Assembly: GCF_013369335.1 (NCBI RefSeq)
Contig: NZ_SZQJ01000005.1
Span: 372,001-436,000, forward strand
Length of the DNA stretch: 64,000 bases
From: Vibrio sp. JPW-9-11-11
GTDB taxonomy: Bacteria; Pseudomonadota; Gammaproteobacteria; Enterobacterales; Vibrionaceae
Direction: 5' to 3'
The notes under the pieces were generated by a model. The model did no database searches. It worked only from the letters and a program-made list of their open reading frames with translations, and had not been told where the DNA came from. Shown here piece by piece: positions 1-64,000 of the stretch. The position numbers and the translations under genes were made by a program. Each line of letters begins with the position of its first letter. Within the stretch, counting starts at the first letter, position 1.

Positions 1-1266
1 ACGCTGAATTTTCAACGTCAACTCACCATCAGAAACGGGTTCACCAAACTTGTTCAGTTCACTGCCGGGTTTACGAATTTCAACGCCGAGCATTAAGCCT
101 TTGCCGCGAACCTCAGCAATACAGTCGAGGCGCTGCTGCATTGCCTCTAGCCCATGGCGCAAATATTGACCCGCAATGTTTGCGTGCTCAACTAAGTTAT
201 CGCGTTGGATAATTTCTAGTGCTTTCGCCCCCGAGACCATAGCAAGTTGGTTACCACGGAACGTGCCAGTATGCTCGCCTGGGTTCCAAGTATCATGCTG
301 CTTATTGATCACCAAAAGCGACATTGGCATACCACCACCGATTGCTTTGGATAAACAAAGGATGTCTGGCACAATTTCGGCTTCTTCAAACGCAAAATTG
401 TAACCGGTTTTACCCACACCACATTGGATCTCATCAAAGATAAGCAGAATGCCATGTTCATCACAGATTCGGCGCAACTCACGCAGCCAAAATGCAGGAG
501 CGGGTATGACGCCACCTTCTCCTTGCACTGGCTCTACAACGATTGCCGCAGGCTTCATAATGCCGGCTTCATCATCGTTGAGTAAGCGTTCGATGTAACG
601 GATGCTGGCTTTCGCGCCTTCATCTCCACCTAAACCAAACGGGCAGCGTAAATTGTATGGGAAAGGCATAAAGTGCACATCAGACATCAAGCCAGTTCGA
701 CGCGCTTTAGTCCCTAAGTTGCCCATCATGCCCATAGTGCCATTGGTCATGCCATGATACGCACCACGAAAAGCAAACATGGTGTTACGACCTGTCGTCT
801 GTTTAGCCAGTTTGATGGCCGCTTCTACCGCATCGGCACCAGAAGGACCACAGAACTGAATAACACAGTTATCGCCCAGTTGGTTTGGCAAAAATGCTTT
901 AACCGCTTTGATAAAGTCGGTTTTCGCTTCGGTTGCGATATCTAATGTTTGGTAAGGCAATCCACTGTCTAATTGGTCTTTCAGCGCCTGATTGATCTCA
1001 GGATGGTTGTAACCCAGTGCCAATGTCCCCGCTCCCGCTAGGCAGTCGAGAAAAAGTTGGCCACGCGTATCTTCAACTAACGCACCATAAGCTTGCTTAA
1101 TTGCGATCGGTAAGCGACGAGGGTATGAACGAACCGCAGATTCGTGTTGCTCTTGGTCAATAAGGATTTGGTCAGGCGTCAGATCGTAAGTGCCTTCCAG
1201 AACCGGAACCTGAGTAGAAAAAGGGGTTGCGATAACAGCGTTATCGACTTCAAAGGCTGTGCTCAT
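1..1266 (-). CDS. dat: Diaminobutyrate-2-oxoglutarate aminotransferase (partial, runs off left edge)
   Basis: The minus-strand frame is open from ATG at 1266 to the first base of the window (422 codons, no stop), so the 3' end is missing. It reads as a class III PLP aminotransferase: GAGTLALGYNHPE near the N-terminus, FRGAYHGMTNGTMG, VEPVQGEGGVIP, and LLIFDEIQCGVGKTG followed by LSKAIGGGMP, which holds the PLP lysine. Such enzymes transfer an amino group from glutamate to aspartate semialdehyde, giving L-2,4-diaminobutyrate. In vibrios this feeds the 1,3-diaminopropane/norspermidine route, and the aminotransferase is often fused to a decarboxylase (V. cholerae VC1625). Whether this copy is a fusion cannot be seen. 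An AAGGG ribosome site lies upstream. EctB is the main alternative, but the N-terminal extension and the locus favour the norspermidine enzyme. Confidence 0.85.
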   Translation of the reverse strand, partial: MSTAFEVDNAVIATPFSTQVPVLEGTYDLTPDQILIDQEQHESAVRSYPRRLPIAIKQAYGALVEDTRGQLFLDCLAGAGTLALGYNHPEINQALKDQLDSGLPYQTLDIATEAKTDFIKAVKAFLPNQLGDNCVIQFCGPSGADAVEAAIKLAKQTTGRNTMFAFRGAYHGMTNGTMGMMGNLGTKARRTGLMSDVHFMPFPYNLRCPFGLGGDEGAKASIRYIERLLNDDEAGIMKPAAIVVEPVQGEGGVIPAPAFWLRELRRICDEHGILLIFDEIQCGVGKTGYNFAFEEAEIVPDILCLSKAIGGGMPMSLLVINKQHDTWNPGEHTGTFRGNQLAMVSGAKALEIIQRDNLVEHANIAGQYLRHGLEAMQQRLDCIAEVRGKGLMLGVEIRKPGSELNKFGEPVSDGELTLKIQR

Positions 1267-1740
1267 GTGTTATCCCTTGAAATATAAATAAATCCCCTGT
1301 TCAGAAACCAAGTCCGGAATCAGGGCAAAGCAAAAAGTCACGCTAAGAACAAAACCTGCGTGTACGACAAATCGCTCCATCTATCAAAAGAAGATGGACT
1401 CTATTACGAGCAATTAGATCAAGGTTCAGTAATGCAACTGTCTTGTAAAACAGGGCATTGAGGAAGAACTAAGCTGATTAATGGTTGTTTGTAATGTGAG
1501 TTCAATGTTGGGTTTCCCATTCTTATGCCGCATGGCGACAACAGTATCCCGTCTATCGACAAAAGGACTTGTCGATACCTACCCTACGTGATGCTCACTC
1601 AGCCCGAATGTCATCACGCGTATCCCCCAGAATGTCTTATAACTTGTCTCCGAGATTGCGGCGAAAATTATCATAAAATACGACGTAGTGGCAATAATAA
1701 TTTGTGGTGACGCAAAAAATATTTTTCTCTTTATAAAAAC
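1267..1740. other. Intergenic region upstream of the aminotransferase; no gene seen
   Basis: This 474-bp stretch lies between the start of the aminotransferase and the terminator of the adhesin gene. It must hold the aminotransferase promoter and leader. I see no convincing coding frame or RNA gene. The short plus-strand frame at 1525-1710 has no ribosome site and no recognisable composition. Confidence 0.5.
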
Positions 1741-1772
1741 AAAAAGCTGACCATTTGAGGTCAGCTTTTTTC
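1741..1772 (-). terminator. Rho-independent terminator of the adhesin gene
   Basis: A perfect 12-bp stem (AAAAAGCTGACC and its complement, 1741-1752 and 1759-1770) encloses a 6-base loop. Stem ends of A5/T5 give a T-run in either direction. It sits 17 bp past the adhesin stop codon and could also work in the opposite orientation. Confidence 0.85.
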
Positions 1773-1788
1773 GCTAGTTGTATCAGGG

Positions 1789-4700
1789 TTAAACCGTATC
1801 GGTTTTGAGAATTTGCGTGAGCATCTCCAACTCGTTAGTAATGTTGCTATTATCGATCAGCCCCGCATCTTCAAAAGCGCTAGTCACGCCTTCCAGAATG
1901 ATGGTTTGCGTTCTTCCTTCATCCGAAACGTTCATGATGACATCGTCACCAGACACTTGCGTTGAAATGGAATCCATCAAATCACCGAGTACCACATTGT
2001 CGTCCTGCTCTAAGATACCGGTTAAATCGATAAAATCACTCCCCAGCGTAAAGTTGTCGACAACATCAGTGCCGTTATCTAACGTGCTATCTAACCAAGT
2101 AAAGACATTGGCATTTTCATCACCCAGCATCACCTGATTTCCCAAGTCGGCATCGAGGTTATCTCCTTGATCGGCTGACAGAACTTGGTACTCGGGAGAT
2201 TCCGACACATCGATGGTCACTGTCGATTCATTACTCACGGCGAGATCGGAATCGACCGCCACGTAATCAAACGTCACATCTTCGGTTATATCTTGAGTTC
2301 CTGACAAATAACGTAGCTCCCAGTTTCCTCCTGTCGAAGACATTTCCATATTAACGATGGGGTTGTCTGGTGATGAATAGCTAAACTCATACAAGATCTG
2401 ATCATTACCGACATCACCTTGATCTTTTTGGTACTGCTCAACGTGTTGTGTGCCGTCAGCCAAGGTGTAAGTTACCTCGACATAAACATTACTGTTGGTA
2501 TTGAATGACGCTCCCATACCATCGAGACCAAACGAGACCACATCTAAAGGATTATCGCTCAAGTCGACAATTAATGTTTCTTGTTTATTAAGACCATTAC
2601 CGTCACTATCACCGATCCCCCACCCCACATGAGGCTGTTTACCTGTGTATTGATGGAACGGCTTGTCGTTATTATCATCGAGCGAAATGGTGATGGTGTT
2701 ACCGTTTTCGAGTGTGATTAAACGCTCAGTATCACTCAAGGCAACACCCCAATTGTAGAATCCATCACTGCCCGGTACCATCTCACTCGGATCGCCGCTA
2801 AAGCCCATTTCAAATGGGTCACCTTGACCTGGTACATAACTAAAGTTATTTGGGTTGAAGAGCTTCGCTGGGTCAATGGCGTCCCCAAGAGTATGAAGGT
2901 CTGCTTGAGTGATAACGCGCGTGTCGCCGAAGTCATCGGTATAGAGCAAAGTGCCGTATTGCGGCAATGACGTTAGCATGATGTTCAAATCGACATTGTT
3001 GAAATCATCGTCTTCGTCAGAAATGTGATCCAGTGCTGGCTCGCTTGAGTCAAACACTAATGGGACGTATATTGCGTTGCCTGCGTCTACGTCAAAGTCT
3101 TCTGTGACTGGTAATTCGTTAACATTGAGCTCTGACAGTTCAACACTGATATCTGTAGACTTCTGTTCTCCAAATCCATCCACTTCGGTCGCGGTAACAA
3201 CCAGCATATGGGTATTCGCCAAAGCCTCAAAATTGTTGGTGAACGCCAATACACCCGCAGCGGTCAAACTTATATTGCCGCTGGTAGAGTCAATAGCAAA
3301 CAGAGGCTCGTTGTTGTAAAAGACATTGGTTTTAATGCTATACGTGACATCCTCACCATCCGAGTCAACCGCTGATACCGTGCCGATAACATGCTCTACA
3401 TTGTTGTTTTCAAAGTATGAGAATGCGTACTGCTCGCCATCATTTGGGTTAAACTCTGGCGCGTTATCATCGAGGTTCACCTCATCCAGATTGACGTTTA
3501 CATCGGTGGTTTTTACCTCACCCAAGCCATCGACTTCGGTCGCAGTCACGACGATGTCGTGCATATTGCCCAGCGCTTCATAGTCATTGGTAAAGGCTTC
3601 ATATCCTGCTGCGGTTAAGCTTATCTCACCGCTTTGTGCGTCAATCTCAAACAGTGGCTCATTGGCCTCATTCAACACATTGGTTTTGATACTGTAGGTT
3701 ACCGCTTCACCATCGGCGTCGGCCGCCGAAACCGTACCTATCACATAGGACTCAGCCGAGTTCTCGTTGTAAGTGAAACTGTACTCACCATTGTCACCTG
3801 TGCCTGTGAAGATCGGCGCATTATCATCGAGATTTACTTCGTTAAAGAACACATCGACATCAACAGATTGTGGCTCTCCAATACCATCGCCTTCGGTTAC
3901 GGTGACTACCAATTGATGAGCATTCGACAGCAGTTCGAAGTCGTTGACATACGAAGCCGCGCCGGCTTCGGTAAGACTAATCTCACCCGTGTCTGGGTCG
4001 ATTTGAAATAGGTCATCACCTTGCTCATTTTGGATATTATTGGAAATGCTAAAAATGAGGACCTGATTATCTGGATCGACTGCAGCCACTTGGCCTATGG
4101 GTGTACCAGCTTGTGTATTTTCTGGTAAATCAAAGGTGTACGCACCATTTTCAAAGTACGAGGGTACAACAACGTCAGGGTTTTCACTGCCAAAACTATC
4201 CGCTGCGACAAACTGCGGTAAATCATTGGTACCATTGATGGTGACTGTTACGCTACCCACGGTGCCATCGGCCGACTGGATAGAGAAAACATCAGAAACC
4301 GAGTCACCCACATTGAGTTCATCGAACGCACTGTTGGCAACATAAGTCCAATTACCATCTGCATCTATCGAGAAAACACCGTTTTCACCGACAACATTTT
4401 CTTGCACAACGAACGTAGGTAGGTCGGTATCCGTCGCTTCAATCGAGCCATTGAGAACCCAAGGCTCATCGGTTTCAAAAACGGAGACAGAGTCTTGCCC
4501 AACAAAGACCGCCTGTGCAACCAAATCAAGTAACGCCAAACTTTGTGTTTCAGACAAACCTTGAGACTCTAATCCAGAGGTTTCAAACTGAGTCCCTGCG
4601 AGCGTTTCGGCGCCCGTACGCTCAATCGCCCCCGTCGCAGTGAGGCTAGAGCCGCCTTGTCCACCCGCCGCAGTGGCAAAGTCTTCATTCTGAGTCGGGT

Positions 4701-4956
4701 CGGCCCCTTGCTCAATTTGCTCAAATATTGCGGCTATTTCATTGTCGAGATCGAGCCCTATCCCCTGACTCTCTTCGCCGAATAATTGTGCTTCAACGCC
4801 AACCCCTGCTTCTGCCGTTGTATCTTGCCCTACAGTAACAACCACTTCCCCTGGCGCCGGTACCTCTCCAGGAAGCAAAGCACGGATCTCACCATTTACA
4901 TCGATCACTACGCTTGTGTTAGCGAGCATCAATGTCGCTAGATTGTTCGCATTCAT
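1789..4956 (-). CDS. LapA/FrhA-like type I secreted adhesin with retention module and cadherin-like repeats
   Basis: A 1055-residue acidic, cysteine-poor surface protein. The N-terminus looks like the retention module that plugs a TolC-type pore, and FATAAGGQ (residues 93-100) carries the di-alanine site that LapG-type periplasmic proteases cut. A VCBS-like repeat follows (about 150-245), then three cadherin-like repeats of about 110 residues (about 255-600), each with a DPDTGEISLT-type strand and separated by a NLDDNAP linker. The last ~110 residues (VVDNFTLGSDFIDLTGIL and following) match the type I secretion C-terminal target domain. It is divergent from a TolC gene and an OmpA gene, its likely outer-membrane partners. 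The same arrangement surrounds FrhA (VC1620) in V. cholerae, but FrhA is about twice as long. Expected role: calcium-dependent attachment and biofilm formation, released when c-di-GMP falls. Confidence 0.88.
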   Translation of the reverse strand: MNANNLATLMLANTSVVIDVNGEIRALLPGEVPAPGEVVVTVGQDTTAEAGVGVEAQLFGEESQGIGLDLDNEIAAIFEQIEQGADPTQNEDFATAAGGQGGSSLTATGAIERTGAETLAGTQFETSGLESQGLSETQSLALLDLVAQAVFVGQDSVSVFETDEPWVLNGSIEATDTDLPTFVVQENVVGENGVFSIDADGNWTYVANSAFDELNVGDSVSDVFSIQSADGTVGSVTVTINGTNDLPQFVAADSFGSENPDVVVPSYFENGAYTFDLPENTQAGTPIGQVAAVDPDNQVLIFSISNNIQNEQGDDLFQIDPDTGEISLTEAGAASYVNDFELLSNAHQLVVTVTEGDGIGEPQSVDVDVFFNEVNLDDNAPIFTGTGDNGEYSFTYNENSAESYVIGTVSAADADGEAVTYSIKTNVLNEANEPLFEIDAQSGEISLTAAGYEAFTNDYEALGNMHDIVVTATEVDGLGEVKTTDVNVNLDEVNLDDNAPEFNPNDGEQYAFSYFENNNVEHVIGTVSAVDSDGEDVTYSIKTNVFYNNEPLFAIDSTSGNISLTAAGVLAFTNNFEALANTHMLVVTATEVDGFGEQKSTDISVELSELNVNELPVTEDFDVDAGNAIYVPLVFDSSEPALDHISDEDDDFNNVDLNIMLTSLPQYGTLLYTDDFGDTRVITQADLHTLGDAIDPAKLFNPNNFSYVPGQGDPFEMGFSGDPSEMVPGSDGFYNWGVALSDTERLITLENGNTITISLDDNNDKPFHQYTGKQPHVGWGIGDSDGNGLNKQETLIVDLSDNPLDVVSFGLDGMGASFNTNSNVYVEVTYTLADGTQHVEQYQKDQGDVGNDQILYEFSYSSPDNPIVNMEMSSTGGNWELRYLSGTQDITEDVTFDYVAVDSDLAVSNESTVTIDVSESPEYQVLSADQGDNLDADLGNQVMLGDENANVFTWLDSTLDNGTDVVDNFTLGSDFIDLTGILEQDDNVVLGDLMDSISTQVSGDDVIMNVSDEGRTQTIILEGVTSAFEDAGLIDNSNITNELEMLTQILKTDTV

Positions 4957-5247
4957 AACCCAGTTCCCCTGCTGCGTTTATGCGAATAACTCCGCCCACC
5001 CAGCCGAGAATATAAAATTCGCATACCCCTACAACCTAAAAACTAGACCCATCACTAATGACAATCTAGTAAATAGCAAAAAAGTCCTAACGAAATATGC
5101 AAGCTGACTAAAACTTTTCAGTGATTTTATTGACGATAAACTCACAAAAGCCTCCTATGTCGACTAAGCTTTTGATACCTAGCTTGGGGCAGCTTGCTGC
5201 CTCATGTTTAAGCTGACTACGCCATGGCACATCATAAGGAGGCCACC

Positions 5248-6564
5248 TTGAACTGGAAAAAGCCACTCATAGCAAGCTGCATTGTCATGGCGACACAGAC
5301 GCCATCCTATGCACAGACTCTCGAACAGGCCGTCGCTATTGCCCTAGCAACAAATCCGGACATAAAGAGCGCTTACAACCAATTTAAAAGCGCGGTCAAG
5401 GAGGCCGATGCCTCAAGCGGTGCCTATCTGCCGAGTTTAGATTTGGATGCGGGCATCGGTTATGAAGGGATCGAACCTGCTAGCTCGACGGGCCGTAACG
5501 ACACTGACTTAACTCGAAAAGAAGCCACAATAAGCCTGACTCAACTATTGTGGGACGGAAACGCCACTTTAAATGATATGGATCGCACCGCCGCAGAAGC
5601 TGAGTCAGTCCGTTATCAACTTCTTGCCGATGCCTCTGATTTGGCACTCAAGATCACTGAAGTGTATCTAGACGCAGTTAAAGCAACCGAGGTTCTTGCA
5701 CTTTCTGAAAGCAATCTCGCTGTTCATAAAGAAATATATCGTGACATCACAAGACGGGCCAACTCAGGTATCGGCTCAACCGCCGATGTGACTCAAGTTG
5801 AGGCACGTATCGCTAAAGCGCATGGCAACTTGCTCGCCGCGCAAAACAACCTAATAGATACCCATACCCAGTTTACCCGTTTAGTCGGACAAGCACCGCT
5901 CGGACTGATTTATCCGAGAGCCGATGAATCAAAACTGCCACTGTCGCTCTCAGATGCTTTAGTTGAGGCGTTTGACCAGCATCCGGTCATCCACATATCG
6001 ATGGTCGATGTTGACTCAGCGCGCTATCAATACAAGCAGTCTAAAGGGAACTATTTCCCCACTTTCTCAATTGAAGCCAGTCAAACCTGGCGTGACGATG
6101 CGGGTGGTGACCGTGGTCAAAGTGAAGAGACACTCGCTATGCTGCGTATGCGTTACAACTTGTATAACGGCGGCTCAGACAGTGACCTTTCTGAACGTGC
6201 GGCCTATCAACTCAATCAGGCTAAAGACCTCAGGGACAATGCGTATCGACAAGTCGAAGAGAGCTTACGCTTGTCTTGGAGTGCTTTAGACCTCACCTTA
6301 CAACAGAAAAACTTTCTTGCTGACCACGTTGATTCCGCATCAGAAACCGTTATTGCGTACCAAAAGCAATATCGCATTGGTCAACGCACCTTACTGGACC
6401 TACTCAATACCGAAAACGAACTGTTTGAAGCGCGTAAAGATTATCTCGACGCGCATTACGCAGAGCAGTACGCCAAATATCGGGTAATGAATGCGATAGG
6501 CAATTTACTTGATGCATTGTTAGTCGACACGCCAAAAGAGTGGGCAGAGCCAGTGGAGTATTGA
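5248..6564 (+). CDS. TolC-family outer membrane channel, adhesin export (LapE-like)
   Basis: A 438-residue TolC-family outer-membrane efflux protein. I chose TTG at 5248 because a perfect AAGGAGG (5236-5242) sits 5 bp before it. The product then begins MNWKKPLIASCIVMATQTPSYA, a clean signal peptide ending YA|QT. An ATG at 5224 in the same frame would put the ribosome site inside the gene. Two repeated coiled-coil/beta-barrel halves are visible (LEQAVAIALATNPD opening the first, LSDALVEAFDQHP the second), as in all TolC proteins. It probably forms the pore in which the divergent adhesin is held. The ABC transporter and membrane-fusion protein (LapB, LapC) that would complete the exporter are not in this window. 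The next gene starts 1 bp after its stop. Confidence 0.88.
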   Translation: MNWKKPLIASCIVMATQTPSYAQTLEQAVAIALATNPDIKSAYNQFKSAVKEADASSGAYLPSLDLDAGIGYEGIEPASSTGRNDTDLTRKEATISLTQLLWDGNATLNDMDRTAAEAESVRYQLLADASDLALKITEVYLDAVKATEVLALSESNLAVHKEIYRDITRRANSGIGSTADVTQVEARIAKAHGNLLAAQNNLIDTHTQFTRLVGQAPLGLIYPRADESKLPLSLSDALVEAFDQHPVIHISMVDVDSARYQYKQSKGNYFPTFSIEASQTWRDDAGGDRGQSEETLAMLRMRYNLYNGGSDSDLSERAAYQLNQAKDLRDNAYRQVEESLRLSWSALDLTLQQKNFLADHVDSASETVIAYQKQYRIGQRTLLDLLNTENELFEARKDYLDAHYAEQYAKYRVMNAIGNLLDALLVDTPKEWAEPVEY

Positions 6565-6565
6565 T

Positions 6566-7180
6566 ATGAAGATGAAACAACTGATTCCCTACGCGCTGGT
6601 CGCTGCCATAGCATGCGCTGCGGCATACGCCGAAGATGAGTACAACTATATAGATACACCTATGGCTGACCAGATCTCGGATCTGACAGATGATGACAGA
6701 GATGGTGTCGTGAATGCACGAGACCTTTGTCCAGGCACTCCGTTGGCCGCTAAGGTTGACAACGATGGTTGTGGGGTTGCCATTACTGAGCAAGAAGAGC
6801 GCGAACTGCGCATCCTCTTTGCCAATGACTCCTATGAAATCAACCCAATTTTCGCCAGCCAAATCCAAACCATGGCAGATTTCCTTAAGCAGTATCAATC
6901 GGCCTCGATTCAAATCCAAGGTTATGCGAGTAAAGTAGGAAACCCTGATTACAATCTAGAGCTGTCGAAGAAACGGGCTCATGCAGTTGAAGACCGACTA
7001 CTCTCTTACGATATCGATCCTAAGCGCGTTGCGATTGTGGGTTATGGCGAAGACAGGCTTGAAGCACAAGGTGATGACGAGACATCGCACGCACTTAACC
7101 GACGTGTGACGGCAAAAGTCGTTGGATTGAAAGAAGACGTTATTGAAGAGTGGACTATCTTTACCATCATTGAAAAATAG
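6566..7180 (+). CDS. OmpA-family peptidoglycan-associated protein of the adhesin locus
   Basis: 204 residues: an N-terminal signal peptide (about residues 1-22, ending AAAYA), a short TSP3-like calcium-binding segment (DDRDGVVNARDLCPGTP, with a cysteine pair), then a C-terminal OmpA domain (about 85-190). The OmpA domain holds the peptidoglycan-binding signature around GYASKVGNPDYNLELSKKRA, with NRRV near the end. It follows the TolC gene with a one-base gap and must be co-transcribed. Genes of this type sit beside TolC in LapA/FrhA-type loci and probably anchor the export pore to the cell wall. Confidence 0.87.
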   Translation: MKMKQLIPYALVAAIACAAAYAEDEYNYIDTPMADQISDLTDDDRDGVVNARDLCPGTPLAAKVDNDGCGVAITEQEERELRILFANDSYEINPIFASQIQTMADFLKQYQSASIQIQGYASKVGNPDYNLELSKKRAHAVEDRLLSYDIDPKRVAIVGYGEDRLEAQGDDETSHALNRRVTAKVVGLKEDVIEEWTIFTIIEK

Positions 7181-7193
7181 CTTTTGTCATGTA

Positions 7194-7222
7194 AAAAGCG
7201 CTCCTACTAGTGGAGCGCTTTT
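7194..7222. terminator. Bidirectional terminator between ompA-like gene and nhaA
   Basis: AAAAGCGCTCC pairs with GGAGCGCTTTT around a short TACTAGT loop. T-runs occur on both strands, and the site lies between two convergent genes. Confidence 0.85.
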
Positions 7223-7242
7223 GATTTTCTAGCAGATCACCA

Positions 7243-8430
7243 TTAATGGTGAGATTTCACTTGCTGCTCGCTAGTGTCAGCATTCACCGCTTTTTTGGGT
7301 AGCGAGATTCTTAGTAAGCCGTACCCCAGTATCGCTGCTGTGGTTGAACCCATCAAAATACCTAACCTAGCATAAGTGTCGAACTCTGCAGCGACCGAGC
7401 CAAATGCGAGTGAAGAGATAAATATCGACATCGTAAAACCAATACCACATAGCACAGAGACTGCAAAGATGTGCCTAAAGCTGATCCCTTCTGGTAGCTT
7501 AGCCACACCCGCTTTCACAGCGAGCCAGCTAAATGAGAATATGCCTAACGGCTTACCAATAAGCAAACCAAGTGCAATACCCAAAGGTAACATTGAAGTT
7601 AAACCACTCATTGAGACGCCTTCTAACGAAATACCTGCGTTAGCAAATGCAAACAAGGGTAAAATTCCGAATGCGACATACGGATGCAGTGCATGCTCCA
7701 TATGTTTGAGCGGTGAATGCTCACCTTTTTTGCCTTGGAGCGGAATGGCGAAACCAATAACAACACCAGCCAAGGTAGCGTGAACGCCAGATTTTAATAC
7801 TGCAAACCACAAGATCGCGCCCACGATCATATATGGGGTCAATTTGGTTACCTTTTTAGCGTTCAACACAAATAACGCTGCGGTCATAGCAAAGCCGACG
7901 GCTAAAGCGAGTGTAGATAAATCACCAGTGTAGAACAGAGCGATAATGACCACGACACCTAAGTCATCAATGATCGCTAGCGCAAGCAAAAACACTTTTA
8001 GGCTAACAGGAACACGATTACCCAATAACGCCATGATACCCAAGGCAAATGCGATATCAGTTGCTGCAGGAATCGCCCAGCCTTGTATTGCCTCTGGGTC
8101 ATTGTAGTTGAATAGCACATAAACCAATGCGGGTGCCAACATACCACCTACGGCTGCAATCGCAGGAAATATCGCCGTTTCTTTTGATTTCAGTGCGCCT
8201 TCCAAAAGTTCACGTTTTACTTCTAAACCAATGAGTAAAAAGAAAACCGCCATTAGGCCGTCATTAATCCAATGGGATACTGACATACCTAACACATAGG
8301 TGTGTAAAAAGCCTTGGTATGCAGCGTTGAGATCCGTATTTGCGATCGTCATTGCAATAGCCGCGGCTATTACCAGAAGAATGCCGCCGGCAGACTCCAT
8401 TTTGAAAAAATCGCGAATAGCGTCAGTCAT
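7243..8430 (-). CDS. nhaA: Na+/H+ antiporter NhaA
   Basis: A 395-residue inner-membrane antiporter that expels Na+ (or Li+) in exchange for two protons, important for alkaline pH and salt tolerance. The start at 8430 gives [19 protein letters not shown], the usual vibrio NhaA N-terminus, and an AAGGG lies 8 bp upstream. About 12 membrane segments are visible. The paired aspartates of the transport site are in [16 protein letters not shown], and [14 protein letters not shown] is the conserved loop before them. The frame stays open for another 51 codons upstream of this start, but that segment does not resemble NhaA. Confidence 0.95.
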
Positions 8431-8620
8431 GATATTGCCCTTATATTTATTATGTAAATAAGCGAGTAGCAAAGAATAGTCTTGAGTGTATAGAGTAAGG
8501 TAACTCAAGAATAATCGCTTGTTTAGAGTTTTCATTTCGGAAATCCCGATACAAATAACTTTAAACCACTTATTTTCTTTCACTAATTATAGGCAATGAT
8601 GACCATTTGCAATAGACAAA

Positions 8621-8655
8621 TAAAAAGGCCACTTCTCATGTTTCGAGAAGTGGCC
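8621..8655 (-). terminator. Terminator of the AttH operon
   Basis: GGCCACTTCTC (8627-8637) pairs perfectly with GAGAAGTGGCC (8645-8655) around a 7-base loop. On the minus strand it is followed by TTTTTA, and it lies 17 bp past the lipocalin-like gene's stop. Confidence 0.88.
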
Positions 8656-8671
8656 CTGCACTGCCGTCGGA

Positions 8672-9784
8672 TTAATAACCCGTCATCTGCATAAAACCCT
8701 GGGCTTGATGACTTCCAAACGCTGTGACCGGCCCTTCCCAGTACGGAATCACAAAAGGTAGCCAAAGATCATGATTGACGGCACGTACGGTGACGTTAAT
8801 ATCCTGATCCGGCACCAGAACCTGCCATTCTACCGGAACCTCTTTGCCATTCTTTAGTACTTGGGTCGATATCGGCTGCATCGTCAGTTGGTCGTTGTCT
8901 AACGACACGGTCTTTCCATTGCTGGTGGCCAAGGTGCCAAAAAGGTAAGGCATCTGCATATCATGACGGTAGCGATTCACCGACAACGTGGTTTCATTAT
9001 CTAAGTTCAACACCAACCAGTCCCAACCTTGCTGACCTTCAGCCAACAAACCGCTGCCCCACTCTTTACTCATCCAAGCTTGACCTTGCACTTGAATTGC
9101 GTTGCCCTGACCAAGCTGAATCTCACCTCGTACTGATAAGAAAGGCGCAGTTATGGAATGAGAAGCCACGGGTAGTAAGTTGTGCTTTTTAACGTAGCCA
9201 CGCTCCCCTGGAACGACTAAAGGTCCACGAGTGGTCGACTGTAAATCCAGTCGTAACTGCTCCGTCTCTACGTTCAGTGCGCCAGGAAACGGCGTCGTTC
9301 CGAGCGAGCGCCAGTACCAATTGTCTATCCAAAGTTTGAAAGGTTTTTGAGTCATACCCGCTTGGCCTATCCCACCACGAGCGACTCGTTGATCTCGCCA
9401 AACCTTGTCTTGATTTGATATCACCACATTGGCTATGTATAACTGTGGGTTCAACCACCCCTTAAGATTTGTGTCGTGATTAGCGATTCGAAAATAGCTC
9501 CACTGGATGGCGTAGCGCTCGCCCTTTTGGTCAACTACATTGGCGAAAAAGTGCCACCAACCGTGTTGAAATTCGTATTGAAATGAAAAATCACGCGGCA
9601 CGACGACCGGATTGTCGGGCAAAACAGGTTCGAAAACCTGGTGAGTGTTCGTACGCATCACCTCACCAAGACCATCGGGGTTTGCATCGCGATCAGTGTG
9701 GTTCAACATAGCCCAGCAATAGATAATTGCAGTGGTGAAAACCACAGATAGCAGTATGGCGAGCGCGATCGTTCGTTTTGTCAC
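8672..9784 (-). CDS. AttH/CrtC-like lipocalin-fold protein
   Basis: 370 residues with an N-terminal membrane anchor or signal segment (about 5-27), then a two-domain lipocalin-like beta protein of the AttH/CrtC family. The hallmarks are FQYEFQHGWWHFFANV near residue 70, YAIQWSYFRI, and WMSKEWGSG with GWDWLVLNLDN in the second half. Members sit in ABC operons (AttEFGH in Agrobacterium) and are thought to act on or carry hydrophobic molecules outside the inner membrane; the substrate here is unknown. It is the last gene of a three-gene operon, 12 bp after the permease, and is followed by a strong terminator. There is a cysteine in the anchor but no good lipobox, so lipidation is doubtful. Confidence 0.83.
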   Translation of the reverse strand: MTKRTIALAILLSVVFTTAIIYCWAMLNHTDRDANPDGLGEVMRTNTHQVFEPVLPDNPVVVPRDFSFQYEFQHGWWHFFANVVDQKGERYAIQWSYFRIANHDTNLKGWLNPQLYIANVVISNQDKVWRDQRVARGGIGQAGMTQKPFKLWIDNWYWRSLGTTPFPGALNVETEQLRLDLQSTTRGPLVVPGERGYVKKHNLLPVASHSITAPFLSVRGEIQLGQGNAIQVQGQAWMSKEWGSGLLAEGQQGWDWLVLNLDNETTLSVNRYRHDMQMPYLFGTLATSNGKTVSLDNDQLTMQPISTQVLKNGKEVPVEWQVLVPDQDINVTVRAVNHDLWLPFVIPYWEGPVTAFGSHQAQGFMQMTGY

Positions 9785-9796
9785 TTTAGCCTCCGG

Positions 9797-12250
9797 TTAT
9801 AGCGAATCACGTAGCGATTTCATTGGCGTGTTTCTTACCATACGCAACACCGGTAGAGCGCCCGCGAGCATCAAAGAACACATGGCTAAGGCAACGGTGT
9901 AGAGATATTCATAAGGAATAAACTGCAGTTCAATGGTCCAGCCAAATGAATGCCTGATGATAATGTCGACGACTAAGCTTGCCAGTGCGACCCCTAGCGG
10001 CATGGCGATCAAAATCGAAATAGCACCAAAGACAAACAGCTGTAGGCCACCCATAACGATCAATTCTCGTCCTGACATCCCTAAACAGCGCAGTAACGAG
10101 ATGTGCCGCTGGCGAGACACCTCGCCCGCGACGGTGGAAAAGAAAATCCCAAACACCGCGATGACTAAAGTAATATTACCCAGTGAGTCAGCAATCGAAA
10201 ACGTGCGATCAAACACACGCATCGCTTGCTCGTGTAAGAAGCTCGTATCAAAAATACGCTGAGAATCAATACGGAACATGTTTTCCAATCGCCGCTGGAG
10301 CACCTCGGTTTTTGCTTGAGGGTCTAACACCACTCCAAGAGCAACGCTACCACTCCCAGCAAAGGCATAGAGCCAATTTCGGTGAGAGAGAAGAACTTGG
10401 TTGTAGCGGTTACCATAGTCATAATACACACCACTGACTAACCAGCCATCACCCAGCTCTCCCTCCAAGTCTATGACATCACCCGGACGAATATCGAGCT
10501 TCAGCGCCATAGACTCACTGACCATAACTGCCTTAGCTTGATGCAAGTAATACCAATAGTTCGGAATACCTAGCTTGACCGTCAGCGACTCCAACTCGCC
10601 TTCTGATGGACCAGTACTCGCAACTTGGAGTAAACCTTTGTCGGTTTGTATCTCTTTTTCCCAGCGCCACCAAATGGCATTCACCCCAGGTTGCTGACTC
10701 AGCCAAGAACTGATTCGGGCAGCAGAACTGCTATTTGGATAGACATACATGTCCGCCGCGAGTCGTTGATTAAGCCATTTGTCGGTGGTATCGCGAAAGC
10801 TCCCCACCATGGTCTCAATCCCGATATTTGCCGCCATTGCCAGCATAAGCGCCATCGTCGCCACACCACGATAACTCATACTTGCAGCAGCATCCGCAAA
10901 GAACCAGCGCGCCTTAACCCAACGCAACGAATAGGACAGACCTTCAAATACACGCCAAACAATGTACGGGGTGAACAGCGCGACACTCAGCATCATCAAA
11001 GCGATGATAGCAAATCCAGACTCTTGGCTTTTCGGCGCTTGATATATCGCAACAGCCGCAACGCAAAACGCACAACCCATTAGTGCCTGAAAAGTAAACT
11101 CTTTTCCAGCAAATCGTGTCAATGATAACCGCGTGGTCAAACGCGTTGGCTGAGAACGCAGCAGGCGAACTAAGGGCCAGGCACAGGCTGTCATAGCCCC
11201 AATAATTGACATGGCAAGGCTATAGAAGCTCGCATGCCAGCTCCAGTTAACCGATAACCCCACATTCGCATCATACAAATCGGATAGGCTTGCAGAAACA
11301 GACGGGATGAGTTGCTTCGCCAGTAACATGCCGAGCAAATTGCTACACAACCAACTTATGGCCACCAAAACTAGCAACTCAAGCAACAAGGCTTGGGTCA
11401 ATTGCCATCCAGAGACACCTGTTTGACGCAACAATCCAACTAAACGCTGACGCTGCGTTAAAGAGAGCGACATCGCTTGATAGAAGATAAAAAGGCCGAC
11501 CAGAAACGCCAGCATTCCCATTGCACTCAAGTTTATATGGAATGCTTGTGTCAATGACTCCAACTCAATTCTCGAGCTTTGGGTTAGCTCCATCCCGTTA
11601 GGAAGTTTGGCTCTAAGCTTCTCGAGTTTACTGGAGTCCATTTCGCTACATGCGACGACAGAAATACCTGCACTACGCTCCATCATGCGCAGCAACGCGA
11701 TATCGGCGACGATCCGCGTGCCTGTCACCACACCATCGTTGTCGATTAATATCGGCCCCAAGGTCCGTCCATCTTGCAGTTGAATGGTATCGTTTTCTTT
11801 CCAACGCATGTGGGCAGCAAGCTCACCACTGACCATCACTGGATAAGGCGGACGCATCAATGCAAGTGAAGAAAACTGATTGAGCTTGGCACCTTGCTTA
11901 AACCGAATCATGGCTGCAGGGTCAATGCCCATTAGAGTGATGTCGGTACCATCAAGGGTGTTGAGGCGAATGCTTTCAAACGGTACGCACTGATGAAAAC
12001 CATCACGACGTAACTGGATATAAAAGCCTTGGGGAATCTTGTTTGGCGCATGCTTTGAACGAATGCGATAAGGTAAGGGGTTGTCAAAGAGTTTTTCACC
12101 ATGCGCGTAACTTAAGCGAGCATGATCGTTGATCAGCGTGACTCCCACTAACAGTGAGCCGCCTAGTGTTAAACCGAGCCAGACGAGAAGTATTTGGAAC
12201 GGATAACGCCGATAGTGACCCAGTAATGCCTTAATTACGGGCCATAACAT
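9797..12250 (-). CDS. FtsX/MacB-like ABC transporter permease (AttF/AttG-type, large)
   Basis: An 817-residue integral membrane protein. One membrane segment near the N-terminus (about 18-40) is followed by a large periplasmic region, then a cluster of three near 240-360, more near 390-500, a second periplasmic region, and a final FtsX block (about 690-810). SLSLTQRQRLVGLLRQTGVSG and SRQRHISLLRCLGMSGREL are the repeated cytoplasmic coupling loops, so it is a duplicated FtsX fold. It overlaps the ATPase gene by 20 bp. With its neighbours it should form a LolCDE/MacB-like machine that moves lipids or lipoproteins mechanically and does not pump small solutes. Confidence 0.87.
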   Translation of the reverse strand: MLWPVIKALLGHYRRYPFQILLVWLGLTLGGSLLVGVTLINDHARLSYAHGEKLFDNPLPYRIRSKHAPNKIPQGFYIQLRRDGFHQCVPFESIRLNTLDGTDITLMGIDPAAMIRFKQGAKLNQFSSLALMRPPYPVMVSGELAAHMRWKENDTIQLQDGRTLGPILIDNDGVVTGTRIVADIALLRMMERSAGISVVACSEMDSSKLEKLRAKLPNGMELTQSSRIELESLTQAFHINLSAMGMLAFLVGLFIFYQAMSLSLTQRQRLVGLLRQTGVSGWQLTQALLLELLVLVAISWLCSNLLGMLLAKQLIPSVSASLSDLYDANVGLSVNWSWHASFYSLAMSIIGAMTACAWPLVRLLRSQPTRLTTRLSLTRFAGKEFTFQALMGCAFCVAAVAIYQAPKSQESGFAIIALMMLSVALFTPYIVWRVFEGLSYSLRWVKARWFFADAAASMSYRGVATMALMLAMAANIGIETMVGSFRDTTDKWLNQRLAADMYVYPNSSSAARISSWLSQQPGVNAIWWRWEKEIQTDKGLLQVASTGPSEGELESLTVKLGIPNYWYYLHQAKAVMVSESMALKLDIRPGDVIDLEGELGDGWLVSGVYYDYGNRYNQVLLSHRNWLYAFAGSGSVALGVVLDPQAKTEVLQRRLENMFRIDSQRIFDTSFLHEQAMRVFDRTFSIADSLGNITLVIAVFGIFFSTVAGEVSRQRHISLLRCLGMSGRELIVMGGLQLFVFGAISILIAMPLGVALASLVVDIIIRHSFGWTIELQFIPYEYLYTVALAMCSLMLAGALPVLRMVRNTPMKSLRDSL

Positions 12251-12902
12251 GCAATTGCCCTCCTTGTAGCCTCACTCGACCTTGCATATGTTCGGCAACG
12301 CGCTCACTGTGCGTAACCAATAGCAGAGTGCAGTCCAATTGCTTAGTCAAGGTTGTTAGCAAGCGCATAACAGCCTCAGCATTGCGCTCGTCTAAGCTAC
12401 CAGTCGGTTCATCCGCCAACAACAACTTCGGCTCCATATACAAGGCTCGTGCAATCGCAGCTCGCTGCTGTTGGCCCCCCGACACTTCTTCTGGGTAACG
12501 CCCTAGTAGAGGCATGAGATCGAGTGAAGAGAGTATCTGCCGCCACAAACCCGTATCTTCAGGTAAACCTTTTAACTGCCGACAAAAACGAATATTGTCG
12601 GCGACGTTAAGGGTTGGGAGCAAGTTAAACTGCTGAAAAATAAGGCCAATGTTATTTCGGCGATAAGCGGTGCGCTTCGTTTCTGCCACTTCATGCATCG
12701 AGAAGTTAGGAAACAGAACTTGCCCGGAATCTACGGTATCAAGTCCAGCGATCAGATTGAGTAAGGTACTTTTTCCAGAACCACTCTCACCCATCAAGGC
12801 AATTTGCTCACCTTGCTTCAAAGACAACTCAGCACCTTGTAAAACTGGGTGAAATTCTCCCCCATCCAGATAGCCTTTACATAGGTCTGTCAGCTGTAAC
12901 AT
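12231..12902 (-). CDS. ABC transporter ATP-binding protein (LolD/MacB-like)
   Basis: A 223-residue cytoplasmic ATPase with all motors in place: Walker A GESGSGKST, Q-loop LIFQQFNLLP, signature VSGGQQQRAAIARAL, Walker B LLLADEPTGSLD and the switch histidine in LLVTHSE. It is the first gene of the operon and overlaps the permease by 20 bp, which implies translational coupling. It powers the AttF/G-like permease and acts with the AttH-like protein. Confidence 0.93.
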   Translation of the reverse strand: MLQLTDLCKGYLDGGEFHPVLQGAELSLKQGEQIALMGESGSGKSTLLNLIAGLDTVDSGQVLFPNFSMHEVAETKRTAYRRNNIGLIFQQFNLLPTLNVADNIRFCRQLKGLPEDTGLWRQILSSLDLMPLLGRYPEEVSGGQQQRAAIARALYMEPKLLLADEPTGSLDERNAEAVMRLLTTLTKQLDCTLLLVTHSERVAEHMQGRVRLQGGQLHVMARN

Positions 12903-12922
12903 TGAAACTCTCGATAATGTAA

Positions 12923-12949
12923 ATTTAGGTGTGTGAATCTACACTAAAT
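12923..12949. promoter_or_regulatory. Inverted repeat upstream of the ABC/AttH operon, possible operator
   Basis: ATTTAGGTGT (12923-12932) and ACACTAAAT (12941-12949) form an imperfect inverted repeat with one bulged G, 20-47 bp upstream of the ATPase start. The position fits an operator or a small leader hairpin. No regulator is identified. Confidence 0.35.
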
Positions 12950-13024
12950 CTCACGCTCAAGAAAGTATTTTGGATACTGGATCACAACATATGCACTAAA
13001 GCACTATAAAATGACGTTCAAAGT

Positions 13025-14395
13025 CTAATTTTCAATCAAATTTCGAATCCATTTTTTCGAATGGGTTCGGTGCAGTGAACCAAACCACTTAATCAGTTCT
13101 TCGGTCAAAAACAGTAAATATATCCATTCAGGTGGCCACCCCAACCCAATCGCCGCAAAAGCTGCGAGAGGAATACCAATCAGCCATTGAGCAACAATAT
13201 CTTGATATAAGCAGAATTTAACATCGCCTCCCGCTCGCAACACACCAACAATCGTCATCATAGGAACAGAACGCAAAACAATGCTCAAACTGAGCACCAA
13301 CATAAATTTTTCGGCTAACTGGCGGGTTTCTATGGTTAACGCGCTAAATGCGTCTAAAACATGACCTTGGACAAAGTACAGCACGCCCGCCACCACGATT
13401 CCGACTGACAAGCTGAGCAAAGTGACTCCCACCGCTTGATAGTACACCGCTTGGTAATTCTTCGCGCCGATCTGATTTCCGATTAATACCGCAGCGGCGT
13501 TAGACATACCAATCAAAAGAGCAAGAGAGATGGACTCGACTGGAGTCATCACCGACAAGGCGGCAAGCCCCTGTACGCCTGATTGACCCATTATGGCGTG
13601 ATAGGCAAAAAGCCCGCCTGCCCAAGCAAGAAAATTAAACGTTGTGGGCAACGAGAGCCTAAGAAATTTCACCACACGTTGAATCTCTAAGACTTGACGT
13701 ATATCGGTAACACCAAACGCCAACAAATGTTTTTTCGCATACAGATAACCAAACAGCGTAGTGACTTCAATCGCTCCACTCATCACAGTAGCAATGGCCG
13801 CGCCTTTGATACCCATAGCAGGTAAGCCAAATTTACCAAAAATCAGTATCCAGTTGAGTAAGATGTTTGAACCAATACCGATCCCGCTAAAAAAAGTACT
13901 GATCCCAGGACGGTGTATTGCTCTGAGGCCAACCGACATACTCGCCACACAGGCCACAGCAAACATAGTCACTGAGGTTATGACCAAGTACTCGCTACCG
14001 AGACGGTTTACTTCAGGAGCATTGGTGGCGAGCCCCATGATCTGACTCGGGAAGAGAATAAACAAAATCGCAGTCAATGCCGCAAAGACCGTGCACACAA
14101 GCCAAGTCAGCGCTGTACTCTGACGTACACCTTGCCTATCTCCTGCTCCCCAATACTGAGCAGTGAGCATGGCGCCACCCGTCGTGACACCCACGAGCAT
14201 AATCGTTGTGACAAATGTCGCTCGAGCCGCGACACCCACGGCCGCAATTTCGGCTTCTCCCAGTTGCCCCAACATGAGTACGTCGACCAAACTGCGACTT
14301 GAAAACATAATGCTTTGTAATGTAATTGGCATTGCGATAGCCAATAAACGCCGAATAAAGTCGCCGCGTGTATGGTGGAGAACTAATGACAGCAT
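13025..14395 (-). CDS. MATE family efflux transporter
   Basis: A 456-residue multidrug/toxin extrusion protein with about 12 membrane segments in two similar halves. The conserved MATE regions are visible: PITLQSIMFSSRSLVDVLMLG in the first helix, TGGAMLTAQYWGAGD after it, and the equivalent AAAVLIGNQIGAKN in the second half. It exchanges Na+ or H+ for cationic drugs and dyes across the inner membrane. The ATG at 14395 has only a weak, distant AAGG upstream. It is transcribed away from the SDR gene, with about 108 bp of shared promoter region. The substrate cannot be told from sequence. Confidence 0.9.
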   Translation of the reverse strand: MLSLVLHHTRGDFIRRLLAIAMPITLQSIMFSSRSLVDVLMLGQLGEAEIAAVGVAARATFVTTIMLVGVTTGGAMLTAQYWGAGDRQGVRQSTALTWLVCTVFAALTAILFILFPSQIMGLATNAPEVNRLGSEYLVITSVTMFAVACVASMSVGLRAIHRPGISTFFSGIGIGSNILLNWILIFGKFGLPAMGIKGAAIATVMSGAIEVTTLFGYLYAKKHLLAFGVTDIRQVLEIQRVVKFLRLSLPTTFNFLAWAGGLFAYHAIMGQSGVQGLAALSVMTPVESISLALLIGMSNAAAVLIGNQIGAKNYQAVYYQAVGVTLLSLSVGIVVAGVLYFVQGHVLDAFSALTIETRQLAEKFMLVLSLSIVLRSVPMMTIVGVLRAGGDVKFCLYQDIVAQWLIGIPLAAFAAIGLGWPPEWIYLLFLTEELIKWFGSLHRTHSKKWIRNLIEN

Positions 14396-14503
14396 GGTGA
14401 AACCCGAACCTTAGAATGCAACAGCATGAAAAACGAGAAAAAAATAGCTGCCTATTATATGATCACTCCTAATATGAAACCAATAAAATAACAGGGTTCC
14501 TCA

Positions 14504-15937
14504 ATGAAGAAAGTGCTGGTATTGGGCGCTTCTGGCTATGTTGGCTCGCAGCTTCTCACTCAGCTTTGTGAGCAAGGTTACAGCGTCACTGCTGCCGCAC
14601 GGCAGATTGACTACCTACAAGCTCGTGTCACACCACACTCGAATCTTACTATCCGCTATCTTGATCTTGCCGATCTCAAGGCAACTTTGGCACTTATTAC
14701 TCACTATGACTTAGTCTACTTTCTCGTGCATGGAATGGCTCATGGTCACGACTTTGTCGATTACGAGATTTCTTTAGCCGAGAACTTTAAACAAGCGTTG
14801 CAACAAAGCTCGGTTAAACACGTAATTTATCTAAGCGCCATTCAACCGCAAACTGGTGACTCCAGCCATTTAAAAGCGAGAAGAATGACCGGAGATATTA
14901 TTCGTCAAGCAGGCGTGCCGATCACTGAGCTAAGAGCTGGAGTCATTATCGGCCCGGGCTCAGCTGCATTTGAGATTATGCGTGACTTTGTCTATAACAT
15001 GCCTCTACTCATTACACCAAAATGGGTCGATTCAAAAGCCAACCCAATCGCGCTCGAGAACCTCAACCACTACCTGCTGAAGTTAGCAAAAGAGTGCCCC
15101 ACTGAGCACCAGTTGTATGAGGTTGGAGGACCAGATACCTTGAGCTATCGCCAACAGTTTCGTGTGATTGCACAGGCGATCAATAAACCTATTAACATTG
15201 TCTCAACGGCGCTACTCACACCAAAAATGGCATCACGCTGGCTTGGCGTGGTTACCTCTGTCCCTTCAAGTATTGGCTCTGCGTTATTATCAGGACTTGA
15301 ACACGACTTCATCGCCGACTGCCATCAAATTCATCACAAATACCCACAGCCCTTGATACGCTTCGAACAGATGGTGCAAAACAGCATCAAGCACGAAGGT
15401 AAGTTTGTACGCAGTAATGTATGGGGCTTTGATCCCACTGCTTTTTCGCGCTGGCAACCAGGTTTTGGCTACTATCCGAAACAAACAGGCGCAGAAATAA
15501 CGACACATTTGAGCGCAGATCAGCTTTGGCGAGTGGTAAGCAAAATTGGCAGCCGAGAAGACGGCTATTTCTTCGCAAATATTCTGTGGCGAATACGCGA
15601 ATGGCTTGATTTCTTTGTTGGAGGCGGAAGACCTATCAGACGCTCACCACCCGGCCCAGAGTTACAAGTTGGTGACTTTATCGATTCTTGGAAAGTGATC
15701 CGCTGCGAGAAGAATGCCTTTATTTCACTGCTTTTCGGTATGAAAGGGCCAGGCTTGGGTCGGCTTGAGTTTACGATTGACGATTTGGGAGAAAAGCGCA
15801 AACTCAATGTCACGGCCTGGTGGCACCCCAAAGGGTTCACAGGTCTACTGTATTGGTTTGCGATGATGCCTGCCCACCTGTTCATATTTAAAGGTATGGT
15901 CAAAGCGATAGTGCGCAAAGCAAAAGAGCTCCAATAA
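14504..15937 (+). CDS. SDR-family NAD(P)-binding protein with C-terminal DUF2867 domain
   Basis: 477 residues in two parts. The first ~290 form an extended Rossmann fold: the dinucleotide loop is LGASGYVGSQLL at residue 6, and a later segment HVIYLSAIQP resembles NmrA/UDP-sugar epimerase-like atypical SDRs. The C-terminal ~150 residues match DUF2867 (WRIREWLDFFVGGGRP, VGDFIDSWKVI, and a membrane-attracted tail FTGLLYWFAMMPAHLFIFKGM). The substrate is unknown. Homologues are widespread in vibrios. AGGG lies 8 bp before the ATG. Its stop codon sits in the loop of the terminator shared with the convergent neighbour. Confidence 0.82.
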   Translation: MKKVLVLGASGYVGSQLLTQLCEQGYSVTAAARQIDYLQARVTPHSNLTIRYLDLADLKATLALITHYDLVYFLVHGMAHGHDFVDYEISLAENFKQALQQSSVKHVIYLSAIQPQTGDSSHLKARRMTGDIIRQAGVPITELRAGVIIGPGSAAFEIMRDFVYNMPLLITPKWVDSKANPIALENLNHYLLKLAKECPTEHQLYEVGGPDTLSYRQQFRVIAQAINKPINIVSTALLTPKMASRWLGVVTSVPSSIGSALLSGLEHDFIADCHQIHHKYPQPLIRFEQMVQNSIKHEGKFVRSNVWGFDPTAFSRWQPGFGYYPKQTGAEITTHLSADQLWRVVSKIGSREDGYFFANILWRIREWLDFFVGGGRPIRRSPPGPELQVGDFIDSWKVIRCEKNAFISLLFGMKGPGLGRLEFTIDDLGEKRKLNVTAWWHPKGFTGLLYWFAMMPAHLFIFKGMVKAIVRKAKELQ

Positions 15938-15950
15938 TTGAAGCTCTTTA
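15923..15950 (+). terminator. Terminator overlapping the end of the SDR gene
   Basis: AAAGAGCT (15923-15930) pairs with AGCTCTTT (15942-15949) around an 11-base loop that contains the SDR stop codon. T-rich ends occur on both strands, and it separates convergent genes. Confidence 0.65.
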
Positions 15951-15968
15951 TCATTTCAGCCATGCGGG

Positions 15969-16628
15969 TTAGGCATTGAAGCTAAGTGGGATCTCCGCCA
16001 GCTGATTTCCACGGTTAGCGGGAAAGATGAGGTACTCGCCATGATACTTAACGTTGGACTTGTAGTCGGTGACTTTATGCACCATAAATCCTGCAGCGGA
16101 GGCTTTCTCGACAAAGTCCGCATGGTGTCCACGGACAAACCAGCTCATCGGTTTAACCAGTTCCTCGCCTTCAAAACAGCTATCACATTGCTCAGAGCAC
16201 AATGCGAGTGAGTTTGGCCCTTCGGTAAAAATCTGGACTTTACCACACCCCACTAGTGGCTCTGAAGTCGACACTTCCCAACCATTTTGCTCCATCATAT
16301 CGAGAAAAGCGTCGATCTCTTTATCTCTGATCACGCGCTCCGGTTTATCTTGCGGCAAGCACTGCTGATAGTAGTTCGAAATACGCTCAAACGTCGGCAT
16401 GAGCTCGGCGTTGTTGCCTTTTGAGCGGCCCATTTTTTGCCAACGAATAAGGTCGTTGGCGACAAGACGCGAAAACTGCTGCGATTTGATTGCTTTCGTC
16501 ACCCACCGAACTAAATAGAGGTTATTGGCCACTGAGCCATTACTGAGTCGACCCGATTCATGCTCTTTAGCGATATCCGCCAGAGCTTGGTTCACCACTT
16601 TTTGTATTTCTACTGAATATTGCGACAT
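15969..16628 (-). CDS. DUF2913 family protein
   Basis: 219 residues starting MSQYSVEIQKVVNQAL. I set the start at 16628, where its ATG overlaps the stop of the Bcr gene as TGATG, a typical coupled junction; longer frames upstream lie inside the exporter. It resembles the DUF2913 family of vibrios and enterobacteria, which has no known function. Visible features are a helical N-terminal half (VRWVTKAIKSQQFSRLV) and a cluster of cysteines (LCSEQCDSCFEGE, about residues 140-155) that might bind metal or be redox active. No signal peptide or membrane segment is seen, so it is likely cytoplasmic. Confidence 0.75.
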   Translation of the reverse strand: MSQYSVEIQKVVNQALADIAKEHESGRLSNGSVANNLYLVRWVTKAIKSQQFSRLVANDLIRWQKMGRSKGNNAELMPTFERISNYYQQCLPQDKPERVIRDKEIDAFLDMMEQNGWEVSTSEPLVGCGKVQIFTEGPNSLALCSEQCDSCFEGEELVKPMSWFVRGHHADFVEKASAAGFMVHKVTDYKSNVKYHGEYLIFPANRGNQLAEIPLSFNA

Positions 16629-17833
16629 CACGCCTTTCTTCCAAACATCCAATAACACGCGGCCGAAATCACCGAACACGCGCTCATAACTAATATCATC
16701 GGCCAAGTGACTCCACCTGGCAACCAAGCCACGACCGCACCAATGATGGATCCTGTGCCAAATCTTAACGTACCTGCAAGCGATGAAGCTGTACCAGCCA
16801 TCGTAGGGTAGCCGCTCAACAACAGCCCCATTGAGTTGCTCCCTATGGTGGAAAGCGTCCCAATAAACATCACGACAAACACCACGGTGCTCCACAAGCC
16901 AAGATCCCACAACCAAGTGGCAAATAACCCAAGCCCCGCAAACAGTTGTACAGACAAACCAAAACGCAACATAGCGTGAGAGCCGACCTTTTTCACCAAG
17001 CGCCCATTGACGCTAGTCATGATGATCATCGCCACAATATTCATTCCAAACAAGTAGCCAAACTGATCGGGTCGAACACCATAGATATCAATGTAAACAA
17101 ACGAACCAGCGGTTAAAAAAGCAAACATACCTGCAAAAGAAAATGCGCCAGAGAAGATCAAACCAAGAGCTTGCGGGTTACTAAACAAACGAAGATAGTT
17201 TCTTAACGCACTTCTAAGCCGTAGTGGTTGCTTGTTCTCTGCACTCAATGTCTCTGGGATTTTCCACAGTACCAGCGCGATCACCACCAAAGAAAAACCC
17301 GCTAGAATCCAGAAGATCGCGCGCCAACCAAACCACACGGCCACGTAACCACCAATCATTGGTGCGACCAAAGGCGCTATGGTTATCACTAAGGTGACAA
17401 ATGACATCGCTCGCGCAAAATCTTCGCGATCAAACATATCGCGCACAACGGCTTGAATCACCACCGCTGCCGCTGCGCCCGCAAAACCTTGTGCAGTACG
17501 CACCCAAGTCAGTGCCTCAATTCCGTGCGTCGTTGCGCTGACGACTGAGGCAAGTGCAAAAGCCAATATACCCAGTATCAATACCGGACGCCGCCCGTAG
17601 CTGTCCGCCAACGGACCATGAATGAGCTGTCCAATTGCGAAACCAGCCGTATAGGCGGTAAGAGTGATTTGCACCGCCCCTTGTGTGACGCCTAAGTCGC
17701 GTGCAATGGTTGGCATCGCTGGCAAATACATATCAATCGCTAGCGGTGTCAGGGCACCAATAGCACCTAAGACGATGAAGAGTAATAAACTGATTTGCGG
17801 TGGGTTGGGTTGCGCTTGCGTTGTCTCGGACAT
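16628..17833 (-). CDS. bcr: Bcr/CflA family multidrug efflux MFS transporter
   Basis: A 401-residue, 12-helix drug:H+ antiporter. The start at 17833 (MSETTQAQPNPPQ) has AGGAG 6 bp upstream; an upstream in-frame ATG at 17872 lacks one. Family marks are PLAIDMYLPAMPTIARDLG in helix 1, GPLADSYGRRPVLILG in the 2-3 loop, and the antiporter motif C region GAAAAVVIQAVVRDMFDR. It exports compounds such as bicyclomycin, sulfonamides or chloramphenicol in relatives. The downstream DUF2913 gene is translationally coupled. Confidence 0.88.
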   Translation of the reverse strand: MSETTQAQPNPPQISLLLFIVLGAIGALTPLAIDMYLPAMPTIARDLGVTQGAVQITLTAYTAGFAIGQLIHGPLADSYGRRPVLILGILAFALASVVSATTHGIEALTWVRTAQGFAGAAAAVVIQAVVRDMFDREDFARAMSFVTLVITIAPLVAPMIGGYVAVWFGWRAIFWILAGFSLVVIALVLWKIPETLSAENKQPLRLRSALRNYLRLFSNPQALGLIFSGAFSFAGMFAFLTAGSFVYIDIYGVRPDQFGYLFGMNIVAMIIMTSVNGRLVKKVGSHAMLRFGLSVQLFAGLGLFATWLWDLGLWSTVVFVVMFIGTLSTIGSNSMGLLLSGYPTMAGTASSLAGTLRFGTGSIIGAVVAWLPGGVTWPMILVMSACSVISAACYWMFGRKA

Positions 17834-18027
17834 AAAACTCCTACTCGGTTGCGGATCAGATGCAGCGTCCATGCTGCAACCAAACAGAATAATCTGAGTA
17901 CCTAGCTCCCTTCTTCATGAAGAGAACAATGGGCACTGAGGTGTATGTGTTAACCGATCTATCCTCAGGCATTTATGAGTAAAAGACTAGTTCCCATTTG
18001 GAAATAAACCATTTCCTATTCAGTTCA

Positions 18028-18729
18028 TTATTTCCAAACAGATTCAATTTCTTGTTCCGTTAGGTAACGATACTCACCAGGCTCCAAGGAATCACACAGT
18101 TCAATGGCACCAATACGTTCGCGATGTAGATGCTCGACTTTATTCCCAAGCGCGGCAAACATACGTTTAACCTGATGATATTTACCCTCAGTGATCGTCA
18201 GCAATACTTGGTTTTCATCTCGGTCGATAATCTCCAACTTGGCAGGCAACGTCAGATCTTTTTCGTTGCGCAGTTGAATACCTTGCTCAAACAGCTCGAT
18301 GTACTCATCCTTGATCGGATCAGCCAGCCATACTCGGTAAGTCTTCTCACACTTATGCTTTGGCGATGTGATTCGATGTGACCATTTACCGTCATCAGTA
18401 ATCAGAACAAGCCCCGTCGTATCCACATCTAATCGGCCTGCGAAATGGAGGTCTTCCATTTTGACTTCATCAAGCAACATAAACGCGGTTTGATTGAAAC
18501 CATCTTCATGCGAGCAAACAAAACCATCGGGCTTGAACAACATGATATAGCGAGGACCCGGTTTAACGATTTCTCGACCTTGCCACTCAACCTGGCTGTC
18601 ATCCGTGACTTTAAACGCGCCACTCTTTTGCACCACATCGTCAACCGTTACATCGCCGCTTTTTATAATCTTTGTTGCTTCTTTACGCGTCGCACCGAGT
18701 GCGTCACACAGATATTTATCTAAACGCAT
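18028..18729 (-). CDS. rsuA: 16S rRNA pseudouridine(516) synthase RsuA
   Basis: A 233-residue RNA-modifying enzyme converting U516 of 16S rRNA to pseudouridine. An S4 domain comes first (MRLDKYLCDALGATRKEATK), then the RsuA/RluB catalytic domain with the nucleophile aspartate in HFAGRLDVDTTGLVLITDDG and the KTYRVWL and GKYHQVKRMFAALGN motifs. The start at 18729 has GAGGT upstream and gives the standard N-terminus; the frame extends 16 codons further without reason. It is divergent from radD, with about 73 bp between the starts. Confidence 0.95.
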   Translation of the reverse strand: MRLDKYLCDALGATRKEATKIIKSGDVTVDDVVQKSGAFKVTDDSQVEWQGREIVKPGPRYIMLFKPDGFVCSHEDGFNQTAFMLLDEVKMEDLHFAGRLDVDTTGLVLITDDGKWSHRITSPKHKCEKTYRVWLADPIKDEYIELFEQGIQLRNEKDLTLPAKLEIIDRDENQVLLTITEGKYHQVKRMFAALGNKVEHLHRERIGAIELCDSLEPGEYRYLTEQEIESVWK

Positions 18730-18802
18730 GAATACCTCATCTTTCTTTGCTGAGGTATTATAGTGTGACTGACCCAAATAGTTGAGCTATTTCACACAAT
18801 TT

Positions 18803-20542
18803 ATGTATACACTTCGCCCCTATCAAGCTGATTCGGTCAAAGCCGTTATCCATTACTTTCGTAAACACTCTACGCCAGCAGTGTTGGTGCTTCCTACTGG
18901 AGCCGGAAAAAGTTTGGTGATTGCCGAGCTCGCACGGCTGGCTAAAGGTCGCGTGTTGGTATTGGCACACGTTAAAGAACTGGTTGAACAAAACCATGCG
19001 AAATACGAAGGCTATGGCTTACAAGGCGCAATTTTCTCTGCGGGTTTAGGCAGGAAAGAGACCGACCAGCAAGTGATATTTGCTTCGGTACAATCTGTCG
19101 TGCGCAATCTCGACCAATTCAAGAACCAATTCTCTTTGTTGGTTATTGATGAGTGTCATCGTGTCCCTGACAATAAAAATACGAGTTATCAGAAGGTCAT
19201 TCAACACCTCACTGAGCAAAATCCAGGCATCAAGGTCCTCGGATTAACAGCCACCCCTTATCGACTGGGGATGGGTTGGATATACCAATACCACACGCGT
19301 GGATTGGTTCGCAGTGAAGAGCCACGTTTTTTCCGCGACTGTATTTTTGAGTTGCCGATTCGATATCTACTCGATGAGCAGTTTCTCACACCGGCCAGAA
19401 TGATGGACGCCCCTGTGCTCAGCTACGACTTCTCACAGCTAAAGCCCGCCAGTACTGGTCGGTATAAAGAAGCAGAGCTAGACATGGTGATTGATAAAGC
19501 CAAGCGAGCAACACCTCAGATTGTCGAACAGATCATGGAGTTGGCCAAAGATAGAAAGGGCATTATGGTGTTCGCCGCGACAGTCAGACACGCTCAAGAA
19601 ATACTCGGATTGTTACCAGCCGATCAATCAGAAATAGTGATTGGTGATACACCAACACCAGAGCGGGACATCATCATCAATCGCTTTAAGCAGCAACAAG
19701 TAAAGTATTTGGTTAATGTCTCCGTACTGACAACAGGGTTTGACGCTCCACATGTCGACTTAATCGCCATCTTACGCCCAACAGAATCGATTAGCCTCTA
19801 CCAACAGATTGTTGGCCGAGGTCTACGCTTGTCTCCCGGCAAACAAGAGTGCTTAGTACTTGATTATGCAGGTAACAGTTACGATTTGTATCAACCCGAG
19901 GTTGGCGATCCCAAACCAGACTCAGACAGTGAAATCATCACCATCCCTTGTCCAGCGTGCGGCTTCAATAACAACTTTTGGGGGAAACTAGATAACAATG
20001 GCTTTCTAATTGAACATTACGGGCGCAAATGTCAGGGCTTTTTTGAAGACCAAGACACCGGTGAACGCGAACATTGCGACTACCGTTTTCGCGCAAAATA
20101 TTGCGCTGAATGTGGCGCAGACAATGACATAGCCGCTCGCATATGCCATGAATGTGATGCGACACTCGTCGACCCTGATAAAAAGCTTAAGGAAGCGTTA
20201 AATTTAAAAGATGCTTTAGTTTTCGAGTGTATTGAAATGGATCTTTCAGTCTATAAAGACGAAAAAGGTAAAAGCAGCCTAAAAGTTTCTTATATCGGTG
20301 AAAACCAAGCTCAAGTGAGCGAGTTTTGGTCTCTAACAACAAAAAATCAGAAGCAACGCTTTAAAGACCAGTTTGTTCGCCCTCACTTAGCCGATAAGCA
20401 TAGGCCGTTCGATGATGCTTCACCGGCCAAGGTAGTCAATAATCAGCATCGATTTCGCCCTCCTCAGTTTGTTATCGCAAGGAAGTCTGGTCGATTTTGG
20501 AAAATGCGCGATAAGATCTTTGCTGACGAACTCACTGGCTAA
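18803..20542 (+). CDS. radD: DNA repair helicase RadD (YejH)
   Basis: A 579-residue superfamily 2 ATPase starting MYTLRPYQADSVKAVIHYF, as in E. coli RadD. I prefer ATG 18803 over the TTG seven codons earlier. Motif I is LPTGAGKSLVIAEL, motif II VIDECHRVP, motif III GLTATPYRLG, and motif VI QQIVGRGLRLSPGKQ. Between residues about 380 and 460 lie paired cysteines (PCPACGF, YCAECGADND, ICHECDATL), consistent with zinc binding. In E. coli RadD works with RecA and SSB in double-strand break repair and in resolving recombination intermediates. Confidence 0.93.
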   Translation: MYTLRPYQADSVKAVIHYFRKHSTPAVLVLPTGAGKSLVIAELARLAKGRVLVLAHVKELVEQNHAKYEGYGLQGAIFSAGLGRKETDQQVIFASVQSVVRNLDQFKNQFSLLVIDECHRVPDNKNTSYQKVIQHLTEQNPGIKVLGLTATPYRLGMGWIYQYHTRGLVRSEEPRFFRDCIFELPIRYLLDEQFLTPARMMDAPVLSYDFSQLKPASTGRYKEAELDMVIDKAKRATPQIVEQIMELAKDRKGIMVFAATVRHAQEILGLLPADQSEIVIGDTPTPERDIIINRFKQQQVKYLVNVSVLTTGFDAPHVDLIAILRPTESISLYQQIVGRGLRLSPGKQECLVLDYAGNSYDLYQPEVGDPKPDSDSEIITIPCPACGFNNNFWGKLDNNGFLIEHYGRKCQGFFEDQDTGEREHCDYRFRAKYCAECGADNDIAARICHECDATLVDPDKKLKEALNLKDALVFECIEMDLSVYKDEKGKSSLKVSYIGENQAQVSEFWSLTTKNQKQRFKDQFVRPHLADKHRPFDDASPAKVVNNQHRFRPPQFVIARKSGRFWKMRDKIFADELTG

Positions 20543-20616
20543 CTGACACCAATTCACTTAGTGTTCATGTTTGAATCCATATACTCCGTATAAAGGTATG
20601 GCAATAAGGTAGTATT

Positions 20617-21024
20617 ATGTCTATGCGTTTTGTTATTCATAGCACTGTGTTAATAATATGCACTCTCGCAGCTTGGCCTACACTCGCCAAAAAACATAAT
20701 GAGTATGATGGCCACGCTTTAGTTCAAGATGTCCACAAACCCGGCGCACGGGTTGAGTTTGATGAAGACCAGAACGAAGTCTATGAAGCGGTAAAAAAAG
20801 GGGAAATCAGGCCTTTCTCTGAAATGTATGCCGTTGTCGAGCGCGACCTTCACGGTCGCATCATCCAAGTGGAACTCGAAAAAGACGATGATATGTGGGT
20901 ATACGAGCTCAAACTCAACTACGACAATAATATCATCAAAGTTGAGTACAATGCTCAAACCCTCGAAATGCTGCAGCTCAAAGGCAGAAACATCAGACAA
21001 GCGCTAAAAAACACAGAAGATTAA
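20617..21024 (+). CDS. Periplasmic PepSY-domain protein upstream of a two-component system
   Basis: 135 residues: a signal peptide (about 1-24, ending TLAKKH), then a small PepSY-like alpha/beta domain containing VYEAVKKGEIRPFSEMYAVVERD and LHGRIIQVELEKDDDMWVYE. PepSY domains are periplasmic or membrane-proximal modules. Small secreted ones are commonly encoded with OmpR-type response regulators and sensor kinases and may tune the sensor. The response regulator starts 5 bp after its stop, so these three genes are one operon. Confidence 0.8.
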   Translation: MSMRFVIHSTVLIICTLAAWPTLAKKHNEYDGHALVQDVHKPGARVEFDEDQNEVYEAVKKGEIRPFSEMYAVVERDLHGRIIQVELEKDDDMWVYELKLNYDNNIIKVEYNAQTLEMLQLKGRNIRQALKNTED

Positions 21025-21029
21025 GGCTT

Positions 21030-21689
21030 ATGAAAATTCTCGTTGTTGAAGATGAACCCCGTTTAGGTGACCAAATCGTAGAGTCCCTCGAACAGACTGG
21101 TTGGGTCCCAGAACTGTCCCAAGACGGTATCGATGCGTTATATCGTGCCACGTCTGAACAATGGGATGCAATTGTACTCGATTTAGGCCTGCCGAAATTA
21201 GATGGCTTGACGGTACTTAAAGGCATCCGAGACGAAAATATCAATACACCGGTGATTATTCTCAGCGCGCGTGACACTCTTACTCAAAGAGTCGAAGGGC
21301 TCAACGCTGGCGCGGATGACTATTTAACCAAGCCTTTCGAAATGGTTGAACTGACCGCACGTATTCGAGCGCAGCTTCGTCGCGCTTCAGGTAATGCGTC
21401 TCCAGTATTGCAAGTCGGCAATTTAAGCCTAGACACACGCACTTCGAAAGTCATGTGGCAAGGCCAAGCGGTAAGCCTGACCGCTTTAGAATACAAAGTC
21501 GTCGCCTACTTTATGCACAATCCCGAAAAAGTTATCTCTCGCACTGAACTGGTCGAACATATTTATAAACAAGATTTTGACCGTGACTCCAATACCATCG
21601 AAGTATTTATTGGTCGTATCCGTAAAAAAATTGCGCCAAAAGTAATCAAAACCGTACGCGGTTTGGGGTATCAATTGAATGCCGAGTAA
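21030..21689 (+). CDS. OmpR/PhoP-type response regulator
   Basis: 219 residues. The receiver domain (1-115) has the acidic pair E8/D9, phospho-acceptor D51 (VLDLGLPKLDG), the switch residues in VIILSAR and the lysine in LTKPFE. The winged-helix effector (about 130-217) has ALEYKVVAYFMHNPEKVISR and the recognition region NTIEVFIGRIRKKI. It resembles PhoP/QseB regulators. Its end overlaps the kinase gene by 11 bp. Confidence 0.93.
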   Translation: MKILVVEDEPRLGDQIVESLEQTGWVPELSQDGIDALYRATSEQWDAIVLDLGLPKLDGLTVLKGIRDENINTPVIILSARDTLTQRVEGLNAGADDYLTKPFEMVELTARIRAQLRRASGNASPVLQVGNLSLDTRTSKVMWQGQAVSLTALEYKVVAYFMHNPEKVISRTELVEHIYKQDFDRDSNTIEVFIGRIRKKIAPKVIKTVRGLGYQLNAE

Positions 21690-23019
21690 GCAACGCCCAA
21701 GACTTAAGCGCTTAAGCCTTAAAAGTCGCTTAGTACTTGCTGCCATCGTATGGCTCACTGCCATGGTGTTTGCCGTCGGTGTGAGCGTGCCAAGCCAACT
21801 GCATCACTATATGGTCGATGATACCAAAGACCAGCTTAACTTGTTTATTGACGAAGTTTCCGCATCGATTGAAGCCGACGAAACAGGCAATATCACACTT
21901 TCTAGCAACCTCTCCGACCCTAGATTCAGTCGCCCATATAGTGGGCTATATTGGTCTGCGCAAACCGAATCAGATCGACTACGTTCACGCTCATTGTGGG
22001 ATAAAAACATGACCTTTGAGCGAGATGGCAAGCGCTTATTCGGTGCCAGGGACGAGACGCTTATCTATGTTCAAACCAACCTCTACTACCCTGATTACAA
22101 CGGACCAATCGAGGTAACAATCGGCATCGATGAGCAACCCATTAGGGAAACGGTTGGCAGTATCATGAGCCAGTTGTGGGTCATACTTGCCCTGCTCTAC
22201 TTCGGGATATTAGCGGTCATCATACTGCAAGTGCAGTGGTCGTTAATTCCATTGAGTAAAATGCATAAAGAACTATCTCAACTGCGTGCCGGAGAAAAAA
22301 CACGCCTTGATCAAGAGTACCCTAAAGAAGTCGCGCCAGTAGTGTCAGACCTCAATGCGTTGATATTCCACTACCAGGAGTTGCTTCAGCGAGCCCGCCA
22401 CCACGCGGGGAATATGTCACACGCGCTAAAAACCCCTCTGTCGGTACTAAATAATGAAATCAATACGTTAGATAAACAAACCCAACAGCAACTGTTGCCA
22501 TCTGTCGAACAAATTCAAACTCAGATTGACTACCATTTAGGAAGAGCCCGTATGGCGGGTTCGGAGCATATTCTCTCTGTCCGATGCAATGTAGCACAGC
22601 GCATTGACGCAATTTCTATGGCATTCGACAAAGTATATGCGTCACGTCAAATTACACTGGTTAATGAACTCGATTCCGAAATCGAGGTAGCGGTAGACCA
22701 AACTGACTTAGACGAAATGGTTGGTAACTTACTGGAAAATGCCTATAAATGGTCATCCACGATCATCCGGGTACATTCACTCCCTAGCGATGACGGCAGC
22801 ATCAAGATAATGATCGAAGATGATGGCCCCGGCATACCAAAAGAAAGCGTACCTCGCGCAGTTGAGCGTGGTGTTAGGCTCGATGAAACCACGCCAGGTT
22901 CAGGATTAGGACTGAATATCGTCAGTGAAATGGCGCACAGTTATCGCGGAAAACTGGATCTGGAAGTCAGTTCACTAGGCGGCTTAAACGCTATTTTGAC
23001 TTTGAAGCTCTCTTTCTAG
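21679..23019 (+). CDS. PhoQ-like membrane sensor histidine kinase
   Basis: 446 residues. Two membrane segments (about 17-37 and 160-185) enclose a periplasmic sensor of ~120 residues. A HAMP-like linker follows, then the dimerisation box HHAGNMSHALKTPLSVL with its phospho-histidine, and the ATP-binding domain: N box LLENAYKW, G1 IEDDGPGIP, G2 GSGLGLNIV. The box SHALKTPL is the PhoQ-type form. With the upstream regulator and PepSY protein it forms an envelope-sensing system; the ligand is not readable. A similar trio lies near VC1637-VC1639 in V. cholerae (recollection). Confidence 0.91.
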   Translation: MPSKQRPRLKRLSLKSRLVLAAIVWLTAMVFAVGVSVPSQLHHYMVDDTKDQLNLFIDEVSASIEADETGNITLSSNLSDPRFSRPYSGLYWSAQTESDRLRSRSLWDKNMTFERDGKRLFGARDETLIYVQTNLYYPDYNGPIEVTIGIDEQPIRETVGSIMSQLWVILALLYFGILAVIILQVQWSLIPLSKMHKELSQLRAGEKTRLDQEYPKEVAPVVSDLNALIFHYQELLQRARHHAGNMSHALKTPLSVLNNEINTLDKQTQQQLLPSVEQIQTQIDYHLGRARMAGSEHILSVRCNVAQRIDAISMAFDKVYASRQITLVNELDSEIEVAVDQTDLDEMVGNLLENAYKWSSTIIRVHSLPSDDGSIKIMIEDDGPGIPKESVPRAVERGVRLDETTPGSGLGLNIVSEMAHSYRGKLDLEVSSLGGLNAILTLKLSF

Positions 23020-23048
23020 AGATCACGTAGCATTTTCAAGGCTGCCAG

Positions 23049-23082
23049 CAGAAAAAACTGAGCCCTGCTATATGCAGGGCTC
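23049..23082 (-). terminator. Terminator of the type VI effector operon
   Basis: GAGCCCTGC (23060-23068) pairs with GCAGGGCTC (23074-23082) around TATAT. On the minus strand the stem is followed by AGTTTTTTC, so it ends the vgrG operon. It lies between convergent transcripts. Confidence 0.85.
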
Positions 23083-23094
23083 TAAATCATTGCT

Positions 23095-23811
23095 CTAATC
23101 GATATCTGAATAGACCTTGTTAACCCTATCCCATGGAACTGGGTCTATAGACACACCGGCCTGTTTGGCTCTTTCGGCCATTCTAGCACTGTAGTTCGCT
23201 CTGTAGATTTCAGCATTATTGCCAAAGGTATCAGCCTCTAGCTCTGCATCTGCCGCTATTTCAGTGATGTATTTGTATTCACCACAACCATCTAGCCATA
23301 TTTTTGTGTTTCCATTAGGTAAAAAGCCAAAAATCATGTCAGTACGATAACAATCACTTACCACACCTTCCCAGGTAGTATATTGCTCTTTAGTTCTCAT
23401 CATTTCTTTTAATTCTGGGGTAAGCTTCCACTTAGTGGTGAAAAAGCGTTGATTTGTGATTGAAGCCCAGTAGATATAGATGGTATCGGGCAAAGACTGA
23501 GTGCCTGCTACTTGTCTCTTTTCCGTTACTGGTGGCCCGAGGGCTAAGCCAAAACCATCATAGTCGGGGTAATAATATCTAATACTCTTTAACTTAGTTC
23601 TTGTCATAAAATGCATATCATTATGCACAAATGAAGTCCAACCTTGCTCTTCATTAACACCATAGGCTTTGGTTATCTTCGCAGGGTAGAGATGTGACAT
23701 AGCATACCCAATTCGCCATTGAGGTATATCATCAGGGACACTCGGCGTTTTAACAAATGCGCAAGAAGCGGTAGACATAATAAGTAACAAAGCTGATATC
23801 AATCGAACCAT
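23095..23811 (-). CDS. DUF2931-family lipoprotein, probable immunity to the Tle1 effector
   Basis: 238 residues from ATG 23811, 1 bp after the effector's stop and preceded by AGGAAAA. Longer readings would run into the effector. The N-terminus is a lipoprotein signal, MVRLISALLLIMSTASC with the lipobox cysteine at residue 17, so the protein should sit on a membrane facing the periplasm, where a phospholipase effector would act. The body (YYYPDYDGFGLALGPPV, LPDTIYIYWASI, WLDGCGEY) resembles DUF2931 proteins, which often follow type VI effectors. An immunity role is inferred from position and lipidation; it is not shown by the sequence. Confidence 0.75.
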   Translation of the reverse strand: MVRLISALLLIMSTASCAFVKTPSVPDDIPQWRIGYAMSHLYPAKITKAYGVNEEQGWTSFVHNDMHFMTRTKLKSIRYYYPDYDGFGLALGPPVTEKRQVAGTQSLPDTIYIYWASITNQRFFTTKWKLTPELKEMMRTKEQYTTWEGVVSDCYRTDMIFGFLPNGNTKIWLDGCGEYKYITEIAADAELEADTFGNNAEIYRANYSARMAERAKQAGVSIDPVPWDRVNKVYSDID

Positions 23812-23812
23812 T

Positions 23813-25885
23813 TTAGTTTTCCTTCTTGCATTCAAATATCTCCCTGACAAAGGTTTCTCCAGATTTGTGTGGTTTATTAGCAAGTGAGCTATCCGATGAG
23901 TGATGAACTAAGTTTGCATGCATAAAAGCAGACATGAGGGGGCTATCTTGAGTTTTTTCTACGTTTTCGACATTTAACACATTCAATAGCTGTCCATTTT
24001 TAGCAGCCTGCAGTGCTTTATCGCATAACTCCCCAAACGGATAGTCTCCAATAACCGAAGGCACCGAATAGTAGCTGTCACCAGTCTTTTCCCATAGCTG
24101 ACCATTATCATCATCAACTGGCACGCCCGAACTTTGCGCTAGACCGAACATCACTCTCAAGTACAAGCGCGAAAGATCGCCCTCAACGACTCGCTTCTTG
24201 TATAACTTACCCTCTAAGTAGGTTTGATCACTGTTACCGCGAGTAATGGTTTTATAGTCAACGATATAGTGTTTTTCACTCCACCCCAATGAAATTTCAT
24301 TCTCGAGGATTTGACCAAATTTTTTATCTAACGAAGCTTTGACTTTATCATAGTTCCAACGACTGACACTGCGGCGCATCCTTTTGATCGGTTTTTTCTC
24401 AAGCAGAGGCAGTTGATAACGGCTTTGGTTTTGTCCTCCGAGTGTGTCATAAGAGAGTGTGGACTGATAGCCACCACCGAGATCGGAGTGAGCTCCGGTA
24501 ACCACAAACTCCTCAAAATTGCTATGTGGGTTAATTTTGTTTAGACAGAAGTTATAGCGGTATTCCGTCTTCTTATGGGCGGTAAGGTGAACGACCTTAT
24601 CAATACGCTTTGGATCTAACCAGAGTCTTACGTCTCCGTTGTTATCATTATGAGGGGTAAAATCCCCATTCCATGGATCAAATATGGCGGCAACTGTATC
24701 AAAAAGACCAACAAATTTTATCCTACAAGAATCGTTACTTCCCCAGTCAAATCCCGATTTCAAGCCAATTGAATTAGTCTGACAAGCTTTATCAAATTCT
24801 GTGGCAAACGTTCCTTGGTCACCATCAGATACTATGTTGGCAAAATGTCTTGCAGCCGCGGCCCCTCGACTGAATCCAAAGATATCTATAATTATTTCTG
24901 CAATTCCATCCAGCTCGTTTTTCACCCATTCTTTTGAGCTTTTCAATTTCTTTAGGTTTGAACTTAGCTGATCTATCCCCGTTTCAACTTTAGCGATTAC
25001 ACCGTAGTCGCCGGTACCAAATGCTTGACCGGGAACCAGAGATTCATCCGCCGGTTTAGAGCTGTCTTTTTCATTTCCAGTGCCGATTCCAGTGATATAT
25101 TCCGGGTGCACAAAAGTATTAGTGCTAGGATCAAAGATATCATCTGGGTACAAATCATGTAGTTTCTGGATATTTGTCAGCTCATTGGAAGCACTGCCAT
25201 CAACCGCGTAGTCCTCTTCCCAGAAGAAGTGAAACTTTTCGTCATCTGGATATTCGAACATCTCATCCGGCCATTCAGTGACTGGTTTGTCTTTGTGTAC
25301 AATGTTCTTGTTACGCCACTTGGTATAATACTTATCTAGCTGCTGTTTGCCCCACTGAGCACTGTACGTATTGTTCCCTGTTCCATCAAAAAACATCCCC
25401 ACACGCAGAGTAATAAAATTGAAACCTCTTACTTTTAGTACGTAGCTCTTGTCGGCAACCAGCTTTAGCGCATCCGCTTTGCCTTTTTGGTGGCGTGTCG
25501 GCAACGTTTGGTCTTCTGTTAGATCCGTTAAATCGCCGGCCGTAACTTCAAAGAAATTGGATTTGGAACCATTGTGGCCTTGGTATTCATCCGCAAAGTC
25601 TTTGGTTGGGTTCCCTTCTTTATTGGGCTTGCGCTCATCCCCCTGAGACGCCAATAACCAAGAGTCACTTTCAAGCTTGAGGATCACCTCACCGGGACAG
25701 ATGCCTTCGAGTAAAATGGGGGCTTCACTCAACGTGACTGGATATTCGTTACAAGCACCATCAATCACGACGCCACCGACGTTTCGGAAAGGTTGATTGA
25801 ACTCATCCCTTACGACTATTTCTATCCAATGTGACTTTTTCTCGCAAGGTATGCAATAAGGGCTCGCTCCAGTGGCACTGCTCAT
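23813..25885 (-). CDS. Type VI secretion phospholipase effector, Tle1 family (DUF2235)
   Basis: 690 residues. After a ~150-residue N-terminal domain with a beta-sandwich look (HWIEIVVRDEFNQPF) comes the DUF2235 alpha/beta hydrolase: FFDGTGNN near 166, nucleophile elbow IFGFSRGAAAAR with Ser339, candidate acid Asp396 in FVGLFDTVAA, and His466 in TGAHSDLGGGY. This is the Tle1 pattern of antibacterial lipases that hydrolyse phospholipids in a rival's membranes. There is no signal peptide, as expected for delivery on VgrG. It overlaps the DUF4123 adaptor by 4 bp (ATGA) and is followed at once by a lipoprotein gene. Confidence 0.88.
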   Translation of the reverse strand: MSSATGASPYCIPCEKKSHWIEIVVRDEFNQPFRNVGGVVIDGACNEYPVTLSEAPILLEGICPGEVILKLESDSWLLASQGDERKPNKEGNPTKDFADEYQGHNGSKSNFFEVTAGDLTDLTEDQTLPTRHQKGKADALKLVADKSYVLKVRGFNFITLRVGMFFDGTGNNTYSAQWGKQQLDKYYTKWRNKNIVHKDKPVTEWPDEMFEYPDDEKFHFFWEEDYAVDGSASNELTNIQKLHDLYPDDIFDPSTNTFVHPEYITGIGTGNEKDSSKPADESLVPGQAFGTGDYGVIAKVETGIDQLSSNLKKLKSSKEWVKNELDGIAEIIIDIFGFSRGAAAARHFANIVSDGDQGTFATEFDKACQTNSIGLKSGFDWGSNDSCRIKFVGLFDTVAAIFDPWNGDFTPHNDNNGDVRLWLDPKRIDKVVHLTAHKKTEYRYNFCLNKINPHSNFEEFVVTGAHSDLGGGYQSTLSYDTLGGQNQSRYQLPLLEKKPIKRMRRSVSRWNYDKVKASLDKKFGQILENEISLGWSEKHYIVDYKTITRGNSDQTYLEGKLYKKRVVEGDLSRLYLRVMFGLAQSSGVPVDDDNGQLWEKTGDSYYSVPSVIGDYPFGELCDKALQAAKNGQLLNVLNVENVEKTQDSPLMSAFMHANLVHHSSDSSLANKPHKSGETFVREIFECKKEN

Positions 25886-26664
25886 ACACCACTCTCCTTG
25901 ATAGCTTGTAACATTTTTAACTCTTCGAAAGTCAGGTGAAATGGAATCGAGAACTCTGAAATGTGTATCCCAGTTTGTTGGGCGGCATCAACCATAACGT
26001 AATACTCTGCTTGTTGTTGGCACCCGGCATCTATGGCTTTTTGTAGAGCTCCAGAAATAAGCGCTGCCGGACTGTCCGTTTTTTCCATTAACTCGGGAAA
26101 CAGCTCCCACCACCGGCGCTCAATCGCATATGCGTGAGCGCCGAGGCTATATAGCTCAGCGAGGTGATGCGGTTGAATTTTCCACCATATATCGGTGTTA
26201 GGTTGAAACTCTGGTTTTGGTGTATTGGAAAAAACTGTCAGCGCATCATTGGTAACGGCCATTGCTGTCAGGTTGCCGAGAAAGCTAGACCTTTCTCCCT
26301 CATCCATCGCTTCAAGCATAGGAAGCACTACGTTAGGGTCATAGAAACGGAACATGACCTCTTCACCTTCTAAAGAGGCGGTCAGCAAACTGCGCAAATG
26401 CGCCAGCACTGCTTCAGTGTTCTCGCTACTGCAAAGACCAATGCCTCGTTGGAGAGTCTCTTCTTCAAGCGCTAATACTTCTTCAGAAACAGGAATAATC
26501 CATGGCGATAAATCTTTCACTTCGGAGAACAACTCTCCAACAAAGAGAGGGATAGAATCCTCAAAACCAAAACCGCGTTCTTTGACCGCGTCTGTATGAG
26601 TACTGCTGTTGGCCAACCAATAGCCATTTTCTCGCCTCTCACTTAGCCAATCCTTTATCATCAT
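25882..26664 (-). CDS. DUF4123 type VI effector adaptor/chaperone
   Basis: 260 residues from ATG 26664, overlapping the vgrG stop (TAATG); a second ATG follows immediately. The sequence resembles DUF4123 adaptors (Tap/TEC), which load a particular effector onto the tip of a particular VgrG. The family hallmark is VMFRFYDPNVVLPML in the middle, with WWELFPEL later. No signal peptide is seen. Its place between vgrG and the lipase, with overlaps on both sides, says that it loads this lipase on this VgrG. Confidence 0.87.
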   Translation of the reverse strand: MMIKDWLSERRENGYWLANSSTHTDAVKERGFGFEDSIPLFVGELFSEVKDLSPWIIPVSEEVLALEEETLQRGIGLCSSENTEAVLAHLRSLLTASLEGEEVMFRFYDPNVVLPMLEAMDEGERSSFLGNLTAMAVTNDALTVFSNTPKPEFQPNTDIWWKIQPHHLAELYSLGAHAYAIERRWWELFPELMEKTDSPAALISGALQKAIDAGCQQQAEYYVMVDAAQQTGIHISEFSIPFHLTFEELKMLQAIKESGV

Positions 26665-28715
26665 TAATCTCCAGATAGCGGACAAGGCTTGACGGCTGGC
26701 ACACTCGCCTGCTCAGCTTTTAACAATGCTTGATAACTAACGGCTTTCGATACTTTCGGCACCTCGGGCGCTTCAACATGATTGGGTAACGCAGGAGCTG
26801 TACCCGCATAACCACTTCCCGAGCCTGCACTGCCACCAGCATTTAAGTTGATAGTAGGGCCGACTAAATGTACCCCCCCACCGTCGACTTTAACGAAACT
26901 TCCTCCCGCTTTAAGGGTGATTTCTGCTCCCGCTTCAACGACCACTTTAGCGCCACTGTTTAGTGATATTTCACGTCCCGCTTGAGCCACCAATAGAGTA
27001 CCCAGTTTGTTCTCCGCGCTACCTTGCGTGATATCAGAATAAGTACCTTTGACCGATATTCGTGACTCCGCCTGGGTTATACTATGGTGGTCATTCGTTA
27101 CAGACTGGAACTGATCATTATCGATTTCAACATGCTGGTTATGCTTGATATGTTTGATCGCATCGTTGAGTACTTTGGTCTCTAAATCTTTTTGCGCGTG
27201 AATATAAACTTGCTCAATGCCTGCTTGATCTTCAAAGCTGAGTTCGTTAAATCCGCTACCTTGATGTGACTCCGTTCTAAATACCGTTTTGCTTTTGTTC
27301 TCTGGTAGCGCATAGGGCGCCACATTCGCCGCATTATACGTGCGACCAGTGATGATCGGCTGATCAGGATCCCCTTCGAGGAAGGATACAATCACTTCTT
27401 GCCCAACTCTTGGTAGCGCTAACATACCATACTGAGAGCCCGCCCAACCTTGAGAAACCCTAACCCAGCAAGAGCTCTGCTCATCACCGTTTGAATAACG
27501 GTCCCAAGGGAAATGTACCTTAACCCGGCCATGCTCATCGCAATAGATCTCTTCGGCCTCTGGGCCTACGACAATGGCAACAGAAGCCCCGTCAACCTTA
27601 GGCTTACATTGAGGTTCTGCTTGCCAAGTGACATTAGCGGGAATAAGCACCAAACGATTGTTGTAAGTGGTAGCGCCCTCTCCCCCTTCTTCTTGTAAAG
27701 CCTGAGGTTGCGTACCAGACACATACAGATTAATCACTTGCCAATGTGGTGTAGAAAAGTTTTCTAAGTCATCTTCTAGCTGAAATTTGCTTCCAACCTG
27801 CATTTGCAGATGGTTGCTTTTCGCCAATGCAGAATGGGACATACTGCGCAAGTATTCCAACCTTGCACGACTAAATTCCAAACCGATGGAGTCTTGTTTA
27901 TAGCGCCCTGGGAAATCAAAATGCTCATAGAGTTCGGTATTTTGATATTCAATGTCACTCGCCTGACTTTGCTGTAAAAAACGATACGTCGGTTTTTTAA
28001 AACTATAGTCACCCATAGTCACTCTACTGACCTGGGATTTTTTAGATTCGACTAAACTAGAAATATAATTACTATCTTCGCTGCCACCGGTAGTTGGGTT
28101 ATAGAGAACCGGTGATTCAAATGCTATTAAAGATTCGGCTGAGTCGCAGAAAACAACGGTGTGCTTGCCGCTCTCATGCAAGAAGTAGTAACTGATCCCC
28201 TCTTCAGCAAGTAAACGATGGATAAACTCTAGGTCGGTTTCACGGTACTGAACACAATACTCTCTGGCCACATAGTGGTGCTTTAAAGAAAATGCGTACT
28301 CAGACATCCCCATTTCTTGAAGAAGAATTGAAACGATCTCGGGAACAGTCTGCAACTGGAAGATACGACTATTATGGCGCAATGAAAGACGTTCTAGCTC
28401 GGGTACTATAACAACGGAGTAAAACGTATGATGATGCCCCGTATCACCTTTAACGAACTGACGAGCGATGCCATGAACCACGCGTTGCAGCACACTGTTT
28501 TTATACAGTTCAAGCTGCACTTTTTTATCGACGATATCATCTTGATGTAGGTTATTTCTTCTACTCGCTAGGTCAATATGGTATCGATAGCCAGTGCATT
28601 CAGCCTCTAACGCTAACTGAGATGAAGAGATCGACTCAGTACCAGAAAACTGCCGGACCACGAGGGAGTCATCGTCTAACCCATCAATTTTTATCTGGTA
28701 ATGCAGTGTTGCCAT
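26664..28715 (-). CDS. vgrG: Type VI secretion spike protein VgrG
   Basis: 683 residues from ATG 28715 (AGGAAG upstream); the open frame extends 15 codons further without support. The N-terminal ~400 residues are the gp27/gp5-like spike base (LHYQIKIDGLDDDSLVVRQF, REYCVQYRETDLEFIHRLLAEEGISYYF). The gp5 OB-fold follows with EIYCDEHGRVKVHFPWDR and CWVRVSQGWAGSQYGM. The C-terminus is a DUF2345-type beta needle (GREISLNSGAKVVVEAGAEI) and ends in a short proline-rich tail with no enzymatic domain. No hcp or structural type VI genes are nearby, so this is an orphan cluster using a machine encoded elsewhere. Confidence 0.95.
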   Translation of the reverse strand: MATLHYQIKIDGLDDDSLVVRQFSGTESISSSQLALEAECTGYRYHIDLASRRNNLHQDDIVDKKVQLELYKNSVLQRVVHGIARQFVKGDTGHHHTFYSVVIVPELERLSLRHNSRIFQLQTVPEIVSILLQEMGMSEYAFSLKHHYVAREYCVQYRETDLEFIHRLLAEEGISYYFLHESGKHTVVFCDSAESLIAFESPVLYNPTTGGSEDSNYISSLVESKKSQVSRVTMGDYSFKKPTYRFLQQSQASDIEYQNTELYEHFDFPGRYKQDSIGLEFSRARLEYLRSMSHSALAKSNHLQMQVGSKFQLEDDLENFSTPHWQVINLYVSGTQPQALQEEGGEGATTYNNRLVLIPANVTWQAEPQCKPKVDGASVAIVVGPEAEEIYCDEHGRVKVHFPWDRYSNGDEQSSCWVRVSQGWAGSQYGMLALPRVGQEVIVSFLEGDPDQPIITGRTYNAANVAPYALPENKSKTVFRTESHQGSGFNELSFEDQAGIEQVYIHAQKDLETKVLNDAIKHIKHNQHVEIDNDQFQSVTNDHHSITQAESRISVKGTYSDITQGSAENKLGTLLVAQAGREISLNSGAKVVVEAGAEITLKAGGSFVKVDGGGVHLVGPTINLNAGGSAGSGSGYAGTAPALPNHVEAPEVPKVSKAVSYQALLKAEQASVPAVKPCPLSGD

Positions 28716-28980
28716 AATGCTTCCTATACTTGCTATTCGCATGTGAGACGATTCAATCAATTACGCGACACTGCAAAGATAGCGCCAACCGAAAGATGGC
28801 TTTAAGTCTTGATATTTGGTGAATATGAACGAACCGCCAAGCAAGCTTTTGCCTATGCTTAGGCAGTATTTTACTCACGGGCAAAAAAACTCGAGTTGCC
28901 TCTTGGGAAAGCATTTCTGATTCAAGCATAAACATTTGATAATTAGATGATGTTAAAACACGCGATCACTTGATTTAAAG

Positions 28981-29009
28981 TTGCGATTGAAGGGATAGAG
29001 TGATAGTAT
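28981..29009 (+). promoter_or_regulatory. Likely sigma-70 promoter of rplY
   Basis: TTGCGA (28981-28986) and TAGTAT (29004-29009) are separated by exactly 17 bp, giving a start point near 29016 and a leader of about 100 bases. Nothing else is recognised in the 28716-29114 gap except this and the leader. Confidence 0.55.
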
Positions 29010-29015
29010 CCGCGC

Positions 29016-29114
29016 TCGCTTATGGAGTTACTACCAATTTCTCCTAGGCGCTTGATATCCGCAAGGTCGCATTGTGGATGTATAAACTCAATTTCTATTT
29101 TAGAGAGTCATACT
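29016..29114 (+). promoter_or_regulatory. rplY leader, possible L25 autoregulatory structure
   Basis: A leader of about 100 bases precedes rplY. GGAG and CTCC pair around ACTACC, and a second short pairing involves GCGCTTGA and the CAAGG following. In E. coli and relatives L25 represses its own mRNA through a structured leader, so this may be the counterpart. I did not verify a conserved fold. Confidence 0.35.
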
Positions 29115-29393
29115 ATGAAATTTGAAGCAGTAGTACGTACTGAACTAGGTAAAGGTGCGAGCCGCCGCCTACGTCACGCTGGTAAATTCCCTGCAGTTGT
29201 ATACGGCGGTGAAGAAGCAGCAGTAGCAATCGTTCTTAACCACGATGAAGTTATGAACCAAATGGACAAGCCAGAGTTCTACGAAGCAATCACTCTAGTG
29301 ATTGACGGCGCTGAAGTTAAGGTTAAGCCACAAGACGTTCAACGTCACGCGTTCAAGCCAAAAGTTGAGCACATGGACTTCATCCGCATCTAA
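29115..29393 (+). CDS. rplY: 50S ribosomal protein L25
   Basis: 92 residues, the short L25 form that binds loop E of 5S rRNA. It opens [20 protein letters not shown], continues with [10 protein letters not shown], and has the RNA-binding [15 protein letters not shown] end. Codon use is strongly biased (GTA, GCA, CTA, GAA), unlike the accessory genes around it and typical of a highly expressed gene. It is core genome, caught between a type VI cassette and a genomic island. Confidence 0.97.
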
Positions 29394-29478
29394 TTCCCTA
29401 CAAGGAATTAATTCGGATTAAATCCAGCCTTTTGCATATAAGATAATCGGCCTTACCATCCGAGACATCTAAAAATTC

Positions 29479-29517
29479 GAAACCCCGATGCTACCAACAT
29501 CGGGGTTTCACCGTTTT
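29479..29517 (+). terminator. rplY terminator, invaded by the island's left repeat
   Basis: GAAACCCCGATG (29479-29490) pairs perfectly with CATCGGGGTTTC (29498-29509), followed by ACCGTTTTT. The island's left direct repeat begins at 29491, in the loop, so the right half of this terminator is duplicated at the island's other end. Confidence 0.88.
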
Positions 29518-29624
29518 TGAGCCCTCAAAAACGCTCTCAATTCTCTTCAACTTACTGAAAATTAGCCACTTTACCCTAACCCACAGTAACCACATTATTT
29601 TTGGGTGGATTAAGTGTGGACGAA
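29491..29624. repeat. Left attachment repeat (attL-like) of the island
   Basis: This 134-bp segment matches 44756-44889 with no gaps. The first 30 bases are identical, then a block of 38 identical bases after two mismatches, and the remainder is diverged (about 90% overall). It starts in the loop of the rplY terminator. The crossover is most likely in the identical first 70 bases. Confidence 0.8.
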
Positions 29625-29817
29625 TAGTGGACTTATACAGTAGTTTTTCTCTCAACTATCTTAGACCCATTTTCACCACAACTCAAATCACAGCCCTACT
29701 TCCCCTACTTTATTCTTTACTCTAGAACATATCTGAAATGTCTCTCACAAGCTTCCGAGTAAATCCCACATCAGTGATATACTTCCAATTAAATTGCTTA
29801 CTAGCGAGGATACAGAA

Positions 29818-29955
29818 GTGGATAAGAAGACGTTTACCGAGCAGGAGCTACTCGAAGGATTAGATGCACATACTGCGCATGCTGATGAATTGTTGGAGCT
29901 GGTTGATACAGAGATAGACTTTGACGAAGCAATGGAAGATTTCAGTCACGAATAG
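29818..29955 (+). CDS. Small acidic protein resembling an antitoxin C-terminus
   Basis: 45 codons from GTG 29818, with GAGGA 8 bp upstream. The sequence TFTEQELLEGLDAHTAHADE resembles the toxin-wrapping tail of MazE/PemI-type antitoxins (ELL..L.AHTAHADEL), and the rest is acidic (LVDTEIDFDEAMEDF). There is no DNA-binding domain and no toxin gene beside it, so it may be a solitary antitoxin or a remnant. It is the first gene inside the island's left end. Confidence 0.5.
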   Translation: MDKKTFTEQELLEGLDAHTAHADELLELVDTEIDFDEAMEDFSHE

Positions 29956-29983
29956 AGAAATTATTCGTAGCTGCTTACTTTTT

Positions 29984-30007
29984 AAGTTGAAGTTGAAGTT
30001 GAAGTTG
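29984..30007 (+). repeat. Hexanucleotide microsatellite (AAGTTG)x4
   Basis: Four perfect tandem copies of AAGTTG lie in a noncoding stretch between the small acidic ORF and the gene fragment. Length may vary between strains; no function is apparent. Confidence 0.8.
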
Positions 30008-30131
30008 AGACTCTAAATCATTTCTGGACAGAAATGAGTTTTGGAAAATCAAACATTAGCAAATGACTAATAGCTTCAGGTATGACAAATAACTAAACCT
30101 GATAGAAAAACTGCCACCAAAAAGCAAAAGA

Positions 30132-30144
30132 CAAGACCTGACCC
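30132..30144. repeat. Left copy of a 13-bp inverted repeat flanking the RT/OLD cassette
   Basis: CAAGACCTGACCC here is the exact reverse complement of GGGTCAGGTCTTG at 34514-34526. The broken gene fragment begins directly after it. The motif recalls sequences associated with REP/Y1-transposase (RAYT) elements in marine gammaproteobacteria; that link is from memory. Confidence 0.6.
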
Positions 30145-30146
30145 TA

Positions 30147-30389
30147 TTGGTTTTTTTGGCTTCTATCTTTAGAAATAAAGAGGATTTTGTTGGTAAAAAT
30201 CAATATGAGACTATACTGACTATTAATTCTTATGGTGATTGGTATTCTGTATATCGTTTCCTTGATAGTAATCTATCAAACTGGAAAGCGATTTATGGTG
30301 ATAGTTATTATGTTTTGATTGACATGCTCATTGATTCAATATCTTATTTCCCTCCTTCAGAAAAACGACTACACCTAAAAAATAGTTAG
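30147..30389 (+). pseudogene. C-terminal fragment of an SH3-like secreted protein paralogue
   Basis: The last ~75 codons closely match the C-terminus of the intact gene at 37902-39152: both contain QYET.LTI.SYGDWYSVY and end DSISYFPPSEKR. The fragment has no signal peptide and no start context of its own. It begins right after the CAAGACCTGACCC motif, which marks the breakpoint that removed the first ~350 codons. It is probably not expressed as a functional protein. Confidence 0.78.
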
Positions 30390-30395
30390 ATAATA

Positions 30396-30429
30396 ACTTA
30401 GCACTAAATTTATAAAACTAGTGCTAAGT
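30396..30429. terminator. Hairpin between gene fragment and RT gene
   Basis: ACTTAGCACTA (30396-30406) pairs perfectly with TAGTGCTAAGT (30419-30429) around a 12-base AT loop. It lies about 70 bp past the stop of the RT gene and just past the fragment's stop. There is no strong T-run on either side, so termination is plausible but not certain. Confidence 0.5.
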
Positions 30430-30499
30430 GTGTACCATGCCAAAATAAAAGTTAGCAAATGGCAATGTTGATTGCTATCAACACAATCAAATTTAACCA

Positions 30500-31669
30500 T
30501 TACATTCGTCGGTTAATAATCAACTCAATATCACTGATCAACTTACTACATTTATTAATAAAATCTTTATTCATGGATTGAGTGCAATCATTGAACTTAA
30601 TTAAAGATATCAAGTAAGAACGATAACCTATTAGTTTGTTATTTATCTGTGACTTGGAGTACTCATCTTTAAATGAGTCCTTGGGGTTAAATCTAAACTT
30701 CAACTTTTCAACATCAACATTGAATACTGCTTTAAGAATCTCCCGATCACTTTTGTCAGTACTACACTCGTATATTAGTTTAGATACAACTTTCGTCTTC
30801 TTGTTTGAAACCCTCAACTCACCTATTATATAAGGATAGTTTGAACCTTCTATAAAGTAACCATTAATGGATATATAACCAGACTTTTTAATGGTTTTCC
30901 TTCTATTTATTTTATAGCCATCAATATTAATTATAAATGATAACTGCTCAATAAATCTCTGGGAGTGAACGAATGGTTTTTTGTCTTTGATACCTAGAAC
31001 TCCATCAAACGGAGTCTTTTCTCGATATTTACCATCCCTCATCGTTGAGCTAGAAAACAACATATCATCAGCATATCTAGTGTATGTAATATTATGTTCA
31101 GAACAGAACTTTTCAATTAAGATATCTAGCTTTCTAAATACAATATTAGAGATCAAAGGTGACGTCTTAAAACCGATCGGCAAAATTGAACGTCCAACAA
31201 AATCAGTATTTTTTGCTGACTTAGGTAAAGTGTAGGTGACAAGGCTTGTAACCAAATCTAAATGACTCTGACTACAGGTTTCACTAATGTTTGATGTTGA
31301 AACATGTTCCTTTAGAGACTCTCTAACGATTTTGTCACTAATAAAGTGGAAGAAGTTTTTTAGATCAACTCTCAAATAGTGGTAGTGGTTTCTATGTGGC
31401 TCAAGAAAGTTAAGGTATGTTTTGTTTTTAACATAAGCTGTAGCAGATTGATTTACAGGAATTCTACTAAAGAGACTTCTATTTAAAGCCTCATGGATAT
31501 GATTAATCTTATCGCCTTCTGATCCAGTGATACTGTAAATAAACTTATTTTTAACTTTTGTTTCATGCACACAGCTTAAAGGGAGCGACTTAACGCCACT
31601 CCCTTCATTGAAAAACATACACTCCTTGACCAAGGATAGAATAGAACTACTAACAGTGTAATTTTTCAT
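30500..31669 (-). CDS. Retron-like reverse transcriptase
   Basis: 389 residues, AT-rich codons. Motif A is LRVDLKNFFHF (Asp102); the catalytic YADD is at 199-202 in TRYADDMLFSSS; LPIGFKTSPLISN matches the LPQG.P.SP..SN motif. Retron marks are present but altered: the NAxxH site reads FLEPH (His92 kept) and VTG reads ING (268-270). The closest architecture I know is the Eco8-type retron, where a retron RT pairs with an OLD-family ATPase-nuclease; that is exactly the upstream neighbour, in the same orientation and 137 bp away. It would reverse transcribe a short structured RNA into msDNA, whose disturbance by phage frees the effector. A different defence RT class cannot be excluded because of the altered motifs. 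Confidence 0.85.
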   Translation of the reverse strand: MKNYTVSSSILSLVKECMFFNEGSGVKSLPLSCVHETKVKNKFIYSITGSEGDKINHIHEALNRSLFSRIPVNQSATAYVKNKTYLNFLEPHRNHYHYLRVDLKNFFHFISDKIVRESLKEHVSTSNISETCSQSHLDLVTSLVTYTLPKSAKNTDFVGRSILPIGFKTSPLISNIVFRKLDILIEKFCSEHNITYTRYADDMLFSSSTMRDGKYREKTPFDGVLGIKDKKPFVHSQRFIEQLSFIINIDGYKINRRKTIKKSGYISINGYFIEGSNYPYIIGELRVSNKKTKVVSKLIYECSTDKSDREILKAVFNVDVEKLKFRFNPKDSFKDEYSKSQINNKLIGYRSYLISLIKFNDCTQSMNKDFINKCSKLISDIELIINRRM

Positions 31670-31806
31670 ACAGATTCCACATAGATACTAATTCATCTTT
31701 TCACGAACTTGTCGTGCAGTAAAAGTACATCACAACCTGGATGCGCGGGATTAGACAATGTTGAGACTGGGATACATAAAGCATCTGCTTTGCGAACAAA
31801 GCCTCT
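31670..31806 (-). ncRNA. Candidate retron msr/msd RNA between OLD and RT genes
   Basis: This 137-bp gap directly upstream of the RT start is where a retron's msr-msd often lies. On the minus strand it contains GCTTTG-TTCG-CAAAGC, a stem closed by a UUCG tetraloop of the kind found in msr regions. It also has a longer bulged hairpin, CTTTT...CACGA-CAAGT-TCGTG-AAAAG. I could not find the terminal a1/a2 inverted repeats, and the gap is short, so part of the RNA could lie in the end of the OLD gene or elsewhere. Confidence 0.35.
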
Positions 31807-34044
31807 CTATACTATCGATGAAGAAATCTTCCTAAGTATATCACTTAAATAGGGAAAATTTCGAGTGAAATTTACATGGAAATCATCGTGATCTTTAGAC
31901 TCTATCTCAATGCTGTTTATCGCATAGTCTAAAAATGATGTCACCCAACCTCCGGTTTTTCCAAGTTGAAATTGAAGTTTCCTAAGACAATTTTCCTTAA
32001 TATTAGCAACGGCACTTTGTACATCATCACAAATGTAGCTCTCATAAAACTTAGACTTTTGACTACATAACGTATGAGTTTTACCATCAAGAGCTAACCT
32101 TAAAACAGTCACTTGGTCTTTTCGACTTAGTGCGTTACTTTTGCAGTAAAACTGTTTGAGCAATCCCATAAGGTTTAGGACCAATATTTTCCTAACAAAT
32201 GCTTTGTTAACCTCCGATAACTCTCCGCTATATGGTGATTTAGTGAACACTCTAGAATAGATGAACTCAACATTGCTTTTAGTTAAGTTCCCTCTGAGGC
32301 TATCTAGCTTTTTATTAATATCACCACCACCACCTATCATCAAAACTCCATCAGCTAATTTCTTGGTTTCTTCAATTAGCCACCTTAACGCAAGCTTCCG
32401 TGAAGTTTCGCATAGAAGCACTTCTTCGATTGTTGATGGAGCAATATGAACTCTATCTGTTTTTGTAAGTACTTCATTACACATAGAAATAAAGTAGAGG
32501 TATTTGAATTTTTCAAATCCCGTACCAAGGGAATTAGTTGAGATTTTATTACCATAAATAGTAAGAATAGATTTCAAATTTTTCTTTAAAGAGTAATTGT
32601 CAGATATAAAACAAGTGTATTTAAAACGCTCAGCCAAGCCAATCAAATTAACTTCTTTTTGTTTTAATATAAATTTCTTATCGTCAAAGTCATATGAGAC
32701 CATTTTGTCCGCATCGTAGATGTTCAGGTATGGTATTGGAGCTTTTGAAGCTCTCGGGTTTAGGGAGCGTAAAATAACCTCATTTGTTTTATATATATCA
32801 ACATTGATCAGGAAGTCAAAATATTCCATTAACCTCATATTGCCGAACAATTCAAGCTCTGTCTCTCCTTCAACAAATAGTATAAAATCACTAAAGTAGA
32901 GCCTCGCCTCGTTATCACTAAATACATTAAGAAAACGCTTATCTTTAAACCTCGTATTTAATAAAGATACAGTTGTCCTCCTAGATTTTATTCCAAAATG
33001 AAAAATACTATGTTCCCCTTCGGATTCAAAACTTTTGATAACTGATTTTAATATATTAGGTGAATGTGTGGTCATCAATACTGTTGGAAAAGGTGTGGCA
33101 TATTTTCCTAAAGATTTTTTTTCTGTTCGCTTCTTTAAACTATCATATAGGTTATATAAGTTATATATTAATTTTTCATTCAGCTTGGGGTGCAACCCTA
33201 GCTCAGGCTCATCAATATATACTATTGGTGTAATAAACTCGCGTCGAGTTAGGGTTATAATTAGAGAAAGAAAAAGCTCTATGAACTTATGTGAATTAGT
33301 TCCATCAGATTGCGTAGTCAACTCAAAACCATCAATATTGAATTTGTGACCGCTGAGCCCTACTTTTATGTAATTTAAAATCAAGTCTTGATAGCTATAA
33401 GGAGAAGCTTTAGTTAAGTCACCTATTATCTTCACATATTCTTTGTAGGAGTTACTATTGCTTGACACTTTCTTATCAAAAAAGTCTACGATTTGCTCAG
33501 TTTTTAAAGCTTTTGTATTAAGAAATTTAAGTTGACTAGTTGTTTTCCAAAGCCCATCCCAGTCATATAAGTCAATTTTCCTAACATCTATAAAGAAAAA
33601 TGGGTATATTCTATTTATTATCTTCCTGACACTTGCATCCTTATCTGACCAACTAATTGAACCGTTATTTTTTATAGTAAGAGTTAAGGAGAAATTTTTT
33701 CTTATCTTTCTTTTGGAAACAAGGTTGAAGTTATCATCTTTAAATAGAGAACTATAGATATGCTTTTGATAAATACTTTTATTTTTCCTCGACTTAATAA
33801 CCTCTTCTAAACGAGTCGTGTCATAAGTTAAGGTAATAGTGCCTATACTAGAGTAGTTAGAATTTAAAGGTAAAGGTACAACCGACTCTTCTTTAAGGTT
33901 TGCATAAAAATATCGTAGAACCTTAAGAAAGTTTGACTTACCAACATTGTTTTTTCCTATAATGCAATTAAAATCACTAAAGTCGGTAATCGTGCAGTCA
34001 TCAAATGACAGTATGTTTTTTATTCTAACGGATTTTAAAGCCAT
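31807..34044 (-). CDS. OLD-family ATPase-TOPRIM nuclease, probable retron effector
   Basis: 745 residues. An SMC/ABC-like ATPase comes first: MALKSVRIKNILSFDD, Walker A GKNNVGKSN (about 30-38), and Walker B with D-loop YIDEPELGLHP, then TTHSP. A TOPRIM domain follows, with FILFVEGETELELFG and the acidic YLNIYDADKM. The C-terminal ~250 residues are helical and unassigned. The ATPase-TOPRIM build is that of OLD nucleases, and this one resembles the Eco8 retron effector. It should cleave DNA or otherwise stop growth when released from RT/msDNA control during phage infection. It lies upstream of the RT gene in the same direction. Codon use is strikingly AT-rich compared with backbone genes, a sign of recent transfer. 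Confidence 0.85.
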   Translation of the reverse strand: MALKSVRIKNILSFDDCTITDFSDFNCIIGKNNVGKSNFLKVLRYFYANLKEESVVPLPLNSNYSSIGTITLTYDTTRLEEVIKSRKNKSIYQKHIYSSLFKDDNFNLVSKRKIRKNFSLTLTIKNNGSISWSDKDASVRKIINRIYPFFFIDVRKIDLYDWDGLWKTTSQLKFLNTKALKTEQIVDFFDKKVSSNSNSYKEYVKIIGDLTKASPYSYQDLILNYIKVGLSGHKFNIDGFELTTQSDGTNSHKFIELFLSLIITLTRREFITPIVYIDEPELGLHPKLNEKLIYNLYNLYDSLKKRTEKKSLGKYATPFPTVLMTTHSPNILKSVIKSFESEGEHSIFHFGIKSRRTTVSLLNTRFKDKRFLNVFSDNEARLYFSDFILFVEGETELELFGNMRLMEYFDFLINVDIYKTNEVILRSLNPRASKAPIPYLNIYDADKMVSYDFDDKKFILKQKEVNLIGLAERFKYTCFISDNYSLKKNLKSILTIYGNKISTNSLGTGFEKFKYLYFISMCNEVLTKTDRVHIAPSTIEEVLLCETSRKLALRWLIEETKKLADGVLMIGGGGDINKKLDSLRGNLTKSNVEFIYSRVFTKSPYSGELSEVNKAFVRKILVLNLMGLLKQFYCKSNALSRKDQVTVLRLALDGKTHTLCSQKSKFYESYICDDVQSAVANIKENCLRKLQFQLGKTGGWVTSFLDYAINSIEIESKDHDDFHVNFTRNFPYLSDILRKISSSIV

Positions 34045-34241
34045 TCATAGTTAACCAACTGATATTAGATAAGTTATTTTAACTAAAGAATGTATTGATT
34101 TAAACCTGTCTGTTATCGTATGTATCGCATTAAAAACGCCTTTGGACGCAAACAAAACTGATATAAAGCTCAACTTAGTGACTGCAGTATGAGACTTCAT
34201 TCAAAAGATACAAGGCTCGAAAAGCTCATTTGACTACACCG

Positions 34242-34275
34242 CTTCCCCCCCCCCCCTTATCTCAAGTGGGGGAAG
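34242..34275. repeat. 12-base C tract within a hairpin upstream of the OLD gene
   Basis: A run of twelve C (34245-34256) lies about 200 bp upstream of the OLD start. CTTCCCCC (34242-34249) can pair with GGGGGAAG (34268-34275). Homopolymer runs of this length slip in replication. It is otherwise noncoding here; 34045-34293 holds no gene I can see. Confidence 0.6.
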
Positions 34276-34293
34276 TGATGCAAAAGCCTTAAC

Positions 34294-34505
34294 TTAGATC
34301 TTTAGCACTGTTGGGAAACAGTATCTGTTCGTGCCATCTTTCTTCTTGCGTTCTATTAGCCCCTCACTACTGAGAGTTTCAGCGCTTTACCTGTAGCATT
34401 CGCTTTCGAGTAATCGAACCTCATTAAGTCGCAGATCTCTTTTGTAGTCATCCATTGTCTAGCCCTATCACCACAAACCGAAACATGGTCTGATAATAGC
34501 TGAGC
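34294..34505 (-). pseudogene. Remnant of a small helix-turn-helix protein, frameshifted and truncated
   Basis: On the minus strand one frame reads WMTTKEICDLMRFDYSKANA then stops; a shifted frame continues GLIERKKKDGTNRYCFPTV and ends KI-stop at 34294. Read together they look like a winged-helix domain (T.KEI...F..S.A...L..L...GLI.RK) broken by a frameshift. The 5' side is cut at the GGGTCAGGTCTTG motif, so the start is gone. Confidence 0.5.
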
Positions 34506-34513
34506 ACATACTG

Positions 34514-34526
34514 GGGTCAGGTCTTG
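34514..34526. repeat. Right copy of the 13-bp inverted repeat flanking the RT/OLD cassette
   Basis: GGGTCAGGTCTTG, the exact reverse complement of 30132-30144. The HTH remnant is cut at this site. The 34527-34838 stretch beyond it shows no gene. Confidence 0.6.
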
Positions 34527-34838
34527 ATTCTTGCCTAATCATTAGCTTTCGTTATGCAAGTATTAGGAACAATGAAGATTAGCTTTATTAAGGTCAGAAC
34601 GTTTTGGGGCACAAATGAATTCGAGAATCCGTTCACATTAGACTAAACCACATTATTGCTTTTCTTATTTGTTAAGCGGTTCTACTTCATTTCTAGCAAA
34701 CTAAGAAATGCATTTTAATGCGTGGTTTTAAGCTCATAATGACCTTAAAACTCCTTCACCACCTACCAACAAATGAGTAATTATTGCGTTGGACCTCAAT
34801 AAGCGGTCCAACGCTTAATAACTCACAGTATGAAGCGT

Positions 34839-35171
34839 TTACAAGAACTTACCCAGGTGCTGAAATATTTTGTCTAAAGCATTAGCCACCTGAGCCACTA
34901 CTTTGACCTTGTCTTCAGAACTCTTCAGCATTTCTTGCGCCCCTTTCGCTTGCTGAATCAGTTCCTTAATGCACCCTTGTTCCGCCTCATACATTCGAGA
35001 GTTATTCTCCAGTATGGCCGCATTGTAGGTATAGATTTTATCACCCAAATGCTCGCATTTGCGCAATAACTGTTCATCCTCAGGTTCAAGCATCACTGAA
35101 TCTAGATAGTTTTTAAGTTCATTGTACATGCTTTGCAATTCGCTATATGCGGTCTTGTGGCTAGCGTCCAT
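34839..35171 (-). CDS. Small helical protein of the DUF6765 operon
   Basis: 110 residues, almost entirely predicted helix: MDASHKTAYSELQSMYNELK at the start, heptad-like stretches through EDEQLLRKCEHLGDKIYTYN, ending KVVAQVANALDKIFQHLGKF. It has no signal peptide or membrane segment and two cysteines. It starts 3 bp after the upstream lipoprotein stop, so it is the last gene of a three-gene operon. I recognise no family. A coiled-coil partner or regulatory protein of the operon is possible. Confidence 0.7.
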   Translation of the reverse strand: MDASHKTAYSELQSMYNELKNYLDSVMLEPEDEQLLRKCEHLGDKIYTYNAAILENNSRMYEAEQGCIKELIQQAKGAQEMLKSSEDKVKVVAQVANALDKIFQHLGKFL

Positions 35172-35174
35172 TGG

Positions 35175-36113
35175 TTATTCCTCTAGGCTATCGCGATATT
35201 CTTTGATGGCATCGATCTGGTTTTTGGTCGACTTGAGCGCCTTTTTAGCTGCATCTATGGTTACATCATCATCACTTTTCAAAGATACGACTATCGATTG
35301 GTTTAAGTGCTGAATCGAACGCAATGCATCTTCAAGTTTTGCATACCTTGCATCCAGACCATTTAAGCGTGATCTGATCTCGTAAGCTTTTTCATATGCA
35401 TCAACCCTTTCTTCAAGTGAATGCTCGAAAGTAACGCAACGCTTATCATCGCTTTCTTCACATCGATTGGGGTTATTGAGTAGGTACAAACGGATCCGCA
35501 GTTCTTTTTCCAGAGAAACTCTGGTGGCAGACTTCCAAGCCCCTAACTCGGCCTCTAAAGACTTAAATGAGCTCTGCACGATTTTTTCAGAATCAATCAC
35601 CACTTTTTTGAGCAAGTCATATCGTTTTTTCTCCGTGTAAGCGCGAGCTATAGCATTGACGCTTGTTGTAAGCAGCTCTACGTCTCCGTCATCGATACCT
35701 TCAAGTTGAGGCATTTCCGATAGAGAGACCAAAGAAGAGTTCAGTTTTTGGGAATACTTGTCCAACTCTTCACCTCGATCATCCGTCGCCAAGAGGTAAA
35801 TACTTTGAGTGAAAGTCTGCAAATTGTGCAGCAACGTTTCTTGACCAGAACGATCAATAGTAGAAATGTCGAGCCCTTTTCCCGTCACACCATCTCTTGC
35901 TGCTTTTACCAGTTCAGCACTAACCCTAGCGTCATCAGCAGACTCATAAACCTCTATCAGAGCATTCTGCACCTGTGTTGATTGCTTCGCATATTCACCT
36001 ACCAAGTGAATCGACTCATTGGAAGCACATCCTGCTAATCCAATAGTGACCAACGAAGCTAATATATTGAATCGCCACCTCGAGGCATTTAAGCTTTGAA
36101 GTCGTATTATCAT
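35175..36113 (-). CDS. Helical lipoprotein of the DUF6765 operon
   Basis: 312 residues with a lipoprotein signal: FNILASLVTIGLAGC, lipobox cysteine near residue 29, followed by ASNE. The mature part is highly charged and helical with long coiled-coil stretches (LEERVDAYEKAYEIRSRLNG, IDAAKKALKSTKNQIDAIKE) and one short loop with a cysteine pair (NRCEESDDKRC). It should be an envelope-anchored periplasmic protein. No named family is recognised. It lies between the DUF6765 gene (35 bp upstream) and the small helical protein (3 bp downstream). Confidence 0.75.
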   Translation of the reverse strand: MIIRLQSLNASRWRFNILASLVTIGLAGCASNESIHLVGEYAKQSTQVQNALIEVYESADDARVSAELVKAARDGVTGKGLDISTIDRSGQETLLHNLQTFTQSIYLLATDDRGEELDKYSQKLNSSLVSLSEMPQLEGIDDGDVELLTTSVNAIARAYTEKKRYDLLKKVVIDSEKIVQSSFKSLEAELGAWKSATRVSLEKELRIRLYLLNNPNRCEESDDKRCVTFEHSLEERVDAYEKAYEIRSRLNGLDARYAKLEDALRSIQHLNQSIVVSLKSDDDVTIDAAKKALKSTKNQIDAIKEYRDSLEE

Positions 36114-36148
36114 GTTTTAAGCCTTTTGTTTTCCATAAGATTGATTTA

Positions 36149-37219
36149 CTAAGCGATACAAATGCCATACGCAGGCAGGACATCTCTGATTATTTCTAAA
36201 CGATACGTTTTTAGTGCATCATGGAAGTGCTTCCAGTCTGAGTCCAGAAAGGCATGTGAATATGGATAAACAAGTTGGCCATCTTGAAAAAAGCCTGTTC
36301 CCCTAGCCTGTTGTTTCCAGCTATTCTCACCATCTTTGTCAAAAGTTAAATCAACGGGATCAAAACCAAATCGCCCTTCACGAAGCCACTCAATCCATGC
36401 TGTATGCCGAGCTTCACCGTCATCATCTTTAATGGTTGTTAAAGCGTACTCAATCTTGGAACGTTGCTCCGTTGTCAAGCCAGGTTGGTTATCAATGCTC
36501 GCCCGAGAGTCACCCTCATTCCACCATTGTAGGGCTTTGCACATTGCTTCCGCAGCCTTTAGAAATATTGTGGTATTGTCCCTTTCAATAGTATCCCCTT
36601 CACCATTTTCGTATGTCCAAGAAACATAAGGTCGGTCAGGGAAAGACAGTGCAGCGCCATGGCCGAGTGGAGACGACGCAGAAATACTGTCACTTAACAA
36701 ATCATCTTTGATTCGTTCCAATAGAGAGCTGGATGAGGATCCTAGATTATCCACTTTATTATAATCATGGATAACTCCTGCAAACCCCTGGTGAGCAAAC
36801 GTGTCTGCGTAAACATGCATGGCGATCCCCATTAAGTGGGCAGCGTAAGGTTGGCCCCAATGCGAAGCCACCATTGTCAGCATGTCCCGTGCTACGCGGC
36901 TGTCAGGCCGACAGACTAATCGATGTATAAACTGACCATCAGGCTCTACTCCAGATGGTAACCCTTCATTGCCGGGAAGAAAGTGAAACGGTATCCAAAC
37001 TAAGTGATTAGCCAAATCCTGAGTGTTTCGGTAATCTAGCATTTTGTGAGCGGATACAATGCGGTCATACATTGCTCCATTGTCAAAATGAATCGGGTTG
37101 TCATTGGTAGCCTCATCCACATATTGAGCGGAATACGCCACCTTCTCAGCGAGACGATGTTCGATTCCTGCATAGCGAGCAATGACATACGTTAAAGTGT
37201 GGTGTCCATCGATTTGCAT
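36149..37219 (-). CDS. DUF6765-like protein, possible zinc hydrolase fold
   Basis: 356 residues. It opens MQIDGHHTLTYVIARYAGI and has several conserved-looking His/Asp clusters: AQYVDEAT, HLVWIPFHFLPG, and HLMGIAMHVYADTFAHQGFAG near residue 130. This pattern resembles DUF6765 proteins, and the spaced His/Asp sets recall the all-helical zinc phospholipase C/S1-nuclease fold. Activity is inferred only. No signal peptide is seen. It is the first gene of an operon with a lipoprotein and a helical protein, an arrangement I do not know as a described system. Confidence 0.75.
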   Translation of the reverse strand: MQIDGHHTLTYVIARYAGIEHRLAEKVAYSAQYVDEATNDNPIHFDNGAMYDRIVSAHKMLDYRNTQDLANHLVWIPFHFLPGNEGLPSGVEPDGQFIHRLVCRPDSRVARDMLTMVASHWGQPYAAHLMGIAMHVYADTFAHQGFAGVIHDYNKVDNLGSSSSSLLERIKDDLLSDSISASSPLGHGAALSFPDRPYVSWTYENGEGDTIERDNTTIFLKAAEAMCKALQWWNEGDSRASIDNQPGLTTEQRSKIEYALTTIKDDDGEARHTAWIEWLREGRFGFDPVDLTFDKDGENSWKQQARGTGFFQDGQLVYPYSHAFLDSDWKHFHDALKTYRLEIIRDVLPAYGICIA

Positions 37220-37476
37220 GTGTGCCTCCAGTAATATGATATTTGACGTTTAACACTCGGCAAGTAAATGTGCAAACTACTAGAATACAGCTGTTCGAAT
37301 CTCACCTTACTAAGCTTGTGAACCGTCTACTTGTTATTACAATTCGATATGAAACAAAGAGAAGATAACAACAATGCTCCACAATTCATACAATCGATGA
37401 ATAAGTGCGCAATGTAGATCTCAAACATCATGACTTCTCGTTGTTACTGGGGAGATAATGTGTACATCTATAGTAC

Positions 37477-37653
37477 TTGTTAACGGGTTTGCATCCTTGG
37501 TGGGAGGGTTTGGTCAAAGCTTATTCAGCCATGTTGTGCCTTTGGTTTATTTCATGGTGCGCTTTTCTTGTAATCGTCTTCTTTGGTTTACTATGGCTTG
37601 TCGCGAAACATCATAATAAGTTGTGCGGTCCGACTGATTTAAAAAATGAATAG
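37477..37653 (+). CDS. Possible small single-pass membrane protein
   Basis: 58 codons from TTG 37477, or 40 from ATG 37531. The core LWFISWCAFLVIVFFGLLWL is a good membrane helix followed by a basic VAKHHNK tail, typical of short membrane proteins. No strong ribosome site precedes either start. An overlapping frame from ATG 37459 (52 codons, preceded by GGGGAG) competes but looks less protein-like. The rest of 37220-37901 shows nothing else and must hold the promoters of the two divergent flanking transcripts. Confidence 0.35.
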   Translation: MLTGLHPWWEGLVKAYSAMLCLWFISWCAFLVIVFFGLLWLVAKHHNKLCGPTDLKNE

Positions 37654-37901
37654 AATTTTATTAGAACTCAGCTTTCTACCGCAGTTTCACTGGCCGCTGC
37701 GGTATCAAGACAGTCAGGGTTCAAGGACATTTATAGTTCGACCTCTGGGGTATCGTTACAAACATTAACATGCGGTATTTATGTAAAATACCCAGGTCTG
37801 ATCACATCCTTGAATCTCGAACTTTTCATTTATATCCATATTTGACAACTTGTTTCACAATAGCCCGTTATAAAACGCTCAGTTATGGAGATAAAGTCGG
37901 T

Positions 37902-39152
37902 ATGGATTTAGGTCTAAAACAAAAAGGGATTCTACTATTTCTGCTATTGGCTGGCAGCGTTCAGGCTCGTGAGTGTGATAACTCACCAACACCTAAGGAA
38001 AATCATGTTGTCGACAAAGGTACTTTCATGGTGACTTTAGTTGACGGTCATGCCCCAGTCTCCTCCTATCTGCCATCAGGCGCTGTTGTAAAACTGCTTG
38101 GTAAGCAAACGATTTATTACAAAAAGCGACAAGGAAGACCCCCTATCCCGCAATGCTACTACCAAGTAAAAACGAACTTAGGTAAATCCGGATATGTCTT
38201 GCAGGACACTTTAGACAGCGAATCTATGTATCAAGGTGAATATGTCTTTCCCCGAACTGAAATTGAAATCTATAAACGAGCGAGCCTAGAGCAAGTAACC
38301 GACTATCGCTCGCAAGGTAAGACATCACGAAGTGCCGTTTTCATGTCTTCAACCAACCCAAAGGTGAATGAAAAACTTAAAGTGATTGGCATGGACCCCA
38401 ATCAGGACTTTTATATCGTAACGGCTGAATTTCTGGGAGAAAACGTAAAAGGGTTTGTATTTGCAGACGATATTGATCGAGGAATGGCAGCGGTCGTGGA
38501 CCCAAGAAAAGTCGATTTTGCCGACCGACAAATCAAACAAGTAAGCAGTAACCTTAAACAAATCTTCAAAACACTCTTAAGTGATAAAGTGTATGATGAA
38601 ATGAGCAGTTATTTCGAGGGCTTTGGACAAGGCGCGACCTTGGAAATGTGCAAACTTCCTTTAAGTGTCACTCCGTCAGCTGAACTAAAAGCCAATGCAT
38701 GGTGGATCAGTGGCTCGATTAAGGTCGAAGGGAAGATGATGATTAAGCCGGAGAATCGAAGCTTCTCTCACGAGTCTTACACCATTGCCCGAGGAAATGA
38801 ACACTACGATATTGAGTTCATGAAAAGCTTATCATGTGATACCGAGAGTATGTTGTATCCCGTGATACTTAAGATTAAGCAAGGATCTCTCGAGCTCAGA
38901 AGAGAAAACTTCAGCAAACTCGGTCCGATTTTTCGAACGAAGAAAGATCCTGTTGGAGAAAAGCAATATGAGACCATGTTAACCATCAAATCATACGGTG
39001 ACTGGTATTCCGTTTATAGTCATTTAGACGACAATTTATCTGATTGGAAAGCCGAATTTGGTGATAGTTACGATGTCCTACTGGATATTCTCATTGACTC
39101 AATTTCTTATTTTCCACCATCTGAAAAACGTACCGCTAGTAAAACATCATAA
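37902..39152 (+). CDS. Secreted protein with SH3-like domains, unknown function
   Basis: 416 residues from ATG 37902, which gives a clean signal peptide (MDLGLKQKGILLFLLLAGSVQA); the frame extends 44 codons upstream but that part looks like leader. After the signal come two SH3-like beta segments (SGAVVKLLGKQTIYYKKR with YYQVKTNLGKSGYVLQ, and FYIVTAEFLGENVKGFVF), a helical middle, and a C-terminal domain ending SYGDWYSVY...DSISYFPPSEKR. The C-terminal domain is found as a broken duplicate at 30147-30389. Bacterial SH3 domains in secreted proteins often bind cell wall. Function is unknown. Confidence 0.75.
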   Translation: MDLGLKQKGILLFLLLAGSVQARECDNSPTPKENHVVDKGTFMVTLVDGHAPVSSYLPSGAVVKLLGKQTIYYKKRQGRPPIPQCYYQVKTNLGKSGYVLQDTLDSESMYQGEYVFPRTEIEIYKRASLEQVTDYRSQGKTSRSAVFMSSTNPKVNEKLKVIGMDPNQDFYIVTAEFLGENVKGFVFADDIDRGMAAVVDPRKVDFADRQIKQVSSNLKQIFKTLLSDKVYDEMSSYFEGFGQGATLEMCKLPLSVTPSAELKANAWWISGSIKVEGKMMIKPENRSFSHESYTIARGNEHYDIEFMKSLSCDTESMLYPVILKIKQGSLELRRENFSKLGPIFRTKKDPVGEKQYETMLTIKSYGDWYSVYSHLDDNLSDWKAEFGDSYDVLLDILIDSISYFPPSEKRTASKTS

Positions 39153-39240
39153 CCACTATCATTTTCTCTACGATGCCTCCAATCGTGTTACCCCAGCCAT
39201 GAACAAAAAGTCATGGCTGGGTTTCAACGGGTTAACTCAC

Positions 39241-39636
39241 TTAATTTCGATTTAACCTAACACCGTCATAGGGTCCCGTGTTTTTGGTCCCTAACGTTTG
39301 CTTCCAGCGGTATTCTGCTTTGAGAGCCAAACTTTCACTGGTAAACTCAAGAACAGTAAATACCAAGTTGTTATACCCATGCTCCAACACATACAGGTTA
39401 AGATGTTTTGCATCACCATTGCTATTGAGGTGTTTTAGCCACCGGCTCAAGATCCCTCCACAGTTGTATGCAGAACCAACATAGCGAGAAGTGCCATCAG
39501 TTGACCGCTGTAGGTAGACTCCAGCTTGAGACAATACCTTTTTAAGTTCGTTGTCTGGCGACTCATCTTCAGAAATCGCAATGATCTCTTTCCAGGTAAA
39601 CTCCATCCCCAAAATCTCGGTATCTGAAGTGTTCAC
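39241..39636 (-). CDS. GIY-YIG nuclease domain protein
   Basis: 131 residues; the GIY-YIG domain fills residues 37-131. GVY (39-41) and YVG (52-54) are the paired strands, the catalytic arginine is in LSRWLKHL, the metal-binding glutamate in AEYRWKQTLGT, and the closing asparagine is at the C-terminus (VRLNRN). All key residues are therefore present. It overlaps the upstream gene by 4 bp (ATGA), so the two are translated together. Substrate unknown; a homing, repair or defence role are all possible. Confidence 0.85.
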   Translation of the reverse strand: MNTSDTEILGMEFTWKEIIAISEDESPDNELKKVLSQAGVYLQRSTDGTSRYVGSAYNCGGILSRWLKHLNSNGDAKHLNLYVLEHGYNNLVFTVLEFTSESLALKAEYRWKQTLGTKNTGPYDGVRLNRN

Positions 39637-39980
39637 ATCGGCAAAGCCAGACCTTCATACGCACTATTACGCGTGTAGATTTTGTTTTGGCTCGCGATCT
39701 CTTTAGTTGTATCGCTTGAAAATAGGGCGTAAAAATATTGGAAAATCGCTTCTCCATCGCCCTCTAAATCTGAATAGTGTTTCGCGCTTCTTTTATGGAA
39801 AGGATAAGACTCGAGCTCCGCTTTGATTGCTGCAGGAACATCACCATGATAGATCCGAAAAAAGCTCCCTTTGGTGTTTTCCCATAACTCAAAAGCTCGG
39901 AGTCTAAACGCATTTTGCTTTAAGCGAATGGCCGAATAACTGCGCTCTAGGTAATCTTGCTCAACACGAATGTCAAACAA
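39633..39980 (-). CDS. Unknown protein coupled to the GIY-YIG nuclease
   Basis: 115 residues from TTG 39980 (no ATG available; a stop lies 14 codons upstream). Charged, alpha/beta look, with RLRAFELWENTKGSFFRIYHGDVPAA and KHYSDLEGDGEAIFQYFYAL. No family recognised. It ends in a 4-bp overlap with the GIY-YIG gene. It might be a partner or specificity subunit of that nuclease, or the two could be halves of a gene that is single in relatives. Confidence 0.6.
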   Translation of the reverse strand: MFDIRVEQDYLERSYSAIRLKQNAFRLRAFELWENTKGSFFRIYHGDVPAAIKAELESYPFHKRSAKHYSDLEGDGEAIFQYFYALFSSDTTKEIASQNKIYTRNSAYEGLALPM

Positions 39981-40628
39981 TCCCGCTAGCCCACTTTCTT
40001 CGTATAGTTTTTTAGGGATTCAGCACACACTGATTTGCCTCTAAAGATAAATGAAGGTGCGGATTATATAGCAGCAATACACCAAATGTAACGCATCGTT
40101 TATTACCTCTAATCAAGCCGAAAGCAACCACTCTCTCAGAGTCATTATTGATATCACCCAATATCATTCGTTTCTGCACATCGAAGCCAACCCATCGCCT
40201 CCCCTAACCCACACTAAGAGTAATTCGTAAGTATGTATTCCGTACTCAACGACGCTTGAGCACCGCCGTGCCCACGCCAGTACTATCTATACGAAGAACA
40301 CACCCAAGACCACCCAGACACCTCTCTCAAGAAAGACAACAACGACAACTATTACCTAAAATAAAAGCAGCCAAGTGAAACATATGAAGCTTCTGAAAAA
40401 GTGTCACAAACGTACTGCTATGTAAGTTCTAGCCCCTAACCTTAATGAGCTTACTTTAAACTAATTTAGTAAAGAGCACGAACTCCAAGTACCAAGGGGC
40501 AGTATAAGCAAGCCAGAGTAGCTGGCCAATTTTGGTTCTACGGTCGAATAATCCAACTACAAGTTAGATAAGCTGTTATAACTATTCTCACTTAATACAC
40601 CTTGTTGCTACGACATAACACTAAAACC
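39981..40628. other. Noncoding stretch between nuclease pair and tandem array
   Basis: About 650 bp with no convincing coding frame on either strand and no clear RNA gene. It must contain the promoter of the nuclease pair. Composition is uneven, with C/A-rich runs around 40200-40350. Confidence 0.5.
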
Positions 40629-40866
40629 GTTCTAACTTAGAACGCCCAACCACTCAGACATACCGCCCAAAACCGTTCTAACTTAGAACACCCTGCAGCT
40701 CAGACATACCGCCAAAACCGTTCTAACGTAGAACACCCTGCTCCCAGACATACCGCCAAAACCGTTCTAACTTAGAACACCCTGTTACTAAAACATGCCT
40801 CCAAAACAGTTCTAATTCAGAACAATCTGCTGCTCGACATACCTCTAAATAGCTCTAACTAAAAAT
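40629..40866. repeat. Tandem array of ~45-bp units built on a 15-bp palindrome
   Basis: Five copies of GTTCTAACTTAGAAC or close variants start at 40629, 40675, 40720, 40764 and 40809 (spacing 46, 45, 44, 45), with a degenerate sixth at 40852. Between palindromes a shared spacer reads ACCCTGC..CAGACATACCGCC. The array ends about 15 bp from the stop of a tyrosine recombinase gene. Regular spacing near four helical turns suggests cooperative protein binding on one DNA face. Confidence 0.85.
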
Positions 40867-40880
40867 GACTCAGCCATTAT

Positions 40881-41744
40881 TCAACGCCCTAGATAAACTA
40901 CTGTCACTTCCTCTCGGCCATGCCCTAGCTCTTCGCTTATGATCATTCTGGCTTCATAGTCACGCTGCTTGTCTGCACCACTCAACCCTTTCGTTGACGG
41001 GCCTCCCGCAGCAGGAGCGCTATTACCCGTCAACTCAAGGTATCGCTGGTGCGCATACGCATGTCTTAGGCCATGTGCACGCTCTAGCCCCATCTTGATA
41101 CACGCTCGTTCATATCTACCTAAATGAGTTTTATACGTGTCCTCTTTCGGTATTAATGAACCATCCCCCACCCACTTTTTTATCGAGTCGATGAGTTCAC
41201 GCTGTGCTTGGGTTCTGATTGGTACGGTTCGAGGCCTAGCGCCTTTCGTTTTAGTCAGGACTAAGTGATCACCTTTATCCGAAAAGCGCAGTATTATCTT
41301 CATGCACTCTTCTCGGCGAAGACCAAAGGCGGCCTGTAATCTGAAACTCGCTTCTAAATAGCGGTTATTGAGCCTTGATAACTGCTCATTTGATATATGG
41401 CGGGACCGATTGATGTTTGTAACGTAATGGCGCTTTTCAATACCTAGAGATGCATTGTTAGCGGGTATAAGCCCAGGCTTACCAATTTTTTCTGATAGCC
41501 ATCTTAGGTGAGACATTCGGTTTTTTATTGTACCAGCCGATAAGCCTTGCGATTGCCAATGAGTCAATAGCTTTACTGCGTGTCGACGGCCAAAGTTCTT
41601 TAGCTCTAAGTTTCGTACATTCAGCTCTTTCAGTTGACTGTCCACCAGCTTGAGCACTTTCTTTCTCTCTGCTTGAGTGGCTTTCGAGCCATCTGGGTTT
41701 CGGTGTAGTAAACGGGTAATTTGGAAATAGAAATTAGTAGCCAT
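40881..41744 (-). CDS. Tyrosine recombinase (integrase-domain protein) beside the tandem array
   Basis: 287 residues. The N-terminal ~110 are a SAM-like core-binding domain (LLTHWQSQGLSAGTIKNRMSHLRWL). The catalytic domain has Arg in AAFGLRREECM, the HxxR motif in AHGLRHAYAHQ, and the closing EELGHGREEVTVVYLG with the nucleophile tyrosine four residues from the end. It resembles the integrase-domain proteins found in several vibrio islands. No excisionase is adjacent. The end of a related gene, lacking the tyrosine, lies at 52112-52262 and is again followed by the same palindromes. Confidence 0.85.
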   Translation of the reverse strand: MATNFYFQITRLLHRNPDGSKATQAERKKVLKLVDSQLKELNVRNLELKNFGRRHAVKLLTHWQSQGLSAGTIKNRMSHLRWLSEKIGKPGLIPANNASLGIEKRHYVTNINRSRHISNEQLSRLNNRYLEASFRLQAAFGLRREECMKIILRFSDKGDHLVLTKTKGARPRTVPIRTQAQRELIDSIKKWVGDGSLIPKEDTYKTHLGRYERACIKMGLERAHGLRHAYAHQRYLELTGNSAPAAGGPSTKGLSGADKQRDYEARMIISEELGHGREEVTVVYLGR

Positions 41745-42424
41745 GCGCTAACCCTCTTCTTGTTCAATGAAAAATAAAGAGCCGTATGGTGTCGGCTCTT
41801 TCTCTTGTCATTCGAAGGTTCTTATTTCACGGGTGCAGTAGTTAGGTATCAATGCGATTTCAGATTAGTGTTGTTACTCCCGTTCATTTCGACAGAACGC
41901 CTATCGCTTGGTTGAAGCAATTAGGTAATGGAGTGAGACTACTGTGCGGTCAGAAATTCCGAACAATTGAATGACTGTAAGCCATGTGCAATTGCTTAAT
42001 CCCCAGAAGCCCGTAGGGCTGATGAGATAAGAATGCGCTGGTAATTAATTGGTTTCTTTTACAAGTAGGCTATGCAGCAATGACTGCGTATTTAATTCCA
42101 TTTCATTGTGTACGATGAGTGCCGAGCATTCAAATTTGGTGACGCTCTCAGCGCCAGTTTGGGTTCGGCGTCATTCGCTGATAATTCTGAGAATCGGCTC
42201 GGAAGGTAGTAATGGCGGGCGCTGTCCGTCCTGTCACTCCTTGTTTGGAGTGACAGGACTCGAGTAGCTTGACTTACTTCTACCTTGTTTCCCCAAAAAG
42301 TGAGTTAGATAGAAATCAAATATCCACTGTATTCTTTAAGATGTAGGTGCGCATCGAGCAAATTTTTGCCCCGACCATTTTTCTGATATGGTGCTAGACC
42401 TTCAGTTTTATTATCAGAAAATCA
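41745..42424. other. Noncoding stretch with an 11-bp hairpin
   Basis: About 680 bp. CCTGTCACTCC (42230-42240) pairs perfectly with GGAGTGACAGG (42247-42257), with no T-run. A 40-codon frame from ATG 41852 to 41974 exists but has no ribosome site. Otherwise I see no gene; the recombinase promoter must lie at the left side. Confidence 0.5.
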
Positions 42425-42907
42425 ATGCTCTACGACGTCTTTTCCAATAACGAGTTCAACCGAAGGCTAAAGAGAAAGCGTTGGCTAAAAGTTATGATTA
42501 GTTGGCCTCTTATGGTTTATATGGTTTGGTTGAGTTATAGCTCAATTAATGAGTTATTCAGCATTAACAGTTTAATCGGCACAATTCCTAAAGTAAGAAT
42601 TGCAGGATTATTGAATAATGTAGCTTCTTTTGTCGGCTTTATAATATTTGGGTTTATAACGATCGTACCCTTAGTCATGCTTCACCCATCAATGGAGCTA
42701 TTACTAAAAGCACCATTTTCGACAAAAACAGGTCTATACACTGTAGCGATCGTCGTAATCAGCTCTGTGGTTTCTGCTGTATGGCTGGATAACAACATTA
42801 GAAAAAAAATAGATCAATACAGCTATATCGAATGTACATCTCAGAGAGAACTCACATTAAAATACTCAAGTCGCACATACGTTTTAGACCACAGCCTGTG
42901 TGATTGA
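42425..42907 (+). CDS. Small integral membrane protein, perhaps DUF1240-like
   Basis: 160 residues with three or four membrane segments (about 22-42, 65-88, 100-125). A basic N-terminus (NRRLKRKRWLK) precedes the first. The soluble C-terminal tail carries YSYIECTSQRELTLKYSSRTYVL and a final cysteine, a pattern that recalls DUF1240 proteins of proteobacterial islands. No function is known. It stands alone between two recombinase genes. Confidence 0.65.
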   Translation: MLYDVFSNNEFNRRLKRKRWLKVMISWPLMVYMVWLSYSSINELFSINSLIGTIPKVRIAGLLNNVASFVGFIIFGFITIVPLVMLHPSMELLLKAPFSTKTGLYTVAIVVISSVVSAVWLDNNIRKKIDQYSYIECTSQRELTLKYSSRTYVLDHSLCD

Positions 42908-42990
42908 TTTGCTTTTCAAACTCTTGAGGTAACTGATCTATCCTAGAGCGCACTGATACCACTTAAGCCCTTCTAAGCCGATTAACGGCC

Positions 42991-44247
42991 CTAACCAACC
43001 TTTGGCTTAACCTCAATCGCTGGAACCTGATTCCAGCGAATATCATTTTCTCTCGTGTAAATCTTAGTTGTATCCGCGTTGGCATGAGCCATTCGCTCAG
43101 TTGCGCTTATGCCCTGCTCTTCAATCATTCTTGCAGATAATCCTCGGATCTCATGATAGGTTGGCCGAAGGGCTTTCTTAAGGTGATCGTATAGGCCCAA
43201 AGAGTCTCTTACTTTGCTGAACTCTTTACTGATATTGTGGTGATGGACCTGATAAAGATGGTCAGTTTCCTTAGAGATACCTCTTTGTAATTGGCGAGGT
43301 TTTCTATGCACCACATACGGACAGTGCAACCTTGAGGTTTTGGACAGGTCGACAATGTCTTTTATCGCCTGAGTAACTGGAATTGCTACCGCAGAAGTCT
43401 CCGACTTTTGGACTTTCTGGCGGTGAATATAAAGCGTTCCATAGATGGGTTGGCCGTCAATGTAACCCACCCTACCCTCTGGGTTCCACAGAATACCGCA
43501 TACGCCTTCTCTTGGCTTCTTGATTCGATAACGCAATCGGTAGATTTCTCGCACAGCATGAGTTGTCTCTAAGGTTAAAGACATCGCGACTTTCAAGAAC
43601 AGTGGTGCTGCTTCGTAAATCTGAAGATAGCTTTCATAATCTAAGTTGTGACGCGCTTTGGTGTAATCCTCTTTCGATAAGCGTCGCTGTTTCTTGTTAA
43701 GAACAAAGTTACTCTCTATCGCACTCTCGTCAGCCAAATAGGAAAATATCTTTTTCAGATTGCTGATTTTTCCATTTAGCTGTCGATTATTAAGTTCTGC
43801 ATAGTATTTACCAATGTGTTCATTGATATGCTGTAACTTCAACGATTTTGTTAAGCACTTACCCATGTGCTCTTCCAGCCTTTCACAGTCACGTTCTAAG
43901 TTTCGAAAAACGTCTTTTGAGAGTTTTTCTTCGGCTTTGACACGGGCCAACACGACAGGAAGCCAATCTTTTAATGGCTTATTAAACTTATCTCTACGCC
44001 CTTTTGATATAGCTCTTTGAAATTGGCTTGGCTCATTAAGATCGAAGTCTTGCGTCAATTCCGGCCTGTTCTGCATGTTATAAACATACGCCGCTTGAAT
44101 CGCCTCTTGCTCAGTGGTGCCACTAGGGAAAAGTCGTTTAACACCTTCAACAGTTGTAAAGCGAAAACGAAGCTCTCCCCTGTGGCTCATTCGCACAAGA
44201 AATGCTGGGTAGTGAGCCGTTTCTTTACTTCTTGCTCGACCTACCAT
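42991..44247 (-). CDS. int: Phage-type tyrosine integrase of the island
   Basis: 418 residues from the ATG at 44247, which overlaps the excisionase stop (GTGATG; GTG at 44250 is the alternative). N-terminal arm-binding and core-binding regions (to about residue 190) precede the catalytic domain: Arg in TTHAVREIYRLRY, HxxR in YHEIRGLSARM, then MAHANADTTKIYTRE with the nucleophile tyrosine. Placed 500 bp from the right repeat and coupled to an excisionase, it is the enzyme expected to integrate and excise the 29491-44889 island at the rplY terminator. Confidence 0.92.
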   Translation of the reverse strand: MVGRARSKETAHYPAFLVRMSHRGELRFRFTTVEGVKRLFPSGTTEQEAIQAAYVYNMQNRPELTQDFDLNEPSQFQRAISKGRRDKFNKPLKDWLPVVLARVKAEEKLSKDVFRNLERDCERLEEHMGKCLTKSLKLQHINEHIGKYYAELNNRQLNGKISNLKKIFSYLADESAIESNFVLNKKQRRLSKEDYTKARHNLDYESYLQIYEAAPLFLKVAMSLTLETTHAVREIYRLRYRIKKPREGVCGILWNPEGRVGYIDGQPIYGTLYIHRQKVQKSETSAVAIPVTQAIKDIVDLSKTSRLHCPYVVHRKPRQLQRGISKETDHLYQVHHHNISKEFSKVRDSLGLYDHLKKALRPTYHEIRGLSARMIEEQGISATERMAHANADTTKIYTRENDIRWNQVPAIEVKPKVG

Positions 44248-44456
44248 CACGACTCCAGAAATCTGACTAATTCTGAAATTCGATCGGCTGGGTTGCCTAT
44301 ATCTTCATCTATACAGACAAGGTATCGGCCTGTGGGGGTTCGAGTGCCGCCCAGCTTGCCAATTTTTATCCAATTAATGATCGTGGCGCTGCACATACCA
44401 GATCCAGGATAAAACTCCTCAATGTACTGACTCGGTCTTAAGTATCGGATTGCCAT
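44247..44456 (-). CDS. Excisionase-like small DNA-binding protein
   Basis: 69 residues from ATG 44456 with GAGGAG 8 bp upstream; a longer frame upstream lacks support. MAIRYLRPSQYIEEFYPG followed by SATIINWIKIGKLGGTRT is a winged MerR/excisionase-type helix-turn-helix with a basic wing. It overlaps the integrase start by one base. Such proteins bend attachment-site DNA and turn the integrase from insertion to excision. Confidence 0.82.
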   Translation of the reverse strand: MAIRYLRPSQYIEEFYPGSGMCSATIINWIKIGKLGGTRTPTGRYLVCIDEDIGNPADRISELVRFLES

Positions 44457-44503
44457 GTTCTTCTCCTCACATTTCAAATAATGAAAATTGCTTAAGAAAA
44501 ACT

Positions 44504-44641
44504 ATGCATGAAATTTTCGGTAAGATTTGTTTTGAGCGGCAATTGGCCACAAAAGCAAATGAAGAGGAGATGAGTAAAGTGGCCGATATCAGTCGCTATA
44601 GGGTGGACTTATACAGTAATAGCAAGATTACAAACGATTGA
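44504..44641 (+). CDS. Possible small protein divergent from the excisionase
   Basis: 45 codons from ATG 44504, lysine/glutamate rich (FGKICFERQLATKANEEEMS). The ribosome site is weak. It contains the 16-bp motif GTGGACTTATACAGTA that is also found just inside the left end of the island, so the coding signal could be coincidental to an integrase binding site. Confidence 0.3.
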   Translation: MHEIFGKICFERQLATKANEEEMSKVADISRYRVDLYSNSKITND

Positions 44642-44755
44642 TTTATAAGCTTTTACCAATTAGAGCATTTTCGCATTTAAGACGTCACTTTAAGATATGA
44701 AATGCTCTATAAAGTAATGAAAACTTTAAAAATCAATACCCTACAATTGTGCTTA

Positions 44756-44889
44756 CTACCAACATCGGGGTTTCACCGTTTTTGAAGCCTCAAAAACGCT
44801 CTCAATTCTCTTCAACTTACTGAAACTTCGCCACTTTAGCCAACTCCACAATAACCACATCACTTTTTGGTGGAATAAGTGTGGACGAA
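44756..44889. repeat. Right attachment repeat (attR-like) of the island
   Basis: A gapless partner of 29491-29624. It starts with the right arm of the rplY terminator hairpin but has no matching left arm upstream, showing that this copy is the secondary one produced with the insertion. 44890-45082 beyond it shows no gene. Confidence 0.8.
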
Positions 44890-45082
44890 ATAAAGGAGAA
44901 AGTCAGCCACGAATAAGGTTATCATTCTCAGCTGAAAATGTTCTATATTGACCCTAGTTGCCAGCTTACTTTCGTGCACCATATTGATGGTGCGGCTCAG
45001 TTGTTACTGGTGAAGAACAATTGAACGCTCAACAGTTCCAAAGTCTGTAAAGAATCACCTCTTATAGGTACATTTCTGCCTA

Positions 45083-46081
45083 TTAGCATACTCTTTGGTA
45101 ACTGTTTTGTTTTAACAACTCGGATAAGCTGCCTACTCCATGTTTTTGAGTAGCATGTTGCTGCTGTTGCCTGATGACTTGGTCAAAGGTCGGTTTTTCA
45201 ATCGCACGAAAAACGCCCACTGGAACCGGAAACTCTGGATAGCATAGATTGGCTAAAGCATAAGCGTAGTGTGCTTCTTCATTTTGAGTAGAATGGGTCA
45301 TAAGACATGGCGTTTCTGAATCAACGACTGTAAAGCTAAACCCTTTACTGTCTATCGCCTTAGAGAGTTCTTTACCAAACAACAAGGGTTCACCATCGCT
45401 CAGATACAGCAAATGTTCACTTCTGTTAGCGGGGCTGTTGTATGGCGCGTGAACTTTATCGTTAAAAATGACGCAATTTTGCAAAATTTCAACAACCGCC
45501 GTCCCTGTATGCGAAGCCGCCGCTTCTAGTACCATTGCCATGTGCGTTGGATCATTATCCGAGGTTCGTGCCAGAAATGTCGCGCCTGCTGCGGCTGCGA
45601 GAGCTAAAGGCCTTAGCGCTTGGTCGGGAGAACCTTCAGGACTCGATTTAGAGACAAAACCTTGTTCACTGGTTGGTGAAAACTGGCCTTTAGTGAGGCC
45701 ATAAACTGCGTTATTAAACAGAAGAATTTTGATGTCTTGATTGCGTCGAATCGCGTGAATAAAGTGATTCCCTCCAATACTTAAGGCATCACCATCTCCA
45801 GTGACCACCCAAACATCGAGAGCGGGATTGGTCGCTTTAACGCCTGTGGCAATGGCCGGCGCGCGTCCGTGAATAGTATGAAATCCATAAGTATCCAGAT
45901 AGTAAGGGAGCCGTGATGAGCAACCAATGCCAGAGATGAACACGGTATTTTCTCGTGTTCGACCAGTTTTAGCCAGCACGGATTGTATCGTTTTTAATAC
46001 GTTAAAGTCACCGCAGCCTCGACACCATTTCACCTCAACATCTGAAGCAAAATCTTTGCGATTGAGTTCGTTAGTTGTCAT
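45083..46081 (-). CDS. korB: 2-oxoacid:ferredoxin oxidoreductase, beta subunit (KorB-like)
   Basis: 332 residues carrying the thiamine diphosphate site: VKWCRGCGDFNVL at the N-terminus, GIGCSSRLPYYLDTYGFHTI, HGRAPAIATGVK, and the TPP/Mg signature VVTGDGDALSIGGNH. With the alpha-gamma subunit it oxidatively decarboxylates 2-oxoglutarate (or another 2-oxoacid) to the acyl-CoA, passing electrons to ferredoxin; the reaction is reversible. The alpha gene's stop overlaps its start by 11 bp. GGAG precedes the ATG. The exact 2-oxoacid cannot be fixed from sequence. Confidence 0.92.
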   Translation of the reverse strand: MTTNELNRKDFASDVEVKWCRGCGDFNVLKTIQSVLAKTGRTRENTVFISGIGCSSRLPYYLDTYGFHTIHGRAPAIATGVKATNPALDVWVVTGDGDALSIGGNHFIHAIRRNQDIKILLFNNAVYGLTKGQFSPTSEQGFVSKSSPEGSPDQALRPLALAAAAGATFLARTSDNDPTHMAMVLEAAASHTGTAVVEILQNCVIFNDKVHAPYNSPANRSEHLLYLSDGEPLLFGKELSKAIDSKGFSFTVVDSETPCLMTHSTQNEEAHYAYALANLCYPEFPVPVGVFRAIEKPTFDQVIRQQQQHATQKHGVGSLSELLKQNSYQRVC

Positions 46082-47912
46082 GTCTGATCTCCTCTAAGTA
46101 TCGATTGATGGATTCAATAACGTCATGAACTTTGAATGGTAAGCCCTTAACTTGGGTTGTGCTGCGAGCAGCAATGGCAAACTCTGAACGAATTACTTTC
46201 ACCAGTTGTCTATTGTTCAATTCAAAGACGATAACGTGTTTAAAGCGACCAATAATATCCTTAAAATTTTCAGGAAACGGATTGAGATACTTGATATGAA
46301 CGTGAGCAACAGAGGCACCTTGTTTTCTCATACCATCAACAGCCGTTGATACCGAGCCAAAGGTCCCTCCCCAACTGATCACTAGTAGTGAATCGTTCGT
46401 GCTGCCCATTAACGTCTGTTTAGGGATGAAATGACGAATGTTGTCGATTTTTTTCGCTCTTTCATCGGTCATTTTCTGATGGTTTTCAGGATCATGAGAA
46501 GGCTCCCCCGTTAGCGATTGCTTCTCCAATCCTCCAATCCTATGCATTTTATCCTTCGTTCCCGGTACGACCCACTCTCGACTGTAATACACATCGTCAC
46601 GTTGATATGGGTAAAACTGCCCAACTCCTGAATTGTGAACCTTGGCACTGAGCTTAATATCGTCAGGGTTCGGAACAGACCAAGACTCTGAGCCATTCGC
46701 TAGATAACCATCGCTTAATAAGATCACTGGTGTCATAAATGTCGTTGCTATGCGACTGGCTTCTATCGCCATATCAAAGCAGTCTGCAGGAGAAGCCGGA
46801 GCCAACACTGGTAAAGGTGAATCACCATTTCGACCATACATTGATAGCAGTAAGTCCGATTGTTCGGTTTTGGTCGGCAAACCGGTAGATGGTCCTCCTC
46901 GTTGCACGTTGATAATAACCAACGGCAGTTCAGCCATGACCGCAAGGTTAATGGTTTCTACTTTTAGACAGAGTCCGGGGCCAGAAGTCGATGTGACTCC
47001 TAGGCCTCCCGCGTACGATGCTCCCAGAGCAGAGCAAGCAGCGGCAATTTCATCTTCAGCCTGAAAGGTTTTTACTCCGAAGTTCTGATAGGAAGCCAGT
47101 GTATGTAGAATGTCGGAAGCTGGCGTGATCGGGTACGAGCCCAAAAACAATGTGCGCTCGAGTTGTTCAGCAGCGCAGATCAATCCGAGAGACAAAGCTT
47201 CATTTCCTGACACAGTGCGATACAGGCCTGATTTTTCCGCAACCGGAGCGACCTGAAAGCTCTCACTAAAAATCTCGGTGGTATCCGCGTAATTAAAGCC
47301 CGATTTTAGTGCCATAATATTCGCTTCTTTCGCGTCCAAGTTGTATTTGAACTTGGTGCTTAACCAGTCGATAGTAGGCTCTAAAGGGCGGCTATAAATC
47401 CAGAAAACAATACCAAGCATAAAGAAGTTTTTGCTTCGTTTGACTACCTTTGGTGCAATGTTCATTTCAACAAGAGATTGCACAGTCAAACGTGTGAAAT
47501 TGTCAGCAATCACCCGATAACTTGAAAGGCTACCATCACTTAATGGGTCAGATTGATAACCTGCTAGTTCAAGATTCTTTTTATTAAAGCCATCAATATC
47601 AATCAGGACGAGGCCACCTTGAGAAAGCTGGGAAATTTTGCTTTTTAACGCTGCTGCATTTAGGGCAATCAACACAGAGTACTCATCACCAGGGGTGAAA
47701 ATTTCGGTAGATGAGAACTGCATCTGAAAGGCAGACACACCCGATGTCGTTCCGGCTGGCGCACGAATCTCGGCAGGATAGTCAGGCAACGTCATCACAT
47801 CGTTACCCTGTTTAGATGAGTTGTCGGAGAAGCGTTCTCCAAGCAATTGAATGCCATCTCCGGAATCGCCAGCAAAACAGATCACTTCGCGTTCAAGTTG
47901 AATTATTGTCAT
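46071..47912 (-). CDS. korA: 2-oxoacid:ferredoxin oxidoreductase, fused gamma-alpha subunit (KorA-like)
   Basis: 613 residues from ATG 47912 (AGAGGT upstream; five more codons upstream are unlikely). The first ~190 residues are the gamma domain (VICFAGDSGDGIQLLGERF), followed by the alpha domain: LGLICAAEQLERTLFLGSYPITPASDI, FQAEDEIAAACSALGASYAGG, TSTSGPGLCLKVETINLAVM, and NVQRGGPSTGLPTKTEQSDL. The C-terminal part holds LLVISWGGTFGSV. Such gamma-alpha fusions pair with a KorB-type beta subunit, the next gene. The enzyme is sensitive to oxygen in many species, so its presence points to low-oxygen central metabolism. Confidence 0.92.
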   Translation of the reverse strand: MTIIQLEREVICFAGDSGDGIQLLGERFSDNSSKQGNDVMTLPDYPAEIRAPAGTTSGVSAFQMQFSSTEIFTPGDEYSVLIALNAAALKSKISQLSQGGLVLIDIDGFNKKNLELAGYQSDPLSDGSLSSYRVIADNFTRLTVQSLVEMNIAPKVVKRSKNFFMLGIVFWIYSRPLEPTIDWLSTKFKYNLDAKEANIMALKSGFNYADTTEIFSESFQVAPVAEKSGLYRTVSGNEALSLGLICAAEQLERTLFLGSYPITPASDILHTLASYQNFGVKTFQAEDEIAAACSALGASYAGGLGVTSTSGPGLCLKVETINLAVMAELPLVIINVQRGGPSTGLPTKTEQSDLLLSMYGRNGDSPLPVLAPASPADCFDMAIEASRIATTFMTPVILLSDGYLANGSESWSVPNPDDIKLSAKVHNSGVGQFYPYQRDDVYYSREWVVPGTKDKMHRIGGLEKQSLTGEPSHDPENHQKMTDERAKKIDNIRHFIPKQTLMGSTNDSLLVISWGGTFGSVSTAVDGMRKQGASVAHVHIKYLNPFPENFKDIIGRFKHVIVFELNNRQLVKVIRSEFAIAARSTTQVKGLPFKVHDVIESINRYLEEIRHDN

Positions 47913-48133
47913 TAATACCTCTGGCAATGTTCAAGCCAATTAAGTGTGGTTCATTGCGCTGTTTAGTTGCATGGAATGAAATAGATAGTAGGAAAAAATT
48001 ACGATAAAGCGTCAGTTCAAACCTAAATTCTAGTCAATTAGATTCCAAGCTCAGGTTTTGCTTCATCTTCATATCGTTTCTCTACCCACCTAGCGAGTTT
48101 CCCTTCAACCGAATGTAGGTTCTCCACTTACTA

Positions 48134-48820
48134 TTAGAAAGCTTGATTTGAAAATCGAGAGTATTGCAGCGCATCAGCCACTTCTTCGGCTTTAGCGGGA
48201 GAGCTCATCAAGTTTAATAACTTGAGAGCGGCTTGGTAGCTCACTAGACTGCCATTCGACGTCAGAACCTTACCATCGATGACGTAGTTTTTATCGCTCA
48301 GCACGTTAACTTGTGGGTAGTCACTTTGGAAATCACGCTCTCCCCCTGCCCATGTTGTGGCTTGTTTTCCATTCAATACGCCGGCTTCGGCTAACAGGTA
48401 AGCACCAGAACAATTGCTTGCCATCCATTCAGCCTGTTTCGCTGTGGAAGCCACGTATTCAACCAAGCTACGATTGTTGATCAATGGTTCCATGTCATAG
48501 CTTGATGTCAGTATCAAAACATCTAATGGGGGCGCTTCCCCGATCCAGGTATCTACACCGATTTCTAATCCTTCTTCGGTGGTGACGATTTGTTTGTCCG
48601 TCACGGAAATCGTCACGACGTCATAATCACTAAACCAAGTTAATCGACTGGCGACGCCAAACACCTCGAGGGGAGCTGTCACATCGGATGTAAGCACACC
48701 ATCGTAAACCAGAATACCAATGGTCTTATCGGCAGCTGATACGGTCGGCGTCAGAGTAAAAAGCCCGAGAATAAATATTGATAGAGTAATAGTGCGGCGC
48801 TTCAGTTGACCATTAAACAT
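48134..48820 (-). CDS. Periplasmic DJ-1/PfpI family protein
   Basis: 228 residues. A signal peptide (about 1-29, ending VSAADK) puts it in the periplasm. The DJ-1/PfpI fold follows: TIGILVYDGVLTSDVTAPLEVFG, LDVLILTSS, and the nucleophile elbow WMASNCSGAYLLAEAGVLNG, then ATTWAGGERDFQSDYP. The elbow cysteine is present, but whether it is a protease, glyoxalase-like or chaperone is unclear. It is divergent from a LysR regulator gene 121 bp away that probably controls it. Confidence 0.85.
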   Translation of the reverse strand: MFNGQLKRRTITLSIFILGLFTLTPTVSAADKTIGILVYDGVLTSDVTAPLEVFGVASRLTWFSDYDVVTISVTDKQIVTTEEGLEIGVDTWIGEAPPLDVLILTSSYDMEPLINNRSLVEYVASTAKQAEWMASNCSGAYLLAEAGVLNGKQATTWAGGERDFQSDYPQVNVLSDKNYVIDGKVLTSNGSLVSYQAALKLLNLMSSPAKAEEVADALQYSRFSNQAF

Positions 48821-48941
48821 TGTTTCACCTCGTGATTAGACTGAAAGAGTTCGCATTATCTTATCGAACCCACTTCGTGATTGAAGTGCCTAGATAACTC
48901 ATCTATAGTGAATTAAATTCACGAATAATGGCGGCATAGGG

Positions 48942-49880
48942 TTGGATAAGATACGTACTTTACGCTTTTTTGTTGCGACGTTAGAGCGAGGAAGCTTTGC
49001 AGCCGCCGCTAAAAAGTATGGTACTGACCCATCCACAGTGAGTAAGGCGCTGCATAGGTTAGAGTCAGAGCTAGGGATCCAGTTATTTCAGCGCTCCACT
49101 CGCCAGCTCAATCTAACCTCAGCAGGTCATCAATACGCTCGAACGGCGCGATTGGTACTCGATGAACTCAGCGCCTGCGAAGAAGAACTGCAACAATCTA
49201 ATCGACTTCCATCAGGTACATTAAAGCTGAACTTGCCTGTGTCATATGGGCGGAGATACATCCAGCCCTTACTCACAGAATTTCGCCAGTTGTACCCTAA
49301 CATTGCCCTAGATATTCAGTTTGATGACGCTTACCTAGATATGATCGAGCATGGCATTGATGTCTCGATTCGTTCAGGGGCAGTTCAAGACTCACAACTG
49401 ATCGCTCGACAACTGAGCCCTATAGACTATTTGATTTGTGCGAGTCATAACTACCTCAATCAACACGGTGCCCCAAGCGGACCACATGAATTTCATCAAC
49501 ATTCTTGGATACGCTTTCGCTTTAAACAAACAGGAAAATTGTTACGACTGAAACTGCCCCCGAGCGACGAAGCAAAAATACCTGAAATAGCCCAAAACAT
49601 TGTTGTCAATGATGGAGAATCAATGGCAGAGCTTTGTGCTCAGGGCCTTGGCTTAACCCAAATTCCTCATTTCATCGCTCGTGATTGGATAAAAGCGGGG
49701 GAGATCACGCCGCTATTTCCAAGCTTTCGCCCGCAAGATGAAGGTGTTTATATACTCTATCATCGCCGTGAGCATTTACCCCTCAGGATCAAACTGTTTG
49801 TAGATTTTGTCGTGGAATCAATACAAGCTCAAGGAGAGAACCCACGTCGCACTTGGGTCAACGCTCTCACTGAGATTTAG
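48942..49880 (+). CDS. LysR-family transcriptional regulator
   Basis: 312 residues. The winged-helix domain is MDKIRTLRFFVATLERGSFA with GTDPSTVSKALHRLESELG, and the effector domain runs from about residue 90 to 295. It begins with a TTG-type start in a weak ribosome context, so the start is provisional. It is divergent from the periplasmic DJ-1/PfpI gene, the classic layout for a LysR target. Effector ligand unknown. Confidence 0.9.
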   Translation: MDKIRTLRFFVATLERGSFAAAAKKYGTDPSTVSKALHRLESELGIQLFQRSTRQLNLTSAGHQYARTARLVLDELSACEEELQQSNRLPSGTLKLNLPVSYGRRYIQPLLTEFRQLYPNIALDIQFDDAYLDMIEHGIDVSIRSGAVQDSQLIARQLSPIDYLICASHNYLNQHGAPSGPHEFHQHSWIRFRFKQTGKLLRLKLPPSDEAKIPEIAQNIVVNDGESMAELCAQGLGLTQIPHFIARDWIKAGEITPLFPSFRPQDEGVYILYHRREHLPLRIKLFVDFVVESIQAQGENPRRTWVNALTEI

Positions 49881-50111
49881 TTTTGATTTTTAGTTGCTTC
49901 TCAGCTTATTCCATAAGCTCAGTCGCGTACCCTTTCCCTTAAGACTGAGGAAGTACAGCTAAAGGTGCTAAGACATAACACTTAATATGCGGCCTCACGT
50001 TATCAAGCCGAATCTAATATGAAATGTGCAAAGGCATCCTAAACACAAATCAGAGCGAACTGACCAAACAAAGGCTCTCAATAGATGAAAGCCTTCACGT
50101 GAGATCAGAGT

Positions 50112-50960
50112 TTAATTAGCCGTTAACCAGTCGGAAAGGCGAGTAGAGGCTATAAGGGGATGGTCTAACGTACTCGATTCTGGCTCTTCTCCAACTTTTT
50201 CGGTGTAGGACAATAGATCGACTGAATCAAGCAAAGTGTCATCCGCCACCTCTTTGGCATAGTCCCAGGCCTCGCTTTCTGTCATGTGGTACCTGCCAAG
50301 TTTCTTAGCTTGCGCAAACAGATCCGCAGCTTCGGTAATGGTGAAGCTTTCCGGTCCTAATAACGTTAATCGTTTATTGTAAAGTTCTGGCATTCCATAA
50401 CTTTGTGCGACAGCCTTGGCGTAATCTTGAACGCTGATCCAGCGTAAAGGTTGTGTTGATTGGCACATGGTCGTTACAGTTTCTTGGTCAACCAATAAGT
50501 TTAAGGTTTCGAAAAACCAGCTTGGTAGATATGTGATGTATGGGATCCCACTATTCTTTAACAGGTTTTCTGCTTCGAGTTTCGCCTTCGTATCAGCTCG
50601 AAAACTGTTCTTTTCATACGCCGTCGCTGTTGAAATCATTGTAATTAGTTGGACCGACGATTTATCGACAGCGCGTAGAATGTGTTTTGTTCCCTCGACG
50701 TGATTTCGATAGTAAGTCTCTGGGCTATTACCACTGAGGTTGATATGAATCGCTTCTACTCCCTTCAACGCAGCAGTTAAGCTTTCTTCATCAAACAGAT
50801 CGGCTGCGAAAAACTCATACTGAGGCCCTTGAAATAGATCACGAGCTTTAGATGAATCTCGAGAAATAATTCGAACGCGATGCCCATCCTGAGCGAGCTT
50901 TTTTGCGACAGGTAAACCAAGCATGCCAGTTGCACCGATAACAGCAATTGTTCTAAACAT
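50112..50960 (-). CDS. NmrA/SDR-family NAD(P)-binding oxidoreductase
   Basis: 282 residues from ATG 50960 with AAGGAG 8 bp upstream; the frame extends 14 codons further without support. The dinucleotide site is AVIGATGMLGLPVAKKL, followed by RIISRD (NADP-type) and an NmrA-like middle (VEGTKHILRAV, LITMISTATAYEK). The usual SDR YxxxK is not clear, so it may be an atypical SDR that senses or binds NAD(P). It is divergent from a LysR gene 99 bp away. Confidence 0.85.
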   Translation of the reverse strand: MFRTIAVIGATGMLGLPVAKKLAQDGHRVRIISRDSSKARDLFQGPQYEFFAADLFDEESLTAALKGVEAIHINLSGNSPETYYRNHVEGTKHILRAVDKSSVQLITMISTATAYEKNSFRADTKAKLEAENLLKNSGIPYITYLPSWFFETLNLLVDQETVTTMCQSTQPLRWISVQDYAKAVAQSYGMPELYNKRLTLLGPESFTITEAADLFAQAKKLGRYHMTESEAWDYAKEVADDTLLDSVDLLSYTEKVGEEPESSTLDHPLIASTRLSDWLTAN

Positions 50961-51059
50961 AATTAGACTCCTTGTGAATGTATCGTCAATAGTAAGTGGC
51001 ATTGATTAATATTATTAGTAGGATAAAGTGAGAGTCTATTTATCAAAAATGGGATAAAA

Positions 51060-51962
51060 ATGGATCTTGAAGCGAGCTTATGGTTTTCAACAGTGGTGAG
51101 AATGGGTTCTTTTTCAAAAGCCGCAAGCGAGTTAGGTGTACCAACTAGCACGGTGAGCCGACGCATCGCCAATCTAGAGAGCCAACTGGGAACGACGCTG
51201 TTGGTAAGAAACACTCGTAGCATGCAAGTCACCCAATCTGGCAATGAGTATTTGATACTAACCAAACAACTCGAAATGGGGTATCAGTCATTAAAAGATT
51301 GGCAAGATAATCAATCCCAAGTCTCTGGAACATTCCGTATCACAGCCCCACTTCAATTTGTTGATTGGCCACTCAGCGACTGGGTTATTGAGTTTAAATC
51401 GACCTATCCAAAACTCAACATTGAACTGGTTGGCAGTAACGAAAACCTCGATTTCTACGAAGATAGAATTGATATCGCCTTTCGGCAGGGTCCACTATCC
51501 GACTCTGATCTGAGACAGCGTCGGTTATTTGAGTTGCAGTACGGGATCTACGCGTCACCGAGTTGGCTTAACAAGCATGGCGATTGTCTGGATTTTGCGT
51601 GGCTGCAGGCTCAAGAGGTGGTTAACATTGGTGTTAAGGGGAAAGGCTTTCCATGGCTAATCAAGCAAAATAACAAACTGCATACCATTATCCCAAAATC
51701 GGGGTTGTTGCTCGAATCTCCCCAGCAAGCAGTGCGAGCCGCTAAAGCAGGGTTAGGACTTATATACGTACCGTACTTCGATGCCCATTCTGCGATAGCC
51801 AAAGGGGAAATAGTGCCAGTGTGTGAATCACTATGGCCCGATGGGATTAATTTTTACCTTGTATTTCATGAGTCAAGAACCAAGTCTAAAAAACTGTCGA
51901 CGTTTATCGATTTCATCTTGGATAAACAAAAAGAACTGATGACACTAACGGGTATTCGTTAG
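51060..51962 (+). CDS. LysR-family transcriptional regulator
   Basis: 300 residues. DNA-binding domain MDLEASLWFSTVVRMGSFSK with GVPTSTVSRRIANLESQLG, then the substrate-binding domain from about residue 88. It resembles the CrgA/YafC-like branch of LysR proteins that control neighbouring oxidoreductases. It is divergent from the NmrA-like gene, its probable target. Confidence 0.9.
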   Translation: MDLEASLWFSTVVRMGSFSKAASELGVPTSTVSRRIANLESQLGTTLLVRNTRSMQVTQSGNEYLILTKQLEMGYQSLKDWQDNQSQVSGTFRITAPLQFVDWPLSDWVIEFKSTYPKLNIELVGSNENLDFYEDRIDIAFRQGPLSDSDLRQRRLFELQYGIYASPSWLNKHGDCLDFAWLQAQEVVNIGVKGKGFPWLIKQNNKLHTIIPKSGLLLESPQQAVRAAKAGLGLIYVPYFDAHSAIAKGEIVPVCESLWPDGINFYLVFHESRTKSKKLSTFIDFILDKQKELMTLTGIR

Positions 51963-52017
51963 TTTACAGAACCGCGCTTCTCTGATCTTTTGGATTGATG
52001 AATACAAAGCTAAAAAT

Positions 52018-52076
52018 GTTCTGACTTTGAACACTCTGCTCCTTCGAAAGTGACACAAAGTGTTCTAACCTAAAAC
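52018..52076. repeat. Degenerate pair of the GTTCTAACTTAGAAC palindrome
   Basis: GTTCTGACTTTGAAC (52018-52032) and GTTCTAACCTAAAAC (52062-52076) are 44 bp apart, matching the unit length of the 40.6-kb array. The spacer after the first reads ACTCTGCT, close to ACCCTGC there. They lie just beyond the end of a recombinase remnant, the same arrangement. Confidence 0.75.
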
Positions 52077-52111
52077 ACGTTTAAGATCGGCCGTTGGGAT
52101 CTAGCTGTTAC

Positions 52112-52262
52112 TTCAATGCCCAAACAAACCGCAGTCACTTCCATGCCCTAGCTCTTCGCTAATGACCGTTCTGGCTTCATAGCCACGTTGCTTGCCTGCA
52201 ACACTCAACCCTTTTTGAGGAGCCTCCCGCAGCAGGAGCGCTATTACCCATCAACTCAAGGT
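52112..52262 (-). pseudogene. 3' remnant of a tyrosine recombinase like the 40.9-kb gene
   Basis: On the minus strand this segment matches the last ~50 codons of the intact recombinase at DNA level: LELMGNSAPAAGG, then a frameshift, then YEART.ISEELGHG. A small deletion removes the segment before the nucleophile tyrosine, and the 5' part of the gene is absent beyond 52262. It is a relic of a second insertion. Confidence 0.8.
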
Positions 52263-52441
52263 CTTGAACTTGAAGAAGATATTTTCGTGCTGGCTGACGA
52301 AATCGCCATCAAAAACGCTCACTTCAGCCATTCTATCACTCATTTACTAAGACGTGATACAACGGTCAATACCGCGAGCCCGTCTCGGATTAACGCAATA
52401 GATCTCAAACCTAATAGCTCTTAACAGCTCTGCTCATTAAA

Positions 52442-54820
52442 CTAGCATTTTGATTTTCTTTTTACTTCTTCTGCTGAACTGTCGTACGACTCTATGTTTG
52501 ATACCTTGTAAATTTTGCAACGACCTAATTTTTGGCCGGTAGCATAGAGCGAATGGGAATCATCATTTGTCACGAAGTCCAACGCTGCGCTCTCGCTGTT
52601 ATTAGACGCGGCAGTACACTGAACAGGGCCACATGCAAACCATTTACCATATTCATTTTGCCATGTGAGAGCCAAGCCATCGCGTTTCTTCTTTTGTATC
52701 TCTTTTGAACTACAAGATGTATTCGAAGCGCCACATTTATCAACCGACTTTGCTTTAACAGAAGTAGTTTTGCTATGTTTCGCTGGCTGACCGAGAGTAT
52801 CTCTGTTCACGCTAGAATTATTTGCTTTCACTGCTACCTTCGCTGTGTTGCTTGAAGAAGTCCTACTTACAGTCGCGAGTTGTTGTTTTGCTCTTTCAAG
52901 AGATTGGTTTTGCTTTCTTAAAACTGTCCCAATATCTATAGTTTGTTTAAGTCTTTTCTCTGCTGAGAGACTACGTTTTTCTAATACTTGGACCTGACTC
53001 CTGAGAGCATTTTGAGTCGCAGCTAAAGCGTAGTTAGAGTCGTCATAAAAGCAATCTGAGTCTACCTGCTCAAAAAAGTGTGGTTTTTTTAAAGAATATC
53101 CTCCTAAGCGTCGCAAAGCCTTTAACTGACTGCAGTAATATGCGGAATACTCAATAAGATGATCCATAGCGTTTTCTCCATAATCATCGGCTTGATTGAG
53201 TTTCCCACCCGCAACCATCAGCAGCTTGACATGAGAGAGCCGTCTAGGCGCAGCAGCCATGATAGGGGTCTCTCCTCTTCCCTTTAAACGTGGGAGGTTC
53301 GGGTCAGCGCCTGCCGCTAATAAAAGCTTCACTAAATCATCAGACGACTTGTTCTCAGCCGCGAGATACAAAAGTGACTTTCCTTCATAGTTTCTTACGT
53401 CCGGAGATATCCCGGCAGCCAGTAGTAAGGTAGCCTGCGAAACGTTATTTTTATCGACTGACCTTACCAACAATACTTCAAGCGTTTTTCTACTGCTGTC
53501 ATCATTTAAATAGTACGGAAGAAGTCTGTTAATCGCGCCCGATTTACCATAACTGGTCGCAAAATCTAGCGGTGTATTCCCTTTACCGTTTACGGCCTTG
53601 GGGTCGGCTCCCAGTTGGAGGAATCGCTCAATCGCATAATTAAAACCTAAAGCACTCGCCCTATGTAAAGGAGTATCTCCAAAAATATTGGCATCTGACC
53701 AAGATATTCCTCGCTCTAATAAATGATCAAGTAACCGTTCAGACAACTGAGGCAACGACAGCATGATCAAACTGTTTCCCGATGAATCTAAGTGCTCAGT
53801 ATTGGCTCCAGACGCAAGTAGGGTTTCTATAGTCAACACACTGTCTTGTTGCTGCGTCGCTTCATACAAAAGCTGACGGTGAGCCAGTGGTCCATTGACG
53901 CTTGGTTCGAAGTCAATCAGGACTTGCAATGCTCGGGGCTGATTTGCTTTTACCGCCTCTAATTTCAAATCCCAAAGAGGCCCCTCTGGTTTGAACTTCT
54001 CAAGTAAACTCAACAAAGTGCTATCGCTCCCGCTACGGATAGCTTCGAGATACTTAGCGTTAATCTGACTTAGCGTGAGTGGCTTTGGTTCAGTCGATTT
54101 TTTCAATAACGATTGTGGCTTCTCTGACGTGTTAGCAAACAAGGTGTCAGTATTTAGTTGCTTAGGCTCATAGGTCTTAGCAAGGGCGAAATGCGCACTC
54201 TTCTGATCTTTACTAGGCTCAACTACCCCGCCAGCAGATCGAATCAGTGTTGCACTTTGATGGTCTGCTTCATCTATAGCGGCTTTAAGTATAGATTTGG
54301 CATGCGTAGAATATGGAAAATGTGCATTGGGATTCGCTCCTGCTTCAAGCAGCAACTTAACCATTTGAGAATCTTTGTTGAGCACCGCGCGCGTCAACGG
54401 ATAATCACCCAACGGCAAATGAGGGTTGGCCCCTTGTTCCAATAAATATTGTGCGATTTTCAGATTTCTTTTTTTGACCGCAACCAACAGTGGCGGATCT
54501 ACCCTTTGAGCCATCGCACTTCCTGCAGGATAGTTGACAGGAATGCCATCACTCTCAACAAGCTCTTGCGTTAACTCTAAACTCCAGCCCGAGGCCATAG
54601 ACAGTGCTTTGTACAGACGTTCAGATCGAGTTCCCTCCTCCAAAGAAGGATCGAGACGAATATGATCAATCTCCTTTCGCGCGTTAGTCTCGTTTTTGTC
54701 TATGTTGGCATTCACCAACGCTAGCGTTGCTGTGCCGCACCCGACGAGCAATGCTGCGATGAAGATGCTCACCAACAGCCTAGTGACATGGACACCGTAG
54801 GAAAAGTTGCGAGGACACAT
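52442..54820 (-). CDS. Ankyrin-repeat lipoprotein
   Basis: 792 residues. A lipoprotein signal (VTRLLVSIFIAALLVGC, cysteine near residue 28) is followed by an extended ankyrin solenoid. Typical repeats include LKIAQYLLEQGANPHLPLG, SQMVKLLLEAGANPNAHF, FGDTPLHRASALGFNYAIE and DLVKLLLAAGADPNLPR, spanning about residues 100-560. A coiled-coil/low-complexity stretch (QVLEKRSLSAEKRLKQT onward) and a small cysteine-containing C-terminal domain (KWFACGPVQCTAAS) close the protein. Expected to be membrane-anchored in the periplasm and to bind other proteins. Partner unknown. Confidence 0.87.
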   Translation of the reverse strand: MCPRNFSYGVHVTRLLVSIFIAALLVGCGTATLALVNANIDKNETNARKEIDHIRLDPSLEEGTRSERLYKALSMASGWSLELTQELVESDGIPVNYPAGSAMAQRVDPPLLVAVKKRNLKIAQYLLEQGANPHLPLGDYPLTRAVLNKDSQMVKLLLEAGANPNAHFPYSTHAKSILKAAIDEADHQSATLIRSAGGVVEPSKDQKSAHFALAKTYEPKQLNTDTLFANTSEKPQSLLKKSTEPKPLTLSQINAKYLEAIRSGSDSTLLSLLEKFKPEGPLWDLKLEAVKANQPRALQVLIDFEPSVNGPLAHRQLLYEATQQQDSVLTIETLLASGANTEHLDSSGNSLIMLSLPQLSERLLDHLLERGISWSDANIFGDTPLHRASALGFNYAIERFLQLGADPKAVNGKGNTPLDFATSYGKSGAINRLLPYYLNDDSSRKTLEVLLVRSVDKNNVSQATLLLAAGISPDVRNYEGKSLLYLAAENKSSDDLVKLLLAAGADPNLPRLKGRGETPIMAAAPRRLSHVKLLMVAGGKLNQADDYGENAMDHLIEYSAYYCSQLKALRRLGGYSLKKPHFFEQVDSDCFYDDSNYALAATQNALRSQVQVLEKRSLSAEKRLKQTIDIGTVLRKQNQSLERAKQQLATVSRTSSSNTAKVAVKANNSSVNRDTLGQPAKHSKTTSVKAKSVDKCGASNTSCSSKEIQKKKRDGLALTWQNEYGKWFACGPVQCTAASNNSESAALDFVTNDDSHSLYATGQKLGRCKIYKVSNIESYDSSAEEVKRKSKC

Positions 54821-54973
54821 TATTCACTCTCCAATCAGAACATTCTGTCAATAACCTTTCTCGATTATACAGAACAGAGCTGAAGCATTACTGCGGTGAA
54901 TCAATGCGCTAGCGTCTATATCGAGAACTATCATTATCGAAAGCGGCGACAGCGGCACTCATAAACATGAGGC

Positions 54974-56056
54974 TTACACTAGCTGGTACTGTTTCGCCAA
55001 CTGATATTTGTTCTGATACTGCCTAGTCAATTCTTCTAGAGACAACCCATCATTGTGGTAAAACAAAGCACCGTTATTTTTAAGCATCGGATAATGCTCG
55101 TTGAGAGTTGTTTGTACTACCTCTATTCGCTTTAATGTAAGAGGGGTGCAACTTTTCCCTTCCAAATCATCCTCAATATCAAGCACATGAGAGCGAAACA
55201 TTGACAGTAAATAGCATGCTTGCAACGCCTCGTCACTCGATAACGCTTCCCTGAACTGAGCTCGCAATCCACGGTAATAGTTGACAATATGCTGCTCAGC
55301 ACCCTGATCGAATAACCACTCGATTTTATTTTCGATTGCCTTTAGCGCGGCGCGTCTTACTCTGCTAAAAATCTCCAGCGCTTCTTTATTCGAGTATTGC
55401 CCCTCAAGCAGCCACCCAGATAAAAAACGGGTTTCAAAGCGTTCACAAAAGTTGAAAAGTGGATCACTCACACCATTGCTGTTGAACTCGCGCTTCGGGT
55501 CAAATGGGTACATGTAGCCAAAGTCAAACAGCTTGATATATCCATTATTATCAACAAGTAAGTTTCCTGAGCATAGATCCCACTCAAATAACCCATGCTG
55601 TTCACACATCATCAAGGTAGCAAAAAAACGCTCTAATTGACTGAAAGACAATGCTTCGATCGCATCTCCCTCAATCCAATCAGACAGGATAATGCCTAGC
55701 CGGTAGTCCGCATAAACTGTGTTCACAATATCTGCACAGCCAAGGTTAGCTTGGTCTCTTTTAATCACCTCAAAATCAGCTCTTCTCTGCACCTCATTGA
55801 GAAATGAAAAATGGCCATCTAAATTACGGACTTTGGCTTGCTTGCGTCTCTTTTTTAATGTGAAGTCTTGGTTGTCAATACGAATACGAAACACTTCCGC
55901 GGTCAACCCGCTATCAAATGTTTCCACCACATACTCAGACTGAGCAGTCGTCTCTGCGAGTTGTTTCGGAGATATCGGGCAGCTCACGACATCACCAACA
56001 ATAATATTGCTTTCACTATCATCAAATACTTGTTGTTGTTTCTGGCGCATGTTCAT
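54974..56056 (-). CDS. Protein kinase-like fold protein
   Basis: 360 residues from ATG 56056, 8 bp after AGGAG. The kinase-like features are a lysine strand (QDFTLKKRRKQAK, near 65-75), the catalytic loop EWDLCSGNLLVD (about 159-170, with Glu-Trp-Asp where HxD is usual) and the metal-binding LFDFGYMYPFDP (DFG at 179-181). This is the eukaryotic-like/aminoglycoside-phosphotransferase superfamily. The aspartate and the DFG are kept, so it may be active. Target unknown. It is soluble, with no signal peptide. Confidence 0.75.
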   Translation of the reverse strand: MNMRQKQQQVFDDSESNIIVGDVVSCPISPKQLAETTAQSEYVVETFDSGLTAEVFRIRIDNQDFTLKKRRKQAKVRNLDGHFSFLNEVQRRADFEVIKRDQANLGCADIVNTVYADYRLGIILSDWIEGDAIEALSFSQLERFFATLMMCEQHGLFEWDLCSGNLLVDNNGYIKLFDFGYMYPFDPKREFNSNGVSDPLFNFCERFETRFLSGWLLEGQYSNKEALEIFSRVRRAALKAIENKIEWLFDQGAEQHIVNYYRGLRAQFREALSSDEALQACYLLSMFRSHVLDIEDDLEGKSCTPLTLKRIEVVQTTLNEHYPMLKNNGALFYHNDGLSLEELTRQYQNKYQLAKQYQLV

Positions 56057-56090
56057 CAAATTTCTCCTGCTTGTTCACTCTATGCTTCAC

Positions 56091-56131
56091 GCTAACAAAC
56101 AGAGGGGAAATATAACTCCTCTGTGGTTAGC
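56091..56131. terminator. Long hairpin between kinase-like and WYL-regulator genes
   Basis: GCTAAC and ACAGAGG on the left pair with CCTCTGT and GTTAGC on the right, with small bulges, around an AT-rich loop. It lies about 130 bp past the WYL regulator's stop and just upstream of the kinase-like gene. No clear T-run follows. Either an inefficient terminator or a leader structure. Confidence 0.45.
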
Positions 56132-56258
56132 AAATTTAAGGCGTAGACGATAGGCTGAAGTCAACACTGTAGTCTGAGAGCATGCCTTCTCCCCCTGCAT
56201 CGCTTGCGATTCAAGAGGTCTGGCTCTGACTCGAGGTAAGGCCCGACAAAAGAAAGGA

Positions 56259-56978
56259 TTAACGCACCATATTTCTTGCCGGGGATACATGAGAAGTGAA
56301 TGGGATATTTTTGCGTAAGAACGTCAGGCTCTCCATCACCTCTGGCACCGTGATTCGGTCCATTCTAAAGTATCGGAAAGCATTTCGTGTTGGATCCCAA
56401 GCGACCAAATACCACAATGGAGGTAAGATCAGCATCGCCTGAGGCTCAACCTGTCGGTGCGTTACAGCCCCCTTAGCATCGCAGTAGTCAAAACGTAAGT
56501 ATTGTTGCTTGAGAAACGCGTGTTCAAAGGCAGGCAGTAAATCTGGATGCATCTTACCGATATTAGAAGTATCTACCTGCGCGGCCAACTCGCCGATATA
56601 CAAGCAATCGAGTAGCCTTCGCAAATCATGTAACTTTTCTTGTGGTAACGCCTGCTCAATTTTTTCTAGCGCTCTGTCTGCCAAACCGTTGAACGGGACT
56701 CCACCATTGGCATACATCGAAGTGACACTAATGAGTAAGGCAAACACTTCTGCCACAGAGAGCGTGACTGTTGTTTGTAGTGAGCGAAGGTCGAGCTGCA
56801 AACCACCTCCGCGGCCTGACTCTGACTCAATCACTACGCCTTGATCACGCAACGAACTCAAATCTCGCAGTATTGTGCGCTTTGATACTCCAAGCTCTTC
56901 TGCTAAAACCGAAACAGTCGTAGGGCCGCCACGGCGTAAGCTGCGCAAAAGAGCGTCTTGTCTTTGTCGAATATTCAT
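56259..56978 (-). CDS. WYL-domain transcriptional regulator (YafY-like)
   Basis: 239 residues. An HTH_11 winged helix comes first (MNIRQRQDALLRSLRRGGPT then LAEELGVSKRTILRDLSSLR), followed by a linker and a WYL domain (about 140-220: YLRFDYCDAKGAVTHRQVEP, WYLVAWDPTRNAFRYFRMDRI). WYL domains bind nucleotides or nucleic acid ligands. It is divergent from the epoxide-hydrolase-like gene, about 145 bp apart, and probably regulates it. Confidence 0.88.
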   Translation of the reverse strand: MNIRQRQDALLRSLRRGGPTTVSVLAEELGVSKRTILRDLSSLRDQGVVIESESGRGGGLQLDLRSLQTTVTLSVAEVFALLISVTSMYANGGVPFNGLADRALEKIEQALPQEKLHDLRRLLDCLYIGELAAQVDTSNIGKMHPDLLPAFEHAFLKQQYLRFDYCDAKGAVTHRQVEPQAMLILPPLWYLVAWDPTRNAFRYFRMDRITVPEVMESLTFLRKNIPFTSHVSPARNMVR

Positions 56979-57122
56979 TGTGTAAGGTTAGCCGATACTG
57001 GTGACACCATTTGTCACCATTAGACTATATAAATGCGGTGACGTTGTCAGCTGCGCTCGGTACGAGTGCATCGTTATGTGCTTCGTCAAATCACTGACAT
57101 TCCCTTGCAAAGGAGCCACCAA

Positions 57123-58061
57123 ATGCACGCATTACCTAATTTCCCTCAGCCCAAAAAGATTGCCATTAATGGAGTAATACTTGAAGTCTTTGAATCGGGT
57201 ACAGAAAATATCGGGAAACCTATTATCCTTTGCCACGGCTGGCCAGAACACGCGTATTGCTGGCGCTATCAGATCCCCGCTCTCGTCGCAGAGGGCTATC
57301 ACGTAATTGTTCCCAACCAACGTGGTTTTGGGCATTCTTCTTGTCCGGATACTATCGAAGAGTATGACGTCGAACACTTGTGCAGCGATCTTATTGGACT
57401 ACTTGACTATTATGGCTATGCCCATGCCACTTTCGTTGGTCATGATTGGGGGGCAATGTTGGTCTGGTGGTTGGCTTTAATCCACCCTCAAAGAGTCAGC
57501 CACATCGTCAATCTCAATTTACCCTATCAGGAGCGTGGTGACATACCGTGGATAGAATGGATGGAACAGTTTTTTGGTTCAAACTATTACTTTGTCCACT
57601 TTAATCGCCAACTTGGTGTTGCAGATGCAATTTTGGAACAGAACACCTATCGTTTCCTGCACAACCTATTTCGCAAAAATCTGCCTGTTGCTACTCCTAG
57701 TGATGGCATGGAGATGATTGATCTCGCCCTTGCCGAACAGGCTCTTGGGGAGCCTTTGATGACAAAGCAAGAACTGATGGTGTTCAGTCGTGCGTTTGAG
57801 TGTTCTGGATTTACCGCAAGTATCAATTGGTACCGAAATCTAGACCGAAATTGGCAACTGCTTGCCGATGTTGACCCCATTGTGCGTCAACCTGCTTTGA
57901 TGATTTATGGCGAGCAGGATGTGATCCCTCAATCTCCTTCTCTGACCCATTTTGTACCCAACGTGGACGTCATTAGCCTTAAAGGCGGTCATTGGTTACA
58001 ACAAGAGTGTCCAGGACAAACTAATCAAGCCCTTATCACATGGCTACGCAAACAGGTTTAG
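57123..58061 (+). CDS. Alpha/beta hydrolase, epoxide hydrolase-like
   Basis: 312 residues from ATG 57123 with AAGGAG 7 bp upstream; an earlier GTG lacks one. The oxyanion motif is HGWPEHAYCWRYQIP, the nucleophile elbow VGHDWGAMLVWW with an aspartate nucleophile, as in epoxide hydrolases and haloalkane dehalogenases. The acid is likely in YGEQDVIPQS, and the catalytic histidine in LKGGHWLQQECP. Expected to hydrolyse epoxides or related esters in the cytoplasm; the substrate is open. Confidence 0.87.
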   Translation: MHALPNFPQPKKIAINGVILEVFESGTENIGKPIILCHGWPEHAYCWRYQIPALVAEGYHVIVPNQRGFGHSSCPDTIEEYDVEHLCSDLIGLLDYYGYAHATFVGHDWGAMLVWWLALIHPQRVSHIVNLNLPYQERGDIPWIEWMEQFFGSNYYFVHFNRQLGVADAILEQNTYRFLHNLFRKNLPVATPSDGMEMIDLALAEQALGEPLMTKQELMVFSRAFECSGFTASINWYRNLDRNWQLLADVDPIVRQPALMIYGEQDVIPQSPSLTHFVPNVDVISLKGGHWLQQECPGQTNQALITWLRKQV

Positions 58062-58124
58062 CCTTGGATTAACTCGACATCAAAGCGTATCTTGATGACT
58101 AGCAAGATGCACAGACCAAACTAT

Positions 58125-58167
58125 AAAGGCCCGACTTAGCCATAGTTTATAGCTAAGTCAGGCCTTT
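58125..58167. terminator. Bidirectional terminator between hydrolase and chemoreceptor genes
   Basis: AAAGGCCcGACTTAGC (58125-58140) pairs with GCTAAGTCaGGCCTTT (58152-58167) around an 11-base loop, a 15-of-16 stem. It separates two convergent genes. Confidence 0.87.
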
Positions 58168-58182
58168 GCCAGTCCTAGTGGA

Positions 58183-60075
58183 TCAGCTCAGTTTGAAGTT
58201 AGCCACTTGACGTTTTAGATCGTCATTCGTGTCATTGAGCAACTCTGTCGCTTGAACAGTCTGCTGACCACTAGTGACTAGTGACTCAACAATATCTCGA
58301 ATTGAGAGCATATTGCGGCTAAGCTCTTCAGCAACGGTACTTTGTTCCTCCGTGGCTGCCGCAATTTGAATGCTAACATCATCAATTTCTTTTACTGAGC
58401 CACTCATAACGGTCAAGCTTTCCGAAACCTCGGCCGTTTTCTCCGCGGTTTCTTGGCATTGCTTCTTAGTCGAGTCCATCGCTTTTACCACACCCTCTGT
58501 TCCTCCAAGCAACTGGCTAAGCATGTCCGATATTTCCATTGTACTGTTCTGTGTCCGTCCCGCTAAGGCCCGCACCTCATCAGCAACAACCGCAAAACCC
58601 CGTCCTTGCTCCCCTGCACGCGCAGCCTCGATAGCAGCATTCAGTGCAAGCAAATTGGTCTGCTCAGAAATTTCACCAATCACATTGAGCACATTACTGA
58701 TCTTGTTGGCATCTTGGTTCATGCGCAAAATGCTATTAGACATGTCTTCAACCTCAGTCACTAGTGCACTGACCGTGCTCACAGCGTTATTAACGATAAT
58801 CAAAGAAGACTCCGCTTCTTTGCTCGCAGCGTCGGTAATTTGGTTCGACTGATTCACGTTCTCGGCGACAGTTCGTGCACTCTCACTCATCTCTGTAATC
58901 GCGGTCACTACCTGTTCTGTTTCGCTCGAGTGGGTCATCAACTTGGATTCATTTTCACGAGCTGTAGCGCCGAGTTGCTTAACACTGACAGAGATGTTTT
59001 GACTAGCCTGGGAGATCTGCAACATCATCTGTTGCAAGTTGGAGACAAACTGATTAAACCCACTACTGATCTGAGCTAGGTCATCTTCTCCTTCGACTTG
59101 CAGCCGTTGGGTCAAGTCACCATTCCCTTGAGACAGGTCTAACACTGCAGACTTTAAACGCAGCAGCGGTCTATACGCATAATGTAAGATGGCAAAGATG
59201 GCTCCGCAGCTCACCAAGAGTAGTATCCCTCCTGTCACAACAGACTTATACATAGCAGAGTACACATCGGTCAGAGCTGATGCTTGGTCGACGAAAACCA
59301 TTAAGGTCCAGTACATATCGGGGGTCAGATTGACTCGTTCAAAGTAACCATCAAACTGAATGCCTAAGTATGGAAATGTGAGGTGCCCTGATTGCTCTGT
59401 AAAAAATAACCTCTCCATCTCAGCGAAGTTGCCACTAATTTGTGACGGTGTTTTACCGATATCGTTAGGGTCATCACTGGCGAAAAAGACTGCGTTGTTA
59501 TCGGTTAACGTCGCAGCGCCACCAGCAAAACGCATATTACTGACAGAGGTAATCACATCACCCAGCTGGATATCACCCAATAACACACCAATAAACTCTC
59601 CGTTCTGTTTTACCGGCATCGTTACACTCACCACTTTCTTTTGGGTGACCTGATCCTGATAGACGCCAGTAAGCGTCACACCATTGGCTGTTTTTGCTTG
59701 TTGATACCAATCTCTGCTACGAAAATCGTATTTAGCCCCATCCAGCGACATATAGCTGCGGCCATCTTCATAGGTCATGATCACATTAGAGATTGAGGCA
59801 CTGTCGGCTAACAAAGAAACCAGCCTTTGGTTGTCGCTGTCATCTAGTGCGAGATTAAAGCTCTCGGCCCCCCGTTCTATCGCGTCGACTTTGAACGTCA
59901 TCATCTGCTCAAGTTCAGCCACATGAAAGCTGAGTTTGTCGGCCGTTTTTGAAACTAAGCCCTGTATCATTTCGTCCCTCATCGCTAACATGTTCAAGGT
60001 TCCTAGAACAATCAAAGACACAGCGACAAGCGTACCCACGCCAATATATATTCTCGATTTAAAGCCTAAAGTCAT
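58183..60075 (-). CDS. Methyl-accepting chemotaxis protein with dCache sensor
   Basis: 630 residues from ATG 60075 ([14 protein letters not shown]); the frame continues upstream but without a membrane-protein start. One membrane segment (about 10-30) and another (about 280-300) enclose a periplasmic dCache-like sensor ([38 protein letters not shown]). A HAMP domain follows ([20 protein letters not shown]), then the coiled-coil signalling domain with its conserved hairpin tip [20 protein letters not shown] and [15 protein letters not shown]. There is no terminal NWETF-type pentapeptide. Signals to CheA; ligand unknown, probably an amino or organic acid by its YxxxxW...D pattern. Confidence 0.93.
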
Positions 60076-60476
60076 CCTATACCTCACACGCAAGCGAGCC
60101 AAAACGGAAATTGAGCATGATGATTGGTTGAACTCATTGTTATTTTCACTGTTCGAATCACGAACAACCAAACCATCACCTAGCCAACAACCCGACCGCC
60201 ATATGCAACCAGGTTAATTATTGAAGATTTAGTTGTTAGTCAGCGTTAGATCAACTTTTTTTAATGATAATCCTTCAAAAAACACCCTTAATTACCAATC
60301 ACTCATTTCCGAGTTAGATATATGCGACTTTGTTCATAATTCAATCAAATCTTACCGGCTCATCAGATTGCTATGTCTATAGTCAGCTATACGCGTCTAA
60401 TTCGCGTTGGCTAGGTAGCGAAAAACTCTCTCGCTACTTGTTCCGGATACTAGAGATAAAAACCTTGGAGCAAAAA

Positions 60477-62366
60477 ATGAGTGACAACAAAATACCCTAT
60501 GGACCAAGCCAGTTACCTTGGTCTGATCAGGTGCCCGACTTTGCACTGACGCACATCTCCGCACCCAGTGCCAATCCCGTCGATGTTTATGCAGAGCGCA
60601 ACTACGACTTTCACTACACCGAACAAGCCATCAACGGCTTCGACGTCGAAATACCTCCCACGGGTCAAAACAGTACCGAGCAAGAGAGCGTCTATCAGCA
60701 ATTGCTGTCCTACGTCGATTCTCAAAAAGCACGATTCTTGGGCTATCAAACAGAGGAAAACATTCACTATCAAGACCGCTTATCCCCCTTTCTGAATGTC
60801 AGTCTGAACAACGTCGGTGACCCGTTTGTTAACGGCAACTACACCATCAACTCCAAGTGTGTCGAGCGCTCCGTTCTCGATTATTACGCATCGCTTTGGA
60901 ACGCAAAATGGCCATCACAAGGGCCTTACATCGATGAAAAGGGTCAGTTTCAAAAAGGCGACCCTGAGAGTTACTGGGGGTATGTACTAACTATGGGGAG
61001 TACAGAGGGCAACCTTTACGCCATGCTTAATGCTCGCGATTATCTCAGTGGCGTCATGCTGCTGGAGGAAGAGGTTCGCAGTGAGACCAATGATGGAGAC
61101 CAAATCACTAACTGCCAAGTTTATGCGCATCACCCTTGCCCTCCGAAATGCAATCCCAATGCGTACACACCTGTGGCCTTCTTCTCGGAAGACACTCACT
61201 ATTCAATTGTCAAAGCAATGGCGGTTGAAAAAATAGAAACCTTCGGCGAACTGGGAAATCGACTCTACCCCGACCAAAACCCTGTCAATCAAGGTCAACC
61301 ATGGCCAAGTGAAGTGGGCTCTACGCCTCCTCCTCCCTCGGGAAAACTCCGAGTCAGTAGTGGGGCGATTGATGTCGACGAACTAGTCAAATATGTCGAG
61401 TTTTTCGCAGACAGAGGCTACCCAATACTGCTAGTGCTTAACTGCGGCACTACCTTTAAAGGCGCCTATGACGATGTATCTCAAGTCACGCAACGCCTAG
61501 AGCCCATCCTAAAACGCAATAATTTGTGGCAAAGAGAGGTTCCCGTAGACCCCGAGGACCCTAGCAGCGGCTATGAAACACGCACAGGTTATTGGCTCCA
61601 TATTGATGGTGCGCTCGGAGCGAGCTATCTACCTTTTATCAAAATGGCGAAAGAGTGCCCTGAGTATCAGTCGTTTTTTAAACAAAATGATGGCTATACA
61701 GGCCCTGATTTCGACTTTAAAAACCCGATGGTTCACTCTATCGTCACCAGTGGACACAAATGGCCGGGCGCACCATGGCCAACTGGCGTCTATATGACTA
61801 AACAGAAATTTATGGTCTCACCACCAGATAACCCTGAGTATATCGGCTCACCCGATACCACCTTTGCAGGGTCAAGAAACGGGCTTTCCCCCCTCGTACT
61901 TTGGGAGTACTTTGCGCGTAACAGTTATAGCGACCAAATTAAGTTGGCAATGCAAGGTCAAGAAGTCGCACGATATGCAGAAGAGCAGTTGGGTATCGTC
62001 GCTAAGCATTGGCTCTCCAAAGGGTTAGATCTGCGACTGCAGCGCACTCCACTTTCTCTGTCTCTTATTTTCCTTCAACCTAACGAGGAGATCATTTTCC
62101 GCTATTCGCTGGCAAAAGAGACAATCTCACAGCCCATCTCATGTGATCAGGATGCTGACACCCAGATTTTGAACTATGTCCACCTTTTCACTATGTGGGA
62201 TGTAGACAAGTCACTGATTGATTGCCTGTGCGAAGATCTGATGCAGGAGGATGCGTTTGATCCGTCGATGTTTAAAACGATCGTCAACACCCAAACCGTC
62301 AAACCCAGAGTTAAGAACGCACTCAAACAAATGAGGCTACCGCTCAGGGGGAGGTCTTTTCGTTAA
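60477..62366 (+). CDS. Large PLP-dependent group II decarboxylase
   Basis: 629 residues from ATG 60477 with GGAG 8 bp upstream; the longer frame from 60330 has no ribosome site. The PLP-binding lysine is in VTSGHKWPGAPWPTGVYMT, the pyridine-binding aspartate in YWLHIDGALGASYLP, and the ring-stacking region in GYVLTMGSTEGNLYAMLNAR. This matches the histidine/aromatic amino acid decarboxylase family, but with N-terminal (~100) and C-terminal (~130) extensions. The substrate amino acid is not determined by these motifs. Confidence 0.87.
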   Translation: MSDNKIPYGPSQLPWSDQVPDFALTHISAPSANPVDVYAERNYDFHYTEQAINGFDVEIPPTGQNSTEQESVYQQLLSYVDSQKARFLGYQTEENIHYQDRLSPFLNVSLNNVGDPFVNGNYTINSKCVERSVLDYYASLWNAKWPSQGPYIDEKGQFQKGDPESYWGYVLTMGSTEGNLYAMLNARDYLSGVMLLEEEVRSETNDGDQITNCQVYAHHPCPPKCNPNAYTPVAFFSEDTHYSIVKAMAVEKIETFGELGNRLYPDQNPVNQGQPWPSEVGSTPPPPSGKLRVSSGAIDVDELVKYVEFFADRGYPILLVLNCGTTFKGAYDDVSQVTQRLEPILKRNNLWQREVPVDPEDPSSGYETRTGYWLHIDGALGASYLPFIKMAKECPEYQSFFKQNDGYTGPDFDFKNPMVHSIVTSGHKWPGAPWPTGVYMTKQKFMVSPPDNPEYIGSPDTTFAGSRNGLSPLVLWEYFARNSYSDQIKLAMQGQEVARYAEEQLGIVAKHWLSKGLDLRLQRTPLSLSLIFLQPNEEIIFRYSLAKETISQPISCDQDADTQILNYVHLFTMWDVDKSLIDCLCEDLMQEDAFDPSMFKTIVNTQTVKPRVKNALKQMRLPLRGRSFR

Positions 62367-62392
62367 AGAGTTAGAAATCTATTAGCCAGAAG

Positions 62393-62432
62393 GCGTCCCA
62401 ATATGGCTCTGTCATCATTGGGGCGCTGTTTT
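62393..62432 (+). terminator. Terminator of the PLP decarboxylase gene
   Basis: GCGTCCCAAT (62393-62402) pairs with ATTGGGGCGC (62417-62426), with one G-T wobble, followed by TGTTTTTG. It lies 27 bp past the stop. Confidence 0.83.
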
Positions 62433-62561
62433 TGAGCCATCAAATCAGTGGCTAAGCTTATTCACTCAATTGCGTTAAATTTGAGCGGCATCACTCGTGC
62501 TTGCAGGGAGGTAAACTACTCTTTCGATAGATATAATTAATTACTGCAAGGACGGATATCA

Positions 62562-63845
62562 GTGGATATGGTAGAAGCGAAAATTGCTGATTCTTTTTCT
62601 GTCGACCTCAAGCACGCCCTAGTTTGGGTCGCGCGTGCACTGGACTATGTCGGGATTGATGATATTCACCACAATCATCGCGTCGCTTACATCGCGCATG
62701 AATGTGCGAAACGTCTCAACTGGCCAGTACAAAAGCAAGAATTTACCTTCCTGTCTGGGTTGATTCATGATTGCGGCGTTTCACAAACCAATGAACACAA
62801 AAATTTGATCAGTGAAATCATCCCTACCCATGTTCAAACCCATTGTTCCATCGGCTATCACGCATTAAATAACTGCAAGTTACTGACTCAATTTGCCCCT
62901 ATCATTCTTCATCATCACACTCACTGGGAACTATTAAAAGACATTGAGCTACCATCATTTGAAAAAGATATTGCCGCCTTGGTGTTTATCTCAGACAGGC
63001 TCGATTTCCTTCGTGCGCAGTATTCCAAGGCTGAAAGTTCCGACTTGGTCACCTTAAATAAATGCGAAATTTCAAACGAGTTGACGAGACGAAGCGGCAC
63101 ACTTTTTCGCCCTGAATATGTCAAGGTGCTCAATGAATTAGTGGAGAAAGACGGTTTTTGGTTTGCAATGGAACCAGAAAATATCGAGTCGATTCCTCTG
63201 CAGTTCACTCACTTAGAATGGCTACAGAAAAACTTATCTATGCAAGACCTGATTCAGTTAGGCCGTTTTATTGCGGGCATCGTCGATGCCAAAAGTCCAT
63301 TTACTTATCAGCACTCTCTCAAAGTTGCAGAGCTCTGCTTCTATCTAGCACAAGGACTCAATTTACCTATAACTACCGCACGCATGTTATATGTTTCGGG
63401 GCTTGTCCATGATATTGGCAAGCTGAGAACACCTGATGACATCCTGCATAAACCTGGCAAACTCACTCAAGAAGAGTACATTCATATCAAACGACACACG
63501 ATTGATACTGAAATTGCCCTACAAATGGTCTTCCCGTGTTCAAAGATAGGCGAATGGGCTTCCAATCATCACGAGAAGCTGGATGGGACGGGCTACCCAT
63601 ATAACAAAACGGCGAATGAGCTAGACTTACCGTCGCGAATTATCGCTGTCGCCGATATTTTCCAAGCCTTGTCTCAAGACCGCCCTTATCGGGGCCGTTT
63701 AAGCGCACAAGAAATCGTCGATATTATTAAACCTATGGTTGACGCAGGCCTTCTTGATCAACATGTGTTCCAGCACCTGAGTGAACACCTAGACCGCTAC
63801 TACCAAATATCGACGTCGACCAATGTAGAAGTACCAGAACTTTGA
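62562..63845 (+). CDS. HD/HD-GYP domain protein, probable c-di-GMP phosphodiesterase
   Basis: 427 residues with two HD domains. The first (about 20-150) has HNHRVAYIAHECAKRL and LIHDCGVSQ. The second (about 240-410) is a full HD-GYP: HSLKVAELCFYLA, LVHDIGKLRTPDDILHKPGKL, HTIDTEIAL, NHHEKLDGTGYPYN and IIAVADIFQALSQDRPYRG. The HD-GYP residues that bind metal and hydrolyse cyclic di-GMP are all present. The N-terminal HD has metal-type residues too but no GYP, so it may be regulatory. No membrane segment is seen. By lowering c-di-GMP it could favour release of adhesins such as the one at 1.8-5.0 kb, though no direct link is visible. Confidence 0.9.
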   Translation: MDMVEAKIADSFSVDLKHALVWVARALDYVGIDDIHHNHRVAYIAHECAKRLNWPVQKQEFTFLSGLIHDCGVSQTNEHKNLISEIIPTHVQTHCSIGYHALNNCKLLTQFAPIILHHHTHWELLKDIELPSFEKDIAALVFISDRLDFLRAQYSKAESSDLVTLNKCEISNELTRRSGTLFRPEYVKVLNELVEKDGFWFAMEPENIESIPLQFTHLEWLQKNLSMQDLIQLGRFIAGIVDAKSPFTYQHSLKVAELCFYLAQGLNLPITTARMLYVSGLVHDIGKLRTPDDILHKPGKLTQEEYIHIKRHTIDTEIALQMVFPCSKIGEWASNHHEKLDGTGYPYNKTANELDLPSRIIAVADIFQALSQDRPYRGRLSAQEIVDIIKPMVDAGLLDQHVFQHLSEHLDRYYQISTSTNVEVPEL

Positions 63846-64000
63846 TTGAGTCTACCGTGTCATGAACCGCTACAGACAGGAAGGCTGGCTATCCCATCTG
63901 TAGCGCGTTTGGCCTTCATTTTATGACCTCAGCTTGCTTTTCACTTTAGTGCGTAGCATTGTCACTCGGCTGACCAAACTCAGCTTGTTGATATATGTCT

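Follow-up and report, generated by a model that had tools for sequence, protein, structure and literature searches.

The window analysed here, a 64,000-nucleotide stretch of the genome of Vibrio sp. JPW-9-11-11, contains a 15.3 kb island bounded by a 134-bp direct repeat, the two copies of which are 90% identical. The features of the locus are listed in Table 1. The island encodes Rec287 and a second tyrosine recombinase, Int419, and resembles integrative mobilizable elements in that an integrase gene (Int419) lies beside one of the two flanking direct repeats. As Int419 is located at the island end, and near the same repeat in relatives, Rec287 is not the only recombinase-like protein of the island and probably not its integrase, for which Int419 is likely the better candidate. 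In genus relatives, Rec287 and Int419 occur near the same repeat together with different cargo. Both ends of such an island were also seen in genomes G318 and G025, and with shorter matches in G018. The retron cargo genes of the window were assigned with PADLOC (RT_I-B, E 9e-110; ATPase-Toprim_I-B, E 1.7e-212). Pfam scanning of eleven island ORFs revealed no replication gene (Rep family), and no sgaCD or tra genes were found among these ORFs.

Two further genes of the window were noted. A GIY-YIG gene (PADLOC UzuA-like, 39241-39980) seems to be split over two frames. The stretch 23813-28760 encodes a Tle1-like phospholipase domain (PF09994), and the cluster, with a neighbouring gene judged from its sequence, looks like a type VI secretion effector locus.

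Table 1 Features of the Rec287 locus and its surroundings in the window.
Feature	Position	Strand	Remarks
Island end beside rplY (PF01386)	29491-29624		Direct repeat, 90% identical to 44756-44889
Retron type I-B cargo genes	30500-34044	-	Reverse transcriptase 30500-31669, ATPase-Toprim 31807-34044
Tandem array, seven units, core GTTCTAAGTTAGAAC (gene strand)	40584-40866	-	Read as expanded terminator-like 3′ hairpins
Array units	40584-40598 (degenerate), 40629-40643, 40675-40689, 40720-40734, 40764-40778, 40809-40823, 40852-40866 (degenerate)	+	
Rec287, 287 aa, tyrosine-recombinase-fold protein (PF12834+PF12835)	40881-41744	-	Homolog of the SGI1 relaxase MpsA
Conserved non-coding DNA of Vibrionaceae homologs	41745-42227	-	Candidate small RNA/leader, relaxosome sites
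Terminator-like hairpin with T-tract	41774-41803	-	-59 to -30 from the Rec287 start codon
Hairpin GTCCTGTCACTCC/GGAGTGACAGGAC	42228-42259	-	Candidate oriT core
Int419, tyrosine recombinase	42991-44250	-	Adjoins the second island end
76-aa protein adjoining Int419	44247-44477	-	Candidate excisionase, from position and size only
Other island end	44756-44889		Direct repeat
Decayed second copy of the Rec287 3′ end, two palindromes	52018-52260	-	Outside the island

The repeat array and the hairpins behind Rec287

Since Rec287 is encoded on the minus strand, the array sits 3′ of the gene, starting 14 bp past its stop codon. Three of the seven units are perfect palindromes, two have one unpaired position and the two outermost are degenerate, with 3, 7, 7, 6, 7, 6 and 3 of 7 positions paired in coordinate order. 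The units are spaced by 45, 46, 45, 44, 45 and 43 bp, and TRF delineated a repeat at 40612-40843 with a period of 45, 5.2 copies and a score of 287. The initial annotation correctly reported five clear copies and a degenerate one; a further degenerate copy is present at the far end. A search with GTTCTAACTTAGAAC, allowing up to 3 mismatches on both strands, yielded 14 matches in the window versus 2.1 ± 1.7 in 100 shuffles (maximum 6). Elsewhere in the genome, isolated matches with 1-2 mismatches are about as frequent as for a reversed control pattern (20 and 18 matches in all, respectively, array included). Within the window, the repeat is confined to the array and the remnant at 52 kb, hence neither the island ends nor the DNA upstream of Rec287 contain it. 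The units do not keep a helical phase; their spacing varies and does not correspond to a whole number of helical turns. The whole array folds better than shuffled sequences (z of -3.4 as RNA and -5.6 as DNA), as expected of tandem palindromes.

A pattern search of 329 family genomes for two units in tandem identified two, the window's own genome and G012, both with the units behind Rec287. Looser matching gave seven units in the window, four in V. pacinii, two each in G012, G318 and the 52-kb remnant, and one in G033, leaving out two 6-mismatch matches that were out of register. TRF, run around 40 Rec287 loci, detected a 45-bp array in just two genomes, that of the window and V. pacinii; among the genomes searched, the tandem form was found only in one lineage, judging from sequence comparison. 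The association of array and recombinase gene noted in the initial annotation holds: every tandem copy found lies directly behind Rec287 or a remnant of it (twice in the window, and in V. pacinii, G012 and G318; G033 has one unit there). Searches of plasmid records returned no match to the array itself and four records that matched parts of the gene. V. pacinii is without ~0.9 kb present in the window around the split GIY-YIG gene, the difference beginning right behind the last palindrome unit.

Relatives whose Rec287 is 87-98% identical carry one to four units, and those at 72-75% identity carry different hairpins at the same place behind the gene. The 3′ hairpin is TTCGGATTCC...GGAATCCGAA in G018, G300 and G136, AAGGCTTTCGAA...TTCGAAAGCCTT in G025, and of a third kind in G003 (58% identity). 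A strong hairpin, defined as z of -2.6 or lower over the first 70 nt past the stop codon, is present in 8 of 13 Vibrionaceae loci and comprises four unrelated sequences; the corresponding z is 0.0 in the window, no better than chance, and -1.3 in V. pacinii. None was found in 22 loci from outside the Vibrionaceae (z between -1.8 and 1.4, 70 nt). The array does not seem to fit a site that is conserved along with the Rec287 protein. In three loci that have no array (L079, L080 and L097), a shared motif near TTGCTCGTGATGTGACACTT / TGCTTGTGATGCGACACTT / TGCTTGTGATGCGAACAC was observed behind the gene.

In G012, G318 and G033 the gene is followed by a 12-13-bp stem and then a T-run, so that the 3′ hairpin of these one- or two-copy relatives probably terminates the transcript of the relaxase gene. 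The window has lost the outer stem of the hairpin, and the core is repeated. Counting against a terminator, only one of the seven window units passes a simple terminator scan, which found 8 sites in 5.9 kb compared with 5.0 ± 2.4 in shuffles, the window folds at chance level past the stop codon, and the loci outside the Vibrionaceae have no strong hairpin. On balance, we favour by a little the reading that the array is the 3′-terminal, terminator-like hairpin of a relaxase gene, tandemly amplified in one lineage. As such, the array is a lineage-specific repeat of modest interest, and the protein family and its upstream hairpin are the more interesting part of the locus.

The 52-kb remnant, which does not figure in the initial annotation, resembles the G012 version (84% over 270 bp) and is read as what may be left of an older element. 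Other fragments of the Rec287 3′ end were observed at L077:3559-3873, L078:15303-15601 and L084:85-381, with early sequence changes common to three species, and perhaps stem from one old insertion or duplication. In G136 and G018, such fragments lie ~5 and 12 kb from the full gene. An insertion at the Rec287 3′ end, considered for the fragments in G018, G136 and G148, was rejected because the window remnant breaks elsewhere and the fragments have diverged.

Rec287 and its homologs

Rec287 contains the domains PF12834 (residues 13-89, E 1.7e-13) and PF12835 (E 3.4e-8). It matches the C-terminal half of MpsA (36% over 177 aa, E 4e-16), which itself matches PF12835 (E 4e-11), and MpsA appears from sequence searches to be the nearest characterised relative among those found. 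MpsA is the presumed tyrosine-recombinase-like relaxase of SGI1 (PMC9299015). The MpsA copy used is a 321-aa ORF on contig L098, which is taken to be SGI1; it is followed by a 99-aa ORF of the size of MpsB and has R162, H247, R250, H251 and Y319 at the positions published for MpsA (PMC6414798). Rec287 has matches with E of 1e-3 or lower in 37 of 196 genus genomes. Among the weaker of these, all 18 loci fetched (L028-L045) have an ORF that matches MpsA better than Rec287.

In a 36-protein tree, the 17 rows of the Rec287 family (support 80/92) and the 12 of the MpsA family (99/98) are neighbours and together make up a group of 29 (92/84), from which seven other tyrosine recombinases encoded in the window's genome are separate; several of these seven are long branches, and the tree is accordingly taken as supporting evidence only. 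The AlphaFold2 model of Rec287 has a mean pLDDT of 87.7 and ends with the helix that carries the tyrosine. Fold comparison matched it to the recombinase family, for example to 2a3v (an integron integrase), lambda Int, P2 Int and XerH, which are tied at Z of 13-14, and the matches to integron, lambda, P2, XerH, Tn1549 and Cre enzymes lie within ~2 Z units of each other. Searching PDB sequences with Rec287, and with its alignment, returned no recombinase chain. The label of tyrosine recombinase given in the initial annotation is borne out as to the fold, whereas in its grouping the protein sides with the relaxase MpsA and not with the seven other tyrosine recombinases compared.

All 13 aligned homologs share the residues R143, K167, H224, R227, H275 and Y284; the alignment is without L052 and L064, in which the matched stretch read through stops, and without L048, L049, L057, L061 and L062. 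The C-terminus of Rec287 is three residues past Tyr284. The polypeptide ends 2-7 residues past the tyrosine in 35 Rec287 homologs and 2 residues past it in MpsA, whereas the seven other tyrosine recombinases extend at least 18 residues beyond the tyrosine that we take to be catalytic. The short tail is not universal: L105 has 15 residues past the tyrosine, and the annotated genes of L106 and L107 run beyond the match. A missing tail suits an enzyme that does not need to build a recombination tetramer. Having retained both the catalytic residues and a core-binding domain, Rec287 could still recombine DNA. Nonetheless, its sequence relationships lead us to predict, with reasonable confidence, that Rec287 is a relaxase.

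Plasmid records that match Rec287 at any distance number 180, and in 156 of them the match covers at least 80% of the query. MOB-suite types 116 of the 180 as non-mobilizable. According to the annotations, 8 of 20 plasmid loci (L070, L072, L099, L101, L104, L107, L108 and L109) have a gene for a coupling protein (T4CP) no more than ~1.6 kb downstream of the homolog. Other relaxases are present on three homolog plasmids (MOBQ in L105 and L106, MOBF in L110), which counts against Rec287 as the relaxase. Two of the fetched homologs reside on resistance-gene plasmids, pCCK13698 and pSBP2_mcr4; in the latter (L110), a Rec287 homolog and hairpin are located behind mcr-4.3.

The upstream hairpin and the conserved non-coding DNA

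The hairpin upstream of Rec287, GTCCTGTCACTCC-AAACAA-GGAGTGACAGGAC, is located ~0.5 kb from the gene. In 26 of 40 loci, a hairpin with GTCAC...GTGAC arms precedes the gene by 305-925 bp; the same search of the 1 kb on the downstream side gave 0 of 40. When the threshold was fixed and circular ends were left unjoined, 25 of 40 loci had the hairpin upstream, and not one of 385 further 1-kb tiles from these loci contained it. The 40 loci were chosen by the author and comprise 6 of the 13 Vibrionaceae loci and, a few near-duplicates apart, all of the rest; some are close relatives. Hosts of the hairpin include chromosomes and plasmids (pSIO1, pACIN00156_2 and those of Shewanella, Psychrobacter, Agrobacterium, Sinorhizobium and others). 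The GTCACT hairpin is missing from 14 of the 40 loci. Two of these, L068 and L109, have less than 450 bp of upstream sequence and were counted as misses; the 12 with enough upstream sequence are six from Pasteurellaceae (L060, L061, L069, L071, L073 and L103) and six others (L050, L054, L065, L099, L100 and L102). A different hairpin, AATCAAACA...TGTTTGATT, precedes the gene by 45-97 bp in three of the Pasteurellaceae loci (L061, L069 and L073).

Covariation was analysed in 25 of the 26 hairpins, leaving out L067, which is nearly identical to L066. Six inner pairs (GTCACT/AGTGAC) never vary, and 11 other pairs vary on both sides. The covariation score is 0.573 versus 0.147 for shuffled sequences, with 0 of 500 as high, and 0.08-0.13 when slid; the hairpins had been picked by complementarity, which favours the score. 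The conserved hexamers are 7-19 nt apart, a variation easier to reconcile with a folded strand than with a duplex core site.

Between the hairpin and the gene, the DNA of 13 Vibrionaceae sequences has a mean column identity of 70%; it finishes with the terminator-like hairpin, which stops 30 bp ahead of the start codon. In G025, one upstream stretch is 86% identical over 255 bp compared with 70% for that stretch and the gene together. When relatives are compared in pairs, homology upstream of the gene sets in at the hairpin base (-514 to -519) in 19 of 28 cases. RNAalifold predicted 79 pairs in the upstream region, 20 of them with compensatory changes, although covariation contributes little to the energy (-2.36 of -74.9 kcal/mol). 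A profile of the conserved upstream DNA matched plasmid homologs weakly (L051, E 0.012; L067, E 0.079; L068, E 0.66), and an Rfam search of 40300-42500 gave no match up to E 5. The upstream hairpin seems to be the actual control site of the locus and would be older than the array. The array, its restriction to one lineage, the island ends, the homology to MpsA and the covarying upstream hairpin are read directly from sequence; a role of this hairpin as oriT, relaxase activity of Rec287, termination by the 3′ hairpins and mobilization of the island are inferred from them.

Mode of action, alternatives and comparison with known systems

Taken as a whole, an amplified 3′ hairpin of a relaxase gene on a mobilizable rplY island with an upstream oriT is an explanation that we consider to have even chances. 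Rec287 would belong to an integrative mobilizable island at rplY and would most likely nick it at an oriT upstream of its own gene, formed by the hairpin and the conserved non-coding DNA behind it. The excised island would be moved by a helper conjugation system, with Int419, and perhaps the 76-aa protein, mediating excision and integration. The 3′ hairpins would terminate the Rec287 transcript; in the window the outer stem may have been lost and the core multiplied by tandem duplication.

The initial annotation considered the palindromes to be iteron-like binding sites, perhaps the recombinase's own array or a site of replication or maintenance. That the array binds Rec287 or another island protein, in an iteron-like or regulatory capacity with copy number tuning the binding, is unlikely in our view. 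The palindromic cores, a spacing held within 43-46 bp and the location of all tandem copies found behind Rec287 would fit such sites, as would the units common with V. pacinii, in which the cores differ at ~5 of 60 positions and the spacers at ~14 of 88. However, the spacing does not follow whole helical turns, close relatives (87-98%) have anything from one to four units and distant ones other hairpins or no clear one, and copies are missing at the island ends and upstream of Rec287. The sequence comparisons support neither an iteron-like nor a recombinase-binding nor a maintenance role: relatives with Rec287 carry one or two units, an unrelated hairpin or none that is clear, the two-unit pattern occurs in 2 of 329 family genomes, and the eleven island ORFs scanned with Pfam included no replication gene. 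Still less probable are integron-like junctions for cargo capture, with Rec287 joining new DNA at its own 3′ hairpin. Homology between relatives does often stop at the gene end or just past the 3′ hairpin (at +41 in G018-G300 and +45 in G018-G136, and by eye in G012 versus G033 and G012 versus the 52-kb remnant), cargo varies among genomes and, in structure, the best match is 2a3v, an integron integrase, though on a par with other recombinases. Yet the end of a transcription unit is a natural breakpoint, G012 and G318 have common DNA further on, the hairpin sequences are not conserved, no matching palindromes were found elsewhere in the window, and the 22 loci from outside the Vibrionaceae are without a strong 3′ hairpin.

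It is doubtful, though conceivable, that Rec287 is an ordinary site-specific recombinase, for example for plasmid multimer resolution, with the upstream hairpin as its core site and the array as a neutral expansion. The catalytic residues invariant in all 13 homologs, the recombinase fold of the model and the many homologs on plasmids (180 records) agree with this, as do the 13-bp arms and 6-bp gap of the window hairpin. Recombinase core sites generally need a fixed spacer, whereas the conserved hexamers are separated by 7 to 19 nt depending on the locus. Also against it are the early stop of most homologs past the tyrosine, the T4CP neighbours in 8 of 20 plasmid loci and MpsA as the nearest characterised relative found.

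If Rec287 is a relaxase as predicted, proteins with PF12834 and PF12835 may constitute a broad unnamed relaxase clade, sister to MpsA and found on plasmids and islands of Gamma- and Alphaproteobacteria. Its oriT would be a GTCACT/AGTGAC hairpin ~0.5 kb upstream of the gene with freely covarying outer arms. In Vibrionaceae it would be combined with a structured leader RNA closed by a terminator, much as with the sgm-sRNA of SGI1; we regard this proposal, all parts together, as evenly balanced. Were it true, many plasmids typed as non-mobilizable would be mobilizable. Resistance plasmids with such homologs, if these are relaxases, have an unrecognised route of spread, and the hairpin is a simple sequence marker for it. 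On its own the array is of little consequence; what counts is the neighbouring gene, which hints at a transfer system seemingly missed by mobility typing.

Tyrosine-recombinase-like relaxases as a kind are already known (TcpM, MobK and MpsA). In the literature covered, as titles and abstract openings with most subscription papers outside the scope, nothing was found on PF12834/PF12835 proteins as relaxases or on the hairpin. In the part consulted, a report on a Shewanella plasmid calls a PF12834/PF12835 member a phage integrase (PMC9769806), and the table of a recent review gives only TcpM for MOBM (PMC12857230). Strand-biased circularizing elements of Vibrio (PMC9345347) were also considered for comparison.

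The regularly spaced palindromes near a gene for a DNA-acting protein are reminiscent of iterons and integron attC arrays. Unlike these, the palindromes here are spaced by 45 bp, are not conserved with the gene and have no copies elsewhere in the island, in which no Rep gene was seen. Intrinsic terminators are matched by the hairpin and T-run behind the gene in G012, G318 and G033; the window and V. pacinii differ from them in having several units in tandem, with shorter stems. MpsA, MobK and TcpM are described as tyrosine-recombinase-like relaxases and are said to lack the core-binding domain (PMC8152469, PMC9299015). In MobK of pIGRK and TcpM of pCW3 (MOBM), the oriT lies upstream of the gene (PMC8152469, PMC9299015, PMC12857230). 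Rec287 is likened to MobK and TcpM by description, and differs in the core-binding domain described as absent from them. It shares with this relaxase class sequence homology to a characterised member, MpsA; because it contains the core-binding domain PF12834, it was not filed as a strict member.

The closest likeness is to SGI1, in which oriT, sgm-sRNA and mpsA follow one another in this order and a 650-700-base RNA may terminate close to an inverted repeat ahead of mpsA (PMC9299015). The dusA islands keep three oriT stem-loops despite sequence change (PMC8409611). Rec287 and MpsA have a homologous catalytic domain (PF12835) and the same C-terminal ending, both genes are preceded by structured non-coding DNA with a hairpin near the gene start, and both reside on integrative islands with their own integrase. 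They differ in the N-terminal PF12834 domain of Rec287, with a separate MpsB not seen here, in the hairpin sequence (neither GTCACT nor AGTGAC occurs in the 3.1-kb SGI1 contig) in the location of the island, at rplY here and at trmE for SGI1, and in that sgaCD and tra genes were not found among the eleven ORFs scanned here. Nonetheless, by analogy, the layout of the Rec287 locus appears to be the same as the oriT - sRNA - mpsA arrangement of SGI1.
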